Part shown: one piece after another, positions 1 to 64,000 of the stretch
How positions within the stretch are numbered: position 1 is the first letter of the stretch
How the letters are laid out: each line of letters begins with the position of its first letter
DNA from: Lunularia cruciata
Taxonomy: Eukaryota > Streptophyta > Marchantiopsida > Lunulariales > Lunulariaceae
DNA: 64,000 nt
Reading direction: 5' to 3'
Assembly (NCBI GenBank): GCA_948567375.1
Contig: OX419759.1
Location: 60,540,593-60,604,592, forward strand
Program-made: the position numbers and the translations under genes
The notes under the pieces: model-generated
Seen by the model: only the letters and a program-made list of their open reading frames with translations
Told to the model about the DNA's origin: nothing
Database searches by the model: none

Positions 1-59
1 GAGGATAATATGCTTCTCTCTTGCTAAGAGTTGGAAAATATTTTCCATACCATCTCCTT

Positions 60-1560
60 ATTCCCCCTTTAACTTTTGCTTTTGCTTTGTCTTTGGTTTC
101 TTCTCCTTGTGCAGCCAATGCCAACAACTAATCATCAAAGAGCATCATATGTGTTACATTAGCCTCTTCAATGGGATCCACTAGGTCTTTAATTGACATG
201 GGACTTGTGATACAAACTACACCAATTGCCTCCAAAATCTCCTCTTCCCATGAACTTTTGCTCTTGCCTTGTCTTTGGTTTCTTCTCCTGGTGTAGCCAA
301 TGCCAAGAACTTGTCATTGAAGAGCATCATATGTGCTACATTAACATTGTTGAGGGGATCCAGTAGGGTTCAATTGACAAGATAATTTTGATACAAAGTG
401 CATCAATTTCCTCAAAAATGTCCTCTTCAATTGCTTGCACAATTGCTTGCACAATTGCAAAATTAGATGCTCTTACTTTTGCCTCACTAGCTATATTGTT
501 GTTGAAGAGCCCAATGTGCCAAAAGAAATTGAAAATTATCTTAATGGAGATTTTTATTCCACATAGCTTTACTCCATTGCATTGTTGTGAGTTGTTCCAC
601 GTTATAAATATTGTGCTCTTTGGCCTTGTCCTTGTTGATTGAGTGTTGTAGATGAAATTGGAGGTAAAGGCGCTTGAATGTGATACTGATACTCGTGTCC
701 ATCTACTACATCTCTGAGGTCATATTGGGAGGCAACACATGCACTTCCATGTTAGTGAGCTTGAGGTTACCAATGCTATGAGAAGGCACATTGTCCAATA
801 AGTGGAGGAGACTTTGATCAATCAATCTTATTTTCTAGTCAAAGACTTCAAGCCATTTGTAAAATTTAGGTCGATCATCCATACTTTTTGATTATGGCAA
901 TAGTTGAAGCCGAGTTGCTTACTAATTTTCTTTTGGAAGCATTGCAACTAATTTTCATGGCCAATGATGAGTGGCTCTAATTTGTCTGAACCATTTGCAT
1001 TTGCATAAAATGCTAGAGTGAACCTTATCTTGCACATCTTGGTCCCATTTATCTAATTTTGTGAGATGGTGCAGTCCGGTCTGACACCATTTGAAAGAAA
1101 AGACCACTTTTGTCTATATTGTACACATTTTTTTATGGTGCATGTTGATATCTTGACTTGGAGTTTAGGAAGTTGCTCAACAATGGCTTTGTTGTCAATA
1201 GAGCCACTTTCTTGTATGACTTGTGCTTACATAGCTTATGGTATTGTTCAAATTTTTGTAGCCAACAATAGAGAACATTGGTGTATTTTTGCCTAGGCCT
1301 AATGCTATGACAAGTAATTTTGGCCTTTACCTTGATTACATAAGCCAAAATGATGATACAATGAAGTACCCAAAGTGCAAGTGTTTTGTCAAGCTACAGA
1401 TGGGTGATAGTGTGCTGCCTTGTAGTACTGGATTGGGCAAAATCAATGTTTTCAAACACATCTCCCTTTTCTAGGGTACCATTAATCATCCCTTGGGAGG
1501 GTGCTTTAAGAAGCTTGAACTTCACTTGGGTCCAATCACAAAGCAATATCTATCTGATTG
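60..1560 (-). pseudogene. pogo/Tigger-type DDE transposase pseudogene
   Basis: Read on the minus strand, the stretch follows the order of a Tigger/pogo transposase. A CENP-B-like helix-turn-helix piece comes first (about 1348-1133, containing CWLQKFEQYHKL), then NVYNIDKSGLFF (first catalytic Asp, about 1125-1085), NGSDKLEPLIIG (about 1000-960), LLDNVPSHS (second catalytic Asp, near 800) and VHVLPPNMTSEM followed by a stop. Frameshifts and stops break it throughout, so it cannot make a protein. The C-terminal part has also undergone a tandem duplication (71-432). No terminal inverted repeats or TA target duplication were found, and the copy may run off the left edge. Family assignment rests on remembered motif order, not on a search. 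Confidence 0.7.
71..432. repeat. tandem duplication, 182-bp period
   Basis: Two diverged copies (71-252 and 253-432) share long runs such as GTCTTTGGTTTCTTCTCC, GAGCATCATATGTG and GGGATCCA. They lie at the C-terminal end of the transposase pseudogene and were probably duplicated after it died. Confidence 0.75.
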
Positions 1561-1930
1561 ACTGATAAATTGGATTATTGTACTAGAATGGCTCCCATTT
1601 TTGTACATTTTCCAATGTCATAAGTGTGCACTTTGATAAGCTTGTGCTACAAAACATGGTGAGTGATTTGTTTGCAGTAGGATTGCATGCAAACTTGCTC
1701 CAGGCTGCAATGTCTCAATATGCACAATCAACGCTAGCCCCCTTCCACAACTTGATATCTCAAATAATCAATCAGAAGTGAGCATGCATTGATGCACTTT
1801 GTTTTGCAATAGGGTTACATGGAGACTTTCCGTAGGGCTACAAGTCTATGCACTCATCACTCAACTACATATGCTATCATCCCTAGCTCCACTCTCAATC
1901 TTGATAGCCTCTATTATTGGAATTTTGTTG

Positions 1931-3334
1931 TGGCTATGGATCATATTGACTTAGGAAGGTAACATTGTAGATTATTTACCTATATTATTAAACACATAAC
2001 TAACTTAACCATTACTTAATTGATAAATTTAGTTTTAGAATAATATGCAAATATAAAATAATAAACTCTAATGTCTTTAAAGATCACAATAATAAACTTG
2101 AGAGATAAGATAAAATGTCATGAAAGAGAATATCTCTTTTCTGAGTTGAAGATTTAATAACTGAACTCTAACATACCCTTAAAATGCATTGCTATGTAAT
2201 CTTTAGAAATACCTTATGAGTGATTCATCATTAAAAATTAAAAATCCTACAAAGAGTATGAGAATGAAATATTTAGTTGTAATCTTAATTACTAATCACA
2301 ATTTATACATACTAGATTTTTTGACCAAATGTACGGAGTAAAATAAAAGAAACCAACTAATTAACCATTGTGAATGATACTAATACTTAGTAGATTATAT
2401 CCAAATATTTACTTTTAGATATAATCTACCTAGTACCTATCGAGCTAATATCAAAGTGGTTTTGATATGCAAGATAGCATCTTTGATTTGAAAATGGTAT
2501 TCACATTTTCAATACCAACAACAACAATTGCATACATCATTATAAATATAATTATGATTTTAATTTTATTATATTTATATCAAATCACTAGAGGATAAGT
2601 TTCAACTTTATATATTATAATATCAAAACAGAATTTTAGCGGTAAAATTTTAGTCAATGAAATATTTATGTTCCACATTCATTGAGAGATTGTATTATAA
2701 AAATAAATTGATATAATCTTCAAATTTATAAACTACACCTGATTCACATATTTCATTATTCCAAAGATAACTTACCACCATATATAATTCTACTTTCCGA
2801 CCCTTCTAACTAGTACAACATAAGATTTTAAAGCTAAATCTTCTTCAAAATAAAGCATCTACTTGAATAAAAAAACATAAATTTTTGGCCACAATAAGTA
2901 GCCATGTGAAATCAATCCGTCCTTTAACACCCTTGAGCCGGATGCCACTCCACTAGTATCATTCACAACTGATCTATTACTAAATTATCAATCAATTTAA
3001 CAAAGAGAAACTTAATTACCAAAATTTTACTTTATTAACCTCACATCAACATTTAACTTCCTTAACCTTGTTTATTATTTGATGATAGATCGGTGTCATC
3101 CTTGGATTTCACACATTACGTGGGATCACTTATTCTCAATATAATATGAGAGGATTCAACAAATGATATCATATATCAGCTCTCAATCTCTCAATATATA
3201 TTCTATTAATTACAAGACCATTAATTATTCTATTAATCAATATTTTAATAATACAAGACCAATTGTTCCTATATTTAAAACTCTATTTAAAACTATATAT
3301 TGTTCCTATATTTAAAATCTATTTAATCTTGCAC
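1931..3334. other. AT-rich intergenic stretch with one imperfect hairpin
   Basis: No coding pattern is visible. The one structured element is an imperfect inverted repeat at 2385-2401 / 2418-2434 (arms ACTTAGTAGATTATATC and GATATAATCTACCTAGT, 15 of 17 paired, 16-nt loop). It could be the relic of a small inverted-repeat element. Confidence 0.5.
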
Positions 3335-4110
3335 TAACCACTATCACTAGCAATGAGATTCCGCCTTGGTTTGGTCCACGCTTCCACATCTTTGTTACTC
3401 ACTTGTGAGTGTGGTCTGCACTAGATGCAACAACGGTCCATATGACACTGTCATTATGGAGGATAGAGGATAATTACCCATGATACCATCAAGGATATAG
3501 TGTTTGCTATGGCAAGAGGGAGTGAATACCTTGCTTGGAGTGAGTACTCATATTCTTTGCAAACAACTCGTGTTAGAGTAGACTTATCCTTGATCCGAGA
3601 TGATCAGGTGACAACGGCAGATATGTGGCTACAAAATCTATGTGTGATGTAGTTTTGGAGGGAGTGATTACTTATCCTCTTGGATGGGCAGCGAGCGGTG
3701 CTGCAGCACGCCAAGTCTCCAAGTATAGGGTTTTACAACAAGGTCATCTCTTTGTTCTTCTAACCTTGGAGTTATACGGAGTTATGGACATGGTGTTCTA
3801 GAGCTTATCATATTAGACACCGAGGGTACCACTCTCACTATTGTACTTTGTAACATACTTTAGACATCGTGTGTCCATTGCTCTATAGAGAGCATTGGCT
3901 GGTGCAATCCATAGGAGAGCAATCATTCTAGGTGATGCTTTTTCATATGTTCCACTAGTTTATAGACATTACAACTTGCATAGCTAGGATATCTTAGGTT
4001 TGTAAAGGAAGATTTCTCATAGGGAAAATTTCTCATATTGATACTATTGGTGCCTAGTCGCATTCTACCTCTTTTGTCTCACCTTTGTTAGGCTTGATGG
4101 GATAGGAATT
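3335..4110 (+). mobile_element. 5'-truncated LINE-like 3' tail, copy 1
   Basis: This matches the 3' part of the larger element at 17.1-20.4 kb (its 19575-20350), starting near the shared CTCACTTGTGAGTGTGG and CTAGATGCAACAACGGTCCATAT and running through TTTTGTCTCACCTTTGTTAGGCTTGATGGG. The frame resembling a reverse-transcriptase C-terminus is broken by stops and indels. Loss of the 5' part with a common 3' end is the usual outcome of target-primed reverse transcription. No clear target-site duplication was found. Confidence 0.7.
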
Positions 4111-5518
4111 ATGTAGGAACTTCTTGTGTTCTATGAGGTATGTTTTCTTTCTTAGTTAAAACCCTACTTCAAACTACTGTACCACGGTCCTTAATCCAGA
4201 AATCGTCCAACTACATGAAATTTTTACTAGGCGCCCCTGTTAAGGAGACCGTGAATCCAACCGTGGGACCAGATTGTTCATAAAAGTACGGTACAGGAGA
4301 TCTAATTGATCTTATCCTTACACAAAAGCTTACGTGCATGGACGGAGTCTAGAACAGACAAACACATGACGACTGTATGAAAAGAGTTAAGGAAGATTTA
4401 GGAGCGAGAAATCGACGAGGAAATTAGTCGGGAAAATTGAGGATGGTGGGTGGATGTAACGCGAATTGCAGGTAGGCTCCATGATCGGGTTCTCAACCTT
4501 TTAAAGGCCCGCGAGGCGCGTGACCGGCACACTTCCCTGCGTGGTGTCCTCACGCCCCTCGTCTTTCAGTGCACCATTGCTTCTCCTCCGCAGATGCATG
4601 TGCTCACAATCCGTGCGTGAAACTGATTTTCCGATCGGAATTACTTCCGCACGCACGCCGCCACCTTGTAGTAGTTTTAACGACACCGCAAGGATCGGTT
4701 TTGGTCTGTGGTGTGGCGAATGTTTGTGCTGTTGCGGTAGCGAGTTTTGCAAGCAGTGCAGTTTCTGCATGGTGGTGTATGGATGGTGATTGATAACCGA
4801 GGGCAAGGAAGGGAGGGAGAGAGAGAGAGAGAACTGAAACTAAAGCGGGAATTTCGTTCATTCACTGGAGTTTAAGTCCGTTCGCGAAACCCTTTGTCTT
4901 CGTCTCCCTGGAAATTTACTTATAGTGTTCTGTTCCTACTTGAAGTTGATTCGGGAATTAAATCGACCGATCTGCCTTCAAAGTCCGGTGGATCGGCCCG
5001 AGGATTTGGGAAGAAGGGTTTGAACTCTAAAGTACTTTGGTTTGGAGAGAGAGAGTAGCAGGAGAAAGAGGAAGCAGAAGAGGAGAGGGAAGGAAGAAAA
5101 AGAACACGAGGAGGTTCCTCTGAGAGTTCCACAAGGGAAGCTGTCCCATTGGCCTTTTACTCTTCAGAGTAGAGGAACCCTAAGAGGTTTACCACTACTG
5201 CATCTATATTTAGAGGCACTCGAACAGTCGTCTCATGTTCGGCGGGTGTATATAGAAATCACGGGGTTCTTTGAGTCGGGAAAGATCGAGGCAAGGCGAT
5301 AGTTGCTTAGAAGGGAAGGGAAGGGAAGGGGAGGGAATTGATCTTCGCGCAGAAGAGATCGATTCGATTGCCTCGTCGGCTTCATTGATATCTGTTGGTT
5401 TGGACCTGATCGAACAGTAGAAGGCCTGCCTTTCCCTTCATTGGAAGAGAATTGTCGGAGCAGATTCTCTGTTTCTTCGTCCTTAGTTGCTCAAAGATCG
5501 CAATTCCCGCAGCCGGGA
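4111..5518 (+). promoter_or_regulatory. Upstream region and 5' leader of the mitoferrin gene
   Basis: GC content rises sharply from about 4.5 kb, and a GA microsatellite (about 4816-4834) and purine-rich leader sequence (5040-5110, 5300-5340) precede the start codon. This is typical of a plant 5' untranslated region. Short open frames here occur on both strands and look like by-products of GC content. No TATA box can be assigned with confidence, and a leader intron cannot be excluded. Confidence 0.4.
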
Positions 5519-7580
5519 ATGTCCGAGGCGGCATCCGAGCTGCGGGAGAGGCTACTGCGAGCTCGCAAGTCCACTCAGGCGTCTACGAGTTATGGAGAAC
5601 CTCTTGCTGCTCCCCTCCAAACAAAGGATACTGCGAAGTTTGATGGGTTAGGGTTTGGGCAATACATGTTAGCTGGATCAGTAGCTGGGATGGTGGAGCA
5701 CATGGCCATGTTTCCGGTCGATACGTTGAAAACCCGCATGCAGATGTTGGCCAGTGCTGGAGGATCGATTCACAATACGATTGGTAGAGCTTTGGTCACA
5801 ATCATAAAAAATGAAGGTCCTTTGGGGTTGTACAGAGGAATTGGAGCTATGGGACTTGGTGCGGGTCCGGCTCATGCTGTGTATTTCTCAGTCTATGAAG
5901 TTGCCAAACAGAAACTCGGGGGTAACGAAGCTGGCTTCCATCCTCTGGCCCATGGCTGTGCCGGGTCCCTGGCCACAATTGCGAGTGACGCTGTTTTCAC
6001 TCCAATGGATGTTGTGAAACAGAGATTGCAGGTGCGACAGAGTCCCTATGCCGGGTTGACAGATTGCATAAAGACGATGCTCCGAGAGGAAGGAATCAGA
6101 GCGTTCTATGTATCCTACCGCACCACCGTGGTTATGAATGTGCCTTTCACCGCTGTGCACTTCGCATCTTATGAGGCTGCTAAGAAAATCTTGACCGAGC
6201 TCTCACCAGACCAGGCCTCGGAGGTACTTAGCTCCTGCTTCTGCCATCCAGTCAATTTTGGTTTCAGATATTTGTAGTTTGTACTTAAATTCAGCTACCA
6301 GTGCTTTGGCCAGGTAGGATTCCGATCATCTTGTGTTGCATCTTAGAAGACAATTACTTGCCTCACCACCTGGTTGACGTCATTTTGGGGCTTGGCTCAA
6401 GAGGAGATGATCATACTTGTGCTACCATCATTCAGCTGAAATATCATCCTACTCATTCTTGTCTAGTCTGAGAATTCTCTCTACTTAAGGAGAAAACAGC
6501 AAACGAGTTATATCTTCCGAAAGGGCATCACCAATAATACTTACACCTCTTATCCATCGTGGTGTGACAGGAAAGTTTGCTTATGCACATCACGGCTGGT
6601 GGTGCGGCCGGGGCTCTTGCAAGTGCAGTAACTACTCCCCTAGATGTGATCAAAACACGTCTACAAACCCAGGTATAAGAGATGGATTTCTTTGATGTAC
6701 TCCGGCTCAATTTTAATAGAAGCGGCATCTTCTGTTGAAATTGAGCATTATCTTGTCGTGGTGTTTAGTATCCATAGACGGGCTTTTTCAAGGGTTGTTT
6801 CTGGATGTCGGGTCGATTCAGATAAGCGGTGTCCAAATTCGAGCGAGCCAATCACGAGATGACTTTGTCTGATCAGTTGAAATTGGTGGACACAAAGGAC
6901 AACTGGCTGGTTAACTGTAAATTCGTTGCATCGTCTATGGAGTTAGTGTACGCTTGAGCAAATTCAATTTACAGATGAAGCTTCTAACCTATTTTGGCTC
7001 AGTAGATTAGCGTAATCGTGAAGTTTGTAGATATTCTACGTGGTTGGTTGGGACAATATGACATAAAAAATTAAGTTTGTCAGGCTGAAGTAGCGGTGTA
7101 AGGCAGTTAATCTAGTGGCAAGGTTCGCCATGTGAAGAGAGTTAGAGCATCATGTCTTAAAAGAAATTTACCTGCACGTTTAACGGAGATTTTTGTGATC
7201 GAATGAATCGTAGGGTTTCCGCAACTTATTCATATGCGGGTGATATCCAAGGGAAGCCAGTGAAATTCCTTGGACATCACTTGCTGGAATTGGCAAAGAC
7301 AGATCATGTTGGTGAGGATGGAGATGAAGGTGAATGTGGTATGTAGGAACTGACAAAGTGGAGTTTTCTGTCTCAGGGTATTTGTGGATCTGAAAGATTC
7401 AGGAGCGGGTCTGTGCTACATGCAGCTAAGAGAATTGTGAAGCAGGAGGGCCCATCAGCTTTACTAAAGGGCATCAGACCAAGAATTTTGTTCCACACTC
7501 CTGCCGCTGCTATTTGTTGGTCCACTTACGAAGCTGGGAAATCGTTTCTTCTGCGCTGGAATGAAGGGCAAAACAAGTGA
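5519..7580 (+). CDS. Mitoferrin-type mitochondrial iron carrier (3 exons)
   Basis: Exons are 5519-6223, 6571-6672 and 7377-7580, all phase 0 with GT-AG introns of 347 and 704 bp, giving 336 aa. This is a mitochondrial carrier family (SLC25) protein of the inner membrane with the three signature repeats: PVDTLKTRMQ, PMDVVKQRLQ and PLDVIKTRLQ. The segment MNVPFTAVHFASYEAAKK in repeat 2 and the overall length point to the mitoferrin (Mrs3/Mrs4-like) branch, which imports iron into mitochondria for Fe-S cluster and haem synthesis. The ATG at 5519 (MSEAASELRERLL) was chosen because the open frame upstream has only non-ATG starts. Reading exon 1 past 6223 leads into a short intronic tail and stop, which is an artefact. 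Assignment to carrier is secure; substrate is inferred from family resemblance. Confidence 0.9.
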
Positions 7581-9300
7581 GCAAGGATTGCTAGCCTGTT
7601 TGACAACGGAAAGACACCCAGGGCGCCTGATCGAGCACGTAGGAGGTCACTACGTGAAGCATTTGCAACGAAGAAATAATAGACATGCATTTGATGAGGC
7701 TATGAATTGTCAATTCCTCACATTGTTGAGGACAAAGTTCAAATCAATGTGGCAGTACACAGGGCTAACTGGAGCCAGTTGGCCCTTCCGCATCTGCTTC
7801 AGTAGTTTGAGGTTTCCGCGGCTCGGCACTTTCAGTCCTAGTCCGGATGTTAGGTGTGTATACTTTCGCAGAGGATGGAGGTTTCCAGATCCTTGTCTGA
7901 TTTAACCTTCGCTCTGAAGATGATGACGAAACTGCGATAGGATGCTGGTGGAGAGTGAAGGAAGTGCGACTCTCATTTTGGAGGAAAGTTATATATAAAT
8001 TACGAAATATGGGAATTGTGCGGGAGGGGCAGGACGAGGTGTTTCCAAATTACCTGATTTGACCAGATGAACCGTGGCTTCTTATCTTTGTCGTGAGACA
8101 AGTAAAGAAAGGTGAACGAACTCTTGATCACCATCGCCGTTCGGTTCTTCAGCTAGTGAGTTGAGTCCTCTGTCTCTGTAGGTGCACATCAGTTTTAACT
8201 TCTTGTTAAAAGTTTGTAGAAGCAATGCCTGGGCAGAAGGGTTGTCCGTCCAGGTGCAAACTTCAAAGCAAAATGTAATTGGTATTCCCTTTCCGAACCT
8301 GTATCTGGATAGTTAGCCAGCCCCGTAGCCTGCCTTCAGCTCGTGTAAACTTTTTGATATAGATGTAGGCTCTGCAAGGAAGATCTTGCTAATCTCCAAT
8401 GTACCATCACGCCCGTTTAGAGGCAGGGCTTTGGTGAACCCTTCACCCTACTGCTCGCTTTCTGGCACTTCACGAATGTTTCTTACATTTGGTCCTCGTT
8501 CGTACTTGAATCTAAGTGTCTCTAGGATCTGCCTTCGAGTTCGAAGTTCGAGCTTCCCGAACAGGTGGTGATAAGTAGGGAAGTTGATTTCTTGCGTTTG
8601 TTTCCTCTTTCTAACTATATGATCCCTTGAGTCACAATGGTGACAAGCATATGGACTGTCGCACAACAAAGGTTTCTTGTGCGCGTAGTGTGAAATAGGA
8701 GCCTCAAGGGAGGAGTGAATGCAGCCTTCTCCTGGTAAATTTCCGTAGGCAATCTATCTGGTATTTCTAGTTGGTGAGGTTCATCAAAGATAATATTTGC
8801 ATCCGGATTATTTCTTTCCACCTTCCTACAGTGCCCTATTGAATATAGTAAAGAATAAGACATCGGGATTAGATTGAAGACAATAAATCACGAGGAATTG
8901 GGCTCTGAGGTACCTTCCACGCTGGGTGGTGTTTTCCACTTTTACCCCCCAATTTTCAGTATGCGGGAGGACAAATGCACGGTATAAGTCACACGAGTAA
9001 GATTCTCCTAGCGATTGGACACAAAATAAACTCTGATGCTTTCAATATTAAGATTTCATTATTTAAATTCTTTAAATCTGACAGAAGACGTAATCTATCT
9101 ACGAACTATGAAATTATCAAAGAAATCGATCTGACTTCAATTCTCAACACAAAAATGCGCACTTATAAGAGTCCAATTCAGCCGAGTCCTTGCCTCTATC
9201 CACTGGACGAATGTATGCCGGATAAAATAGGCGCGAAATAAATCGTGAAGGAAACAAGAGCATATCACCGTTTGTAAAACAAATAACTATGTGACAGGTT
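7581..9300. other. 3' flank of mitoferrin gene, nothing else recognised
   Basis: This mixed-complexity sequence probably includes the 3' UTR. Several 60-88 codon open frames occur on both strands (for example 8975-9241 +), but none has a recognisable motif, splice context or good codon pattern. Confidence 0.4.
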
Positions 9301-10143
9301 TATTCAAATTTGAATATAGTTTTATGTAAGTGAGACTGTATAAATTATTGTCTATATATAATATATATATATATTAATACTTTATTCGATATTTATTAAT
9401 TAATAAAATAATTTTTATGTGTCATGATATTTATCTGAATTTAAGTTTAGAAGTCTCATTATTACAGGTTTAAATTAAATTAATTTATTATCAATATTCA
9501 CTGCATTTGTTTACCTCAGATTATCTTGATTGTTGGATCAAATCTACTTCTCGCCGCCCCTCTTTGCGCTCTCCGCAGTTGGCTTTCGCTTTGAGATTTA
9601 TTAGTATCTTTTTGGGATATTATATGCATCTGCGGTGAATGCCATGAATGTCCCTCCTTTCTTAACAGTGCTGTAACACTTCCTTACTTTAAGTTGCTGC
9701 AGATGAGATAAACATGATTATATTTTAAATTTTAAGGTTTAAGTTAAATTCAAAGAAATTATTGTCATTCTAGCGCAACCTAATAGAATAATAACTTTTT
9801 AGATAGATAATGGAACATATATATATGTATGAGTTGAGGAAGTTAGAATGAAATGAAACTTTTGTGGTAACAACCTTTAATATGAACCTATATGTACATG
9901 CAAATTTTAGCCAAAGAAGCATCTTAATCAGAGGATAATATCATAATTTTTTGTGTTTATATTATATCAGCGTGGTCATATTTGATCACTAGTGAGTGGA
10001 AGAAAACCAGGCTTTTAATTTATGTTAAGATATCAATGGTGGCAATTGGTATGAATATAGGATAGATAATCTAAGGTAGTAACGGGAAAAGAACGGGAGA
10101 AGAGTCTTGAGCTACGTGAGATGGTAATAAGTTGTGTGGAATT
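9301..10143. other. AT-rich intergenic sequence with an AT microsatellite
   Basis: An (AT)n-rich run lies at about 9351-9376 and another short one near 9818. No gene or repeat family was recognised in the rest. Confidence 0.5.
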
Positions 10144-10241
10144 TAGCTAATTGCATTTGATAACTTTAGCTAGGTATCATGTTTTGATGGTTTAGCTGAT
10201 TGCATTTGACAACTTTAGCTAGGTATCATGTTTTAATGGTT
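10144..10241. repeat. 49-bp tandem duplication
   Basis: Two adjacent copies (10144-10192 and 10193-10241) beginning TAGCT(A/G)ATTGCATTTGA differ at only a few positions, so the duplication is fairly recent. Confidence 0.85.
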
Positions 10242-10378
10242 CGGTGAGAATGAGTTAGGTGTATCTAGAACTCTCAAGTTTGAAGTACTGTCAAGCTGAT
10301 TCTCCATTTGCTCTGCACCATACCCATTCTTAACCTTTCACTAACAACATATTGTTAGTAGTTCACTTAGCAAAGTAA

Positions 10379-10987
10379 TGCTTTGCACATGACACATGTT
10401 AGCGTAGATTTATTCTTCGTTTGAGATGATCAGGTGATAGTAGTGGATATCGTGGTTACAGACCCCATGTATGATACAGTTTTGGAGGGAGTGATTAACC
10501 ATCCCCTTGAGTGCAGAGCGAGTGCAGCAGCAGCATCGAGTGCAGCAACAGCAGCTCGCAAGGTCTCCAAGTATAGGGGTATGCAGCGAGGCCACCTCAT
10601 TGTTCCTCTAGCCTTGGAGTTATATGGAGCAATGGACATCGTGTACGACATATTTGTCAAGGAATGCACAGAGCTTATTATGTTAGGCACAATGGGTACC
10701 ACTTTCACTCATACTTTGTAGCATATTTTAGATAACTCATGCCCACTGCTCTACAAAGGGCAGTGGCTGGTGCAATCCATAAGAGAGCAATCACACTAGG
10801 TGATGCTTCTTAAGATGCTCCAGTTCTTTGTCACCTGTTCTACTTGCATACTTTCAATATCTTAGGTGCAGTAGGGAGATTTCTTATATCAACTCTAATG
10901 GTGCTTAGCCCCATTTTACCTATTTTGTCTCACCCTTGTACGGCTTGATGGGGTTTTCTATCCTTCTTGTTTTCTACACGATCGCCC
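10379..10987 (+). mobile_element. 5'-truncated LINE-like 3' tail, copy 2
   Basis: This is homologous to 19795-20395. The reading frame at 10434-10721 encodes the remnant KVSKYRGMQ, LALELYGAMD and a following Phe/Tyr-rich segment, matching the same protein segment in the larger copy at 19.9-20.2 kb. It continues through a decayed stretch to TTTTGTCTCACCCTTGTACGGCTTGATGGGG. It starts further downstream than copy 1, as expected for independent 5' truncations. An open frame on the opposite strand is a shadow. Confidence 0.75.
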
Positions 10988-12120
10988 TAATCGATCTAAA
11001 AGTAATTGATTTTATGTTTTTAATTAAGGCTAATGTATTTTTATTGTATGATCGTCATTAATATGTTGATTTAACAAAAAAAAAATCAGTTACCTTATAA
11101 TCAGTTAAGAATTTATACTTGAAATGAGTATTTTAGAATATCAAGAAAATCTCCTAATTCTTATTGACGGCATTTGATGTCCTTTTATGTAAGTCTTTAA
11201 TGTTATTTTAATTTTCTCTATCAAAAATATAATTCCTTCTATTTTACAGTCAAATACTGGCAAAGGTGTTTATTGTTTCTGCTATATCATCTATACAATC
11301 TCTTCATGTACAACTTATGTCTTTCCAGAAGCTGCAATATCGTTTACGTGATATACAGTCCTCAAGAATGTACCGAAATTAAACAACAATAATATCTGAT
11401 AAACATGTATGTCATAAATTTGAAAATTTTAAGTTACTAGGATAAAAATTTATTCTCTCTTTGGTTGTCCTGGAAGAGAAAAAAAAATACGGCTATAAGA
11501 ACTGTAAAGAAAGAGTCGAAATAACTAATATACCATAGTTTTGATCTGAAAAATACGCATAAAAATCATGTATATGAGGGAATAAAAACAGCTAAGCTTA
11601 CATTCCGAAGAAACTTATCCGGTAAAACCATCATTAATTGCTCTCTAATGATCATAATAATTATAACTTATTATAGATTATTAGGATGGCTTTTCTACTC
11701 TTAAAATACAATGTAATCAGATTCTTGGAAGAATCGATATGGTAAAGATCAACTCGTACCATTGAGAACATCCCCTTCTTAACTTATATTCCTCATAAAC
11801 CAATGTTGAAAGTTATGTATTTATAGCATAAGACGTGGGCCTCTCTCACAATTTAAAGAATCACCTCAGGTTGCATAAAGATGTAAAGATGGTCAACCCA
11901 TTCTCCAATAGGGTGCAAATGAAGTAATATTACAAGATTAAATGAGGAATCTCTACAGTTTTAAACAAGAAAAGTGCGAGATCTCATCTTAATAGACTCC
12001 GAGGATGTCTCTACTAAACAATAATGAATGTACTTGATGATTCATGCGTGCATAGACAAAGCTCAGATTTGACAAAAACAGCGTGTTCCAGTTATCTTAC
12101 TTACCTTAAACTTACTACTA
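10988..12120. other. AT-rich intergenic stretch, nothing recognised
   Basis: No open frame with coding character, repeat or RNA motif was recognised here. Confidence 0.5.
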
Positions 12121-12124
12121 GGGT

Positions 12125-12375
12125 AGGTACCTAGGGGACGGGGATGACGGACGGAAGTGTTCCTGGGGATGGGGACCTTGGACGGAACTATATCTAGAGA
12201 CGAAGACAAACGGTGATACTACAAAGGGGATGGATACAACGGACGAGGAGACGATGAATGGAATTGTTTATGGGGTCGGGGGACAAAGGGTTGGGAGACA
12301 ACGGACGCGGAGACGATGAATGTAATTGCTTTTGGGGTCGGGGACAAAGGGTAGGGAGAGGGACGATATATGTCT
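12125..12375. repeat. G-rich degenerate minisatellite
   Basis: Tandem units built on GGACGGGGA / GACGATGAATG / GGGGTCGGGG. The two clearest copies (about 12237-12299 and 12300-12361) share ACAACGGACG, GGAGACGATGAATG and GGACAAAGGGT. The + strand is strongly purine- and G-rich with many GGG runs, so quadruplex formation is possible. It lies just upstream of the broken gene at 12459. Confidence 0.7.
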
Positions 12376-12458
12376 AAGCGGGTCTTTTTGCCATGTGCAT
12401 CATGCACGGGGCTAATACTAGTATATGACTGATATGATGATGTTGCTAACTCCTACAG

Positions 12459-13770
12459 TTGGAACTTGTGTTATCCAATTTGGAGAAGCCAAGATGTGAG
12501 TCCTGCAATCACGGAACTCTATTTAATCACACGCAGATCTGATGTCCTACCTCCAGAATTCGAACTCCCAACCAGCCGCTGCTATCTCATCGATCTAAGC
12601 CGTCGGAAGAGTTGCAGAAACAGATAAAACTAGAGGAAGCGGATATCCAACAACTTGTATCAGATTCCAGAGTTTAAAGTTATGATGATTTCAAATTTTA
12701 AATGCGGAATGTATCTTATATACCACTCATGAACGTCTCTATGCAGTTGAAAACTGAAATTGATTCGGATGGTCCTCGCTTTAAGATGCCTGAGGAACAT
12801 GGAAACTCCGTTGAACTTCAGACCCTCAGTGGTCTGCGCTTTGTGTGAAATTCCTCACTTGCAGGTGAATGAGTCTCTCAAACTTCCTAATGTTCGTATA
12901 GCCTCTTTGGGGCTGTCACCTTCGACTGAGAGGGAGATACTATCCAGTGTGAGAAATTCAACAGCATTGGAAGATGGAAGGGCGTTTCAAAAGTGCAAGG
13001 GTTCATTCTAATGAGGAGAAACCTGCACCGATAACGGAGAAGGATACTGCGACTTCTGAACAACCAAAGAGCTTCAAAGATTTTACCTTCAGCTCCTTGA
13101 GTGATCTAGGTGAACTTCTTCCTCAACCCCCACAGAATGTTGAAGAAGAAGAAGAAGAAGAAGAAGAAGAAACGGAAGCAGCTGCTGCTGCAAGGAAAAT
13201 CAAAGGTAAAGCCATTCTGACGGGAGAGGTTCCTACTTCTGATTGGATGAAACCTGATGAGTCCTTTGCTAGTAAGACAGAACCTTCAGTCTTCATTCGT
13301 TCCGAGGAGCAAGAATTTGAAGTGGATCTTGATCGTAAGATTAAGCTAGCAGATTCTTCATGGATTGGACATATCCTGTTGCGTAAGGAGGTCATCACAC
13401 TGCCTACAGGTCAAGAAATCCACTTGGAACCCTCTTTTAGTCCAGGACCTCCCAAGCTTAAGCCTCAGGGTCAAAAGTCTCTGGTGTTTAACTCAGCCAA
13501 GGAAGACCTTCAGCATCTTGAAAACGAGATGGATGTGTACAGTCAAGAGACCGCGGGCCTACATGGGGGCGTCCGAGAAGAATTGGAGGAAGTGATAGCG
13601 GGCGCACAGCAGACGATCACACATGGAGGGACCATGGACGTGAATGAGGCTATTAAGTACAACCAGAAACTTCTGGCAATGCAAGAGAAATTCGAGATTC
13701 TGAGCGTCCGACTGCATAAGGCGAGAGCAGAACTGGCCAAGGTGAAGGGTAAAATCGAGGAAAACATCCG
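12459..13770 (+). pseudogene. Unidentified acidic/coiled-coil gene, probably broken
   Basis: Several segments look like true plant exons. 12459-12495 (ELVLSNLEKPR, between AG and GTGAGT), a segment ending near 12671 with EELQKQIKLEEADIQQLV, one starting at 12747 (TEIDSDGPRFKMPEE), and a long frame from about 12974 to 13770. The last holds a ten-Glu run (13141-13171), an Ala run, SSWIGHILLRKEVITLPTGQ and a C-terminal helical stretch NQKLLAMQEKFEILSVRLHK. The pieces lie in different frames, one junction would need an intron of only 41 bp, and there is a one-base shift within the second segment, so I read it as a decaying gene, though odd splicing is possible. I do not recognise the family. The residues after 13770 look like read-through past a donor site. 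Confidence 0.5.
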
Positions 13771-13900
13771 TATGGGCTGCCGATGCTGGTGGTGCAGAAG
13801 CACGACCTTTGTTCGTGTTTCCACTTCCTCTTGCTTCAGAGGCATTACTACGAGACTCCTAGGAGCAGCCAGAAGGTCAAACTCCTCCCGTTCGCTTTAA

Positions 13901-16346
13901 TCATCACAAGGTCAATCCTCAGTGGCAGTGAGCACAGTGTTCGAAGTCTGTCAAATTACCCAACTATGTGCCATCGAACATAGTCTACTCAAGCATGTAG
14001 AGCTTGTGTCAATACTTTCACATTCCTGGTAGTACACAAATCGCATTCAGTGCATGCCCCGGCCGTCAGACCGACGAGTGTCTCGCACTTCCAAGATGAA
14101 AAAGGTTGTGACCATGACATAAGTTTGACAGTTTTGATCATAATATGCTAGCTGCCAGTGAAGGGGACCCCGGGATGAAGGCCTTCCTAAGTACGTCAAA
14201 GGTATGCGAAGGCCTTCGATTCTTACACGCTTTTCCACAGCTTCATTGTCATATGATCACTTTAAACTCATCAATTTTAAAGTCATGAAGTTTCTCTCAA
14301 ATTTTATAAGACGTGTGTTCTTTTCCTTTTGAAGGGGCGAGTGGCAACTTGAACTCATGTGAAGTGTTGCTGTGACTTTTGTTAATTGGAAGACATCAAG
14401 ATAATCTCGTGGCTCAGTAATTAATGTGGATACTAGAGTTGAATTAAGAAAAAGCTTATTGCTGTCATCGATTCAAAGTTACTGCCCATCTGCCCTACCG
14501 ATTGTCATAATGCTAATGAAGTCTAGATGATTATGTGTCAACGTCGTATCGACTGTGGTCATTTTGTTCCGATCTTTTTACATGATAAGCACTATGTCCC
14601 TTCCCGTAATGCGTGAAATCTACTCCTCTGTAAAGGATTAAGAGATGTCATGACTTGAGATTGAATATAGATCAGCATATTGGTTGAGACTGGCCTTACT
14701 TAAGTCCGAGTTTTGGGTAACAGCCGACAAACGTAAATATTTGGAGCAGAAATTGCTACAGCACACTTATAAGATTGATTCAAAAGCTTGTAGTATATAA
14801 AAGCACATTCTCACGAGCAAAACTTGCTCCTATGGCGACAATAACGATATCTTTTATTTATTGTAATCTCAAACGAGAACTAACCAGCATTAACTATGAG
14901 ATATTCCTATATCCTCAAACATTACTCTCACTCTATAAATTAAAGAAAAGAGATGCTAGTAACATCTTAGGTGCCTGTCTTTAACTCGAAAATGAGATAT
15001 GTGCACTAATTAGCTAGATTTTCCTTTCAGTCTACGCAGGCAGATGACAATCAAATAGTAAACTGATATTAGACGACTGGAATCCAAGAAGTCAAATTGA
15101 AGATGAGAACTTGACTATAACCTTAATAGTTAAGTTGTATTGGTTGCAAATGCGGAGTTCGATTTGGACGAATCAGATATATAAATCTCAAATATTTGAA
15201 AGTTTGAACAGATAAAATGTTAGAATATTTAATTCTTATGCTACAAAATCTTATTTCTTGTATAAAAAGGTAATCCACTGTAAAACATCCAAAGAGATGA
15301 TCAGACATACATCCAAAAGGACAACACATAGGCTCTTCAAATCATTTAAAAATTAGAACTTAATAAAAATAGTATTTGCTATATTTTGGATTTGCAAATG
15401 ACCACGGAATGGTGATCCAAATTCATGTTAATGCGTATTCTTTTCAAAAAAAAAACTCTTTGCCTATAATATTTGACAGCTTCGGAATTACTCCTGTATA
15501 CAAATTGCATGAGTTCTATTTATTTCTAAGACATAGTCAATACTAATCGTAAACAGAAATTAATACTACAAGATATGCCCGTAACATTACAATCTTACAT
15601 GCAAAACTTTAAAATAATAATAAAAATTTCTGCATCTGAATCAATTTTATGAAGTCGTCAATTCACTAACTCGATCAATAGTTCAATTTAACCTAGGTAT
15701 GTCTATATATTTCCAAAACCTAAACAAGATAATGTATTTTAAAATATCCCATATAGTTTTTCAAAATATCGGGTAATTCAGTTTTATCTTTGAAAGGAGT
15801 GGTCAATTTTGTAATAATTTTTATTGAAGGAGAATAATTTAGTCATAACTTTCAAATGTTATTGATTGGAAGTTTCAAAAGTATTCCGACTCAAACATGG
15901 AAGAAGAAAAATGCATAAATCTCACTCCACTTTTTTAAACTCCGTAATATTTTATGGTTGTTTCAGCTAATCAATCACCCCATATATAATTTTTCTTAAT
16001 TACGAACGATTTTCCACCTCTCTCTTGTGTACTTTCCTTAATGCTCATAGGTTCTGCAGTCTACTTCCATAGGTACTGCAGTCGGAAATCTGTACCTTCT
16101 ATTGTGCTCCAGGATTGTAAACTTACATTTTATTTCTCCTTCCTATTTTTTGATGTGGGAGAGTGTGTAGACGGGAGTGGAGAGGGAGAGATGTGAGAAG
16201 ACATATCTATAATTTTGGAGTGCTTTCTAGCATATAACACTAGAGTGAATAGTAGATTCTTTTTGTTTTTCAATTTTTGATCCATAGGTACCTAGATTGA
16301 ATACTATGGAGAATTAAGTAGAAAGTTATGAGGATTTTTAGCTTTT
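13901..16346. other. Intergenic sequence, nothing recognised
   Basis: Mostly AT-rich with scattered short open frames on both strands and no convincing gene. The last 200 bp (GA-rich around 16160-16190) may be the 5' end of the LINE-like element that resumes after the solo LTR. Confidence 0.4.
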
Positions 16347-17075
16347 TGTAATACCAAGGGTTAGCCATATGATCTAGATGTGAAATTTGGTTTGGTAACA
16401 TCTAGAATGATGTTATACATGATGGTCAAAATAGATCAGATAGAAGTATCACCAAAAGAGTACTTCTACTAATAGGGCAGACACCGAAATAGACTTGAGA
16501 ACCTTAGAACCAATAGCTAGACATATGATTTAAAGGTGAGAATTGGTTTGGTAACATCTAGAAGGATGTTACACATGATGGACTAAACAGATCAGAAAGA
16601 GGTATCACCAAAAGGGGACTTCTACTAATAGAGTAGGAACCGAAATATGCCTGAAATCTTTGAAGGCAATTTCGGAAGCCTAAACGGATGAATTAGGCCT
16701 CAAAAATGTGCAGATTCCAACGGAGGAAAGGCTAGCATTCCCTCCCCCCTGGTTTGTCTCGTCGAGAGCTTTCCAACGGTACCTTACTCATGTGATTCTG
16801 AGATTCCTACAAGAAGATTCCCTAAAAGATTCCCTCCGGTCAAAGCTTGTTTGACCAACCAGATAGGACCTAGACCAGACAGGTCACCCATCCAAGTAAG
16901 TAATCCAAGGGTGGAGCTTGCTGACATGTCACCTATCTGTGTCCCTAATCCTATGGTGGAGCTTCCTTGGATGAGATCCTCTTGTCTATATAATAAAGAG
17001 AAGGTGCTCCCTTGGGGCATCGAATGTTTGAGTGTGCAATCTGTGTTTTCTCTCTCTTGTCCTCGGAGTATTACA
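16347..17075 (+). mobile_element. Solo LTR, gypsy family A
   Basis: This 729-bp sequence runs from TGTAATACC to ATTACA and is flanked by perfect 5-bp target duplications CTTTT (16342-16346 and 17076-17080). It matches both LTRs of element A (41408-42144, 47250-48011). A TATATAATAAAG box lies at about 16987. The internal part of the element is absent, so this is the product of LTR-LTR recombination. The first ~300 bp is a diverged tandem duplication (about 16364-16510 and 16511-16660), each half containing GGTTTGGTAACATCTAGAA and a TATCACCAAAAG block. Confidence 0.93.
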
Positions 17076-17349
17076 CTTTTTTAGGGTTTAGAGTGATCAT
17101 TACACATTGAGAGTGATGGGTAGGGGGAATTTTCATTTCTAATCTCTTGGTTTTTATGATTAAGTTCCATGGGAATTTAGTTTGAAAATTTTGGAGATGA
17201 AAATTGAAAGTTATGAGAGTTTATAGTTTTTAGGGTTTGGAGAGATTGTTTTCTTATGTGAGTTGGGATGTGAGGGGTTGTGATTTTACATATATGAGGA
17301 GATATGGAGAGGAACATCATGTATTACTATCATTATTCTTGTGTTAGCC

Positions 17350-17505
17350 ATGGCTACACCTTCCCATGTGGGATCGCCTAGAGCGGCTCGGGATACACCA
17401 TGCACGGTGTGTCATCGACCCTTTACCTCGCAAGGGGTAAAGACCCATGTGGGAAGGATGCACAAGGAATATAATTGGACCACTTGGGATGCACACATGA
17501 GATGA
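17350..17505 (+). pseudogene. C2H2 zinc-finger N-terminal frame of the LINE-like element
   Basis: A 51-codon open frame from ATG contains CTVC followed by 11 residues and HVGRMH, a C2H2-type finger, and then ends at TGA. In related plant elements a finger of this kind heads the same polyprotein as the reverse transcriptase. The stop here is therefore probably a mutation; this placement is inference. Confidence 0.55.
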
Positions 17506-18159
17506 ACGACCACATCAACAACAATGACACTCGGGATTCCGCATGCTTCTTCTACCCCTTTGTTGAGTGTTTCAGGGATACCAATCAAATCGTGGGAATG
17601 GTTAGCTTCTAAGGGTGGGTTGCATTTTAGGGTTATTTGAGACTAGTTTTCCACATCCACGTCTATTCCATAGGCTACCTCACACACTCCATGATGAGGC
17701 TAGATAGGCTTTTTGCCTACCATTTGATTGCTTGGCACGTGATCCCTTGGACAAGTTAGCATGGTCTCTATTCCTCTCACTCCCTTGATGGTGTCTTCGT
17801 GATGCTAGAGGAGGATGTGCAGGGCAGAGAGAGGTGACTGCTAGTTTTGTTGATTCTGAGTGGGGGATTGGGCAGCCCTTCAAGAGGAGTCTATTAGGGC
17901 TACATGATTTAGGAGATAAACATCACCACAAGATACCATAGAGTCCACTCGATTACAACGGTGTAAGAAATTGGGTCAAGCGGGAGAGTTTAGTAGAGCA
18001 GCACGAGCACTACACTCTTTGTCTATGGCGAGTCCTACCCGATGAGACTATCATTTCCCTACGCTCACTACATCCTATAGCAGTAGAGAGACTACCACTA
18101 GAGGTCTTAGATTATCAGCTTGAGCAGCCTTTATGTCTTGATAGGTCACTATTTGCACA

Positions 18160-19330
18160 AGCATTGTGCATTGCCCCTCGCCTTTCCTCAAGAGGCTTGT
18201 CAGGGATGGTTTATGAGCACCTTAGAGATTGTTTCTAGACAGATGATCCTTCTAGTGGTTTTATCAAGTTGTTTAAGGTGACTGTAGTAGTAGTGAGAGG
18301 AGACATTCCTATGTCTGTTAATCGGGTGTTAGGTGCTAGTCCACTTCTCACGATGGAGAAGGACATAGGGAGCATTGGATAGATTGCTATTGGAGAGATC
18401 TTTTTGCATTTGGTTAGTCATACCATTGTCCTTCAGCATTGTTCTCACTTTCTATAGCACCTCAATCCACATCAATTTGGAGTAGCTCTTGGAGGATGTT
18501 AGGCTATATCTCTAAGCATTAGGGCACTCCTCGATATCCATCCAAAGTGGGTCGTCCTACATGTGGATGTTGAGAATGCTTTTAATAACATCTTATGGGC
18601 ATCCATCTTAGAGATCTTGGGGAGGCTGGTGGATCCTTGGCAAGTCTCATTCCTTTTGTGCGGTCTTTTTATGGCTCTCTTGCTTCCCTTTACTACCAGC
18701 ACGGTGGTTCACAAGAGGGAGTCATCGTCTTGGAGTCAATTGTTGGTACAAGTCAAGTAAATCCTTTGAGGAGATTGGAAACCTATTTGCCATGGCTCAC
18801 TTTAGGGCTCTCCTATTTACTACTTTGGCCATGCCAGGTTGTCTATTTCCCTCCTTGGCAGATGATACACACATCGTAGGCCCTGTAGATCAGATTAGGC
18901 AAGCCTTTGACTACTTGACTACCTAGCTACATTTAGTAGGCTTGAGAATCAAGGTGTCAAAGTGCAGAGTATGGTCCACTTTATGTATCTCTCTCCACCT
19001 TTAGCTTCCAGAGGGGTGTATCACATCCATAGATGGACTTTGTGTTCTTGGAGTGCCAATAGGATCGGTTAATTTTGTCACACGCTTCTTAGACATTGCC
19101 CTTGCAAATGATGTTCTCCATGTGGATGACCTTCCATTACTAGGAGATCCGTAGGTGGCATTTGGTATACTCTCCTCCAGTATTGCTTGTCAAACATTCT
19201 ACCTCATCCGTATAGTTCCTCCCTCACCGTCACGTCTGAGAGCATTTGATAGGAGGATTATGGGAGTCTTTGGTTATATTATTGGACCAAGGGCAATTTG
19301 AGTGTGTGATAGGGGATTTGACATGTAGAT
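18160..19330 (+). pseudogene. Reverse transcriptase region of the LINE-like element
   Basis: Frame-broken reverse transcriptase. HVDVENAFNNI (about 18560) is the conserved first catalytic Asp block. LIPFVRSFYGSLASLYY follows, and LFPSLADDTHIVGPVDQ (about 18840-18890, catalytic ADD block) lies in another frame, with VLGVPIGSVNFVTRF (about 19045-19090) further on. The order matches the C2H2/reverse-transcriptase retroelements of non-flowering plants and algae as I remember them. At least three frames are needed to read it, so it is dead. Confidence 0.65.
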
Positions 19331-20445
19331 AGACATCTCTACTGATCTTGAGAGGATTTTCCACCTTTTGCTTCACTATTGTCAAATTGGACTAGAGGTT
19401 TACAATCTTCCTTGATGGGGCGATAGTGTAAGCATACGCTACATTCTCTCTTAGTTGACTTGTCCATTCCTCAGGCTACTAGTGCACGTCTTTGCTTTTG
19501 CTTTGGCAAGGGTGTAGGCTCTTGGATCCTAGCTTGACCGTGCATTAGGGCATTTTGACTCTCACTAGCTACTTTCTCTACAACGATGAGGTTTTGCGTA
19601 AGTTTGGTCCACCCATTTGCATCTTCATTACTCACTTGTGAGTGTGGTTCTACACTAGATGCAACAACGGTCCATATAACACGGTTTCCTTTTGGAGGAT
19701 AGAGGATAACTACCCATGATGTCGTTAGGGACATAGTGTTTGCTATGGTACGAGAGAGTGGATACTTGGCTTGGAAAGAGCATTCATGTGCTTTGCAGAC
19801 AACATGTCTCAGGGTAGACTTATACTTGGTCTGAGATGATCAAGTGACAATAGCGGATATTGTGGTTATGGATCCCACACGGGATACCATTTTGGAGGAG
19901 TGATTACCCATCCCCTTGGATAGGCGGCGAGTGGAACAATAGGTTGCAAGGTCTCCAAGTATAGGGGCATGCAGCAAGGTCATCTCTTTGTTCCTCTAGC
20001 CTTGGAGTTATATGGAGCAATGGACACGACATTTGACACATTTGTCCAGGAGTGCACGAGAGCTTATCATGTTAGGCGCCAGGGGGTACCATTCTCACTC
20101 CCATACTTTGTAGCATATTTTAGACAGCGTGTGTCCATTGCTCTACAAAGTGCAGTGGTTGGTGCAATCCATAAGAGAGAAATCATCTAATACCTAATGT
20201 GATATTTCTTCGGATACTCCAGTTGTGTGTAGATCGTATGACTTGCATAGCTTGGATCCCTTAGGTGCGGTAAGGCCGATTTCTCATATAGACTCTATTG
20301 GGGCTTAGCTCCATTTTACCTTTTTTGTCTCTCCCTTGTACAGCTTGATGGGGTCTTCTCATCCTTCTCATCCTTCTTTACAAGGTCACCTTCTATCATT
20401 TCATAAACTTATCATACTTATATTTCATCGACTGTAAGTAAAATG

Positions 20446-20548
20446 GGGATAACTCCATTTTATCTCTTTTGTCACTCCCTTGTACGTTGTACGGGCTTGA
20501 TGGCGGCTTCCCATCCTTCGTGTTTGCTACGCGGTGGCCTTTACCCGC
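20446..20548 (+). repeat. Second LINE-like 3'-terminal fragment
   Basis: GGATAACTCCATTTTATCTC, TTTTGTCACTCCCTTGTACG and GGCTTGATGGCGGCTTCCC repeat the 3' end of the element that finishes about 50 bp upstream. It is a separate, shorter truncation and lies only about 330 bp upstream of the PEX19 start codon. Confidence 0.7.
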
Positions 20549-20876
20549 CCATTCCATCGACTTCAAGTCTAAATCCTTCGGTACTGTAGTCCGAACGTCC
20601 TACGGGGATTGTCTGTAAGCTTTGCCGTCTTCCCGGCCAAAAGAGGACAAAAGATATGGAACCTTACTCTCTAAGTCCAGCGGTGCTGGAAGTTAAAGTC
20701 CGGACTGCAACGGGAGTCAAGTCTTCACAGGATCGAGCTGATCGAGGTATGGGAGACGAGACGGACGAGAACTCGTGTGCAGAGGGGTGCGTGTACACAC
20801 AACGTAGTCACAAGCTTCGTTTAATTTTTAGGCAGAAGATCGACAAGAGCACTTGGTGATCTCGCAGCTACACGAG

Positions 20877-22948
20877 ATGGACGATTTGGAAGATCTCTTG
20901 GATAGTGAGTCGTATTTATGAGCCTTTTCTTTTTGGTGCTATTTACAAGTTACAAGGGCAGTAGGCAGCAGGGACGATCGGCAAGACGGCTCTGAATTCG
21001 CCAGCGGAATTGTGTTTGGATTGTCGAGGTTCTGAATTATGAGATACAATATTCTTAATGTATGCGGACTGGAATTTAAGTTCCTGCGATTGGCTGTTTG
21101 ATGTGCAGGTGCTCTGGATGATTTTAAGAAGGTGGAAATTTCGAAGCCGGAGGCGAAGTAAGTTCTGCTCTGTAGCTCTAAGTTGCATGTCGAGAGTATT
21201 CGGTTATATGACGCTTTGTCAATTGCTGTTAGCTACAGACTCAATGAGTGCAGTTGATGGTGGAGGTAGGTTTATGTCTACGCACTTAATTCTGGTACCG
21301 GATTGAATGGAGAAGGGCAAGAGCAAAATTTGTATCTGCGATAAAGGTTGGAGTATTGAGCGATGGAGGTCGAGTAGCTAACGCGAGATCTTTTATTTAC
21401 TGGTTGGTTAATAGGGCAAGTGGAAAGGAAACAGTCTCAAAAGAAAAATCAGCAGTTCGAGGCAGTGATGGGTCTGGACCTTCTGTTTCAGATGGAAGCT
21501 CAGGAGCAAAACTAGGGCAAGGGTTAGGGCTTGGATTGCCGACATTGACAACAGGTAAGAAAAAATCGTCTGGGAATAAGATTGGCTCGGCATCTGGAGC
21601 TGGTGCGACGAGCTCAGGCTCGAGGGAAAGTAGTGGAAATAGCCGGAATTCAGCTCCACAAAGACCTTTGTCCGCGACGTTAGATATGCTTCAGCAACAG
21701 ACTCGGGAAACGGTGGGAAATATCGATGTCCTCGACAAAGACAAAATTATGGGAGAGGAACTGGTAGAAAACTTGATGAAGCAGTTTGAAGACCTGGGCG
21801 GATCTCAGGTACTTCCTACAAGATGGGTGGGTTTAATTGCCGATGTTCCGAGTAGTTCTGAAGTTATCTGAAAGATAAGACGGATATTTTGGATGATGTC
21901 GTGACCAGAAACGATATTATGTTGATAGTGTTCGTATAGTTGTATTTTTCTATTCTGAATTGAATTGTTGCATCAACATCTCCCTCGTCTTCTTCTATGT
22001 ACAAATCAAAGTTACAATCTCTTCTTATAGTATCGACAGAAAATAAATTTTCAACTGACGTTTCCGCCTATGTTCTTTCAAAAAAAAAACACCAATAAGC
22101 TTTGCTCTCAATGGCCAAGGAACTCTTAACAGATTATCCGTGTTAGAATGTCTCAGGGATCCAGATTTTGAGCAGATCTGGCTTAGTGAGCTCAGAACAT
22201 GGGCATTTGGGAGTCTTTGGGAATATCACAACGGCTTCAGATTTTACTGAGCTTCTAGAACAAATCTCGTAGCCGTCTTTATGCTGAACAACTCCTTTGT
22301 TCTAATCCCTTGATCACACATTGGACTGGAAGGATATGCAATCAATTATGGACACAATGATGCGCCAACTGCTATCGAAGGAGGTACTGCATGAACCTAT
22401 GAAGGAAATAGGTGAGCGTTATCCTGAGTGGTTGGCTGCGAACAAAGCTCAGCTGAGTAAAGAAGACTATGACCGCTACACAAGGCAGCATGCATATATC
22501 ATGCAGCTGTGTAATGTGTATGATGCCACACCCGATGATTTTCCGAAGATTATGGAGCTGATGCATAGCATGCAGAACTGTGGCCAGCCACCAAATGATA
22601 TTGTGAAGGAACTTGCTCCTGGCCTGGATGTGGACCCAGATGGACTGCCAATGTACGCTACATTTCCAGCTCTCTATTCTGTGCAATCTCGATATTAACT
22701 GTCTATCGGTGCCTTTAGCTCCCAGTGCGCGTAAGGAGGATGTCGATGTATTAACGTGGGAGTAGAGTGCTGTCTTGCACACAAGAGTGTGGGATCAATC
22801 TCTAATGGAATTGTGAAACTAGACTTGCTGGTATATATATATGTACGGTGCCCTTATGTTCATGTTTTTTTGGTGTGGCGGGCATGGCAGGCTTCCTGAT
22901 TTTGGAGCACTTGGAGGTGATGGTCAACCAAATTGCAGTATCATGTAA
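20877..22948 (+). CDS. PEX19: Peroxisomal biogenesis factor PEX19 (5 exons)
   Basis: Exons are 20877-20904, 21109-21157, 21415-21808, 22333-22652 and 22891-22948, giving 849 nt and 282 aa. PEX19 is the mainly cytosolic chaperone and import receptor for peroxisomal membrane proteins; it docks on PEX3. The start [17 protein letters not shown] is the PEX3-binding N-terminus, exon 3 holds the GLGLPTL linker and TRETVGNID helix, and exon 4 the cargo-binding core with [25 protein letters not shown] and [12 protein letters not shown]. The 58-bp last exon ends in CSIM, a CaaX farnesylation box, which confirms the final junction. Frames stay open past 21808 and 22652 only as intron read-through. The acceptor before exon 4 (GGAAG) has a weak pyrimidine tract. 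All other junctions are canonical. Confidence 0.95.
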
Positions 22949-24831
22949 AAAATCGCCAAGACTTTCTCGCAACCAGCTGTGAATATATGAAGCTACCTTG
23001 ATTCTGTTAACCAATTGCTAGCGGGCACATTCCTTAGTTATCACAGGTGAGGATGCTGGGTGGTTCTTGTCGGTCAGTTATGTGAATACTTTGAATTGAC
23101 TGGGTTTCGTCGAATAGGAGGCGAAGTGGGAGGGATGATGAGTTCATCATCTTGTTCACCAAAGCTGGTAGAAAGAATTGTGGTCAGTTCCAACGTCATA
23201 TATCCACAGGATGTCCAAGGTAGTGTCTTTACTACCTTTATTGATAGACCCTGTAGCCAGTCTGGGTCAATAGAAACTAGATTTAGATCGAGAATGTAGA
23301 AAGCTTTTTTCTGTTCTTCACGAAAGGGAGCAAACTCGGTTAGGATCGAGATTGCGAAAGTGGTTTGTACCATGAGAAAGGCGTTCGTGTATCAAGGTGA
23401 AAACTTACGTCTTGTTTATTCGAATGAAACAGATTATGAGACGATAGTGCTGTACTTTGTAGGGTGTGGATCCCAGTTACACGCTAAGGAGCAATTGTTG
23501 ATACGAAATTTCATCTCGTATTCTTGCTACTGGTTTTCTTTGCAATGGATTTTATCAAAGTTTTTCCTCTAATCACCTGATTTTTTATGCGCTATCAGAT
23601 AAGTACTTTGGACAATTAGTTCCCATCTTGTTGAGAGAAATACTGCTTATAATGTTCTTGACTGACTTGCATCAAGGTTGTGAGACCTTAGTTACCGACG
23701 AATGCATTGCCGCTCATTGTTCTTCATGAATGCCACTTACCTTATGGTTCCTGGTGTCAGTCATATTGGACATGTTCAACGAGCTTTTCCGCAAGAATGT
23801 TGCCTGGAGTGTCTGCTTTTAGACCTGCGGATAAACTCTCGTTCCGATCATCTCTGACTTGACCATCACCGAAATTGTTTTGGCCGGATATCTTGCACTT
23901 GATGGATGAAATGATAAAGTTGCTGCTTAGTCCTTCCATATTTAAAATTTGTACCTACGTCGGAGTTTGAACCTTAACACCACGTGTACATTCTCCAGAG
24001 TTCCCTGCTGTGAAGATGGGAAAACAGACGCTTTCTGTCAGCACTAACATTGTCTACGACGCCCTTTTGAATTTTACTACAAATCACAACTGCCACTGAA
24101 ATGTCTAGAGGTGGTCTTATCCATCAAATCCTCCACTCTCGGCAAACTTCAAGCTTGTCTGCTAACGCATTTCCGTGTGCAACTGGTGTGTAGTAACGTC
24201 TCGTTTTGGTAAGGAAGGAATATCTCTTCGATATCCTCATCCCAAGTGCCATAGTTTTGACCTTCTCTGCACATGTACAATTCCAAGTTTGGTAACAAGG
24301 CGTAAGGCGCAAAAGATATTTTCTTGGCAAACGAATCTGTATTTAGTGTGGTGGATAGTAGTAAAATTAGGAGTGTGGGTATCTAAGAGCATACTTTTGT
24401 AGAAAAAGTAGCATTTATACGGGGTCCAGTCCAACTCAAAAGTATCAGCTTGAATCGACGCAGCATCATAGCTAACTGCTCGGTTCATTCTACATGGTGC
24501 ATCGATTAAAGAGTGCTTTCTGCTATCAACTTGTAAGCTCAACGACGTCTGGTTCCGTGATAGTGAACGAATAGTCATCGAGGTTGTCCTCTCTTCAGTC
24601 GAGGCATAGGACACTTTATTAATATTCATTTTTTAAATGAAAATGAATATTATATTCTAATATTCTATTTTTGGACTATTATTAAACTTTTCAAATTGTT
24701 CACTCAAAATAATAAATTATCAACTTCTAGTAAAGACGCTTGCACTTATCTATAATGTTCGTGAAATCTAATTATATGTATTTTTATTTTCATTTTTTAT
24801 AATCTATTTTTGTCATAATCAATTTAGACAA
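22949..24831. other. 3' flank of PEX19, nothing else recognised
   Basis: It probably includes the PEX19 3' UTR. Open frames of 60-130 codons occur on both strands (for example 24237-24629 minus) without recognisable domains, splice structure or homology. Confidence 0.4.
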
Positions 24832-24922
24832 GCCGTTATGGTGAAATCGGTAGAAGGAAGGAAGACCCTTGCTGTTAGGAAGCAGTTTTTAACGCATCTC
24901 TGTTCGAATCCGAGTAGCGGCA
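24832..24922 (+). pseudogene. trnL-UAG: Plastid trnL-UAG-derived tRNA pseudogene (in NUPT)
   Basis: The 91-nt sequence starts GCCGTTATGGTGAAATCGGTAG and ends CGAGTAGCGGC(A), with a seven-pair acceptor stem (one G-T pair), an anticodon loop GTTAGGA (anticodon TAG) and a T-arm TTCGAATCC. It resembles plastid trnL-UAG. The D-loop/anticodon side has extra bases (AAGGAAGGAAGACC) and the variable arm is altered, so it is almost certainly a non-functional nuclear copy. Confidence 0.75.
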
Positions 24923-25070
24923 TAAAATTACTAGAGTATCCTATAATTACAAATCTAAAAAATACTAATAACTAGTTTGCTATTTATTTTAATTTGTTTT
25001 ACAAAATAAAATAAATAAATAAATTTGTAAACGTACTAAACAATAACATAGTCTTATCGTTTATTATGAT

Positions 25071-25234
25071 ATGTCTAAACAAGGTCAAGCTTATCGACAA
25101 ATGTCTCTTTTATTAAGAAGACCACCTGGTAGAGACGCTTATCCAGGAGATGTTTTTTATTTAGATTCTCGTCATTTAGAAAGAGCGGCTAAATTAAGTT
25201 CTAATCTTGGTGAAGGTAGTATGACTGGCTTTGC
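25071..25234 (+). pseudogene. atpA: Plastid atpA fragment (in NUPT)
   Basis: The frame encodes [30 protein letters not shown] and [16 protein letters not shown], an internal part of the chloroplast ATP synthase alpha subunit. Homology stops at GSMTG and the frame then runs into unrelated sequence, so only about 50 codons remain. No plastid promoter or upstream part is present. Confidence 0.92.
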
Positions 25235-25252
25235 CAATGTTGAAATTGAAAC

Positions 25253-25307
25253 CGGTTCTCCAGTAAATGGACCTATGTGAGCTTCTAGAATTTCTTTAAA
25301 ACTATGA
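25253..25307 (-). pseudogene. psaA: Plastid psaA fragment, inverted (in NUPT)
   Basis: On the minus strand the sequence reads [17 protein letters not shown], matching the photosystem I P700 apoprotein A1 segment HSLKEILEAHKGPFTGE. It is only about 17 codons long and directly abuts atpA on one side and 23S rRNA on the other, in opposite orientation to atpA. Confidence 0.85.
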
Positions 25308-25308
25308 C

Positions 25309-25482
<174 letters not shown>

Positions 25483-25589
25483 CTAAAACGTAAATTTTTA
25501 TTTAGAAAAAACTATTTCATTGCTTACTAAAGTTTTTTTTAATAAAAATATTTTAGTTAAAGCAGCTAATAACCCAAAATTTCTCCTTT

Positions 25590-25730
25590 CAAGGTGATAG
25601 TAAATTTTTTAATAAAAGATACGATTTAAAAGTACTTCTTTGTGTCGAAACGTAATCCAAGATGGTTCAAGCGCTTGAAGAGTGAATTTTAGGTCATCAA
25701 GTAAATATAAATAGGATTGGTATTTTTCTC
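25590..25730 (-). other. Unassigned coding-like stretch within the NUPT
   Basis: One minus-strand frame (about 25720-25625) reads through about 30 codons (YLLDDLKFTLQALEPSWITF). It has the look of a plastid reading frame, but I cannot name the gene. Confidence 0.35.
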
Positions 25731-25744
25731 TGTTGGTATTACGT

Positions 25745-26075
25745 CTTCTCTTTTAGAAGACCTGCACGGCTGGCGATTAGCTCAGTGGTAGAGCTTGGGA
25801 TGTGAATTGATGGTCAAACTCTATCGCGTCGATAATACTTTAAGGAAGCCTATGGAAAAATATAATGAAATATAAAGCTCGGAAATATAATGAAATAATA
25901 AAATATAAAGCTCGGAAAGACTCGAAGAGTCAAAAGACATCTTCTCTGTTAGAAGACCTGCACGGCTAGAGATTAGCTGAGTGGTAGAGCTTGGGCGGTG
26001 ATTTGATGGTCAAACTCTTTCGCGGTGATAATACTTTAAGGGAAACCCTATGGGAAAATATAATGAAATAATAAA
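25745..26075 (+). repeat. Duplicated trnI-like 5' half plus intron-like sequence (in NUPT)
   Basis: Two copies (about 25749-25860 and about 25943-26075) contain GCACGGCT, GATTAGCT(C/G)AGTGGTAGAGC and TTGATGGTCAAACTC, then TGATAATACTTTAAGG and AATATAATGAAAT. The first part looks like the 5' half of organellar trnI. What follows resembles the start of a group II intron rather than the tRNA's own 3' half. Confidence 0.6.
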
Positions 26076-26092
26076 ATATAAAGCTCGGACAA

Positions 26093-26302
26093 CTTGAAGA
26101 GTCAAAAGATTGAAAGCACAATACAAAACACATTAGGCAAGAGCCTAGACATCTGACCAATCTATAACAAATTGGTCCAATATAAATAGACGTCCGCTGT
26201 AAACCTGAAGAGTCAAAAGATTGAAAGCACAATACAAAACACATTAGGCAAGAGCCTATGACATCTGACCAATCTATAACAAATTGGTCCAATATAAATA
26301 GA
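26093..26302. repeat. 112-bp tandem duplication
   Basis: Copies at about 26093-26204 and 26205-26302 share GAAGAGTCAAAAGATTGAAA, GCACAATACAAAACACATTA and CAATCTATAACAAATTGGTC almost perfectly. A related piece, GAAGAGTCAAAAGA, also occurs near 25924, so the whole block has been repeatedly duplicated. Confidence 0.85.
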
Positions 26303-26639
26303 ATCGTGGTAAAATAGCTAGATGCCAGGTTGCATAGGTGTTTCTCTAACATTGAAATTAAGGGCAGTTTTTTTAATGAAAATGGGAATTTATTATCATT
26401 TAGAGATAAGTCTTATTGCTAAACAAAATTTTTGATGAATTGAATAATACAAAGTGCTTTTTGTTATTGCAATTTTTTAGTCATAAAATAAATTTATAAT
26501 GCTAGAATAAACTGTTAAAAAAATAAATTATTTAATATTATTATTTTATGGCAAAATATCTAGTCTAATTTTAGATTTTTATTTAGATCCTATAAACAAG
26601 GTAAATAAAAAACTAAACCATCTAGTAAATTTTACTACA

Positions 26640-26718
26640 GTTTTTAGAATTTTCTTTTCCAAGACTTCCATAACTGGACTTTAAACCCGTTTCATATGAT
26701 GGGTGTTGTTGTAGTTCT
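26640..26718 (+). pseudogene. psbD: Plastid psbD fragment (in NUPT)
   Basis: The frame reads [17 protein letters not shown], matching the photosystem II D2 protein around [13 protein letters not shown]. It then passes with no gap into chlL-like sequence, another artificial junction. Confidence 0.88.
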
Positions 26719-26724
26719 AGATGT

Positions 26725-26875
26725 TGCTGAAGAAACTGTAAAACTATTAAAAGTGTTAAACGCTTTTAATGAATATGATATTTTATGATATAATATGAAG
26801 TAATCTGTGGTGGTATTACTGTTCCATTCAATTATGCAGATTATTGTATTATTGTAACAGATAATGGATTTGAAG
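26725..26875 (+). pseudogene. chlL: Plastid chlL fragment (in NUPT)
   Basis: The first piece reads [19 protein letters not shown], then a stop and a short indel, and a second piece reads [20 protein letters not shown] from about 26803. Both match ChlL, the iron protein of light-independent protochlorophyllide reductase. chlL is absent from angiosperm plastids and present in bryophytes, many ferns, lycophytes and gymnosperms, which places the donor plastid, and so the host, outside angiosperms. Confidence 0.88.
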
Positions 26876-26920
26876 AATCCTGCCCCTCTCAGAACCGGAC
26901 ATGAAGTTTTTCATTTATAT
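26876..26920 (+). other. Possible group II intron fragment
   Basis: CCTCTCAGAACCGGACATGA resembles the short conserved segment found near the 3' domains of organellar group II introns. Only about 35 nt match, so this is tentative. Confidence 0.35.
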
Positions 26921-27008
26921 TTTACAGACTATTTAATATTGACTTAAATTATTTTAATACAAAATAAATGTTCTTAGGTTTGTAAAGTGACAATTCAATG
27001 CAACTTTT

Positions 27009-27191
27009 TTGTCAACTTTTCCACTGCAACGCAGAAAAAAACAACATGTTAGGTTGATTGTAGGTGAAGAACATTATGAAACCGCACAGGGAGTAAAACA
27101 AACTTTACAACGATACAAAGAATTACAAGATATTATTGCGTTTCTTGGTTTAGATGAATTATCTGAAGAAGATCGTCTTGCCAAATACTGA
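27009..27191 (+). pseudogene. atpB: Plastid atpB fragment (in NUPT)
   Basis: From about 27054 the frame reads [34 protein letters not shown] and [10 protein letters not shown], then stop. This is the chloroplast ATP synthase beta subunit just before its conserved VARARK segment. The first 15 codons of the open frame do not match atpB. Confidence 0.92.
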
Positions 27192-27200
27192 GATGTCTCA

Positions 27201-28050
27201 ATGCGCTAAGCAGGTCAATGCGTCAGTGCTTCATTTTTGAAACTTTGACGCAAAGGAGGAGCTTGTAATTAGTAGTGACAGAATATCAGTCAACATGCTA
27301 CTTTACATTTAATGAAAACATAATTCTCGCATTTGTAATCGACCGTTGATAAAAGTAGTGATGATGATGACTGTCTTCCAATCTTGGACATTATTTATTG
27401 CAAGTCCACATTTTTATGAAGATTCTAGGTCTTGTTTTAGGAGTTCGGTTTCAGCAGATGGTCACAAATTGTGCTGTCGCTTGAATCTAAGGTTCCATGG
27501 AGGTCAAAATCGACTGCTGTACGTACCGGACATTCTGGAGGTCGCCATCTATTTTCGACTTGCGATAGCGAGTTCAGCCGGTTACTGGATGACGTGGCAA
27601 TGAATCGACTTGTCTGCTCAGTTTGATTTGTGGATAGAGAGGAGACCGAAATGGTCGACGAAATTGATCGGACTGATCTAGACATGGACGAGAAGAAAAT
27701 ATATCAGAATGGCAGGAAAAGAAGGACAGAGTTTTGACTTGCACTGGACAGGGCTGAGAATCATTGAGCAGTTTCGGAGCAATTGGAACTTCCTCGAGCT
27801 CAGAAGATTGTAGCAGTGATATAGATCGGCGTGCGGAAGGATGATAAGGGGGCTGGGGCTGCCTTGTTTCCGCTCGTGTGTCCTTGCCTCACCTTCAGGT
27901 AAATGTTTGTGACTACGAGACACCAGTTGACGATTTCGTATCGTTAGGGTAGCAATCTGGGAAAATTCCGCGAAACCGTATTGCTACTGATGCAGCTTCA
28001 CGGGAGTTCTTCAGGTTGCTGCCTCAAGCAAGCCCGCCAATTCTGAGATC
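27201..28050 (+). promoter_or_regulatory. Upstream region of LPA19-like gene
   Basis: GC content rises from about 27.4 kb towards the start codon, as expected for a promoter and leader. Open frames on either strand show no domains. No TATA box can be assigned. Confidence 0.35.
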
Positions 28051-28861
28051 ATGGCGCATTTGGTAAATACTTCTGTGGCTTGCGCAGCGCTTGTGCCAAG
28101 GAGTCGAAGATCAGCTGGTGTTGTCAACATCTGTGCTAAGAATTCCTCCCAGTCTTGTCAATCAGAGAAGCATTTGGAGGCCAAAAATGGTGAGATAGAG
28201 ACTGTAAGGACTCGAAGGCAGGCAATAAGGGGCGCGATATTATGTTCAGCAACATTATTGTTGGCGCAGTGGCCAGGAGAGGTCTTAGCAGATGAACGGG
28301 TCAAGAAGGAAGGCGCTGTGGAGCAAGAACAGAGTGTTATAGGAGGGATAATGTCCCTTTTTGATTCTGAAGAAACGACGAAATCGGGGAGGAAACTGCC
28401 TAAGGCTTATTTGAAAAGTGCAAGGGGTGTGGTAACGTCTTTGCGAGAGTCGTTCACCGGGGTTTCTAAAAATGAAGGTGAATTCCGGAGAAGCGCCGAT
28501 TCGGCTAAGGCAGCCATTCGTGATTACGTTGCCAATTGGCGAGGATCGAATGTGGTTGCTACAGAGGTCAGTTCCTTCCTTCCATCACTCCGAGATAAAT
28601 GCCCCTGTTTCGTAATCCATTCTATTTCGTAACCTATTGATTAATTGCAATTTAGAATCCTCAGGAATGTCTGAGCAAAACAATTGATCAGAATAAGCTT
28701 ATTTGCCATACTGGTGTTCCCAGGACTCTTATCAAGCTCTTGAAAAAGCGCTGCGTATGTTGGGTGAATTCTACTCAAAGAAGGGTCCGCGAGCTGTTCT
28801 TCCAGATGATGTAAGGTCCCGAGTGTTGGAGGCTCTCCAGTTGGCAGATGATGCTCTTTGA
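28051..28861 (+). CDS. LPA19: Psb27-H2/LPA19-like thylakoid-lumen PSII assembly factor (2 exons)
   Basis: Exons 28051-28566 and 28724-28861 (phase 0, canonical GT-AG) give 217 aa. The protein belongs to the Psb27 family, whose LPA19/Psb27-H2 branch assists C-terminal processing of the D1 precursor during photosystem II assembly in the lumen. The diagnostic stretch is LPKAYLKSARGVVTSLRES, followed by FRRSADSAKAAIRDYVANWR in exon 1 and FYSKKGPRAVLPDDV in exon 2. The N-terminus is a bipartite transit peptide: a basic, Ser-rich stroma-targeting part, then RRQ and a hydrophobic segment ending VLADE (residues about 52-80), compatible with twin-arginine export. The gene is compact with a 157-bp intron. 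It lies about 850 bp downstream of the plastid-DNA insertion but encodes a genuine nuclear gene. Confidence 0.93.
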
Positions 28862-31652
28862 GCAGTTTCACAAGTTTCAAGCGTTGGGGAATTTTCCCTT
28901 GGAGCTCAGGGCATAGAAATAACAGAGGTGCTCTGTTTACGCGTTTAGAATTGAAGTTCACCGCCTTTGAGATTAGATTATATGCTTTATCCGGAGAGAT
29001 TGTTGCAATAGAATGAAATATAGCTTTTACTCCTAATAGAGTTCCGGACAGAGAATCAGCGTAGATGCTCTGTTCTTTGATCTAGCAATACTTACTCCTA
29101 TAATAAGTTTTATTTTTAGTAAAAGTAGGTTTGAGGGACTAGTGAATTCAATTCCGCATATATGCTTGACACAGACTACCAGTTATTGGTATGTCGTTTT
29201 GTCATTAGTCGTGATTGCTGCCTTCAAAACTTTTATCCAGCTCTTCACATCCTCGTGGATTCCGAGGTTTTAACCAAACAGAATGTACTTTGGCGGTTGT
29301 ATCTCGTGCAAGAATAAGCAAGAATATCAGCACATGAAACCCAGGGCATTCTCCTTCGATCTGCAGGTTGATCTCATCGATTTGTCCGTACAATCTGAAA
29401 GAACTTTCATTCAGTACTGCATCCTTTTGAGCTACCATGGTGTCACTTGAGTTGAGGAGTACGAATCCATCACAAGCCTGCAAACACATTTGAACCGTTT
29501 TCATCATTAGTACAAGGGCAAGAAGAATTTGCCATCTTCTTATCCTAAACTGGCAATCGTGGAAAGCTTAATTTGCTTACAGGGTTGTGCAGGTTTAACA
29601 TTCTGGGATTCACCAAAAAAGCTTTTTTTTCCACGAGCGGGGTTCGATGCAACGAATCTAGTTAAATCGAACTTATTTCATCTTCATGAGTCGAATTGAT
29701 CAATTGTGACTTACACCGACGAAGCAAACATGGAAGTGTAAAGCACCTGCACAATCCGCCTCCATGATTCCATTCACTTGTCGTTCCCCGACGTTCCAGT
29801 TGTGGTCAGGTTGGTCATAAAGAAAGACTTAAACGGGTTCGGCATTTGAAACACCTGCTGCCACCGCCAGGAGAAAACGAACTTGTGTCAATCGCCTCTT
29901 GTGCAAGCGCGGCAAGCTCCCGCTCATGACACATGAGGAGGCCATTATGGAGATGTTCGACGAGTGTGCTTTGCCGGTTTCTAGTATTCGACCCAAAAGA
30001 AGTGAGAAGGTAGCCTGACCACCACAAGTGGTCAAAATCACGTTGTGCACAATGAACGTCAGGATGGCCATCGTATATTAGGAAAGAGGATTAGAATGTC
30101 ATCCCGCTCTGTTACTTGACGGAACAGGATGCTTTTAAAGTCCCGACCGATCAAATCAACTGAGCGGAGTGCAGGCCCAGACGCAAGTATTATGTTAAAG
30201 ACATGTTTCCAGAAGCCAGTCGTAGGTAGAAGAAGAACACGTAATATTGTTCACATACTTCCAAGGGTTAAGGGTGAATCTCAAACAGGAGGCATCCAAC
30301 TTGTGCTCTGAGAGATATCTGATGGTCCAGATTGTGCTTGATTTCTTACTGGATCCCTTGCTTAATTTGTGCTGGCCATGAGCATAGAGTGTAACAATTA
30401 CCGATCTGCTCAGGACAAATAATGGACTAAAGGTTCAGAAAGACCTGGCAGAGCATCAACACCATTTTATCCCCTACTAACCGCTTTCTCTACGTAAACA
30501 CGACCACAAAGATAATGGAATATCTGACTGTGAAGATTGTTTATGCGGATTGGACAATGCAAGTGTAAAATATTGAAGGCTCGATGGAAGGATTCTTTTC
30601 TGTGGAGTATTATGTAGCTCGATACCCTTTGATTCATAATAATTTGAGTGTTGTGATATTCATAGTAACAGTACTGAGATGTCTTGTTCTATACGATCAG
30701 AGTATGTCAGGAACGCTAACGTGAACAACTATCGTGGAGCCTGAAGAAGCTGCTATCACTGTATATTTAACTGGAGTAGAGATTGGATGCAGAGTATCAA
30801 TATAATGCGTACGGCACTGTTGAGACCATTACAAATTTCAACCAGGTGTGATATCAGGTTTGATGCGCACGTTCGACGAGAATACCCCACGTTCCTGATC
30901 TGAGCACCTAATAAATGTTATGCAACCATATTCTTCAAGCGACTTCCTGTAACACCTTGTCGGTGTCCAAGAGATGTTACACAATAGGCTAGCACTGAAT
31001 ATACTCGCATATGAAGACCGAGGCTTTTTGGCTCCGAGTCGTATAGAGGGACTAAAGTTCTTCTTGAATGATTGTAAGAGAGAATTGAACTGGTCCTAGA
31101 GGAGAATGGTTGGAGCTTCTGGATTGCACATCTACGAAATGAAATCGTTTTGGATTCTGCAACGCCTGTGGTTTTCAAGGTGAGTAGTTAACCCATATGT
31201 TGGCTCAAAAACTTTCTTCAGTTTAGAATGTCCGTTTACGATGAAGAGATTGATTGTTTTGCGCATGTATACTGCAACTTTACCTGTCCTGAAATCAAAC
31301 CAAGAGGTTTTGTTCAACGTGTAGGCTACATATACACGTAGTATTTTAAACACCGACCAATACACTTCAAGGCCGAGGTTTATATTACCGTTCAGCCACT
31401 GAAGCTACTACCATCGGAAGCGTTACACCTCGAGGATCCAGAGGAGCATGGGACAGTATTTGGGACAAACCTATAGAGTCCCAATCGGACTTTAGGGTAG
31501 ACTCAACAAATATAAGAGGGAGTGGGCTCGAACTGTAAGCGGACGTGTTATATCAGGAAGTAATTGCCGTCCAAAAAATAAGTGTTTTGTTCCTATTGTC
31601 TAAACGCACGCTCATGAGCTATAGGTATGTAACGAAGAAACTGATACTACAA
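28862..31652. other. Intergenic sequence with a weak minus-strand gene candidate
   Basis: Most of this has no recognisable content. On the minus strand, 30071-29829 (MAILTFIVHNVILTTCGG, hydrophobic start), about 29815-29715 (ending HFHVCFVG before GTGTAAGT) and 29477-29205 (after a TTTGCAG acceptor, ending SFEGSNHD) could be three exons of a small membrane protein. I do not recognise a family and would not call it a gene without transcript support. Confidence 0.25.
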
Positions 31653-31784
31653 GAGGGAGTTAAGTACAGCTTATAAACACAATAAGTTGATAACGATAAA
31701 GAAAAGGATAAAATCCACGAGGGAGTGAAGTAAAGCTTATAAACACAATAAGTTGATAATGATAAAGAAAAGGACAAAATCCAA
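31653..31784. repeat. 66-bp tandem duplication
   Basis: Copies 31653-31718 and 31719-31784 share AGCTTATAAACACAATAAGT and GATAAAGAAAAGGA. The following frame (31860-32037) contains LRLGTLVVGGMTLMFLGAGL, a possible membrane span of unknown origin. Confidence 0.85.
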
Positions 31785-32049
31785 GTTGGAGTCCATGGTC
31801 TGTCCCCGCTCCTCATGGCGCCTTCTATTTGCCACTTTACTAAATTGCAACACTCCCGCTCAACAAGCTGACATGGTACAGCTTGCAGCTAGAGCAAAGA
31901 CAGTTTCCACATTGAGGTTGGGGACTCTAGTTGTTGGGGGCATGACATTAATGTTCCTTGGGGCCGGTTTAGCAGCCAGTCCATGCATCTTCCGCTACTA
32001 CATTAGTTATAGAGGATACTTGGGAACCAAACATTAGACCCAAGTTTAA

Positions 32050-34990
32050 AGGAGTGGAAATATGGAGATTTTGGAAGTTCTGGAGGAGCTACATTAGTTG
32101 TTTTGCCTTCAATTTGAAGGATATGGGTGTTGTAAATGAATTAGTATTCAAATTGAGCTTACTAGTAATACAATAGTTTTTGGACATCCCTACATATATA
32201 ATGACATTGATTCAAAGCCAGAGTATAGACCTATTTGAGACTGGTTTGGTGGAGATTTCACATGGACATTATGCTTCAACTAGAGTGGTGCCAATCAAGA
32301 TATGCATGGCAACTACACAAATAGGTGGATGTGTGGAGATTACTGTCCTATCAACCAATAGACTAGGGCTGATCCGTATGCCATGCCTAGACCAGAAGAG
32401 ACCTTTGATGCAATTGGGTATGCAAAGATTTTTAGTACTTTGGATCCTTGAGTAGGATATCATCAATTCCCAATCAAGGAAGAAGTCAAGTCCAACATAA
32501 CATTTTGGGCTATTGATCCTCACGGTAAGGATGTAATATATCAGTGGAAGTTCTTACCATTTGGATTAAAGAACACTCTTGCCGAACATATCCATGACCC
32601 TCTGGAAAAAAGTTCCCAGAGGATCATGGATAGGATCTTAATAGGATTGGATTTTGCTTGGTGTTATATTGATGACATTTTGGTATAGAGCACTACTGAG
32701 GAGTAGCATGAGAGAAATTTGTTGGAGATGTTTGAGAGGTCAAGATCTAATGGACTCAAATACCATCCTGAGAAGTGTAGATTCTTCCACAAGCAAGTTG
32801 AGTGTTTGGGCTACACTATCTACCATGGAGGACTTGGTGTTCAACAAACCAAGGTGAAGGCTATTGCATGTATTCCTTGGCCTATGGATGTGAGCAGCGT
32901 GCAAGCATTCCTTAGGTTGGTGAACTTCTATCACCAATATGTTAGATGATTGTGTTATTGCCAGGCCTTGATGACCAACCTTACATAGGAGTGTTGTTGG
33001 GAAGATGAGCAAGAGAGAACTTTTATAGAGCTCAAAGAGAGGTTGACATCTACCCCTATTCTTAGGAGATTGATCAAAGGATGACCATTCCAGATTCACA
33101 TTGTTAGAGTATGTTGGAGCTTGGAGTAGTGCTCATCCAACAAGATGATAAGTGGAAGGAGTTTATGGTGGCCCATGCTAGTCACTCCAACAATTGAGTG
33201 AAGGCAAAGTATAGTTTCATATGAAAGAGAGTGCTTGGCAGTTGTATGGGAAGTAGCATATTTTTATGTTACCTATTTGGTACCTTTCAATCTCATCAAT
33301 GAGCATCAGCCATAGAAGTGGTTGATGAAGTCCGACAAGCTTTCAAGGAAGCTTGCATGATAGGCTCTAATTTTACAAGAGTATGATTTCATGTTTATTC
33401 ATAGATCTAGAGTGGTGAACCATGATGTGGATGGATTGAGTAGAAATGCATGTCCCAACCAACAGGATCAGACCGGATCACGTTAGCATGGTGAGACAAA
33501 TGAGGACATGATGCTAGGTTAGCATGCATATACCTCTCTATGTATAATTTTTTGAGGCCTTGGTGGTATGTCTCTTAGCACATACAAGAGGATTTGAGGA
33601 GGTCATAGATCCAAAGGGGAGAGATATCGGTGCAAGTCAACAAGACATTCATGATGATGTCTTAATCATGGATTGTCTTCACATTGGTGTTATGGGTGGC
33701 ACAATTGGTACCAAGGAGAGAGACTTGTTCTTCAACAAGCCAAGCAATTTAGATTGGAGGGCAAACCCCTTCTTCATGTATGGGAGGATGGTAGAGTATG
33801 AGTAGTATCACTTCATCTCAAAGACCATAGTTGTTCATGGGGAGCTAGGTCACCTTAGAGTAAAGTATACATGTAGCTTAATCTAGAGTCATTATTGGTG
33901 GCACAACATGTAGATTTATGTACAACAATTTTTTGCTAGATGTGTGGTTTGTGGTTGAGTTAGAGCATTATTTAATGCTCCTATGCCACAATTACACCCA
34001 TTACATATCATGGGATTGGGTTACTATTGGAGTTTGGACTTTGCTTGACCAGTATCATTGATTGTGAGATATCATTGGTATTTTTTGGTTATGGTAGAGC
34101 ACTTTTCCAAGTGGATTGAGTTGGTGGCAGTTCTTGACAAGTTTAGTGAAAGGACAACTTACTTGTTCATGGACCAGGGTCTTAGTCATTTTGGTACACC
34201 AATTGAGGTTTTGATTGATCAAGATACAAAGTTCTTAGAGGAGTTTTAGGTCTTTTGTGACAAGGCATTGATTGATCATCATACTACCTCCCGAGATACC
34301 CTAAGGTAGATGGCTTAGCAAAGAGATTGGTTTACATAGTGAAGATGATTGCATATGTATGGTTTGCAGAGAAGACACTTGGGAGATTGGGATCTCTAGT
34401 TACCTTGGTTGGCCATGGGCTAGTGGTTCAGCTAGCAAGCCTCCTTAGCATCTTTCTCTCCTTACTTTCTACTCTATGGATAAGATCTAGATTTACCTAT
34501 AGCCATTTGTTGTGATGGTATTGTAGTTTTGGACTGGAATGATCCAAACATATAGACAAGCACATGTTCTCAATGGGAAGAGATCCTTTAGAGTGTGATG
34601 GCCTTTGAGAACTTAGAGATTGCTTAACATGGGGATACCTTATGATATGAAACGATTCAAGGAGGAGGTTATAGACCCTCAATCCATCAATTTCATCTAG
34701 GTGATTATGTATATCTACAATAGACTGCACCGATGACATGATGTGACTATAGGCCGCACTACCTTGAAAGTGTGAGAGGTTTTGCCTTCCAAAGTCCTTG
34801 TGTTGGAAGGACATGATGTGGTTTTTTGGAAGGATCATTTGTGCAATTGTATGCCATGGCACCTCCCAAACATTGATGGCACTATGGACCCAAGCTTGGC
34901 AATTTTACATGTAGGCTTCCGGTGTATGTTATGTGGCTCTTTTGGTGTAGCTAGTACTATGTAGGTATGTGATGACTATTTGAAAAGATG
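32050..34990 (+). pseudogene. Gypsy element D internal region (RT, RNase H, integrase), decayed
   Basis: Reverse transcriptase runs from about 32320 with WKFLPFGLKNT, CYIDDILV (catalytic, near 32660-32690) and KCRFFHKQVECLGYTIYHGG. RNase H and connection remnants follow, then integrase with VMVEHFSKWIELVAV and FGTPIEVLIDQDTKF (about 34085-34235). The position equivalent to the integrase catalytic Glu reads Lys (GLAKR, codon 34321-34323). Many stops, often where CAG, CGA or TGG is expected, and indels make it non-functional. Its left LTR was not found. Family-B LTRs lie just to the right and may belong to it. Confidence 0.8.
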
Positions 34991-35204
34991 TCATATGGCA
35001 TGTTTGACTCCTCCCCTCATGGTTGTTCCTCAAGGACAATGGTTATATCCTAGATGTACTTGACATATAGCTACTTCATCCTTTATGTGGTATAGATTGC
35101 AGATATGCAACTAATGGTGGAGCTTGATGGTAGTGCTATCAAGCTCCATTAGGCATCTTGATCTTTGTCCACCATAGGGCATATAAGATACTTGCAATAG
35201 ATGG

Positions 35205-35310
35205 TTGTTTGGAGTTTGAATTCATGTATGACTTATGTATAAGTTGTGCTTCTATAGTGTATGATGTTGACAATGATGTATGTTGTGAAGTTATGTATAT
35301 ATGCACAACA
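35205..35310 (+). mobile_element. Family-B LTR 3' end fragment
   Basis: Matches the last ~100 bp of the family-B LTRs (CATGTATGACTTATGTATAA, TTGTGCTTCTATAGTGTATG, ending GCACAACA). It may be the remains of the 3' LTR of element D. Confidence 0.65.
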
Positions 35311-35312
35311 AT

Positions 35313-35847
35313 TGTCATGACATTTGTAGTGTTGAAGCTAGTTTGCTCAAATGTTGGAGTGGTAGTGTTGGCAATCATAGTTATTTTGGTAGTTACTCAT
35401 GGACTACTTGTTTGCAGTCAGATTTCATGTTAGGCCTACTGATCATGTGGTAGAACCCGCCATCACTTGCACCAATTGCACCGTCAGGTGTGCTATTAGC
35501 AACACCATTAGGGCTAGAGACTTAGGTCAAGCAAAGGGGTATACTTTCAAAGCATAGCTCTAGAGAGCTCACTTCTTTGATATTGAGTCCCTAGCTATGG
35601 TAGACAAAGGCCAGCAAGCATCACATGTGTCTCTTAGCTAGAGAGGGTATGGCTTGACTATAATTAGTGCTCAATTGTTGAGTGAAGGATTAAGTACATA
35701 TCTGATTGAATGTGATTTGAGTAGAAGAATGAACCACTTAATTGTTTCACTTTAGAGTCCATTTTTGACTTATGTGTGAGTTATGCTTCTATAGTATACG
35801 ATGTTGACAACAATGAATGTTGTGTAACAATGTATATATGCCCAACA
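35313..35847 (+). mobile_element. LTR, gypsy family B, copy 1
   Basis: This ~535-bp sequence runs from TGTCATGACATTTGTAG to CCCAACA and is homologous along its length to 36104-36644 and, reversed, to 60104-60659. A shared block GAGAGCTCACTTCTTTGAT sits mid-LTR. No target duplication is visible, so it may have recombined with its neighbour. Confidence 0.7.
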
Positions 35848-36103
35848 AAATATTAGTGGTAGTGTGGTACATGCAGTAAGAGCATGAGACAAATCATGCT
35901 CCTACTTGAGATGAGAAGAGAACTATCCTTGTGAGTGGGATTCATACCACAAATGCAGAATGAAGCTTAAGCAAGACATGAAGTTACAATTGTTAGTTCA
36001 AAACATCCATGGTTCAAACCACAAATTCAACTAAAGTATGGCATGAGGGTGGCATGAACTTCACTGACATGATTGCTTCCATATTTGGGGTTACCTAAGA
36101 GTA

Positions 36104-36644
36104 TGTCACGCCATTTATAGCATCACACTTAGATTGCTTGGACACTAGAGTAGTAGTATTGGTAGTCAAAGGTGTTTTGGTAGTTACTCATAGACTACTT
36201 ATTGATGGTCAGACTTCTTGTTTGGGGTATTGGTTACATGGTAGGGCCCATCATCACTTGCACTATTGGGTGTGCCATCAATTGGACCGTTAAGGTTGGA
36301 GATCCAGGTCAAAATAAGAGGTATACCTAGAAATGCAACTCAAGAGAGCTCACTTCTTTGATGTTGAGTCTTCAAGTTCCTTGCTATGGTGGGTAGAAAT
36401 TTGACAGGCGTCACTTGGAGTCTCTTAGCTAGAGTGGGTGTGGTTTGACTATAATCAATGCCCAATTGTTGGCAGATTGTTGAGTGATAGATCAAGTACT
36501 GATATGATTGAGTTTGATTTGAGTTGTGAACAAATTGATTGTGGCACTTTAGAGTTCATGTATGACTTATGTGTGAGTTGTGCTTCTATAGTGTATGATG
36601 TTGATAATGATGTATGTTTTGTAGCAATGGATATACGCACAACA
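36104..36644 (+). mobile_element. LTR, gypsy family B, copy 2
   Basis: TGTCACGCCATTT to CGCACAACA, about 541 bp, parallel to copy 1 with only 256 bp between them. Too little lies between the copies for an element, so this is a recombined or tandem LTR pair. Confidence 0.7.
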
Positions 36645-37249
36645 AGTATAATCATATCCCATGCATCAACTCCAACTTTGGTAAAAAAAAACTACTAGTA
36701 GAGCAAAATCATTGGTATGCTTTGGCAAGCTGCTATTCATTGCCTAGGTGATAGAGAAAGGCTCAGCCCAAGAATATTGGGTCACAACCCATTACAAGAA
36801 CATATCTTCTTTGGGTTGCAATCCATATATATAGTTTTTTGCTTATTGATTAAGAAAATCAAGGGCTAAGGAGAGTTGGAAATCTTCTAATTATATTTTC
36901 ATCATTCATTGTTAATCCTACCTACTTATCTTATCCTAAATGTAATTAAGAGATGGTTATGCATTGGCTGGCAATGCAACTTCTTGCTTGCTGTTTACTC
37001 CAATTTTAATTGGTGTCCTACAATCTCTAACTACAAAATTATTTTAGGCCAAAGGTATTCCAAGATGAAAACTTCTTCAAGGCCAAAGGTAGTTCTAGGC
37101 CAAAGGTGCATTCTACACTTAGCATGCTTCTTTATATTTTCCTTTTGGCTAAAACCCATTGTCCTAAAATCTACTACAAGGAACAACCTTTGCCCTTACA
37201 CATCTTTTTAAACAATTTGACCTTTTCTTGGTTCCTAGCAATCACATCT
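36645..37249. other. Repeat-derived filler, nothing recognised
   Basis: AT-rich sequence with a small local repetition of AGGCCAAAGGT near 37050-37105. No gene was recognised. Confidence 0.35.
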
Positions 37250-38745
37250 AGTAGCTTCTTTGTGGAATCCTCAAATTTCTTTGAGGTATGTTTGTGAAGT
37301 CTATTATACAACTACTACAAGAGCTCATCTATGTAAACCTTCACTATCAAAGCATGCACTTGAGACCTCAAATCCCAAGACTTCAGCCTCTCCAAGAGGG
37401 ATTTTACTTTCTCCTTAACAATTCTTACCAATTTTTCTTGCACCATCTCTATCCTTCCCAAGGATCATGGTCATCTCCAAGTTGAGTTGCATTTGAATAT
37501 CCTACAACTTTGCTAAGATTTCCTCCCAAATGGCCAGTCTATCTTGCTTGTGCTCTTCTTCCTTCTCTTTGATATCCTTGGTGAGCTTCTTCACTTGTAC
37601 TTCCACCATTGGCAGCACCTCCTGATGTTGCACTTCCACTGCAATAAGGACTACCTTCACTTTATTCACTTCTCTTTTCAATATGTTGATCTTTTTGGCT
37701 TGAGTGTTTACCTATTCCTCAAGCTAGTTTGACAAAGTGCTTATCCTTCTCTATAGATTCTCTCCTCATGCACCTCCTTCTCTAGGGCTTCTTGTTCTTC
37801 CCTAAGCTTGGCCACCTATTGCACCACGTCATTATTGCATTTCTCCATCTCCAAGTGTTGGGTACAAACTTCTACCAATTCATCATGTGCCTTCATCCTT
37901 TCCTATACAACCCCTTGTGCCAATTGATAGAGGTGGCTTAGGAGGGTAGCATAATTGGTAACCTTCCCATGACATTCTTTGTATATGGGAAGGAGCTACT
38001 CTATTAATTCCAACATTGGGCCTTTTGTGTGCACAACTAAAATAGAGCATGGCACCATGATGATTGACCAAGTGTCTTTCTTGCTTGAGCTAGCATCCTT
38101 GGCCATTTTAAATGATGAAAATTGTCTACTCTCCTCCTTCTTGATCTCAAAAAAGAAGGTGGAGTCTTCTTGGTTGTTTTCTCTTCTCATCATTGTGTGG
38201 ACTTTAGTCTTGGAAAATCCTTTGTCTTGAAGACCTCTTTCTAGTTGAAGTTCTCCCTTGGTTTGGCACAATCCCATGTCTTTTGCCACTTCTTCCTCCT
38301 TGAGTGCTCCTTCTTCTTGTAGCTTTGTTTATCCTACAAGTGGAAAGAAGGAGAATCTCATTAACCCTAAGCTATCAGCTATATTCTTTTGGGGCTTGAG
38401 AGCCCAATTTCTGCATCATATCTTCATGAGGCAGGTGTTTGTTCTTCTATGAAAAAATTTTCCTTTGTCCTTGGAGGAGTTTGGTCCAAGATCAATTGTA
38501 TTTCTTCACCTTTGTCACATCCTTGTTTGATGAGATGATGATTTGGGTGAATGATTGCTTGTTGATAGTGAAGGTGTGCTTTGGTTGTGATCCAACTCCA
38601 TCTTTGTCCTCCACAAGGATCCACCTTGCCCTTTTTTTGGACATCATCTTTGGCTTGGAAGGCATTGCATGTCTCTTCCTTCCCCTAATTAGGAGTTTTG
38701 TAACCAGTTTGTACAACTTCTTCTTCTTGTAGCCTAGCATGTTGT
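37250..38745 (-). pseudogene. Antisense coiled-coil protein remnant
   Basis: On the minus strand the sequence reads as broken Lys/Glu-rich helical protein: EKCNNDVVQ (about 37845), KLREEQEALEKEVHEER, KINILKREVNKVK, VKKLTKDIKEKEEEHKQD and VKSLLERLKSWDLRSQVHAL (towards 37340). Upstream is a basic N-terminal part (38740-38492) with RARWILVEDKDG. Heptad-like spacing suggests a coiled coil. Stops and frameshifts show it is dead. It lies antisense to the flanking retroelement fragments and could be an extra antisense ORF of a retroelement or a captured host gene. I do not recognise it. Confidence 0.45.
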
Positions 38746-39224
38746 GGCATTCTTCACCATGACATACTTCCTTGTGTGGGTGAATTTTGCATCCACTCCT
38801 AGATACCTCCTAGATACATCATTTCTAATTAATGTGGCTCCTCAAAATGTCCTATGGAGAAGAAGTAATTGAGGTACTTCTCCTTCTAGGTTAGGGTTAA
38901 AAGATTCACTCCCACGTAAAAATAAATAACAAAGGGAGATAGAAGAGTCACTCTACCTTCTTCATTCATGTTTCTAGCAAGCTCTCATGCCCATGCCTAG
39001 AACATTGCTGCCCAATTTACATGCCTTCCTTCATATATGTACTTGAAAAAGATTGCATGGTTATTGCTTGGGTAAGTTGTTTGTTTGGATTTGAATAACT
39101 TCATCACTTAAATCTACTAGGATGTCCTTTGAGCATGATCTTTAATTGCAAGGACAGAAAAACCATTATTAGTCTTGTCGTTCTTCAAGGTTGCCTTGAA
39201 TTTTGCTGCGAAGGCTAGATTAGA

Positions 39225-39350
39225 GCAAGTCCAAGGGCAATCCAAGGTCCTTGGATAGCAAGTCCAAGAGCTATCCAAGGTCCTTGGATAATGTCCAAAA
39301 GCACTTGGATAGCAAGTCCAAGGGCTATCCAAGGTCCTTGGACTTGCTAG
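39225..39350. repeat. Cluster of CCAAGGTCCTTGG palindromes
   Basis: Three copies of the palindrome ATCCAAGG-TC-CTTGGAT or close variants and several AAGTCCAAG units alternate in about 125 bp, so the segment is almost wholly self-complementary in short pieces. Confidence 0.75.
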
Positions 39351-39499
39351 GTTTGAAGTTACTAGCTAAACATACATTTGAGCAAGCTTGGTTCACACAT
39401 AGAGTTGTCTTATTCAATAACCAAAGCATGAATTTTTGTTTGGTGGGACCTTTGGGGAGGTATATATACCATAAAAAGGGTCTTATTAGATTCTAGTGT

Positions 39500-41340
39500 G
39501 AAGTTCTTTATGTTGTGGAAGGATGCAATCTTTGGTCTTAGGCTATGGAAGACCAATGCAGAGAGGTGTCTACTTTAGATCTAGATATCTCTAGAGGGTG
39601 GTTCTACACAATACATCACATGTGGAGAGCTTATTGTCCAAATTCAACCCAATCATCTAATTGGTAGCTCTATCATGAGAGATCAAGCCATTGCAACAAT
39701 AGTAGAGTCATATGATGTGCTACTTAGTGGAGCAGTTTTATACCCAATGGGTTTTAATATTGACTATTGGAAGGAGATAAATTTCTATAGGCTAGGTTGG
39801 TAGCCAAGAGAAGAGTGTGTATGTTTGATAATCTTGGCTCACTACAACCAAGGACCATGGAGCATCATTTTTAGCTTTCAGTGGTTTTGTTACCTGGCTT
39901 GGTGACTTATTGAAGAGGAATGCTCATGTGGAGGATATGCTAGTACCAAAGGAGATCACTTGGTTTGGAGTACAAGTGAGGTTGTTCTATTCACCTTGGA
40001 TTGTGGAGTTTTGAGTAGGCATTGTAGTAGCATGCATATCAATTGGTGCAATAAGCTTGGAGTGGAGCCTTGTACCACCAAGAGATTAATGTGAGAATAA
40101 GCCTCTAAATTTATTACCTTGTCACCTTGGGATACCACACTTATTGCTTGATAGTATCCTGTAGAGGGAGTATCTATTGGAGTTTTTTGGTGGGATCAAC
40201 ATTGGACTAGCTATGGTATTACAAGCAAGTATATGGGTTTAGAGGTACTTGTATGTAGAGAGAGAGACTACTAGGTGAATCTCTACATCATGTGGCACAC
40301 TTGGCTTATTGATATTTTGAGTTACTACCAATGTCAAAAATCAAGGGTTATCAAAAGATCTTACCAACAGACATTTCCTTGTTGGGAGCACAAGATTTGG
40401 AGAGATATGGTACCATTCATTTGGTGATTTTAGGATCGTCGTGTTAGGGACATACCCATGTTGGCCAAGATCAAGGTCTACAAGATCTACAAGATCTCTA
40501 TTTTGGTATGTTTTGGAGATATTATGTATATGATGACATCTCTAGGTCCATCAGGCCATTTCTCTAGTCTACATTTTAGAGAATGTTTCTTTGATGGGTG
40601 ATTCTTGCACATGTGGTGTTGAATACACATCAAGTCCATTCTTTGATGGGACTTGCCATGTTGTTAGATCTAGTTAGCATTGGTGGATGAAACTCATTAT
40701 CTTCATTTTGGTTGATGAAACTCTTACCTAAAGAGGTTTTACAATGTGCTTATGATGGGATTCAACAACTAGCTCACATTATTTTTGATGATATTTTGGA
40801 TGTTGGGTGCCAATCTTAGATGGTGATAGTGGTTGATAGGTCATGCATGGCAATGGTGAACCTTGTTGGGCAACCTAGAGCCACTTTACCCACACTCATG
40901 AGTTTCCTAAGCTCTCATGCTTTTTTGAGAGTGAGGTCTTGGACTTGCTTGGGACTCACAATTACAACAATTAGTGAAGCCCAATGCTGATAAGAGAGAG
41001 CAAGCAATGGGTTTCCATACCAAAATAATCCCATTTTAGCAATGTAAGAGGCATTTAGGTATCAAGTGTTAGGTTAGGCCATGGATCTAAATCGTTTGAC
41101 ATGGGTTGTGAGCCTTGGATTGGCCAAGCAACATAGGATATGCTTGGTTTGCATCACGACTTGGACACTTGTGAGCTCTATGCCTATTGGGACAATTCAA
41201 GCACATGCTAGGAGTAGTGGACCAAGTGGGTATGGTATTCTTGCAACACAACTATTGACTACTAGTGAGAGTGTTTTACTTGGATTACATCATGATGATA
41301 GGGGTCTACTTGGGATGTAGCTAGAAGATATGTGGTATCA
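39500..41340 (+). pseudogene. Retroelement fragment with protease-like and C5 cytosine-methyltransferase-like domains
   Basis: The first part (about 39610-39790) reads GELIVQIQPNHLIGSSIM and SYDVLLSGAVLYPMGFNIDY, resembling retroelement protease-region proteins of streptophytes. Further on, YYVYDDISRSI (about 40510-40545) matches motif I-II of C5 methyltransferases carried by such elements, then LPKEVLQCAYDGIQ, FDDILDVG, GLGLAWDSQLQQLVKPNADK and REQAMGFHT (about 40940-41020), and finally AMDLNRLTWVVSLGLAKQHR (from 41078). These follow the C-terminal order of that fused methyltransferase. The catalytic Pro-Cys segment is not recognisable. The assignment is from remembered family sequences. Frames shift repeatedly, so it is dead. 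Confidence 0.5.
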
Positions 41341-41407
41341 ACAGTAGAAAAGGAGCCAAGTCTAAGCAAGATTTGTTCTTTATGGGACATTGCAAGATGT
41401 AGGAAGA

Positions 41408-42144
41408 TGTAATACCAAGAGCTAGCCATATGATCTAGATGTGAAATTTGGTTTGGTAATACCTAGAATGATGTTATACATGATGGAAAAAATAGATTAG
41501 ATAGAAGTATCACCAAAAGAGTACTTCTACTAATAGGGCAGAAACCAAAATAGACTTGAAAAACTTATAACCAACAGCTAGACATATGATTTAAAGGTGA
41601 GAATTGGTTTGGTAACATCTAGAAGGATGTTATAGATGATGGACCAAATAGATCAAAATAAGGTATCACCAAAAGGGGACTTCTACTAATAGAGTGAGGA
41701 CCAAAATATGCCTAAAATTTTTGAAGGTTATTTTGAAGGCCTAAACGGATGAATTAGACATAAAAAATGTGCTAACCACCCCTTCCAACAAAAGAATGGA
41801 TGGCCTTCCCTCCTTCCTACTTTGTCTTGTTGAGAGCTTTCCAACTGTACCTCACTCACGTGATTCAAAGATTCCTACAAAAAGATTCCCTAAAAGATTC
41901 CCTCTGATCAAAGCGTGTTTGACCAACCAGATAGGACTAGGACCAACATGTCACCCATCCAAGTGGGTAATCCAAGGGTGGAGCTTGTGAATATATCACC
42001 TATCTATGTGCCTAATCCTATGGTGGAGCTTCCTTGGAGGAGATCATCTTTGTCTATATAGTAAAGAGAAGGTGCTCCTTTGGGGATCGGATGCTTGAGG
42101 TGAAATCTATGTTTTCTCTCTTCTCTTGTCCTTGGAGTGTTAAA
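41408..42144 (+). repeat. 5' LTR of element A
   Basis: TGTAATACC start, TATATAGTAAAGAGAAGG TATA region near 42055, ends beside the primer site at 42146. Same internal half-LTR duplication as the solo copies. Confidence 0.9.
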
Positions 42145-42145
42145 A

Positions 42146-42157
42146 TGGTATCAGAGT
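42146..42157 (+). promoter_or_regulatory. Primer binding site of element A
   Basis: TGGTATCAGAGT; the first eleven bases complement the 3' end of plant initiator methionine tRNA. Confidence 0.85.
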
Positions 42158-42284
42158 GAGTGTTTTAATCCAAGAGAATAGACCACCCCTCTTGGAAGAG
42201 CATGAACTACTGAAACCAAGTAATTTGAGGTGGAGAACATAGAGTAATTGCTAGACTTGGGAAGGACTTTAGAGAGCGGATGGG

Positions 42285-42506
42285 ATGGATGCACCGAGAG
42301 GAAAATTTCTCACACCTAGCTTCATATTCTTGAATCCATTCCACATCAAGGTTATGTACATCCAATGTGAGCAAATGAGAGAATCAGTAGTTTATCACTT
42401 TGGAATAGAATTCATGGATAGAGTGATGAACTCACCAAATCCAGTGATTCTACCCATGGTGGTATACAACAAAGAGCAGAATTTGACAATCTACATTCTA
42501 TTATGA
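42285..42506 (+). CDS. Leader ORF 1 of element A
   Basis: A 73-codon intact frame (MDAPRGKFLTPSF start) between primer site and gag. Its C-terminal half, HFGIEFMDRVM then PVILPMVVY and LTIYIL, parallels the next ORF and the leader ORF of element C (51211-51426). No known domain. Its preservation among otherwise broken frames may be chance for so short an ORF. Confidence 0.5.
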   Translation: MDAPRGKFLTPSFIFLNPFHIKVMYIQCEQMRESVVYHFGIEFMDRVMNSPNPVILPMVVYNKEQNLTIYILL

Positions 42507-42510
42507 TGTT

Positions 42511-42726
42511 ATGGATGTGAATATCCCAAATCCTCTCCCTTTCAACACTCAAGTAGAAATTTGTTATATAATGAGATCACTCAAAAGATCAAAAGTGATG
42601 TTTAGAGATTTTGTGGTTAGAAATTTTGGTGAGGAGTATTGTCAACAAGTGATCGCTTTTGAGGTCCCAATGGTAGTCCCAATAGTTTTTGTGCCTTCCA
42701 AAGTGATCATATTAACTCTCTATTGA
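42511..42726 (+). CDS. Leader ORF 2 of element A
   Basis: A 71-codon intact frame starting MDVNIPNPLPFNTQVEICY, only 4 bp after leader ORF 1 and apparently a diverged duplicate of it (FVVRNFGEEYCQQVI, PMVVPIVFV, IILTLY). Its PNPLP start resembles the PPNPLPPN start of element C's leader ORF. Function unknown. Confidence 0.5.
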   Translation: MDVNIPNPLPFNTQVEICYIMRSLKRSKVMFRDFVVRNFGEEYCQQVIAFEVPMVVPIVFVPSKVIILTLY

Positions 42727-42729
42727 AGT

Positions 42730-43760
42730 AGACAGTAGCAATTGAGTATTGCAAGAACCATGGATCTACAATTGTAGGAGCTGGTGCAAGGAATGCAATG
42801 GATGTTGAACAAATTTTGAGAGATTAAGATGACCATGGAGGCATTCCAAATTCAAGTGCAGATCCTCAAGAATGATCAAGCAATGCAAGAAGAAGAGTCA
42901 TCTCAAAACCCAATACCTATGACTAAAGTACTTGGAGAGGCATCGATGCCTACAACCCGATCAATAATGAAGCCACATTGCTACTCCTGATGAAGAAGAC
43001 CTGCAACATCGAGCCTTACAAGGGAGCAACATACAATGGGAGTAGTGGAAAACTAGATCTTGAGGATGAATCAAGATTTCCGATTGTTCTCAACAGAGAT
43101 CACGGAGTATGTTGCAAGTGTGTTTGCATGTGAGTACTTGACTAATAAAGTTCTCACATGGTACAATGTTTGGGAATGATCCATGTTGGCAGAGAGAAGG
43201 GAGGTCATGTGGACAGCAACGCAAGAAGGATTGCTGAAGAATTTCCAATTGGTGGATTCCGTGCATATGGCCCAAATCCGACTATGGGGATTGAGACAAA
43301 AGAAAAGCGTACAAGAGTATATGGAGGTATTTTTGGATCTACAAGTCACGATGACCGACATGAGTCTAGCAGAGACTCTCGACAATTTCAAATGAGGATT
43401 GAAGGAGCAAATTTGCCAAGAAGTCATGGTGCAAAATCCTCACATGGTGTTTGAAGCCATTGCTTGTGCACAAAGAATAGCAAGGGCATTGGGTAGAGGT
43501 GAAGTAGTAGTTCCACCTCAACATTATTTGGCAGAAATGCCACACATGGGTGGACAAGTACCAATGGAATTGGGCAACCTTTGGTTTTGGGATCAAGGAG
43601 CATGAATGCTTCAAGGAGAGCGTGGACAAGTAGAAGAACGGAGAGATGGAATCCCATGAGGAGAAGGAACTCAAGGAGAACAACAATGTTGTTGCAATTG
43701 TGACCGTATTGGGCACATATCTGCCAATTATTGTGCTTGTCTCCCTAGAGGCCCTTGACC
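42730..43760 (+). pseudogene. gag of element A, broken
   Basis: Gag-like frames include MWTATQEGLLKNFQLV, SVQEYMEVFLDLQVTMTD and HMVFEAIACAQRIARAL, ending in a zinc knuckle (CCNCDRIGHISAN, near 43690-43740) whose last Cys spacing is disturbed. Stops occur at W and Q/R-like positions. Confidence 0.75.
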
Positions 43761-43939
43761 TTCATACAGGCAATCTTTGAACAACATGGAGGATGCATTG
43801 AAGAAGAAGAGGTGGAAATCACTATGGAAAATGAAGATCACCAATAAATGCACCTCATGGCCTTATTGGCTTAATAAGGAAGTAGAGAAGCAAGGGAAGG
43901 AAGAAGACAAGCACACAAAGGTCCCAAAAGGCAACCTCA

Positions 43940-46760
43940 CAATTGATTGTTGTGAATAGAGTCCTAGAAGGCAATCAAGTGAGAATATTAATAGATCCGT
44001 GAGCAACAAAGAATTTCTTGTCTTGTTGTGTTGCAATATGATTGGGAATGGATCTAGAGAGAGATGAGAGAGAAGAAGTAAAGTTACCTAACGGGCAAAC
44101 ACAGAGGATTGAATCATTACCTAAACTGGTAACACTCTCTACAAGAATATCAAGAAGTAATTGAGTAGTGAGTGATACAATTAGCTTGTTGTGATGCAAT
44201 CTTAAGCATGCCATGGATGGAGCATTACAACACTATGGTAGATTGGAGGAAGAAAGTAGTGAGAACCCACCAATGGTCAATCATTGGGGTTAAAGAAAAT
44301 TCACACAAGCAAGAACTACCTCTCTATGTCATTGGGACGGTAACTATTTGTAAGACAGATAGATGTTTCATGGGTTTAATAAGAGAAGCCCAAAGTGCAC
44401 AACTTGATGGACAAATTTTTGAGAAATTGAAAGATATGGTGGATGAGTTTCAAGATGTCTTTCCTTATGATTTACCCTCAGGATTATTACCAAAAAGGAG
44501 AGAAGATCATAAAATTGAGACACTCATTAGAAAGACACCTCCTTGTAAGGCCCCATATTGCCTAACACCTCATGAGTTGGAGGAATGTAAGACTCAAATT
44601 AAGGGTTCATCTAACCCAAAATATCCCTATATGGGGCTCCTATCTTGTTTGTGAAGAAGAAGGATGGAACAATGCACATGTGCATTGACTATGGGGGTCT
44701 CAATCAGCAAATAGTGAAGAACAAATACTCCTTGCCTTGCATGGATGACCTATTTGATCAACTCTATGGAGCAAGATACTTCACCAAATTGGACTTGTGA
44801 AATGGTTACAATCAAATCCAAATTGCATAGGAGGATGTGTACAAAACTGCCTTTCAAACCAAGTATGGCCACTTCAAATATCTTGTGATGTCTTTTGGCC
44901 CCACCAATGCACTTACCACTTTCATGAGTCTAATGAATGACATTTTTGTCCATACTTAGATAAGTCTAGTATCATCTTCCTAGATGACATCTTAGTATAC
45001 AATAGCACAATGATGGAACACAAACAACATCTACAAGAAGTCTTCCAAATTTTAAGACAAAATTGATTATGAGCCAAAATCTCAAAGTGCAAGTTTGGCA
45101 AGTCTAAAGTAGACTACTTGGGGCATGGAGTAAGTGTAGAGGGTATTCAATTATTGACAAATAAAATAAAGGTCATTCAAAAATGGAGTATCCCAAAAGA
45201 TCAAACTCAACTCAAGAGCTTCTTGGGGTTGATGGGATTTTATCATCAATTTGTCAAGGACTTCTCCAAGGTTGCACAACCTTTAATGGCACTACTTGGC
45301 AAGGGAAAGAAGTGAACATGGAGAACTATACAAGAGTTGGCCTTTCAAGAATTGAAAGCCACCTTGCTACATGCACCAATCTTGAAGTGGTATGACCCAA
45401 AACATCCAATCAAGTTGGCTACATATGCATTAGGCGTAGCAATAGGAGCAGTCCTACAACAAGTGTGGCATGATGGATGGCATCCAATTGCATATTTGTC
45501 TTGAAAGTTTTTATCGGCAAAGTGCAACTATCACACCATAAAAAAAGAAGAGCTGGCTATTGTCCTTGCAACCAAGCATTGGAAGCATTATCTGGGCGAG
45601 AAGGCAATTGTAGTAGAGATAAATCACAAACCTCTAGTCTACTTGGAGACACAAAAAGATCTATCTCATCACCAGATTTGGTGGGCAGAGTGGTAACAAT
45701 GCTTCAACATAACATCACGTATGTAGGAGGTAAGAAGCAACTTACAGATGCATGCACCCGCATACCAATGGCAAATAATTTGGTGGCAGAGATTAAGATT
45801 AATCTTGAATTTTGGCCAGAGATCCTGGCTACTACAAAAATTGATCCACAAATTGTAGGAGCACAATCATCCAAAGGCATCACCAGCACCCAAGGACTCA
45901 CCTTTCATGATGGAAAATTATGAATCCCAAATGTCCCAAAATTACGCACCACTATTCTAGCAAAATGTCATGATTAGGCCATTGCAAGTCATATCAGAGT
46001 GGACAAGACCTTGGAACAATCCATTGCCATTATTATTGGCCCAAGATGAGCAATGATGTGATGGACTACGTACATAGTTGCCTACTCTATCAACAGAACA
46101 AAGCTTCTAATCAAGCTCTTGCAGCGCTTCAACCTCTCTCCACTCCTCCACAACGTTGGGAACATGTGAGTATGGATCTCATTTGTGAATTACCCAAAAC
46201 CACCTTAAGATTTGACTCCATCTTGCTCTTTGTGGACCAACTCAGCAAAATGATTCATGTACGCCCATGACCGCTCCATGACTAGCTCAATTATACTTAG
46301 ATGCAGTCTTCTCTCACCATGGCTTGTCTCGAGTACTCATCACCAATAGAGGCACTCACTTCACCAATTTGTTTTGGCAAACACTTTTTGGTTTCTTCAA
46401 AACCAAGTTGGCCATGTCCATAGCTTACCACCCACAAATAGATAGACAAATAAAACTGGCTAATTGCACTATTGAAGACATGTTGCACGGCTTCACCTTA
46501 GAAGAGCAAGAGAGGTGGGACACCCTACTCCCCTTGGTGGAATTTGCTTACAACAATTTAGTGAATGCATCCACCTTTATCACTCCATTCTTCCTCATGT
46601 ATGGTGAGCATCCCTTTACACCTTCTAGCTTGATGAAGATACGTCCGATGGCTACCAAGGTCGATGTAGTCAACACATTTGTTTCTCAAATCCAACACGG
46701 TGTGGAGAGCTCCAAGCACAGTTTGCAGATTGCACAAAATCAACAGAAGTAGTATGTTGA
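43940..46760 (+). pseudogene. pol of element A (protease, RT, RNase H, integrase), broken
   Basis: Protease remnant VRILIDP-stop-AT lies near 43980. RT runs from 44430 (DEFQDVFPYDLPSGLLP, then [19 protein letters not shown] near 44975). RNase H connection GFYHQFVKDFSKVAQPLMAL starts about 45235, and integrase from 45930, with WEHVSMDLICELPK and CLLYQQNKAS. Within the core the second catalytic Asp reads Asn (codon 46345) and, exactly 36 codons on, the catalytic Glu reads Lys (codon 46453), so integration activity is doubly lost. Frames shift repeatedly. Confidence 0.85.
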
Positions 46761-47034
46761 TGCACACCGTAGGCACATGGAGTTTAATGTTGGGGGATCA
46801 AGTGTGGTTGTCTATAGCCAACCTCACATTAGTTGGCCCTCGTAAGCTCAGACCCCATTTTATTGGGCCTTTCTCTGTTCTTCATTGAGTTGGCATTGTG
46901 GCCTATCACCTTGAGCTACCACCACACATGAAGATCCATCCAGTGTTCCATGTTTCCCTACTATGCAGATATGCTCCTCGATCTGGCCATTGTCATTCCA
47001 CACAAGACATTTGACCTTGTTTGACACTCATTGA

Positions 47035-47185
47035 TGGCACAGAGGAATATGAAGTGGAACATATCCTCCAAAAATGCATGCGTGGTACTCGCCATCCACG
47101 GGTGGACTATCTGGTATAGTGGAAAGGTTACCCCTTCTATGAGGCAACTTGGGAGCCTGCTACCAATTTGACACTTGCACCGCTA
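47035..47185 (+). pseudogene. Chromodomain of element A, with stop
   Basis: EEYEVEHILQKCMRGTRHP, then DYLV-stop-WKGYPFYEATWEPA. This is the C-terminal chromodomain that defines chromoviruses and directs integration towards marked chromatin. A stop replaces one residue before WKGYP. Confidence 0.85.
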
Positions 47186-47249
47186 TTGGTGCAAGTGTTT
47201 GAGCAACAGTTGTACAACTAGGATGTTGCGTTTTAAAAGGAGGGAGGTG

Positions 47250-48011
47250 TGTAATACCAAGAGCTAGCCATATGATCTAGATGATCTAGCCATATGATCT
47301 AGATATGAAATTTGGTTTAGTAACATCTAGAATGATGTTATACATGATGGAAAAAATAGATCAGATAGAAGTATCACCAAAAGAGTACTTCTACTAATAT
47401 TGCAAAAACCAAAATAGACTTGAAAAGCTTAGAACCAACAGCTAGACATATGATTTAAAGGTGAGAATTGGTATGGTAACATCTAGAAGGATATTACACA
47501 TGATGGACTAAATAGATCAAAAGAAGGTATCACCAAAAGGGGACTTCTACTAATAGAGTAGGAACCAAAATATGCCTAAAATCTTTGGAAGGCAATTTTG
47601 AAGGCCTAAACGGATGAATTAGGCATAAAAAATATGCACATCCCCTCCCCCTCTTTCCAATAGAGGAAAGGATGGCCTTCACTCCTGCTTGCTTTGTCTC
47701 ATCGATAGCTTTCCAATGGTACCTCTCCCACATGATTCTAAGATTCCTACAAGAAGATTCCCTAAAAGATTCCTTCTAGTCAAAGGGACCAACCAAATAG
47801 GACCAGGACCAACATGTCACCCATCCAAGTGGGTAATCCAAGGGTGGAGCTTTTTGACATGTCACCTATCTATGTGCCTAATCCTATAGTGGAGCTTCCT
47901 TGAAAGAGTTCATCTTTGTCTATATAATAAAGAGAAGGTACTCCTTTGGGAATTGGATGCTTGAGTGTGAAATTTGTGTTTTCTCTCTTCTTTTGTCCTT
48001 GGAGTGCTACA
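47250..48011 (+). repeat. 3' LTR of element A
   Basis: 762 bp, homologous to the 5' LTR with many substitutions. A local duplication of ATGATCTAGCCATATGATCT near its start makes it about 20 bp longer. Confidence 0.9.
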
Positions 48012-48016
48012 GAAGA

Positions 48017-50765
48017 AGAACAATTGCAACCCAATTACTAAGTCAAAGCCACCTATAAGCAAAGTAGTGGAGGTGCATGAGAAATCCTCTATGGTAGGTA
48101 AACTAATATGAGAAGAGACCTCTATGGGGCAATACATTAGAGAAGTAATTAGGTAGGTAATTAAAGCCAAGACATCATTTTGACAATGTTAAAGTCGTAA
48201 TCTATTAGAGATGAAGGATTATGAGCCAATTGGCATTAATAGCGGTAGCACAAGGAGGAGATTGTGGCCATAGTAGAACTAGTATTAGGGGTAGAAAATT
48301 CTTTGTAGAGTTAGGATCCCTACTATATAACGGAGCTTGAGCCACTTAGTGCAAGTTTGTCCACCTTATGTTGTAACCATTATTTTTTGTAGTAGGAAAT
48401 TAAGGTTCAAATTCTATCTTTGAGGGGAACCCTATTTGGATTGAGTTGAGTATTAAGGAGTTATCAAGTGACTTATGTAATTTTTTGGCCCATGGGCTGA
48501 AGTGAATACTAGTTATGTTGTAAGATGCTCTGGTTGTTGGGTTATCTGTGCAGCAAATACTATAGAGAAAATCCATTTTATCTATTGATGTAATGAGTAT
48601 TGAGTCTTGTTTCAATTCTTGAACATGTATTATGTGTAAACTGATGCTCCTCATTATGCTTTTTGCATTCTTGTCTATATCTTAGAGTGTCACAAGCATT
48701 GCCCATAGCATTTCCTTTCATTGTATTCTTGTCTAGATCTTAGAGTGTCATTGGCACTACTTGTAACATTTCCTTACTTACCCGGATGGTGACAACCAAG
48801 GAAGTTGAAGGGCTCACAAAAGGATAAACATGCAAGCTAATTCCTAGGTTAAGTGTCTAAGGGTTAACTTTGTCCCGCAATTGCCTATAGATCATTACAT
48901 GGTCTCTACCCATAGGCCAATTATGGGAATTTTGTCAGTAGATCACTAAGAGATTGTTTGCTCATAGTCCAAGACTAGATTGTCATGCACTTCTATACCC
49001 CATAGCATCCCATACCCTTGCCTACGGGATTAGATTAACTCTCAGACATTTTTGGCTCTACTACCAATTGATGTGTTTGTCCTCTCCACTCCCTTTTACA
49101 ACTCATTCAGGCATGCTTATTCTACACCGACCCATGAGGATGCAAATTTTTTCAATTTAAGGGTAGGACTACTCCTATCTTTCAATCAAAATTTATTTCA
49201 ATCTAGGAGAGCATTACCCAAGCCCTTAGATAAATCTCTTAGTTTGAAGGAAACACTACCTCCCATTTTTACAAGTCCTATTGATCCCAATCCAGGGAAA
49301 GCATTACTTCCTATGTTTACAAGTACACTTTCAAACTTTTAGAGTTGGGCACTGCTTCCATTCATGGCAAGCACTTTTGCCCAAGGAAATCTATCCACCC
49401 TAGCACTATACTTTATGGTTGTGCAAGTACTACCTAAATCAGCTCCTATTGCCCTTGTAGCTCTTACTACAATGTCATCAACCTCAGGAGGAGCAAAAAA
49501 TTGTATAATCCCTAGAACAATAGTGTTCACAAGGTGAGAACATTTCAAATCATTCTTATAGATATTTGAAAATGTTTGTATGGCACAAAATATCATAGAT
49601 GATACTACCATGGCATGACAAATCGGCCAATGTTTCATTGGTGTTGTGCAATACTTGTTTAGTGGCCTAGCCTTATAACACCTATGGGTGTATGTATGTT
49701 CTATTGGGATTTTTAGTATTATATACATTATGTTGTATTATATATAGTTGAAGATATTGTTTATATAGAGTTTAACCAAGCTTCTATGCTAATAATGACT
49801 AGCTAGAGTTAGCCATAGCCAAGATAGAGGTGACTCTACTTTAGAAGAAGGTGAAAGAGTGAGCACCACTATTTTGGATTCTAGTGTATTGACTTGGTAT
49901 TGTTCATATTAGTTTGGCTTTGAGGAAAGAGTTGAGAACTTTTGGCCCACAAGCCTTTTTGGTTTGGATTCTTCTATAGTCCAAAGATAGCTTATGTAAA
50001 GGAATCCTTGACTTAGTAGTTGGATCAATATAAGACCACATCCTTAGAGGATTATTCCCATGAGCTTGGATATTCCTCTAGACTTTTAAGTTCAGATGAC
50101 TTTTTGCCTAGTGACTTGAGTTACTATAGTAATTAGTAACATTGATGTATAACTATTTCACAAGTATATAAACAAGAGATGAGGAAATACTCATCATCCT
50201 TTCACTTGGAAAGATAGTTTGCAACTATCTTTCTCTCATTGAGTTCTCTAGTGAGCAATGCCTTGAGTTTTGGAGATGCCATTGAGTTCTAGCTTTGCAA
50301 GAGTGTGATGAGGTTTAGTTCTTTGCCTTCTTAGTCCATGGTGTGCTACTCTAAATAACCATTAGAGGTTCATTCCACTAGTAGCCAGAAAAATCCCATG
50401 CTCCTCAACAATATTAGCTCCACCATCAACCACCTCTACTCTAAAAGTAGGAATCACATCATCCCTACTCTCACAAAGTGTGGCAACTAACCAAAACATT
50501 GGAGTTAAGTCAACTCCCAATTTAAACTTGTCATTTGCTGAGAACAAAGGAGAGCACATAATCAATTGCACCACCTCTAACATCATGCTAGACTCAATTT
50601 TTGTAGTAGTAGTTGACTAACTAGTATCTAGTCCATCATGCACTTGACCACCACCTACTACACATGCATTAGGAATTCTAGGATCCATGGATGTTGTTTG
50701 TAGTGTCTCAAAGAGTTTGAAAGACTAGGGAAGTTTGACCTATCTATTAGTCTTTCTTCTTTGTG
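48017..50765 (-). pseudogene. Continuation of the minus-strand family-B element
   Basis: At the right end the minus strand carries an almost open frame (50840 down to 50362) with SANDKFKLGVDLTPMFWL and IPTFRVEVVDGGANIVEE. This joins in frame with 56507-56414 once element C and one copy of its 5-bp duplication are set aside. A second coding-like stretch (49728-49339) reads PPEVDDIVVRATRAIGADLG. The part below about 49 kb is uncertain in strand and identity; it contains a 58-bp tandem duplication at about 48667-48782. Confidence 0.5.
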
Positions 50766-51188
50766 TGTAACAATATGGAGTTTAGTGACGAAGTTAGTCG
50801 GGCTTACAAAGTAGAGAATAAGACAAAATAGCCTAGAATATTCTAGAAGCATCTAAGAAGCTTCTTAGGAAGCTTCCCAACTAGTTAACTTGCGCCCTAA
50901 GCAGGTAGCTTCTAGAAGGAAGCTTCTAGAAGCTTCTAACTAGCTTAGCTTGCCCGCCAAGTAGGCGGCTTCTAGAAGGAAGCTTCTTGAGAAGCTTCCT
51001 AGTTAACTTGGCTTGCACTCTAAGAAAGCAGCTCAAGGAAACTTCTTGAGAAGCTTCAAGAGTCTTGTATGCTACCTATAAATACCAAGGCCGAAGCTCA
51101 TGCTAGGCATTCGGAGTTTTCCCTCATTCAAGTGTCCCAATGTGAGCTTCCATTCTCCTATTTCTCTCCTCGGTTTTGGTCTTTTACA
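50766..51188 (+). repeat. 5' LTR of element C
   Basis: TG...CA termini, 423 bp. U3 is packed with AAGCTTC/TTCTAGAA units. TATA box TATAAATA at 51077-51084. Confidence 0.97.
50836..51057 (+). promoter_or_regulatory. Array of nine GAAnnTTC heat-shock-element cores in U3
   Basis: GAAnnTTC occurs at 50836, 50857, 50869, 50919, 50929, 50979, 50991, 51038 and 51050, several linked by TTCTAGAA into longer alternating GAA/TTC runs. This is the binding consensus of heat-shock factor trimers. The array ends 20 bp before the TATA box. The same array is repeated in the 3' LTR (+5220 bp). Heat response is a prediction. Confidence 0.75.
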
Positions 51189-51189
51189 T

Positions 51190-51201
51190 TGGTATCAGAG
51201 C
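51190..51201 (+). promoter_or_regulatory. Primer binding site of element C
   Basis: TGGTATCAGAGC, complementary to the initiator methionine tRNA 3' end, one base after the LTR. Confidence 0.92.
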
Positions 51202-51210
51202 AGGAATGGG

Positions 51211-51426
51211 ATGGATGGAATTTATGGACCACCAAATCCACTTCCGCCAAACCATTGGGACTTTCATGTCCAGATATTACCAAAGCATCATTTCACACAA
51301 TTCATCACCTCACGCTTTGGGCAGGATTTTCTACATATGATCACCGTGTCAGAGGAACCCTTGATACTTCCAGTTGTAACTTATGGAGAACGGTGGACGT
51401 GTTGTATCTACGTGTTAATCAACTAG
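51211..51426 (+). CDS. Leader ORF of element C
   Basis: An intact 71-codon frame starting MDGIYGPPNPLPPNHWDFHV, ten bases after the primer site and ending 33 bp before the gag ATG. It has FITSRFGQDFLHMI, PLILPVVTY and CIYVLIN, paralleling the two leader ORFs of element A. It contains no stop, while the downstream gag has several. No known domain. It could be a translated regulatory upstream ORF or a small protein. Confidence 0.55.
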   Translation: MDGIYGPPNPLPPNHWDFHVQILPKHHFTQFITSRFGQDFLHMITVSEEPLILPVVTYGERWTCCIYVLIN

Positions 51427-51459
51427 ATAAATTGCATGTAGTGGAATAGAGTAGTAGCG

Positions 51460-52389
51460 ATGGCAGCAATACCGGATGTTATCCTTGCAATGCAACAACA
51501 AATCGAGCATCTTACTCGATTGTTGGATGAACGAGACCAGCAACGACGAGAACAGATAGACAGAGCGCCAGTTCGAGATGGAGAAGATCGCATTCGATTT
51601 CTGAAACCCAAGGTGTTTGAAGGCAAGAATCTTCCAGGCACAGTGGAGAATTTTGTGTTTGACTGTGAACGTTACTTTGAAGCCACCAATCTTCAAGACG
51701 AGCGGAAACAAATTCTCTTGGCTTCTAGCCAATTGGATGGAGTGGCAAAACTTTGGTGGCGATTCCGAGTAGAAAGAGCTGAACGACAAATTGTTACACC
51801 AATTTTTACATGGGCAGAATTCAAGGATGCAATACTTGGTCGATTTCAGACTATAAATGCCACCCGAGCTGCACGAGGTAAATTGGCAGAGTTGAGGCAG
51901 ATTGGCTCAGTGAGAAGCTACATCACACAATTTCAGAATATCATCATGCAAATTCCAGATATCCAAGAAGGTGAAGTTCTGGATCAATTTGTGCGAGGAT
52001 TGAAGTCACGAACCAGATTGGAGGTGACCATGCGAGAGCCATAGAATGTAGAACAAGCCATGCAATTGGCTGAGCGTTTTGATTCCTTAGTTGCGACAAC
52101 TTAGTCTTGACCTCGACCTACACAAAACCCACCAGTACCACGAGTGGAAGAACCGGTACCAATGGAGATTGATGCTATCCAACGAAGACCACTTAGCACA
52201 ACAAATAGAGAAAGATTACGACAAAATGGAGGTTGTTTTTATTGTCGCCAATTGGGGCATTGCATTGCTGAATGTCCACTCAAGAATGGATGACCTTGAC
52301 AAGTTGCCCAAGTGGAGGTTGTGGAGCGGAATGATCAGGGAAACGAGGAATCCCGGTAGGAGATTTCGAGCCACCTACTGGGAGCTTGA
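51460..52389 (+). pseudogene. gag of element C, with in-frame stops
   Basis: Retrotransposon gag (capsid) domain: coiled N-terminus (MQQQIEHLTRLLDERDQQRR), then LAGVAKLWW-like WW motif (DGVAKLWWRF), FKDAILGRFQ, and zinc knuckle CFYCRQLGHCIAEC (about 52226-52277). Stops at 52042, 52102, 52108, 52291, 52297 and 52357 lie in an otherwise continuous frame, and each is one transition away from a Gln or Arg codon fitting the context, or similar. The frame ends near 52389, where the pol frame begins in the -1 register. Confidence 0.9.
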
Positions 52390-55300
52390 TTAGTTCCAAT
52401 GGGATTGAAGGCTCGACCTATGCAAGTTTGCTTCACTTGCAAGGTATGATATCTAATCGGGGTTGTAGAATTTTGGTTGATTCTGGAAGTTCAGAGAATT
52501 GCATGTCTATGCAAGTAGCAAAGGAATTGGGTATTCCTATCAAGCCAGTGATTGGAAGTAGTTTGATGATGGCGGATGGTAGAAAGGGTTCTGCATTCCG
52601 CACCTTGCATCCTGTTACCTTCAAGATTGGGAAGGAGTATTTGGAGTGTATGAGGTTTGTAGTGGCACCTCTATACTATGATATCATTCTGGGTCTACCT
52701 TGGCTTGAATGTCATAAGGTTCAATTTGATTGGACCCGACACCAAATTCAAGTACAACACCAAGGTAGGAATTTCCGATTAGGTTGTCTAGCACCTCTGA
52801 GTAAGACACCTAAGAATAGTCAGTCCCAAGATGGGAAGTTTGTCGAGAAGGTAGCCATAGAGCAAATCTGGAAGGGAGATGAGTCCCAAGATGGGAAGTT
52901 TGCCAGGAAGGCAACCATGGAGCAAGCTCGGAAGAGAGATGAGTCCCTAGAAGGGAAGTTTGTTAATGAAGCAGCCATAGAGCAAGCTTTGGAGGAAGAT
53001 AAGTCTGTATTCGCAGTGTGGATCAAGCCGATTGCACAAGAACAATCTGAGGAGGGCCAAGTGCCGCATCAAGCAACGGTTGATCGGATAGTTCAAGAGT
53101 TTGCAGATGTGTTTCCGGATGATCTGCCAAAGGGATTACCCTCTGATCGAGGTATGCCCTTCAAGATCGAGTTATTGCCAGGGAGTACTCCAGTGAGTAG
53201 ACCAATCTATCGGCTCTCACCAAAGGAGTTGGAGGAGTTGCGAACAACACTTATAGAGTTGTTGGAGAAGGATTTCATACAACATAGTACCTCTCCTTGG
53301 GGAGCACCGATACTATTTGTTCCAAAGAAGGATGGAGGACTTCGTTTCTGTATTGATTACCGTGGGCTCAATAAGCAAACTGTGAAGAATGCATATCCCT
53401 TGCCTCGGATCGATGACTTGCTTGATCAATTAAGTGGAGCACGATACTTTTCCAAGCTAGATCTTCGTAGCGGCTATTGGCAAATTCCTATTGAAGGAGA
53501 GGACATGAAAAAGACTGCCTTTCGTACAAGGTATGGACATTTTGAGTGGAGAGTTCTACCTTTCGGACTCACTAATGCTCCAGCAGTCTTCATGGATCAG
53601 ATGCATCGGGTGTTGGAGGGGCTATTGGATCAGTCTGTGGTAGTGTTCTTAGATGATATCTTAATCTATAGTAGGACAGAGGCAGAACACATGAATCATG
53701 TGCGAGAAGTCCTAAGACGACTACGACAGTGGAAATTTTACTGCAAGAAGTCAAAGTGTGCTTTTTGGCAAAAGGAGGTTACCTTCTTGGGTCATAAGAT
53801 CTCATCAGAGGGGATCAAGATGGAAGAAGAGAAGATCAAGGCCATTACTGATTGGCCTACCCCGAAGGATGCTACCAAAGTACGAGCGTTCAACGGATTG
53901 GCCAGTTTTTACCGACGGTTCATCCACTATTATGCTCACGTGGCTGCACCATTGACTGACCTCTTGGGAAAGGACTCGAGCTTCCAATGGACCACCAAGC
54001 ATGAAGAAGCATTCCAAAAGTTAAAGCATATGGTGTCTTCAAGACCCATTCTTCAACCATATGATCCTCAACTACCTTGTGTGGTTGATTTTGATGCTTC
54101 TAACTTTGCAATTGGAGCTGTGTTGCAACAAGAATTTCCAGATGGCCTACATCCTATTGCCTTTGTGTCTCGCTGACTAAATACAGCTGAAAGAAATTAC
54201 TCTGCTTGAGATCGGGAACAACTTGCAATGGTATATGCCACCAAGGTATGGAGGCATTATCTCTTGGGGAAATAAGTGATCATGCGAATTGATCACAAGC
54301 CATTGTTGCAGACCTTACACCTAGAGCACATGAAGAGTCAACATCATCGATGGGAAGAGCAAGTCCAATTGTTCGACATCAAACTTGAGTACAAACCAGG
54401 TCGGTTCCCTGTCATCCCTGATGCTCTATCACGACGACCTGATTTGAAGTCTCTTCCTCTCATCGCGGCAGTAATTACGACGGTGTCAATTGATCCCAAG
54501 ATTCATAACGAGTTTCGGTTAGCCCTACAGCAAGATCCCTTCTTCCAAATGGTACACGATCGTCTAACAGCACGCGACAAGGAGTACAACACCTTCTCCT
54601 TCAAGGAAGGCCTTTTATTCCATGCAGACCAGATCTATGTTCCAACCAAAGGTGATCTTCGACTTGTGCGCCTTCAAGAAGCCCATGATTTACCAATAGC
54701 TGGTCATATGGGAGTGGACAAGACCTTGGGCACCCTCCAACGCCAATGGTGGTGGCCCAACATGACACGAGATGTTTGAGACTTTGTCCGATCATGTGAG
54801 AGTTGCCAACGGAACAAGGCCAGCAACCAGAAGCCGAGTGGACTCCTTCAACCACTCGCCATTCCATCCGCTCGTTAGGAGCATGTGAGCTTGGATCTCA
54901 TCACATCCTTGCCAAAGACAAAACAAGGACACACCGCAATTGTGGTGTTTGTGGATAAGCTTAGTAAGCAAATCCACTTGGCACCAACCTGTGATACCGT
55001 GGATGCTCCAACCTTAGCGCAAATCTACTTCGACAATGTCTTCAAGCATCATGGGATGCCACGTGTACTCATCTCCGACCGTGATCCTCGATTTACCAGG
55101 AAGTTTTGGCAAGCACTCTTCCAGATACTCGGCACCAAGCTTGCTTTGTCCACGGCCTATCATCCTCAAACTGATGGACAAACCAAACGCGCCAATCGTA
55201 CATTGGAGGATATGTTGCGGGCCTTTGTCAATGTCCACCATACCAACTGGGATGAATGTCTTGCAGCTGCAGAATTTGCCTACAACAATTCCAAACAGGC

Positions 55301-56051
55301 AAGCACTGGATTTTCTCCCTTCTTTCTCAATTTTGGCCAAGATCCGCTTGTTCCAAATTCTCTTCTTGCTCCCCCTCCCTCTCAGGTTCCTCATACTTCT
55401 ACATTCTTGACCACTATATCCCAATCTCTCCAACAAGCCAAATCTCACCTCCTTGTTGCTCAGAATCGCCAAAAACAATATGCAGACCATCATCGTCGTG
55501 ATCTCACCTTTGAAGTTGGTGATAAAGTCATGCTATCCTCTAGTAACCTCCCTCTCCCACTTGATACCCAAGTTTGTAAACTTGCTCCTAATTGGATAGG
55601 ACCCTTTGATATCACCCACATTATCTCTCCTGTTGCTTATCGTCTTGCCTTACCTTGTCACATGCGTATCCATCCTGTCTTTCATATTTCCAAGTTGAAA
55701 CCCTTTGTTCCTAACCCTTCTTCCTTTTCCTCTCGAGTCCAACCTCCCCCTCTTCCTGTCCCTATCAATGATCATGAGGAGTACGAAGTTGATCGTATCC
55801 TTGCGCGTTGCCATATTCAACGAGGCCGTCACCAACATACGGAGTACAAGGTCCTTTGGAAAGGGTATCCCCTTCATGATGCTACATGGGAACCTCTTTC
55901 TCACCTCCAGAATGCACAGATGGCCATCAAGGAATTTGAAGCTTCACTGGCGACGAGGACGTCACCAACTAGCGGCGGGGGAATATGTAACAATATGGAG
56001 TTTAGTGACGAAGTTAGTCGGGCTTACAAAGTAGAGAATAAGACAAAATAG
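52386..56051 (+). pseudogene. pol of element C (protease, RT, RNase H, integrase, chromodomain), with in-frame stops
   Basis: One register throughout. Protease [13 protein letters not shown] (about 52467); RT with [22 protein letters not shown] (catalytic, about 53640); RNase H with [18 protein letters not shown] and IDHKPLLQT; integrase zinc part HDLPIAGHMGVDKT and CESCQRNK, core LDLITSLPK and ISDRDPRF. The catalytic Glu position reads Lys (codon 55185-55187, exactly 36 codons after the Asp at 55077). Chromodomain EYEVDRILARC, LWKGYPLHDATWEP (about 55780-55920). Stops at 54174, 54207, 54273, 54777 and 54876. The frame runs on 63 bp into the 3' LTR and ends at 56051. Confidence 0.93.
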
Positions 56052-56408
56052 CCTAGAATATTCTAGAAGCATCTAAGAAGCTTCTTAGGAAGCTTCCCAA
56101 CTAGTTAACTTGCGCCCTAAGCAGGTAGCTTCTAGAAGGAAGCTTCTAGAAGCTTCTAACTAGCTTAGCTTGCCCGCCAAGTAGGCGGCTTCTAGAAGGA
56201 AGCTTCTTGAGAAGCTTCCTAGTTAACTTGGCTTGCACTCTAAGAAAGCAGCTCAAGGAAACTTCTTGAGAAGCTTCAAGGGTCTTGTATGCTACCTATA
56301 AATACCAAGGCCGAAGCTCATGCTAGGCATTCGGAGTTTTCCCTCATTCAAGTGTCCCAATGTGAGCTTCCATTCTCCTATTTCTCTCCTCGGTTTTGGT
56401 CTTTTACA
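55986..56408 (+). repeat. 3' LTR of element C
   Basis: 423 bp, 422 identical to the 5' LTR; also holds the end of the pol reading frame. Confidence 0.97.
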
Positions 56409-56413
56409 TTGTG

Positions 56414-56820
56414 GGTCCCACTCCATTGATGCTCCTCTAGGCTTTGGAACATATATTTCATTCTTAGTAACTATGGCAAATGCATCTACTTGTGCTGCTC
56501 TACACATTAAATCAAGGACATCTGTATCACTAGCATAAGATGTGGAACTCTCAACACTTGAATTTGATCTCCTCTAAGCTATGGCCATGCTAGCCAACCT
56601 TTATTCTAACTGCTCAATCCAAGCAACCATGGTTATATCAAAAGCAAGGGTAGGTATCAGACTTCTACAAGGTGTAGGTCCTCTGCCATTGCATCCTCCA
56701 TGACTTGGGGCTTGTCTACCACTTGCCATAGTAGCCCTACCACTTTATAACTCTAATTGTATCAAAGCATCAATCACTAATATGACCAAATCTATGGTAA
56801 TGGTCACATTTGTCTCTTAG
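56414..56820 (-). pseudogene. gag zinc-knuckle region of the minus-strand family-B element
   Basis: The minus strand reads RDKCDHYHRFGHISD-stop-C (56820-56770), a zinc knuckle in which the second Cys is Tyr and a stop replaces one residue, then VTKNEIYVPKPRGASMEWDP (about 56480-56420). Solo LTR A cuts it on one side and element C on the other. Confidence 0.65.
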
Positions 56821-57569
56821 TGTAATCTTCCAAGGATAAGAGACCTGAAGAAAAACACACAAGAAGAAACACACAATTTCACACTCAACCACCGGTGCCC
56901 TAAAGGAGCACCTTGATTGTATTATACAGCAAAGAGGACTCATCCAAAGGAAGCTCCACCCTTGGATTGGATACATGGATTGGGGACCTGTAAGTGAGCT
57001 CTACCCTTAAATTGGTTGCATGCATAGGTGACATGTCGGTTTTGATTCTATCAGGTTGGTCAAACCACCTTTGACTAGAAGGAATCTTTAGAGAATCTTC
57101 CTATATGAATCTCCAAATCGCATGGGTGAGGTACCATTGGAAAGCTCTCAACAAGAAAAACTTAGGGGGAGAGAAGGCCAACCTTACCTTTTGTGGGGGG
57201 GGGGAATTTGCACATTTTTTAGGCCTACTTATTTTGTTTAGATCTCCAAAATTAGCTCTAAAGTTCTAGGCTATTTTTAGCTCTTGCATTATTAGTAAAA
57301 GTCCTCTTTTGGTGACACCTCTATCTGAAATACCTAGCCCATCATGCATAACATCCTTCTAGATATTACCAAGTCAATTTCCACCTCTAGATAATATGTC
57401 TAGTGTTTATTACACAAATTCAAGCTATTTTGACTCTTGCCATATTAGAATAAGTACTCTTTTGGTGACAGTACTATCTGATCTACCTAGTGCATCATAC
57501 ATAAATTCTTCCAAGTTTTACCAAGCCAATTTTCAACTCTAGATGATATGTCTAGCTATTGGTATTACA
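56821..57569 (-). mobile_element. Solo LTR, gypsy family A, reverse orientation
   Basis: Reverse complement of the family-A LTR, TGTAATC to TATTACA, 749 bp, flanked by CTTAG (56816-56820) and CTAAG (57570-57574), a target duplication with one mismatch. It interrupts the minus-strand gag. Contains a run of ten G at about 57195. Confidence 0.85.
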
Positions 57570-58847
57570 CTAAGCTAGTTATGGCACTCCAAAGGTATCA
57601 TGCCTACTACCTTTGAGGCACTCTCTCTTAACCTTGGAGGCACTCTCTCTTATGGTGAGGTCTACCACAAGTCCGACAAGCAACACCACCACCCTTTAGC
57701 TACTATTGACCAAAAAATGAAGGTAAGGATCTAGGTGCACTAGGCCCTCCACTCGCTCCATAAGATCATGGTTATCCACTTTGCTCTCAAAAGCCAAAAC
57801 AATGTGATGCACTCTAGAAGAGGTAACAACTATAGATGAGGTCTTGCTACCAAATCTAGATGTCATCACTCCACTCTCTCCTCCATCATGTTCAACTCAA
57901 TACACTCAGCCAACCCAAGGACCATTGCCAAAGTTGGTAAGGCAGCCAACAACAATATAACATTGGCATCCATGTTGCAACTCCATATCCAATATCCTAT
58001 ACCAAAACTAGATTGCTTGGGATCAATAACTCCTTGAGTGAAATTGATTAGTTATCTCATGCAAGTGTATTCCTTGCATAAACTCCTTAGCCTTCCTTGG
58101 AACTCTTGCAAGCTCTTCAACTTGTCAGTTTGCACTCCTTGGTAGTTTTGTCTCAAGCACTAGAAAAACTCTATCATGGTGTTAAACCTAAGTATTGCAT
58201 CACCTCCTACAATAGTACCTCCACTCATAGTAGCATCATTCCTAACTAGAGCACCTCCATTGGATACACCAATGCTACTAGAGCTATAACTCATGGGTAT
58301 TGCCAATTTACCCTAGAAACTAAGCCTAAAATGATTGAGATGTAGTTTGGAGACAAGTATTATCTCCATAGCTCAATCTTCTTCAAGAAAGCTCTCCTAA
58401 ACTCATAGTAGCTATCCATTGACAGACCCTCCAAGTGCTAAAGCAACTCTTTCTATACCATGAAGGAGGTAAATAAATTCAAGTTCTATATCTATTGTAG
58501 ATCATACCAACTATCAAACTCTTGGATGAAATCATCCAACTTAATGGTACCCATTGTACTAGAGTAATGCCTAGGGCCTTTATGCACTATAAATCTTGTC
58601 CATGTCCCACAAAAATAGTGTGGACACACCATGTGTACTCTCAAGTCAAGAATTAGCTCAAGAATTAGCTCTTGTGTCAAATTCCAACTCATTCGGACCT
58701 AAGATATGGGTTGATACCAAGCATCACTCCATGTAAACCCAATGTCTATTTCAACAAAATCTCCTCTATAAACCTTGGAGAACTCCATTGTGATGATGTA
58801 CTCCAAACTACAATTGTAACCACCAATTACCACAATGAACTAAAAAA

Positions 58848-59097
58848 CACTCATTAATGTACCTCTAATTATAACAACCACACTAAAGGAAAGGCAATTT
58901 GTAACTTATTATCACAACACACTCTCATAGGCCATCACTTCCTAACACCAAGTACCACCACCAACCAAAAATCACTCATTAATGTACCTCTAACTATGAC
59001 AACCACACTAAAGGGAAGGGCAATTTGTAACTTGTTATCACAACATACACTCTCACGATCTAATGCCATCACTTCCTATCTCATTAGAGAGAAACAT
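58848..59097. repeat. 125-bp tandem duplication
   Basis: Copies from 58848 and 58973 share CACTCATTAATGTACCTCTAA, CAACCACACTAAAG and CAATTTGTAACTT. Confidence 0.85.
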
Positions 59098-59618
59098 ATG
59101 TAGTCTGATTGATCATCATTTCAACCTCACTATCTAAAACACACTAGAGCACCAATACTCTAAATATCAAGGCACCTCACACAAATGTGGTGCACAAATA
59201 AGAAGTAGCGAATAGAGAGATTCCAATCATAAAAAAATCTAAATGATTAGCCTCCATCTTCCAAATTAAAACCGGACTGTCTCTATTACCATTTGGCATT
59301 TGATATAATATGAATGTTTAAAACATCTACTCTTATGTTGTTAGGATCACCAAAGAAAGACGGGATCAAACATCCTTTCCTAGCCAAAGCTACATGAGTA
59401 TATTTATCAGTCTACCAATCACTAGGACAACAAGTGAGTGTGGACCAATAATTGGCTAGGGCACCAATCTATGAACCACAGATTTGGGATTCAAACCCTT
59501 CTATGCACAATGTTGAAGGGTGGGCAAATTTTGCCAAAAAATAGTCTAACCTAGCTAGCCTCATGCAAGCAAACTTACTTATTGTAGCCTCTCTAGCACA
59601 CTGTCCTATGCCTTGAAG

Positions 59619-59810
59619 CCTCTAAGTGTTAAATTTGGCTAACCTCCACCAAATTTGACATGCTTCCAAATTTAGCAAACATTTGCCAACTTGACCTCTA
59701 AATGTTAAATTTGGTTAACCTCCACCAAATTTGACACACTTCTAAATTTAGCCAACATTTTCTAACATTTTCTAACTTGACCTCTAAACTTGGCCAACCT
59801 CCACCAACTC
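59619..59810. repeat. 76-bp tandem repeat, two and a half copies
   Basis: Units beginning CCTCTAA(G/A)TGTTAAATTTGG at 59619 and 59695 with a partial third near 59779. Confidence 0.8.
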
Positions 59811-60103
59811 AAACCTCCAAATCAAGTGAATCCTTCCCCAATTTAATAGATCTCCAAGTATTCTACCAATTTGGAAAATCTGTACATCCCTAATTTGAGA
59901 GGATGGGTTCCTCAATCTAGCTCCAATTTTTCCCCTTAGGACTCAATTTGCACCACCACAACCTCCAATTTCACTTTCTTTCTTTCAAGTTGAACACCCA
60001 TTGACTCAATTCAATCTCGATTCCACAAAACTTGGGAGTGCTTCCACACACCATCCGCCCAACTGTCAATTTGACTATCATTCTACAATAGTTCCCACAA
60101 AGC

Positions 60104-60659
60104 TGTTGCACATGATCTACTCTTTAAGAAATCAAGCAATGATCTCCCAGGCCTAGAAATACTACCAATGCCCACTCTTCCTACACCCTATTTCCTCCTA
60201 ATTTCACTTCTCTAATATAATCAATTTAGTTCACACTCAACTCAAATCAAAAATCAATTATTAAACTCAAGAAAATGCAAACAATAAGCATTGATTGTAT
60301 TGTCAAGCCACACCCACTCTAGCTAAGAGACTCAAAGTGATGCTAGTTGGCCTTTATTCACCATAACCAAAAATTCAAAGACTCAACATCAAAGAAGTGA
60401 ACTCTCTAGAGCTACACTTCAAAGGTATAACCTTGGACTAGACCTAACACTCCAACAGTAAAACGGTATCACCAACGACTCATCTAACAGTGTGAATATG
60501 TGATTGAAGGTAGCTCCAACGGCATGATCAATAGACCTAACACAAAATCAAGCCATCATTAAGTAATCTTTGAACAACTATTGATATAACTATGACTACC
60601 GAGATTAATATTCCAATGTTCGAGCAAACCAGCTTTGGTACTACAAATGTTATGATGCA
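60104..60659 (-). mobile_element. LTR, gypsy family B, reverse orientation
   Basis: Reverse complement of the family-B LTRs at 35.3 and 36.1 kb: CTACAAATGTTATGATGCA at its right end, GAAGTGAACTCTCTAGAGCT and CACTCTAGCTAAGAGACTCA in the middle. The left border is approximate. Probably the 5' LTR of the minus-strand gag to its left. Confidence 0.7.
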
Positions 60660-62560
60660 ATCACAAAATCAATTAAAATTAATTAATCATTATTTTTTAA
60701 ATTTCATTCTTGTAAAATCATCATTGATTAGTTTATTTTTCAATGGAGTAATGTTGTTTTCTTAGTTATCCTTAAGTGTTACTACTAATAATGTGTATGT
60801 ATTGCATATCCAAATGCAAAGTATATGTAATGCATACATTTTACTATAGACATAACGAGAAGCTTAAATTTACTACTCCTTTGGAATATAATTTGGAGGA
60901 CCTCTATACTTTAAAATCCTTTAATTTTTGATAATATTTCTTATATATTTATTATTATTAAATCAAATATTTACTTGAGTGTTAACATACATGTAGCCAT
61001 CATATTTTTATAATATCTCTTAATTATGTAGCTGAAGCCATTGGTCTATAGGTCACTTGAATTGTTAATAAAAGCAAGACTTTCATCAAGCAAATTGATA
61101 AAATATAATATAATATTTATTGTAAATATAAATTTTTTATGGGAATAGCATTATAGTTTAATCTATTGATGATAAATCCATTCATAATGAAAATGAAGAA
61201 AATATGAAGAAATTTTTTAAAATTTATATGATATTTTTAGATATTGATAAATATAATTTTGCAAATGGATAAGGAATGAAATTACACATTGTACTAGAAT
61301 ATTATCACCAAGTCATAAAATTTATGCTTTCAAGTATATATTTTCATATGAAAATATTTGTTTTAATTATAATGAGTGAAATAATTCTATATATGTAAAT
61401 TTTAATTAATTTAATATATGTGTCATTGATGATCCTCGTTCCTCAATAATATTCTTTAAAAGAACATTTGTAATAGTTAAGTATTAAAAGTTAGGAGAAG
61501 CTCTTAGTTAAAATGTTGTTCTTATAATTTAACAATAAATATGATGATGTAAATTATTATAATAATAGAAAGTATAAGTTTGATTTGAACTTAAAAATAT
61601 ACACATATTTTAGAGATTATAATGTAAAATAGTTTAATTGGATTCAACTATTAGTTCTATAATCATTTGCAGACAATTCAAGAAAATGGGAGATTTTTAT
61701 CAATCTTACATTTGGTATTAAATGAGTTTATTATTTACTATTTATACTGAAATTAACTCAATGACCATATAGTATAGAATAAATATAGAAGTTATCCTTA
61801 ACATCTACTTACTATATATATATATATGAATAATGAAGTAGTTAATATCCAGAAGCTGGACTCCACCCTACGTAATGCTTTTTCCCACCACTATCGTTTT
61901 GGATCAGGTCCATTGGTCCAAGCTTAGAAGGTCACATTTAAAAGGATCAAAAAAGTTCCTTGACAGAAATATAGATAGTGTCTTCTTACTCGATTGATTC
62001 TTTTCTGAAATATTTGGAATGGTCTTCGTTCTCATTCCAGTCAATCAGAAAATCAAATAGATTTTGCATTGCTGATTAATTGCAAACGTATAATATATAA
62101 TAATTATCTTATTTGGCTACTGTGGTTTCTATTAAATAGTGTTTACTTGCTAAATTACGTTGATGTGATCCTATTTAGATAAATATTCATCCATCAAATT
62201 TCAGAAAATAAAATAATTTACTGTTTCAAGGAATTTTAAATTCTAAACGTATTTCATTTATTTAAATAATTTATTTTATTATTTAAATAATTAATTGACA
62301 TTTTTCTTTTATTAGCAATCTACTGGATATCTAACGAAAAGAAATAAACCACTAGTTGGCAGAGGCCCTTATCTGGTCTATTATCGTCGAACTCATGAAG
62401 GTGGCATTGTCTTGTCTAAACAATGAAGAGACAACTCGTTAAATAAAGAAACAGGCGTAGGATAAATAAAGAAGAAAGGTACATTCGCATTTCATGGCTC
62501 ATGGTGCTAATTTAACCCAAACAGCCGCAATTGAGCATTTTCAACACCGTTGATCGAGTA
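60660..62560. other. AT-rich intergenic stretch, nothing recognised
   Basis: Very AT-rich with a TA microsatellite near 61816-61827 and a few short runs of repeated ATTTAAATAATT near 62260-62295. No coding pattern. Confidence 0.5.
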
Positions 62561-62795
62561 TCAAATGGCAGAGTCCTGCACAGAGACTAACCTGAAGTAA
62601 TGACCTCCTTTGCGTTGCGGGGAGTGCCTTCCGCGTGCAGAAGTTCTTACTTGTGCACCGACACGTGGATCCACATTTGGACCGGGTTGTTATTTGGGGC
62701 ACGATGGGCCTTTGCCTGCCTAGATCGGCAAAAGATCACAGGATCGTGAAATCTTGTAATAAAGTCAACATGTCAACAAGGTTGACCGAACGGGT

Positions 62796-62821
62796 TTCCG
62801 GAAAGGATGTCCTTTCCGGAA
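62796..62821. other. Perfect 12-bp hairpin
   Basis: TTCCGGAAAGGA and its exact complement separated by two bases, in a locally GC-rich patch. Confidence 0.9.
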
Positions 62822-62836
62822 GTGCGATACGATAAA

Positions 62837-62884
62837 TCTCTGCCAGTTTGCCCTAGCTTCTGGCAGAGAAGCTAGGGCAAACTG
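62837..62884. other. Overlapping competing hairpins
   Basis: A perfect 17-bp stem (62844-62860 with 62868-62884, loop TGGCAGA) overlaps a perfect 10-bp stem (62837-62846 with 62860-62869). The two cannot form at once because they share bases. Confidence 0.88.
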
Positions 62885-64000
62885 CCCGCCGTGCCGCGGT
62901 CACGTCGTTTGCCGGACTCACGCGAGTACTCGTAATTCCGGGGGAGGAAAGGGCCCCTCTGGGTAAGGACCAAACAAGACGGCGTCGCCAAGTTCAGCCA
63001 GTAGGTCAAGTCACAGGTCTACAGGGTGTCAGTGAAGCTGTAGGGCAGCTCTCACCAACCACCACAAGGGAAATTTTTATGGAACATGGCGAGAAAATCA
63101 CACAAGTATTCGTTGTAAATTTATGGTGGTTTCCCGATAAGTCCAAAGTCCGGATTTGCTGAAATTTATTTATGGTTTCAGGACCGGTTTAAGGATACGA
63201 GAACAAAATCAGGGGAAGGTTATGAGATAAAATTGATGTAAATTTTATTACTGTGAAAGTAAGAATGATTGAAAGATTATCATGCATTCTTATAAGTATT
63301 AATGATTGACATGTGAAAGAAAATTGTTCTTTGCTTTGGATATTCGAACTTTGAATTTTGAATCCATGCAAGCTTTTCCCTTCTTCCCATGGCTTTCCCA
63401 TGAAAGTTCCTCGTCACACCATGGCAATTTTCCCTCTTGCAAACAACCTTGTGAATGGAAATTTTCACCATCTTCAAACATACAATTATAATAGTTTGAG
63501 GTTTATTTTTCATGGCAAGAGACACAATTTCAAATTCTCCAAGTTCACAAAGCAAATGCAAACTTTGTGTTCCAAAGTGAGAAGTTAAACTTCTTGTGAT
63601 CACCAACTTTGATAATTTGTATGTTGAACTTTGAAAAATCAGATTTTAGAGTAATTGGCAAAGAAGTTACACCTTATTGTGTCAACTATGGATAGCCTCT
63701 CTCAAAAATTTATTTCTCCTCCAATTCTCCCCGCACTTCTCCCATTGGCATTTGTACTTGTTTAAAAATCATTTCACATCATATTCAATCACTCTCATCG
63801 ATTGTTCACTCAAGTCCAAATTCCAAGTCTCTTTGTCTTGACTCTTTGTCCATATCACATTGGATCTCTTGATTTGTAGATCTAGTACCAACAATGCATC
63901 CTCATGTGAATAAATCATTGCTTGCAATCAAACCAAAATGTGATGATGATAGGTTTCATATAGTCCTCATCATTATCCTCAAATTCTTGGTTACTTGGAG
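62885..64000. other. Right-edge intergenic sequence, nothing recognised
   Basis: A GC-richer patch to about 63060, then AT-rich sequence. Open frames near 63190-63606 exist on both strands of the same segment and lack motifs. A gene could start beyond the window. Confidence 0.35.

Follow-up and report, generated by a model that had tools for sequence, protein, structure and literature searches.

A heat-shock-element array in the LTR of a young Ty3/gypsy chromovirus of the liverwort Lunularia cruciata: a candidate heat-responsive enhancer

Introduction

The locus described here raises the question of why the promoter region of a liverwort retrotransposon should be crowded with GAAnnTTC palindromes, and whether these are heat-shock elements (HSEs) through which the heat-shock factors (HSFs) of the host would control the element. 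Lunularia cruciata is a complex thalloid liverwort whose 580-Mb genome is described as swollen by Ty3/Gypsy bursts (PMC9985172); in the part of that paper that was available, no promoter motif or trigger is named for the bursts. The window analysed is a whole stretch of 64,000 nucleotides of this genome. A preliminary description of its sequence had placed an HSF-type array in the long terminal repeat (LTR) of a very young gypsy element and had suggested that heat activation evolved there independently.

The element that contains the array

The array belongs to an LTR retrotransposon on the + strand (50761-56413), delimited by its LTRs, target-site duplication, primer-binding site, polypurine tract and protein domains. 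The duplicated target site TTGTG (50761-50765, unstranded, matching 56409-56413) encloses two LTRs of 423 bp, both of the TG...CA type. The 5' LTR (50766-51188) and the 3' LTR (55986-56408) are identical at 422 of 423 positions, with a sole mismatch (51061 A, 56281 G; 99.8% identity), in agreement with the very young age first proposed. At the plant substitution rate of about 6.5e-9 per site per year, which may not be the liverwort's rate, this single difference corresponds to roughly 0.2 million years. The primer-binding site TGGTATCAGAGC (51190-51201), which we take to be of the initiator tRNA-Met type, lies 3' of the 5' LTR, and the polypurine tract GGCGGGGGAATA (55974-55985) lies 5' of the 3' LTR.

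Four open reading frame (ORF) pieces are placed along the + strand. The gag piece (51460-52044) matches PF03732 (3.4e-16) and PF19259 (1.6e-10). The following piece (52386-54176) contains the protease, the reverse transcriptase and the start of the RNase H (PF13975, PF00078, PF17919), and is followed by a piece with the integrase zinc finger (54276-54779; PF17921, 7.6e-12) whose beginning is, by eye, the end of the RNase H. The last piece (54885-56051) comprises the integrase core, an SH3 domain and a chromodomain (PF00665, PF24626, PF00385), the PF00665 match scoring 29.3 bits, under its 32.6 cut-off. The domain order is gag, protease-reverse transcriptase-RNase H-integrase, SH3 and a C-terminal chromodomain, as given in Pfam by PF00078, PF17919, PF17921, PF24626 and PF00385. 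With this order, TG...CA LTRs, a 5-bp target-site duplication, a tRNA primer site and a polypurine tract, the element is a Ty3/gypsy chromovirus. Membership of ONSEN/COPIA78 was considered and rejected, given that the integrase is not placed before the reverse transcriptase and a chromodomain follows it. At 5441-6277 the window contains a mitoferrin exon that shares 88% identity with that of Marchantia polymorpha and 87% with that of Riccia sorocarpa, with 85% of the query covered, which marks the host as a complex thalloid liverwort, probably distinct from both species. This closeness to liverworts, together with the chromodomain and the domain order, supports the initial assignment to a gypsy chromovirus of a non-flowering plant.

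This copy is broken and lacks the open gag-pol frame of an autonomous element: the gag frame ends at 52044 and frame-0 stops interrupt pol at 54174, 54207, 54273, 54777 and 54876. Young LTRs combined with several coding breaks suggest movement in trans or assembly errors. The linker between the protease and the reverse transcriptase contains a 60-bp tandem repeat (52822-53005; three copies, about 77-78% alike) that encodes a repeat of about 20 amino acids. No relatives were found in viral contigs, either with a 30-base LTR pattern or with the integrase. Among chromoviruses, the Tcn1 clade is reported from mosses and Selaginella (PMC2864245).

Layout and density of the array

All nine GAAnnTTC announced for U3 were recovered, at 50836, 50857, 50869, 50919, 50929, 50979, 50991, 51038 and 51050. 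They span 222 bp (50836-51057) and are repeated in an identical array in the 3' LTR (56056-56277); the 5' LTR also contains four TTCnnGAA dyads. Seven of the nine share the inner GC, and in a tally of the LTR over 64 x 6 three-letter dyads GAA-2-TTC is the most frequent. The array starts with a perfect three-unit HSE (GAA TTC GAA; 50836-50848, + strand) placed 5' of the tandem modules, whose dyad at 50836 stays GAAnnTTC in 73 of 80 copies. It is overlapped by a perfect CTnGAAnnTTCnAG at 50833-50846.

The array amounts to about 3.3 copies of a module of about 60 bp and was therefore built by local duplication. On the + strand, module 1 (50857-50918) consists of two GAAGCTTC dyads 12 bp apart, a linker and TTCTAGAA; module 2 (50919-50978) of a perfect four-unit HSE at 50919-50936 (GAAGCTTCTAGAAGCTTC), a linker and TTCTAGAA; and module 3 (50979-51037) of two dyads 12 bp apart and a linker. 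The partial module 4 (51038-51057), again two dyads 12 bp apart, adjoins the core promoter. The TATA box TATAAATA (51077-51084, + strand) begins 19 bp past the end of the last dyad. This box varies little (5 of 376 cells in 47 copies), and transcription would start about 25-35 bp downstream of it.

An HSE is taken as at least three alternating nGAAn units 5 bp apart, and the LTR contains such elements. In the strict 5-bp register only the four-unit run (50919-50936) and the three-unit run (50836-50848) are present; the remaining dyads are two-unit, spaced 12 bp or off by one, and fall outside the register. The early statement that several cores are joined into alternating runs is thus correct for these two runs and fails for the other dyads. 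The two-unit, out-of-register dyads, which are most of those here, would class as weak by literature standards.

Dinucleotide shuffles of the LTR contained a mean of 0.2 GAAnnTTC and never reached nine (0/5000 and 0/10,000), which upholds the original view that chance is unlikely at such density. No LTR shuffle attained the observed counts of GAAnnTTC and TTCnnGAA, and a four-unit run appeared in 1 of 5000; chance was ruled out as the origin of the dyad density. The nine dyads are not independent, because the array is a repeated module. When a single module was kept (module 1, 2 or 3), the GAAnnTTC count was attained in 3, 2 and 2 of 10,000 shuffles, respectively, so that the seed module is itself unusual; the TTCnnGAA count was attained in 59, 0 and 1367. 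When all modules were removed, one dyad of each kind remained, a number attained by 998 and 934 of 10,000 shuffles. Among modules 1-3, all 16 dyad columns are invariant versus 23 of 37 linker columns (P = 0.0025, with one hand-placed gap); after re-cutting the modules and adding the fourth dyad pair, the figures are 15/16 versus 23/37 (P = 0.017). These alignments are short, and more weight is given here to the comparison of LTR copies.

Loose GAA/TTC clustering was dropped as a yardstick: loosely spaced chains of 5-12 occur elsewhere in the window, and strict alternation alone stands out. Outside the element, the window contains no strict three- or four-unit runs; 100 simulations of these 58 kb gave means of 1.1 three-unit and 0.02 four-unit runs. 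A second, older gypsy-like element (41419-47965; LTRs of about 680 bp, pieces 82-93% alike) served as a control and showed 0 and 1 GAAnnTTC in its LTR stretches, with no HSE array.

Retention of the array among LTR copies

A search with the LTR returned 4527 first-look candidates, 40 of which were scored. Among the best 30 nearest LTRs, two of them the element's own, 28 contain nine GAAnnTTC and 2 contain eight, and the four-unit HSE is found in all 30. A query with an 84% fragment led to older copies, namely eleven further loci with 3-8 GAAnnTTC in the best match; the fragment itself has two.

Sampling independent of the array was achieved by searching the 566-Mb genome for the U5-PBS junction with at most 2 mismatches, which gave 8803 sites, and none for the reversed word. 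The sample comprised 100 junctions among the matches listed, each with 0 mismatches and located on contig C1 within its first 27.5 Mb; it leans to copies with less decay. Every one of the 100 is a member of this LTR family. Eighty copies align as one full-length piece and were analysed, with 20 dropped, some of them apparently complete (e.g., L071). The identity of the 80 to the window LTR is 76-98% (median 90). The preliminary description had proposed counting GAAnnTTC per LTR across the family: the mean is 7.71 (range 3-10) in the 80 copies, with 0.14 each for AAGnnCTT and CTTnnAAG. In the stretch read for all 100 copies the mean is 7.22 and the minimum 0, the upstream sequence read being devoid of GAAnnTTC for at least one junction.

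At least three units in register are present in 76 of the 80 copies (44 of 47 in an earlier set) and four units in 49, the perfect four-unit run being missing in the other 31. HSEs are therefore retained in the LTRs of the family, as would be expected of a heat-responsive LTR retrotransposon. The length of the LTR varies among copies from 360 to 473 bp. The two 473-bp LTRs (L054, L080) have ten GAAnnTTC each, and six LTRs of 409 bp (L056, L069, L073, L085, L094, L104) have eight each.

Selection or drift on the units

Substitution rates were calculated with the window LTR as reference, excluding CpG sites as well as any position at which the majority of copies depart from it. In the 80 copies they are 0.027 for the dyad triplets, 0.062 for the inner nn, 0.075 for the linkers and 0.043 outside the array. 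The inner nn and the triplets differ per cell (rank test P = 0.0046); a rank test shows no slower change at the dyad positions than in the LTR outside the array (P = 0.31). When each of 48 aligned sequences was used as reference, the triplet rate was 0.30-0.69 (median 0.43) of that of the remaining array, and singleton variants were even between the two (median ratio 1.01). The true dyad mask is the slowest (rank 1) of 222 circular shifts, and 617 dyads survive versus 448 under neutral decay, whose maximum in 300 runs is 482.

The frequency of the variants was then considered. Rare variants, present in one or two copies, number 48 at 69 triplet positions versus 109 at 142 other array positions, an even distribution that is expected because such variants arise after insertion. 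Variants at 10% or more were taken as marking lineages that transposed. They occur at 1 of the 69 triplet positions versus 24 of the 142 others (Fisher 3.6e-4), the common-to-rare ratio being 1:48 in the triplets and 24:109 in the rest of the array (P = 0.0024); base-matched draws were as low as observed in 3 of 10,000. With a cut-off of at least 5%, variants are found at 9/69 versus 40/142 positions (P = 0.0099), and the common-to-rare contrast gives P = 0.066 when the array is the comparison and 0.11 when all positions are. With a cut-off of at least three copies, the 80 copies give 17:33 versus 115:187 (P = 0.35), and the 47 copies give P = 0.026 two-sided, or P = 0.048 one-sided after exclusion of the positions private to the window copy. 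Lone GAA/TTC triplets (26 positions) are about as slow as dyads (0.030 versus 0.027, CpG sites out, 80 copies), and therefore this control lends no support to a special slowness of the dyads; with CpG sites in and 47 copies, the lone-triplet rate is 0.076. The signal of constraint depends on the cut-off, and the P values are rough since the copies share ancestry. From these alignments, purifying selection on the GAA/TTC units in the transposing lineage may be regarded as moderately supported.

Genome-wide burden of HSEs

The perfect four-unit pattern occurs 7083 times in the 566-Mb genome versus 117 for the reversed pattern. Three-unit HSEs number 37,428 versus 14,300 (strand matches), an excess of only 2.6-fold, so that the sharp excess is confined to four units. 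Among the 20 four-unit sites listed first, which fall within the first 2.4 Mb of C1, this LTR family contains 18. Another of the 20, L032, showed no match to the LTR, and L031 (C1:359460-360140) is a distant LTR relative, 68% identical over 182 bp (76.8 bits against the window LTR; at most 26.8 in 200 shuffles). L031 contains a perfect five-unit HSE (GAA TTC GAA TTC GAA) upstream of a TATA-like ATAAATA. Seven loci found with it (L164-L170) have 2-4 GAAnnTTC in the LTR-equivalent stretch versus 0-1 reversed; in alignments with the window LTR, six of them are 66-73% identical over stretches of 176-187 bp, and the seventh aligns over 45 bp only. There is here a hint that the HSEs are older than the youngest family, a biased one in that L031 was picked by its HSE and several of the matches span that HSE.

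The element may have seeded the genome with thousands of heat-response sites, the share of the family being estimated from the 20-site sample. At C1:93050-93211, three three-unit HSEs lie within 162 bp without GAAGCTTC, possibly in a host heat-shock promoter.

Heat-shock factors of the host

The genome was searched for the HSF DNA-binding domain, and all five candidates were scored; two are above the Pfam cut-off. The hit at C10:53595627-53595803 is an exon that rescans as PF00447. The hit at C14:50658-51116, on a 1.25-Mb contig, is a full-length match that runs through four stops, consistent with an unspliced reading. The ORFs downstream of both loci have no Pfam family match. Judging from class motifs in the ORFs, the C10 factor presumably belongs to class B and the C14 factor to class A. 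In another liverwort, MpHSFB1 is reported to bind an HSE probe in vitro (PMC12445474).

Proposed mechanism and rival explanations

The array is probably an HSF-responsive enhancer in the U3 promoter of the chromovirus; we infer both binding and induction from the sequence. Under heat, trimers of the host's HSFs would occupy the two in-register HSEs, of four and of three units, a short way 5' of the LTR TATA box, assisted by the neighbouring two-unit dyads, and the bound HSF would drive the transcription of the element RNA. In LTR elements both new LTRs take their U3 from the 3' LTR, and therefore the array passes to every new copy. More copies would then be left by lineages whose HSEs work, with the GAA/TTC units kept while the spacers drift, as the comparison of copies supports. 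Modules would be gained or lost through tandem duplication and, as a by-product, thousands of strong HSEs would be dispersed in the genome. The HSF-type array first proposed is thus upheld to the extent that the HSEs are real, are retained in the sampled copies and show fewer common variants in their units than around them.

The same array might have arisen by neutral tandem expansion, AAGCTTC being duplicated locally and then as a module of about 60 bp that spread with the element, its likeness to HSEs having no function. The modular structure and the variable length of the LTR fit this account, as do the unremarkable dyads left when the modules are removed, and neither the cut-offs of at least three copies and at least 5% nor the lone-triplet control give support to selection. 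Tandem expansion did happen, as the preliminary description had foreseen in naming a simple AAGCTTC repeat as a possible mimic, but it leaves unexplained the units kept beside changing spacers: the dyad columns are invariant among modules 1-3, variants at 10% or more avoid the units, and dyad survival exceeds neutral decay. Moreover, the three-unit HSE sits outside the modules. Neutral expansion as the whole explanation is therefore considered unlikely.

It is distinctly unlikely that a different regulator reads the GAAGCTTC/TTCTAGAA palindromes and that the LTR answers another signal. Most dyads are indeed two-unit, 12 bp apart and outside the HSF register, and the inner GC recurs in seven of the nine; nevertheless, the inner nn vary more than the triplets, a pattern that HSF would allow, and nearly all copies of both sets keep three or more consecutive units in register. 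We know of no other plant factor that reads such palindromes. A role in RNA, with the U3 palindromes at the 3' end of the genomic RNA forming hairpins for the life cycle of the element, is highly improbable. For the array, 231 nt long, the folding energy is -100 kcal/mol (z = -5.2 versus 200 shuffles), but any run of self-complementary words folds alike, the inner nn would pair as well and yet vary more than the triplets, and there is no Rfam match within 50600-56600.

With the HSF-responsive enhancer as the preferred reading, the element provides the gypsy bursts of L. cruciata with a trigger that can be tested, and it indicates that, in a plant other than a flowering one, selection acts on the stress-response array of a chromovirus. 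A tentative extension, which we consider possible though doubtful, is that heat acting through HSF drove the bursts that enlarged the genome. The element would then be the main holder of strong HSEs (about nine tenths of the four-unit sites, from the 18 of 20 sampled out of 7083) and, with only two HSF genes found, one of them class-A-like, this reservoir could wire neighbouring genes into the heat response or soak up HSF, tuning the whole response.

Comparison with known systems

Among the matches listed in mostly non-subscription literature, no titles or opening abstracts mention HSE arrays in gypsy LTRs or in liverworts, and the available parts of PMC11656987, PMC8656106, PMC10881000 and PMC7916287 contain no account of an HSE array in a gypsy LTR. 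Reports of gypsy elements induced by heat in non-flowering plants already exist, and therefore such a response in a bryophyte element of this kind would not alone be new. In Physcomitrium patens, RLG2 resembles the present element in being a bryophyte Ty3/gypsy and is reported as heat- and ABA-induced, but, unlike in the liverwort, no HSE array is described for it in the available text; RLG1, a chromodomain element, is reported there as repressed by heat shock (PMC7466625). A review lists heat-induced gypsy elements for pine and Cryptomeria (PMC9780303), and Arabidopsis Gypsy elements near proteotoxic-stress genes are stated to contain HSF motifs (PMC8725346).

A similar promoter architecture is that of the Brassicaceae copia elements ONSEN/COPIA78, COPIA37, TERESTRA and ROMANIAT5, whose LTR promoters also contain three- and four-unit HSEs. 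According to that study, four-unit HSEs go with up to thousand-fold induction and three-unit HSEs with up to hundred-fold, and the ONSEN HSE arose via duplication of a proto-HSE (PMC5059998). ONSEN and its kin are Ty1/copia elements of flowering plants with, as far as that text describes, one or few HSEs per LTR and a demonstrated heat response, whereas the liverwort element is a Ty3/gypsy chromovirus with nine dyads, tandem modules, thousands of copies and a predicted heat response. The independent evolution of heat activation first suggested holds only insofar as the element is not copia.

The Helitrons of Caenorhabditis are comparable as a mobile element that forms a main genomic source of HSEs, in dense clusters. 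They are nematode DNA transposons for which HSF-1 binding and gene induction are demonstrated (PMC6927752), whereas in the liverwort HSF binding and induction are predicted. New here would be a chromovirus, present in thousands of copies, in which an HSE array of several modules is under selection. In the scale of its HSE dispersal the liverwort element is closer to these Helitrons than to ONSEN, and would represent among plants what they are among nematodes, a mobile element from which a large part of the HSEs of a genome derives.
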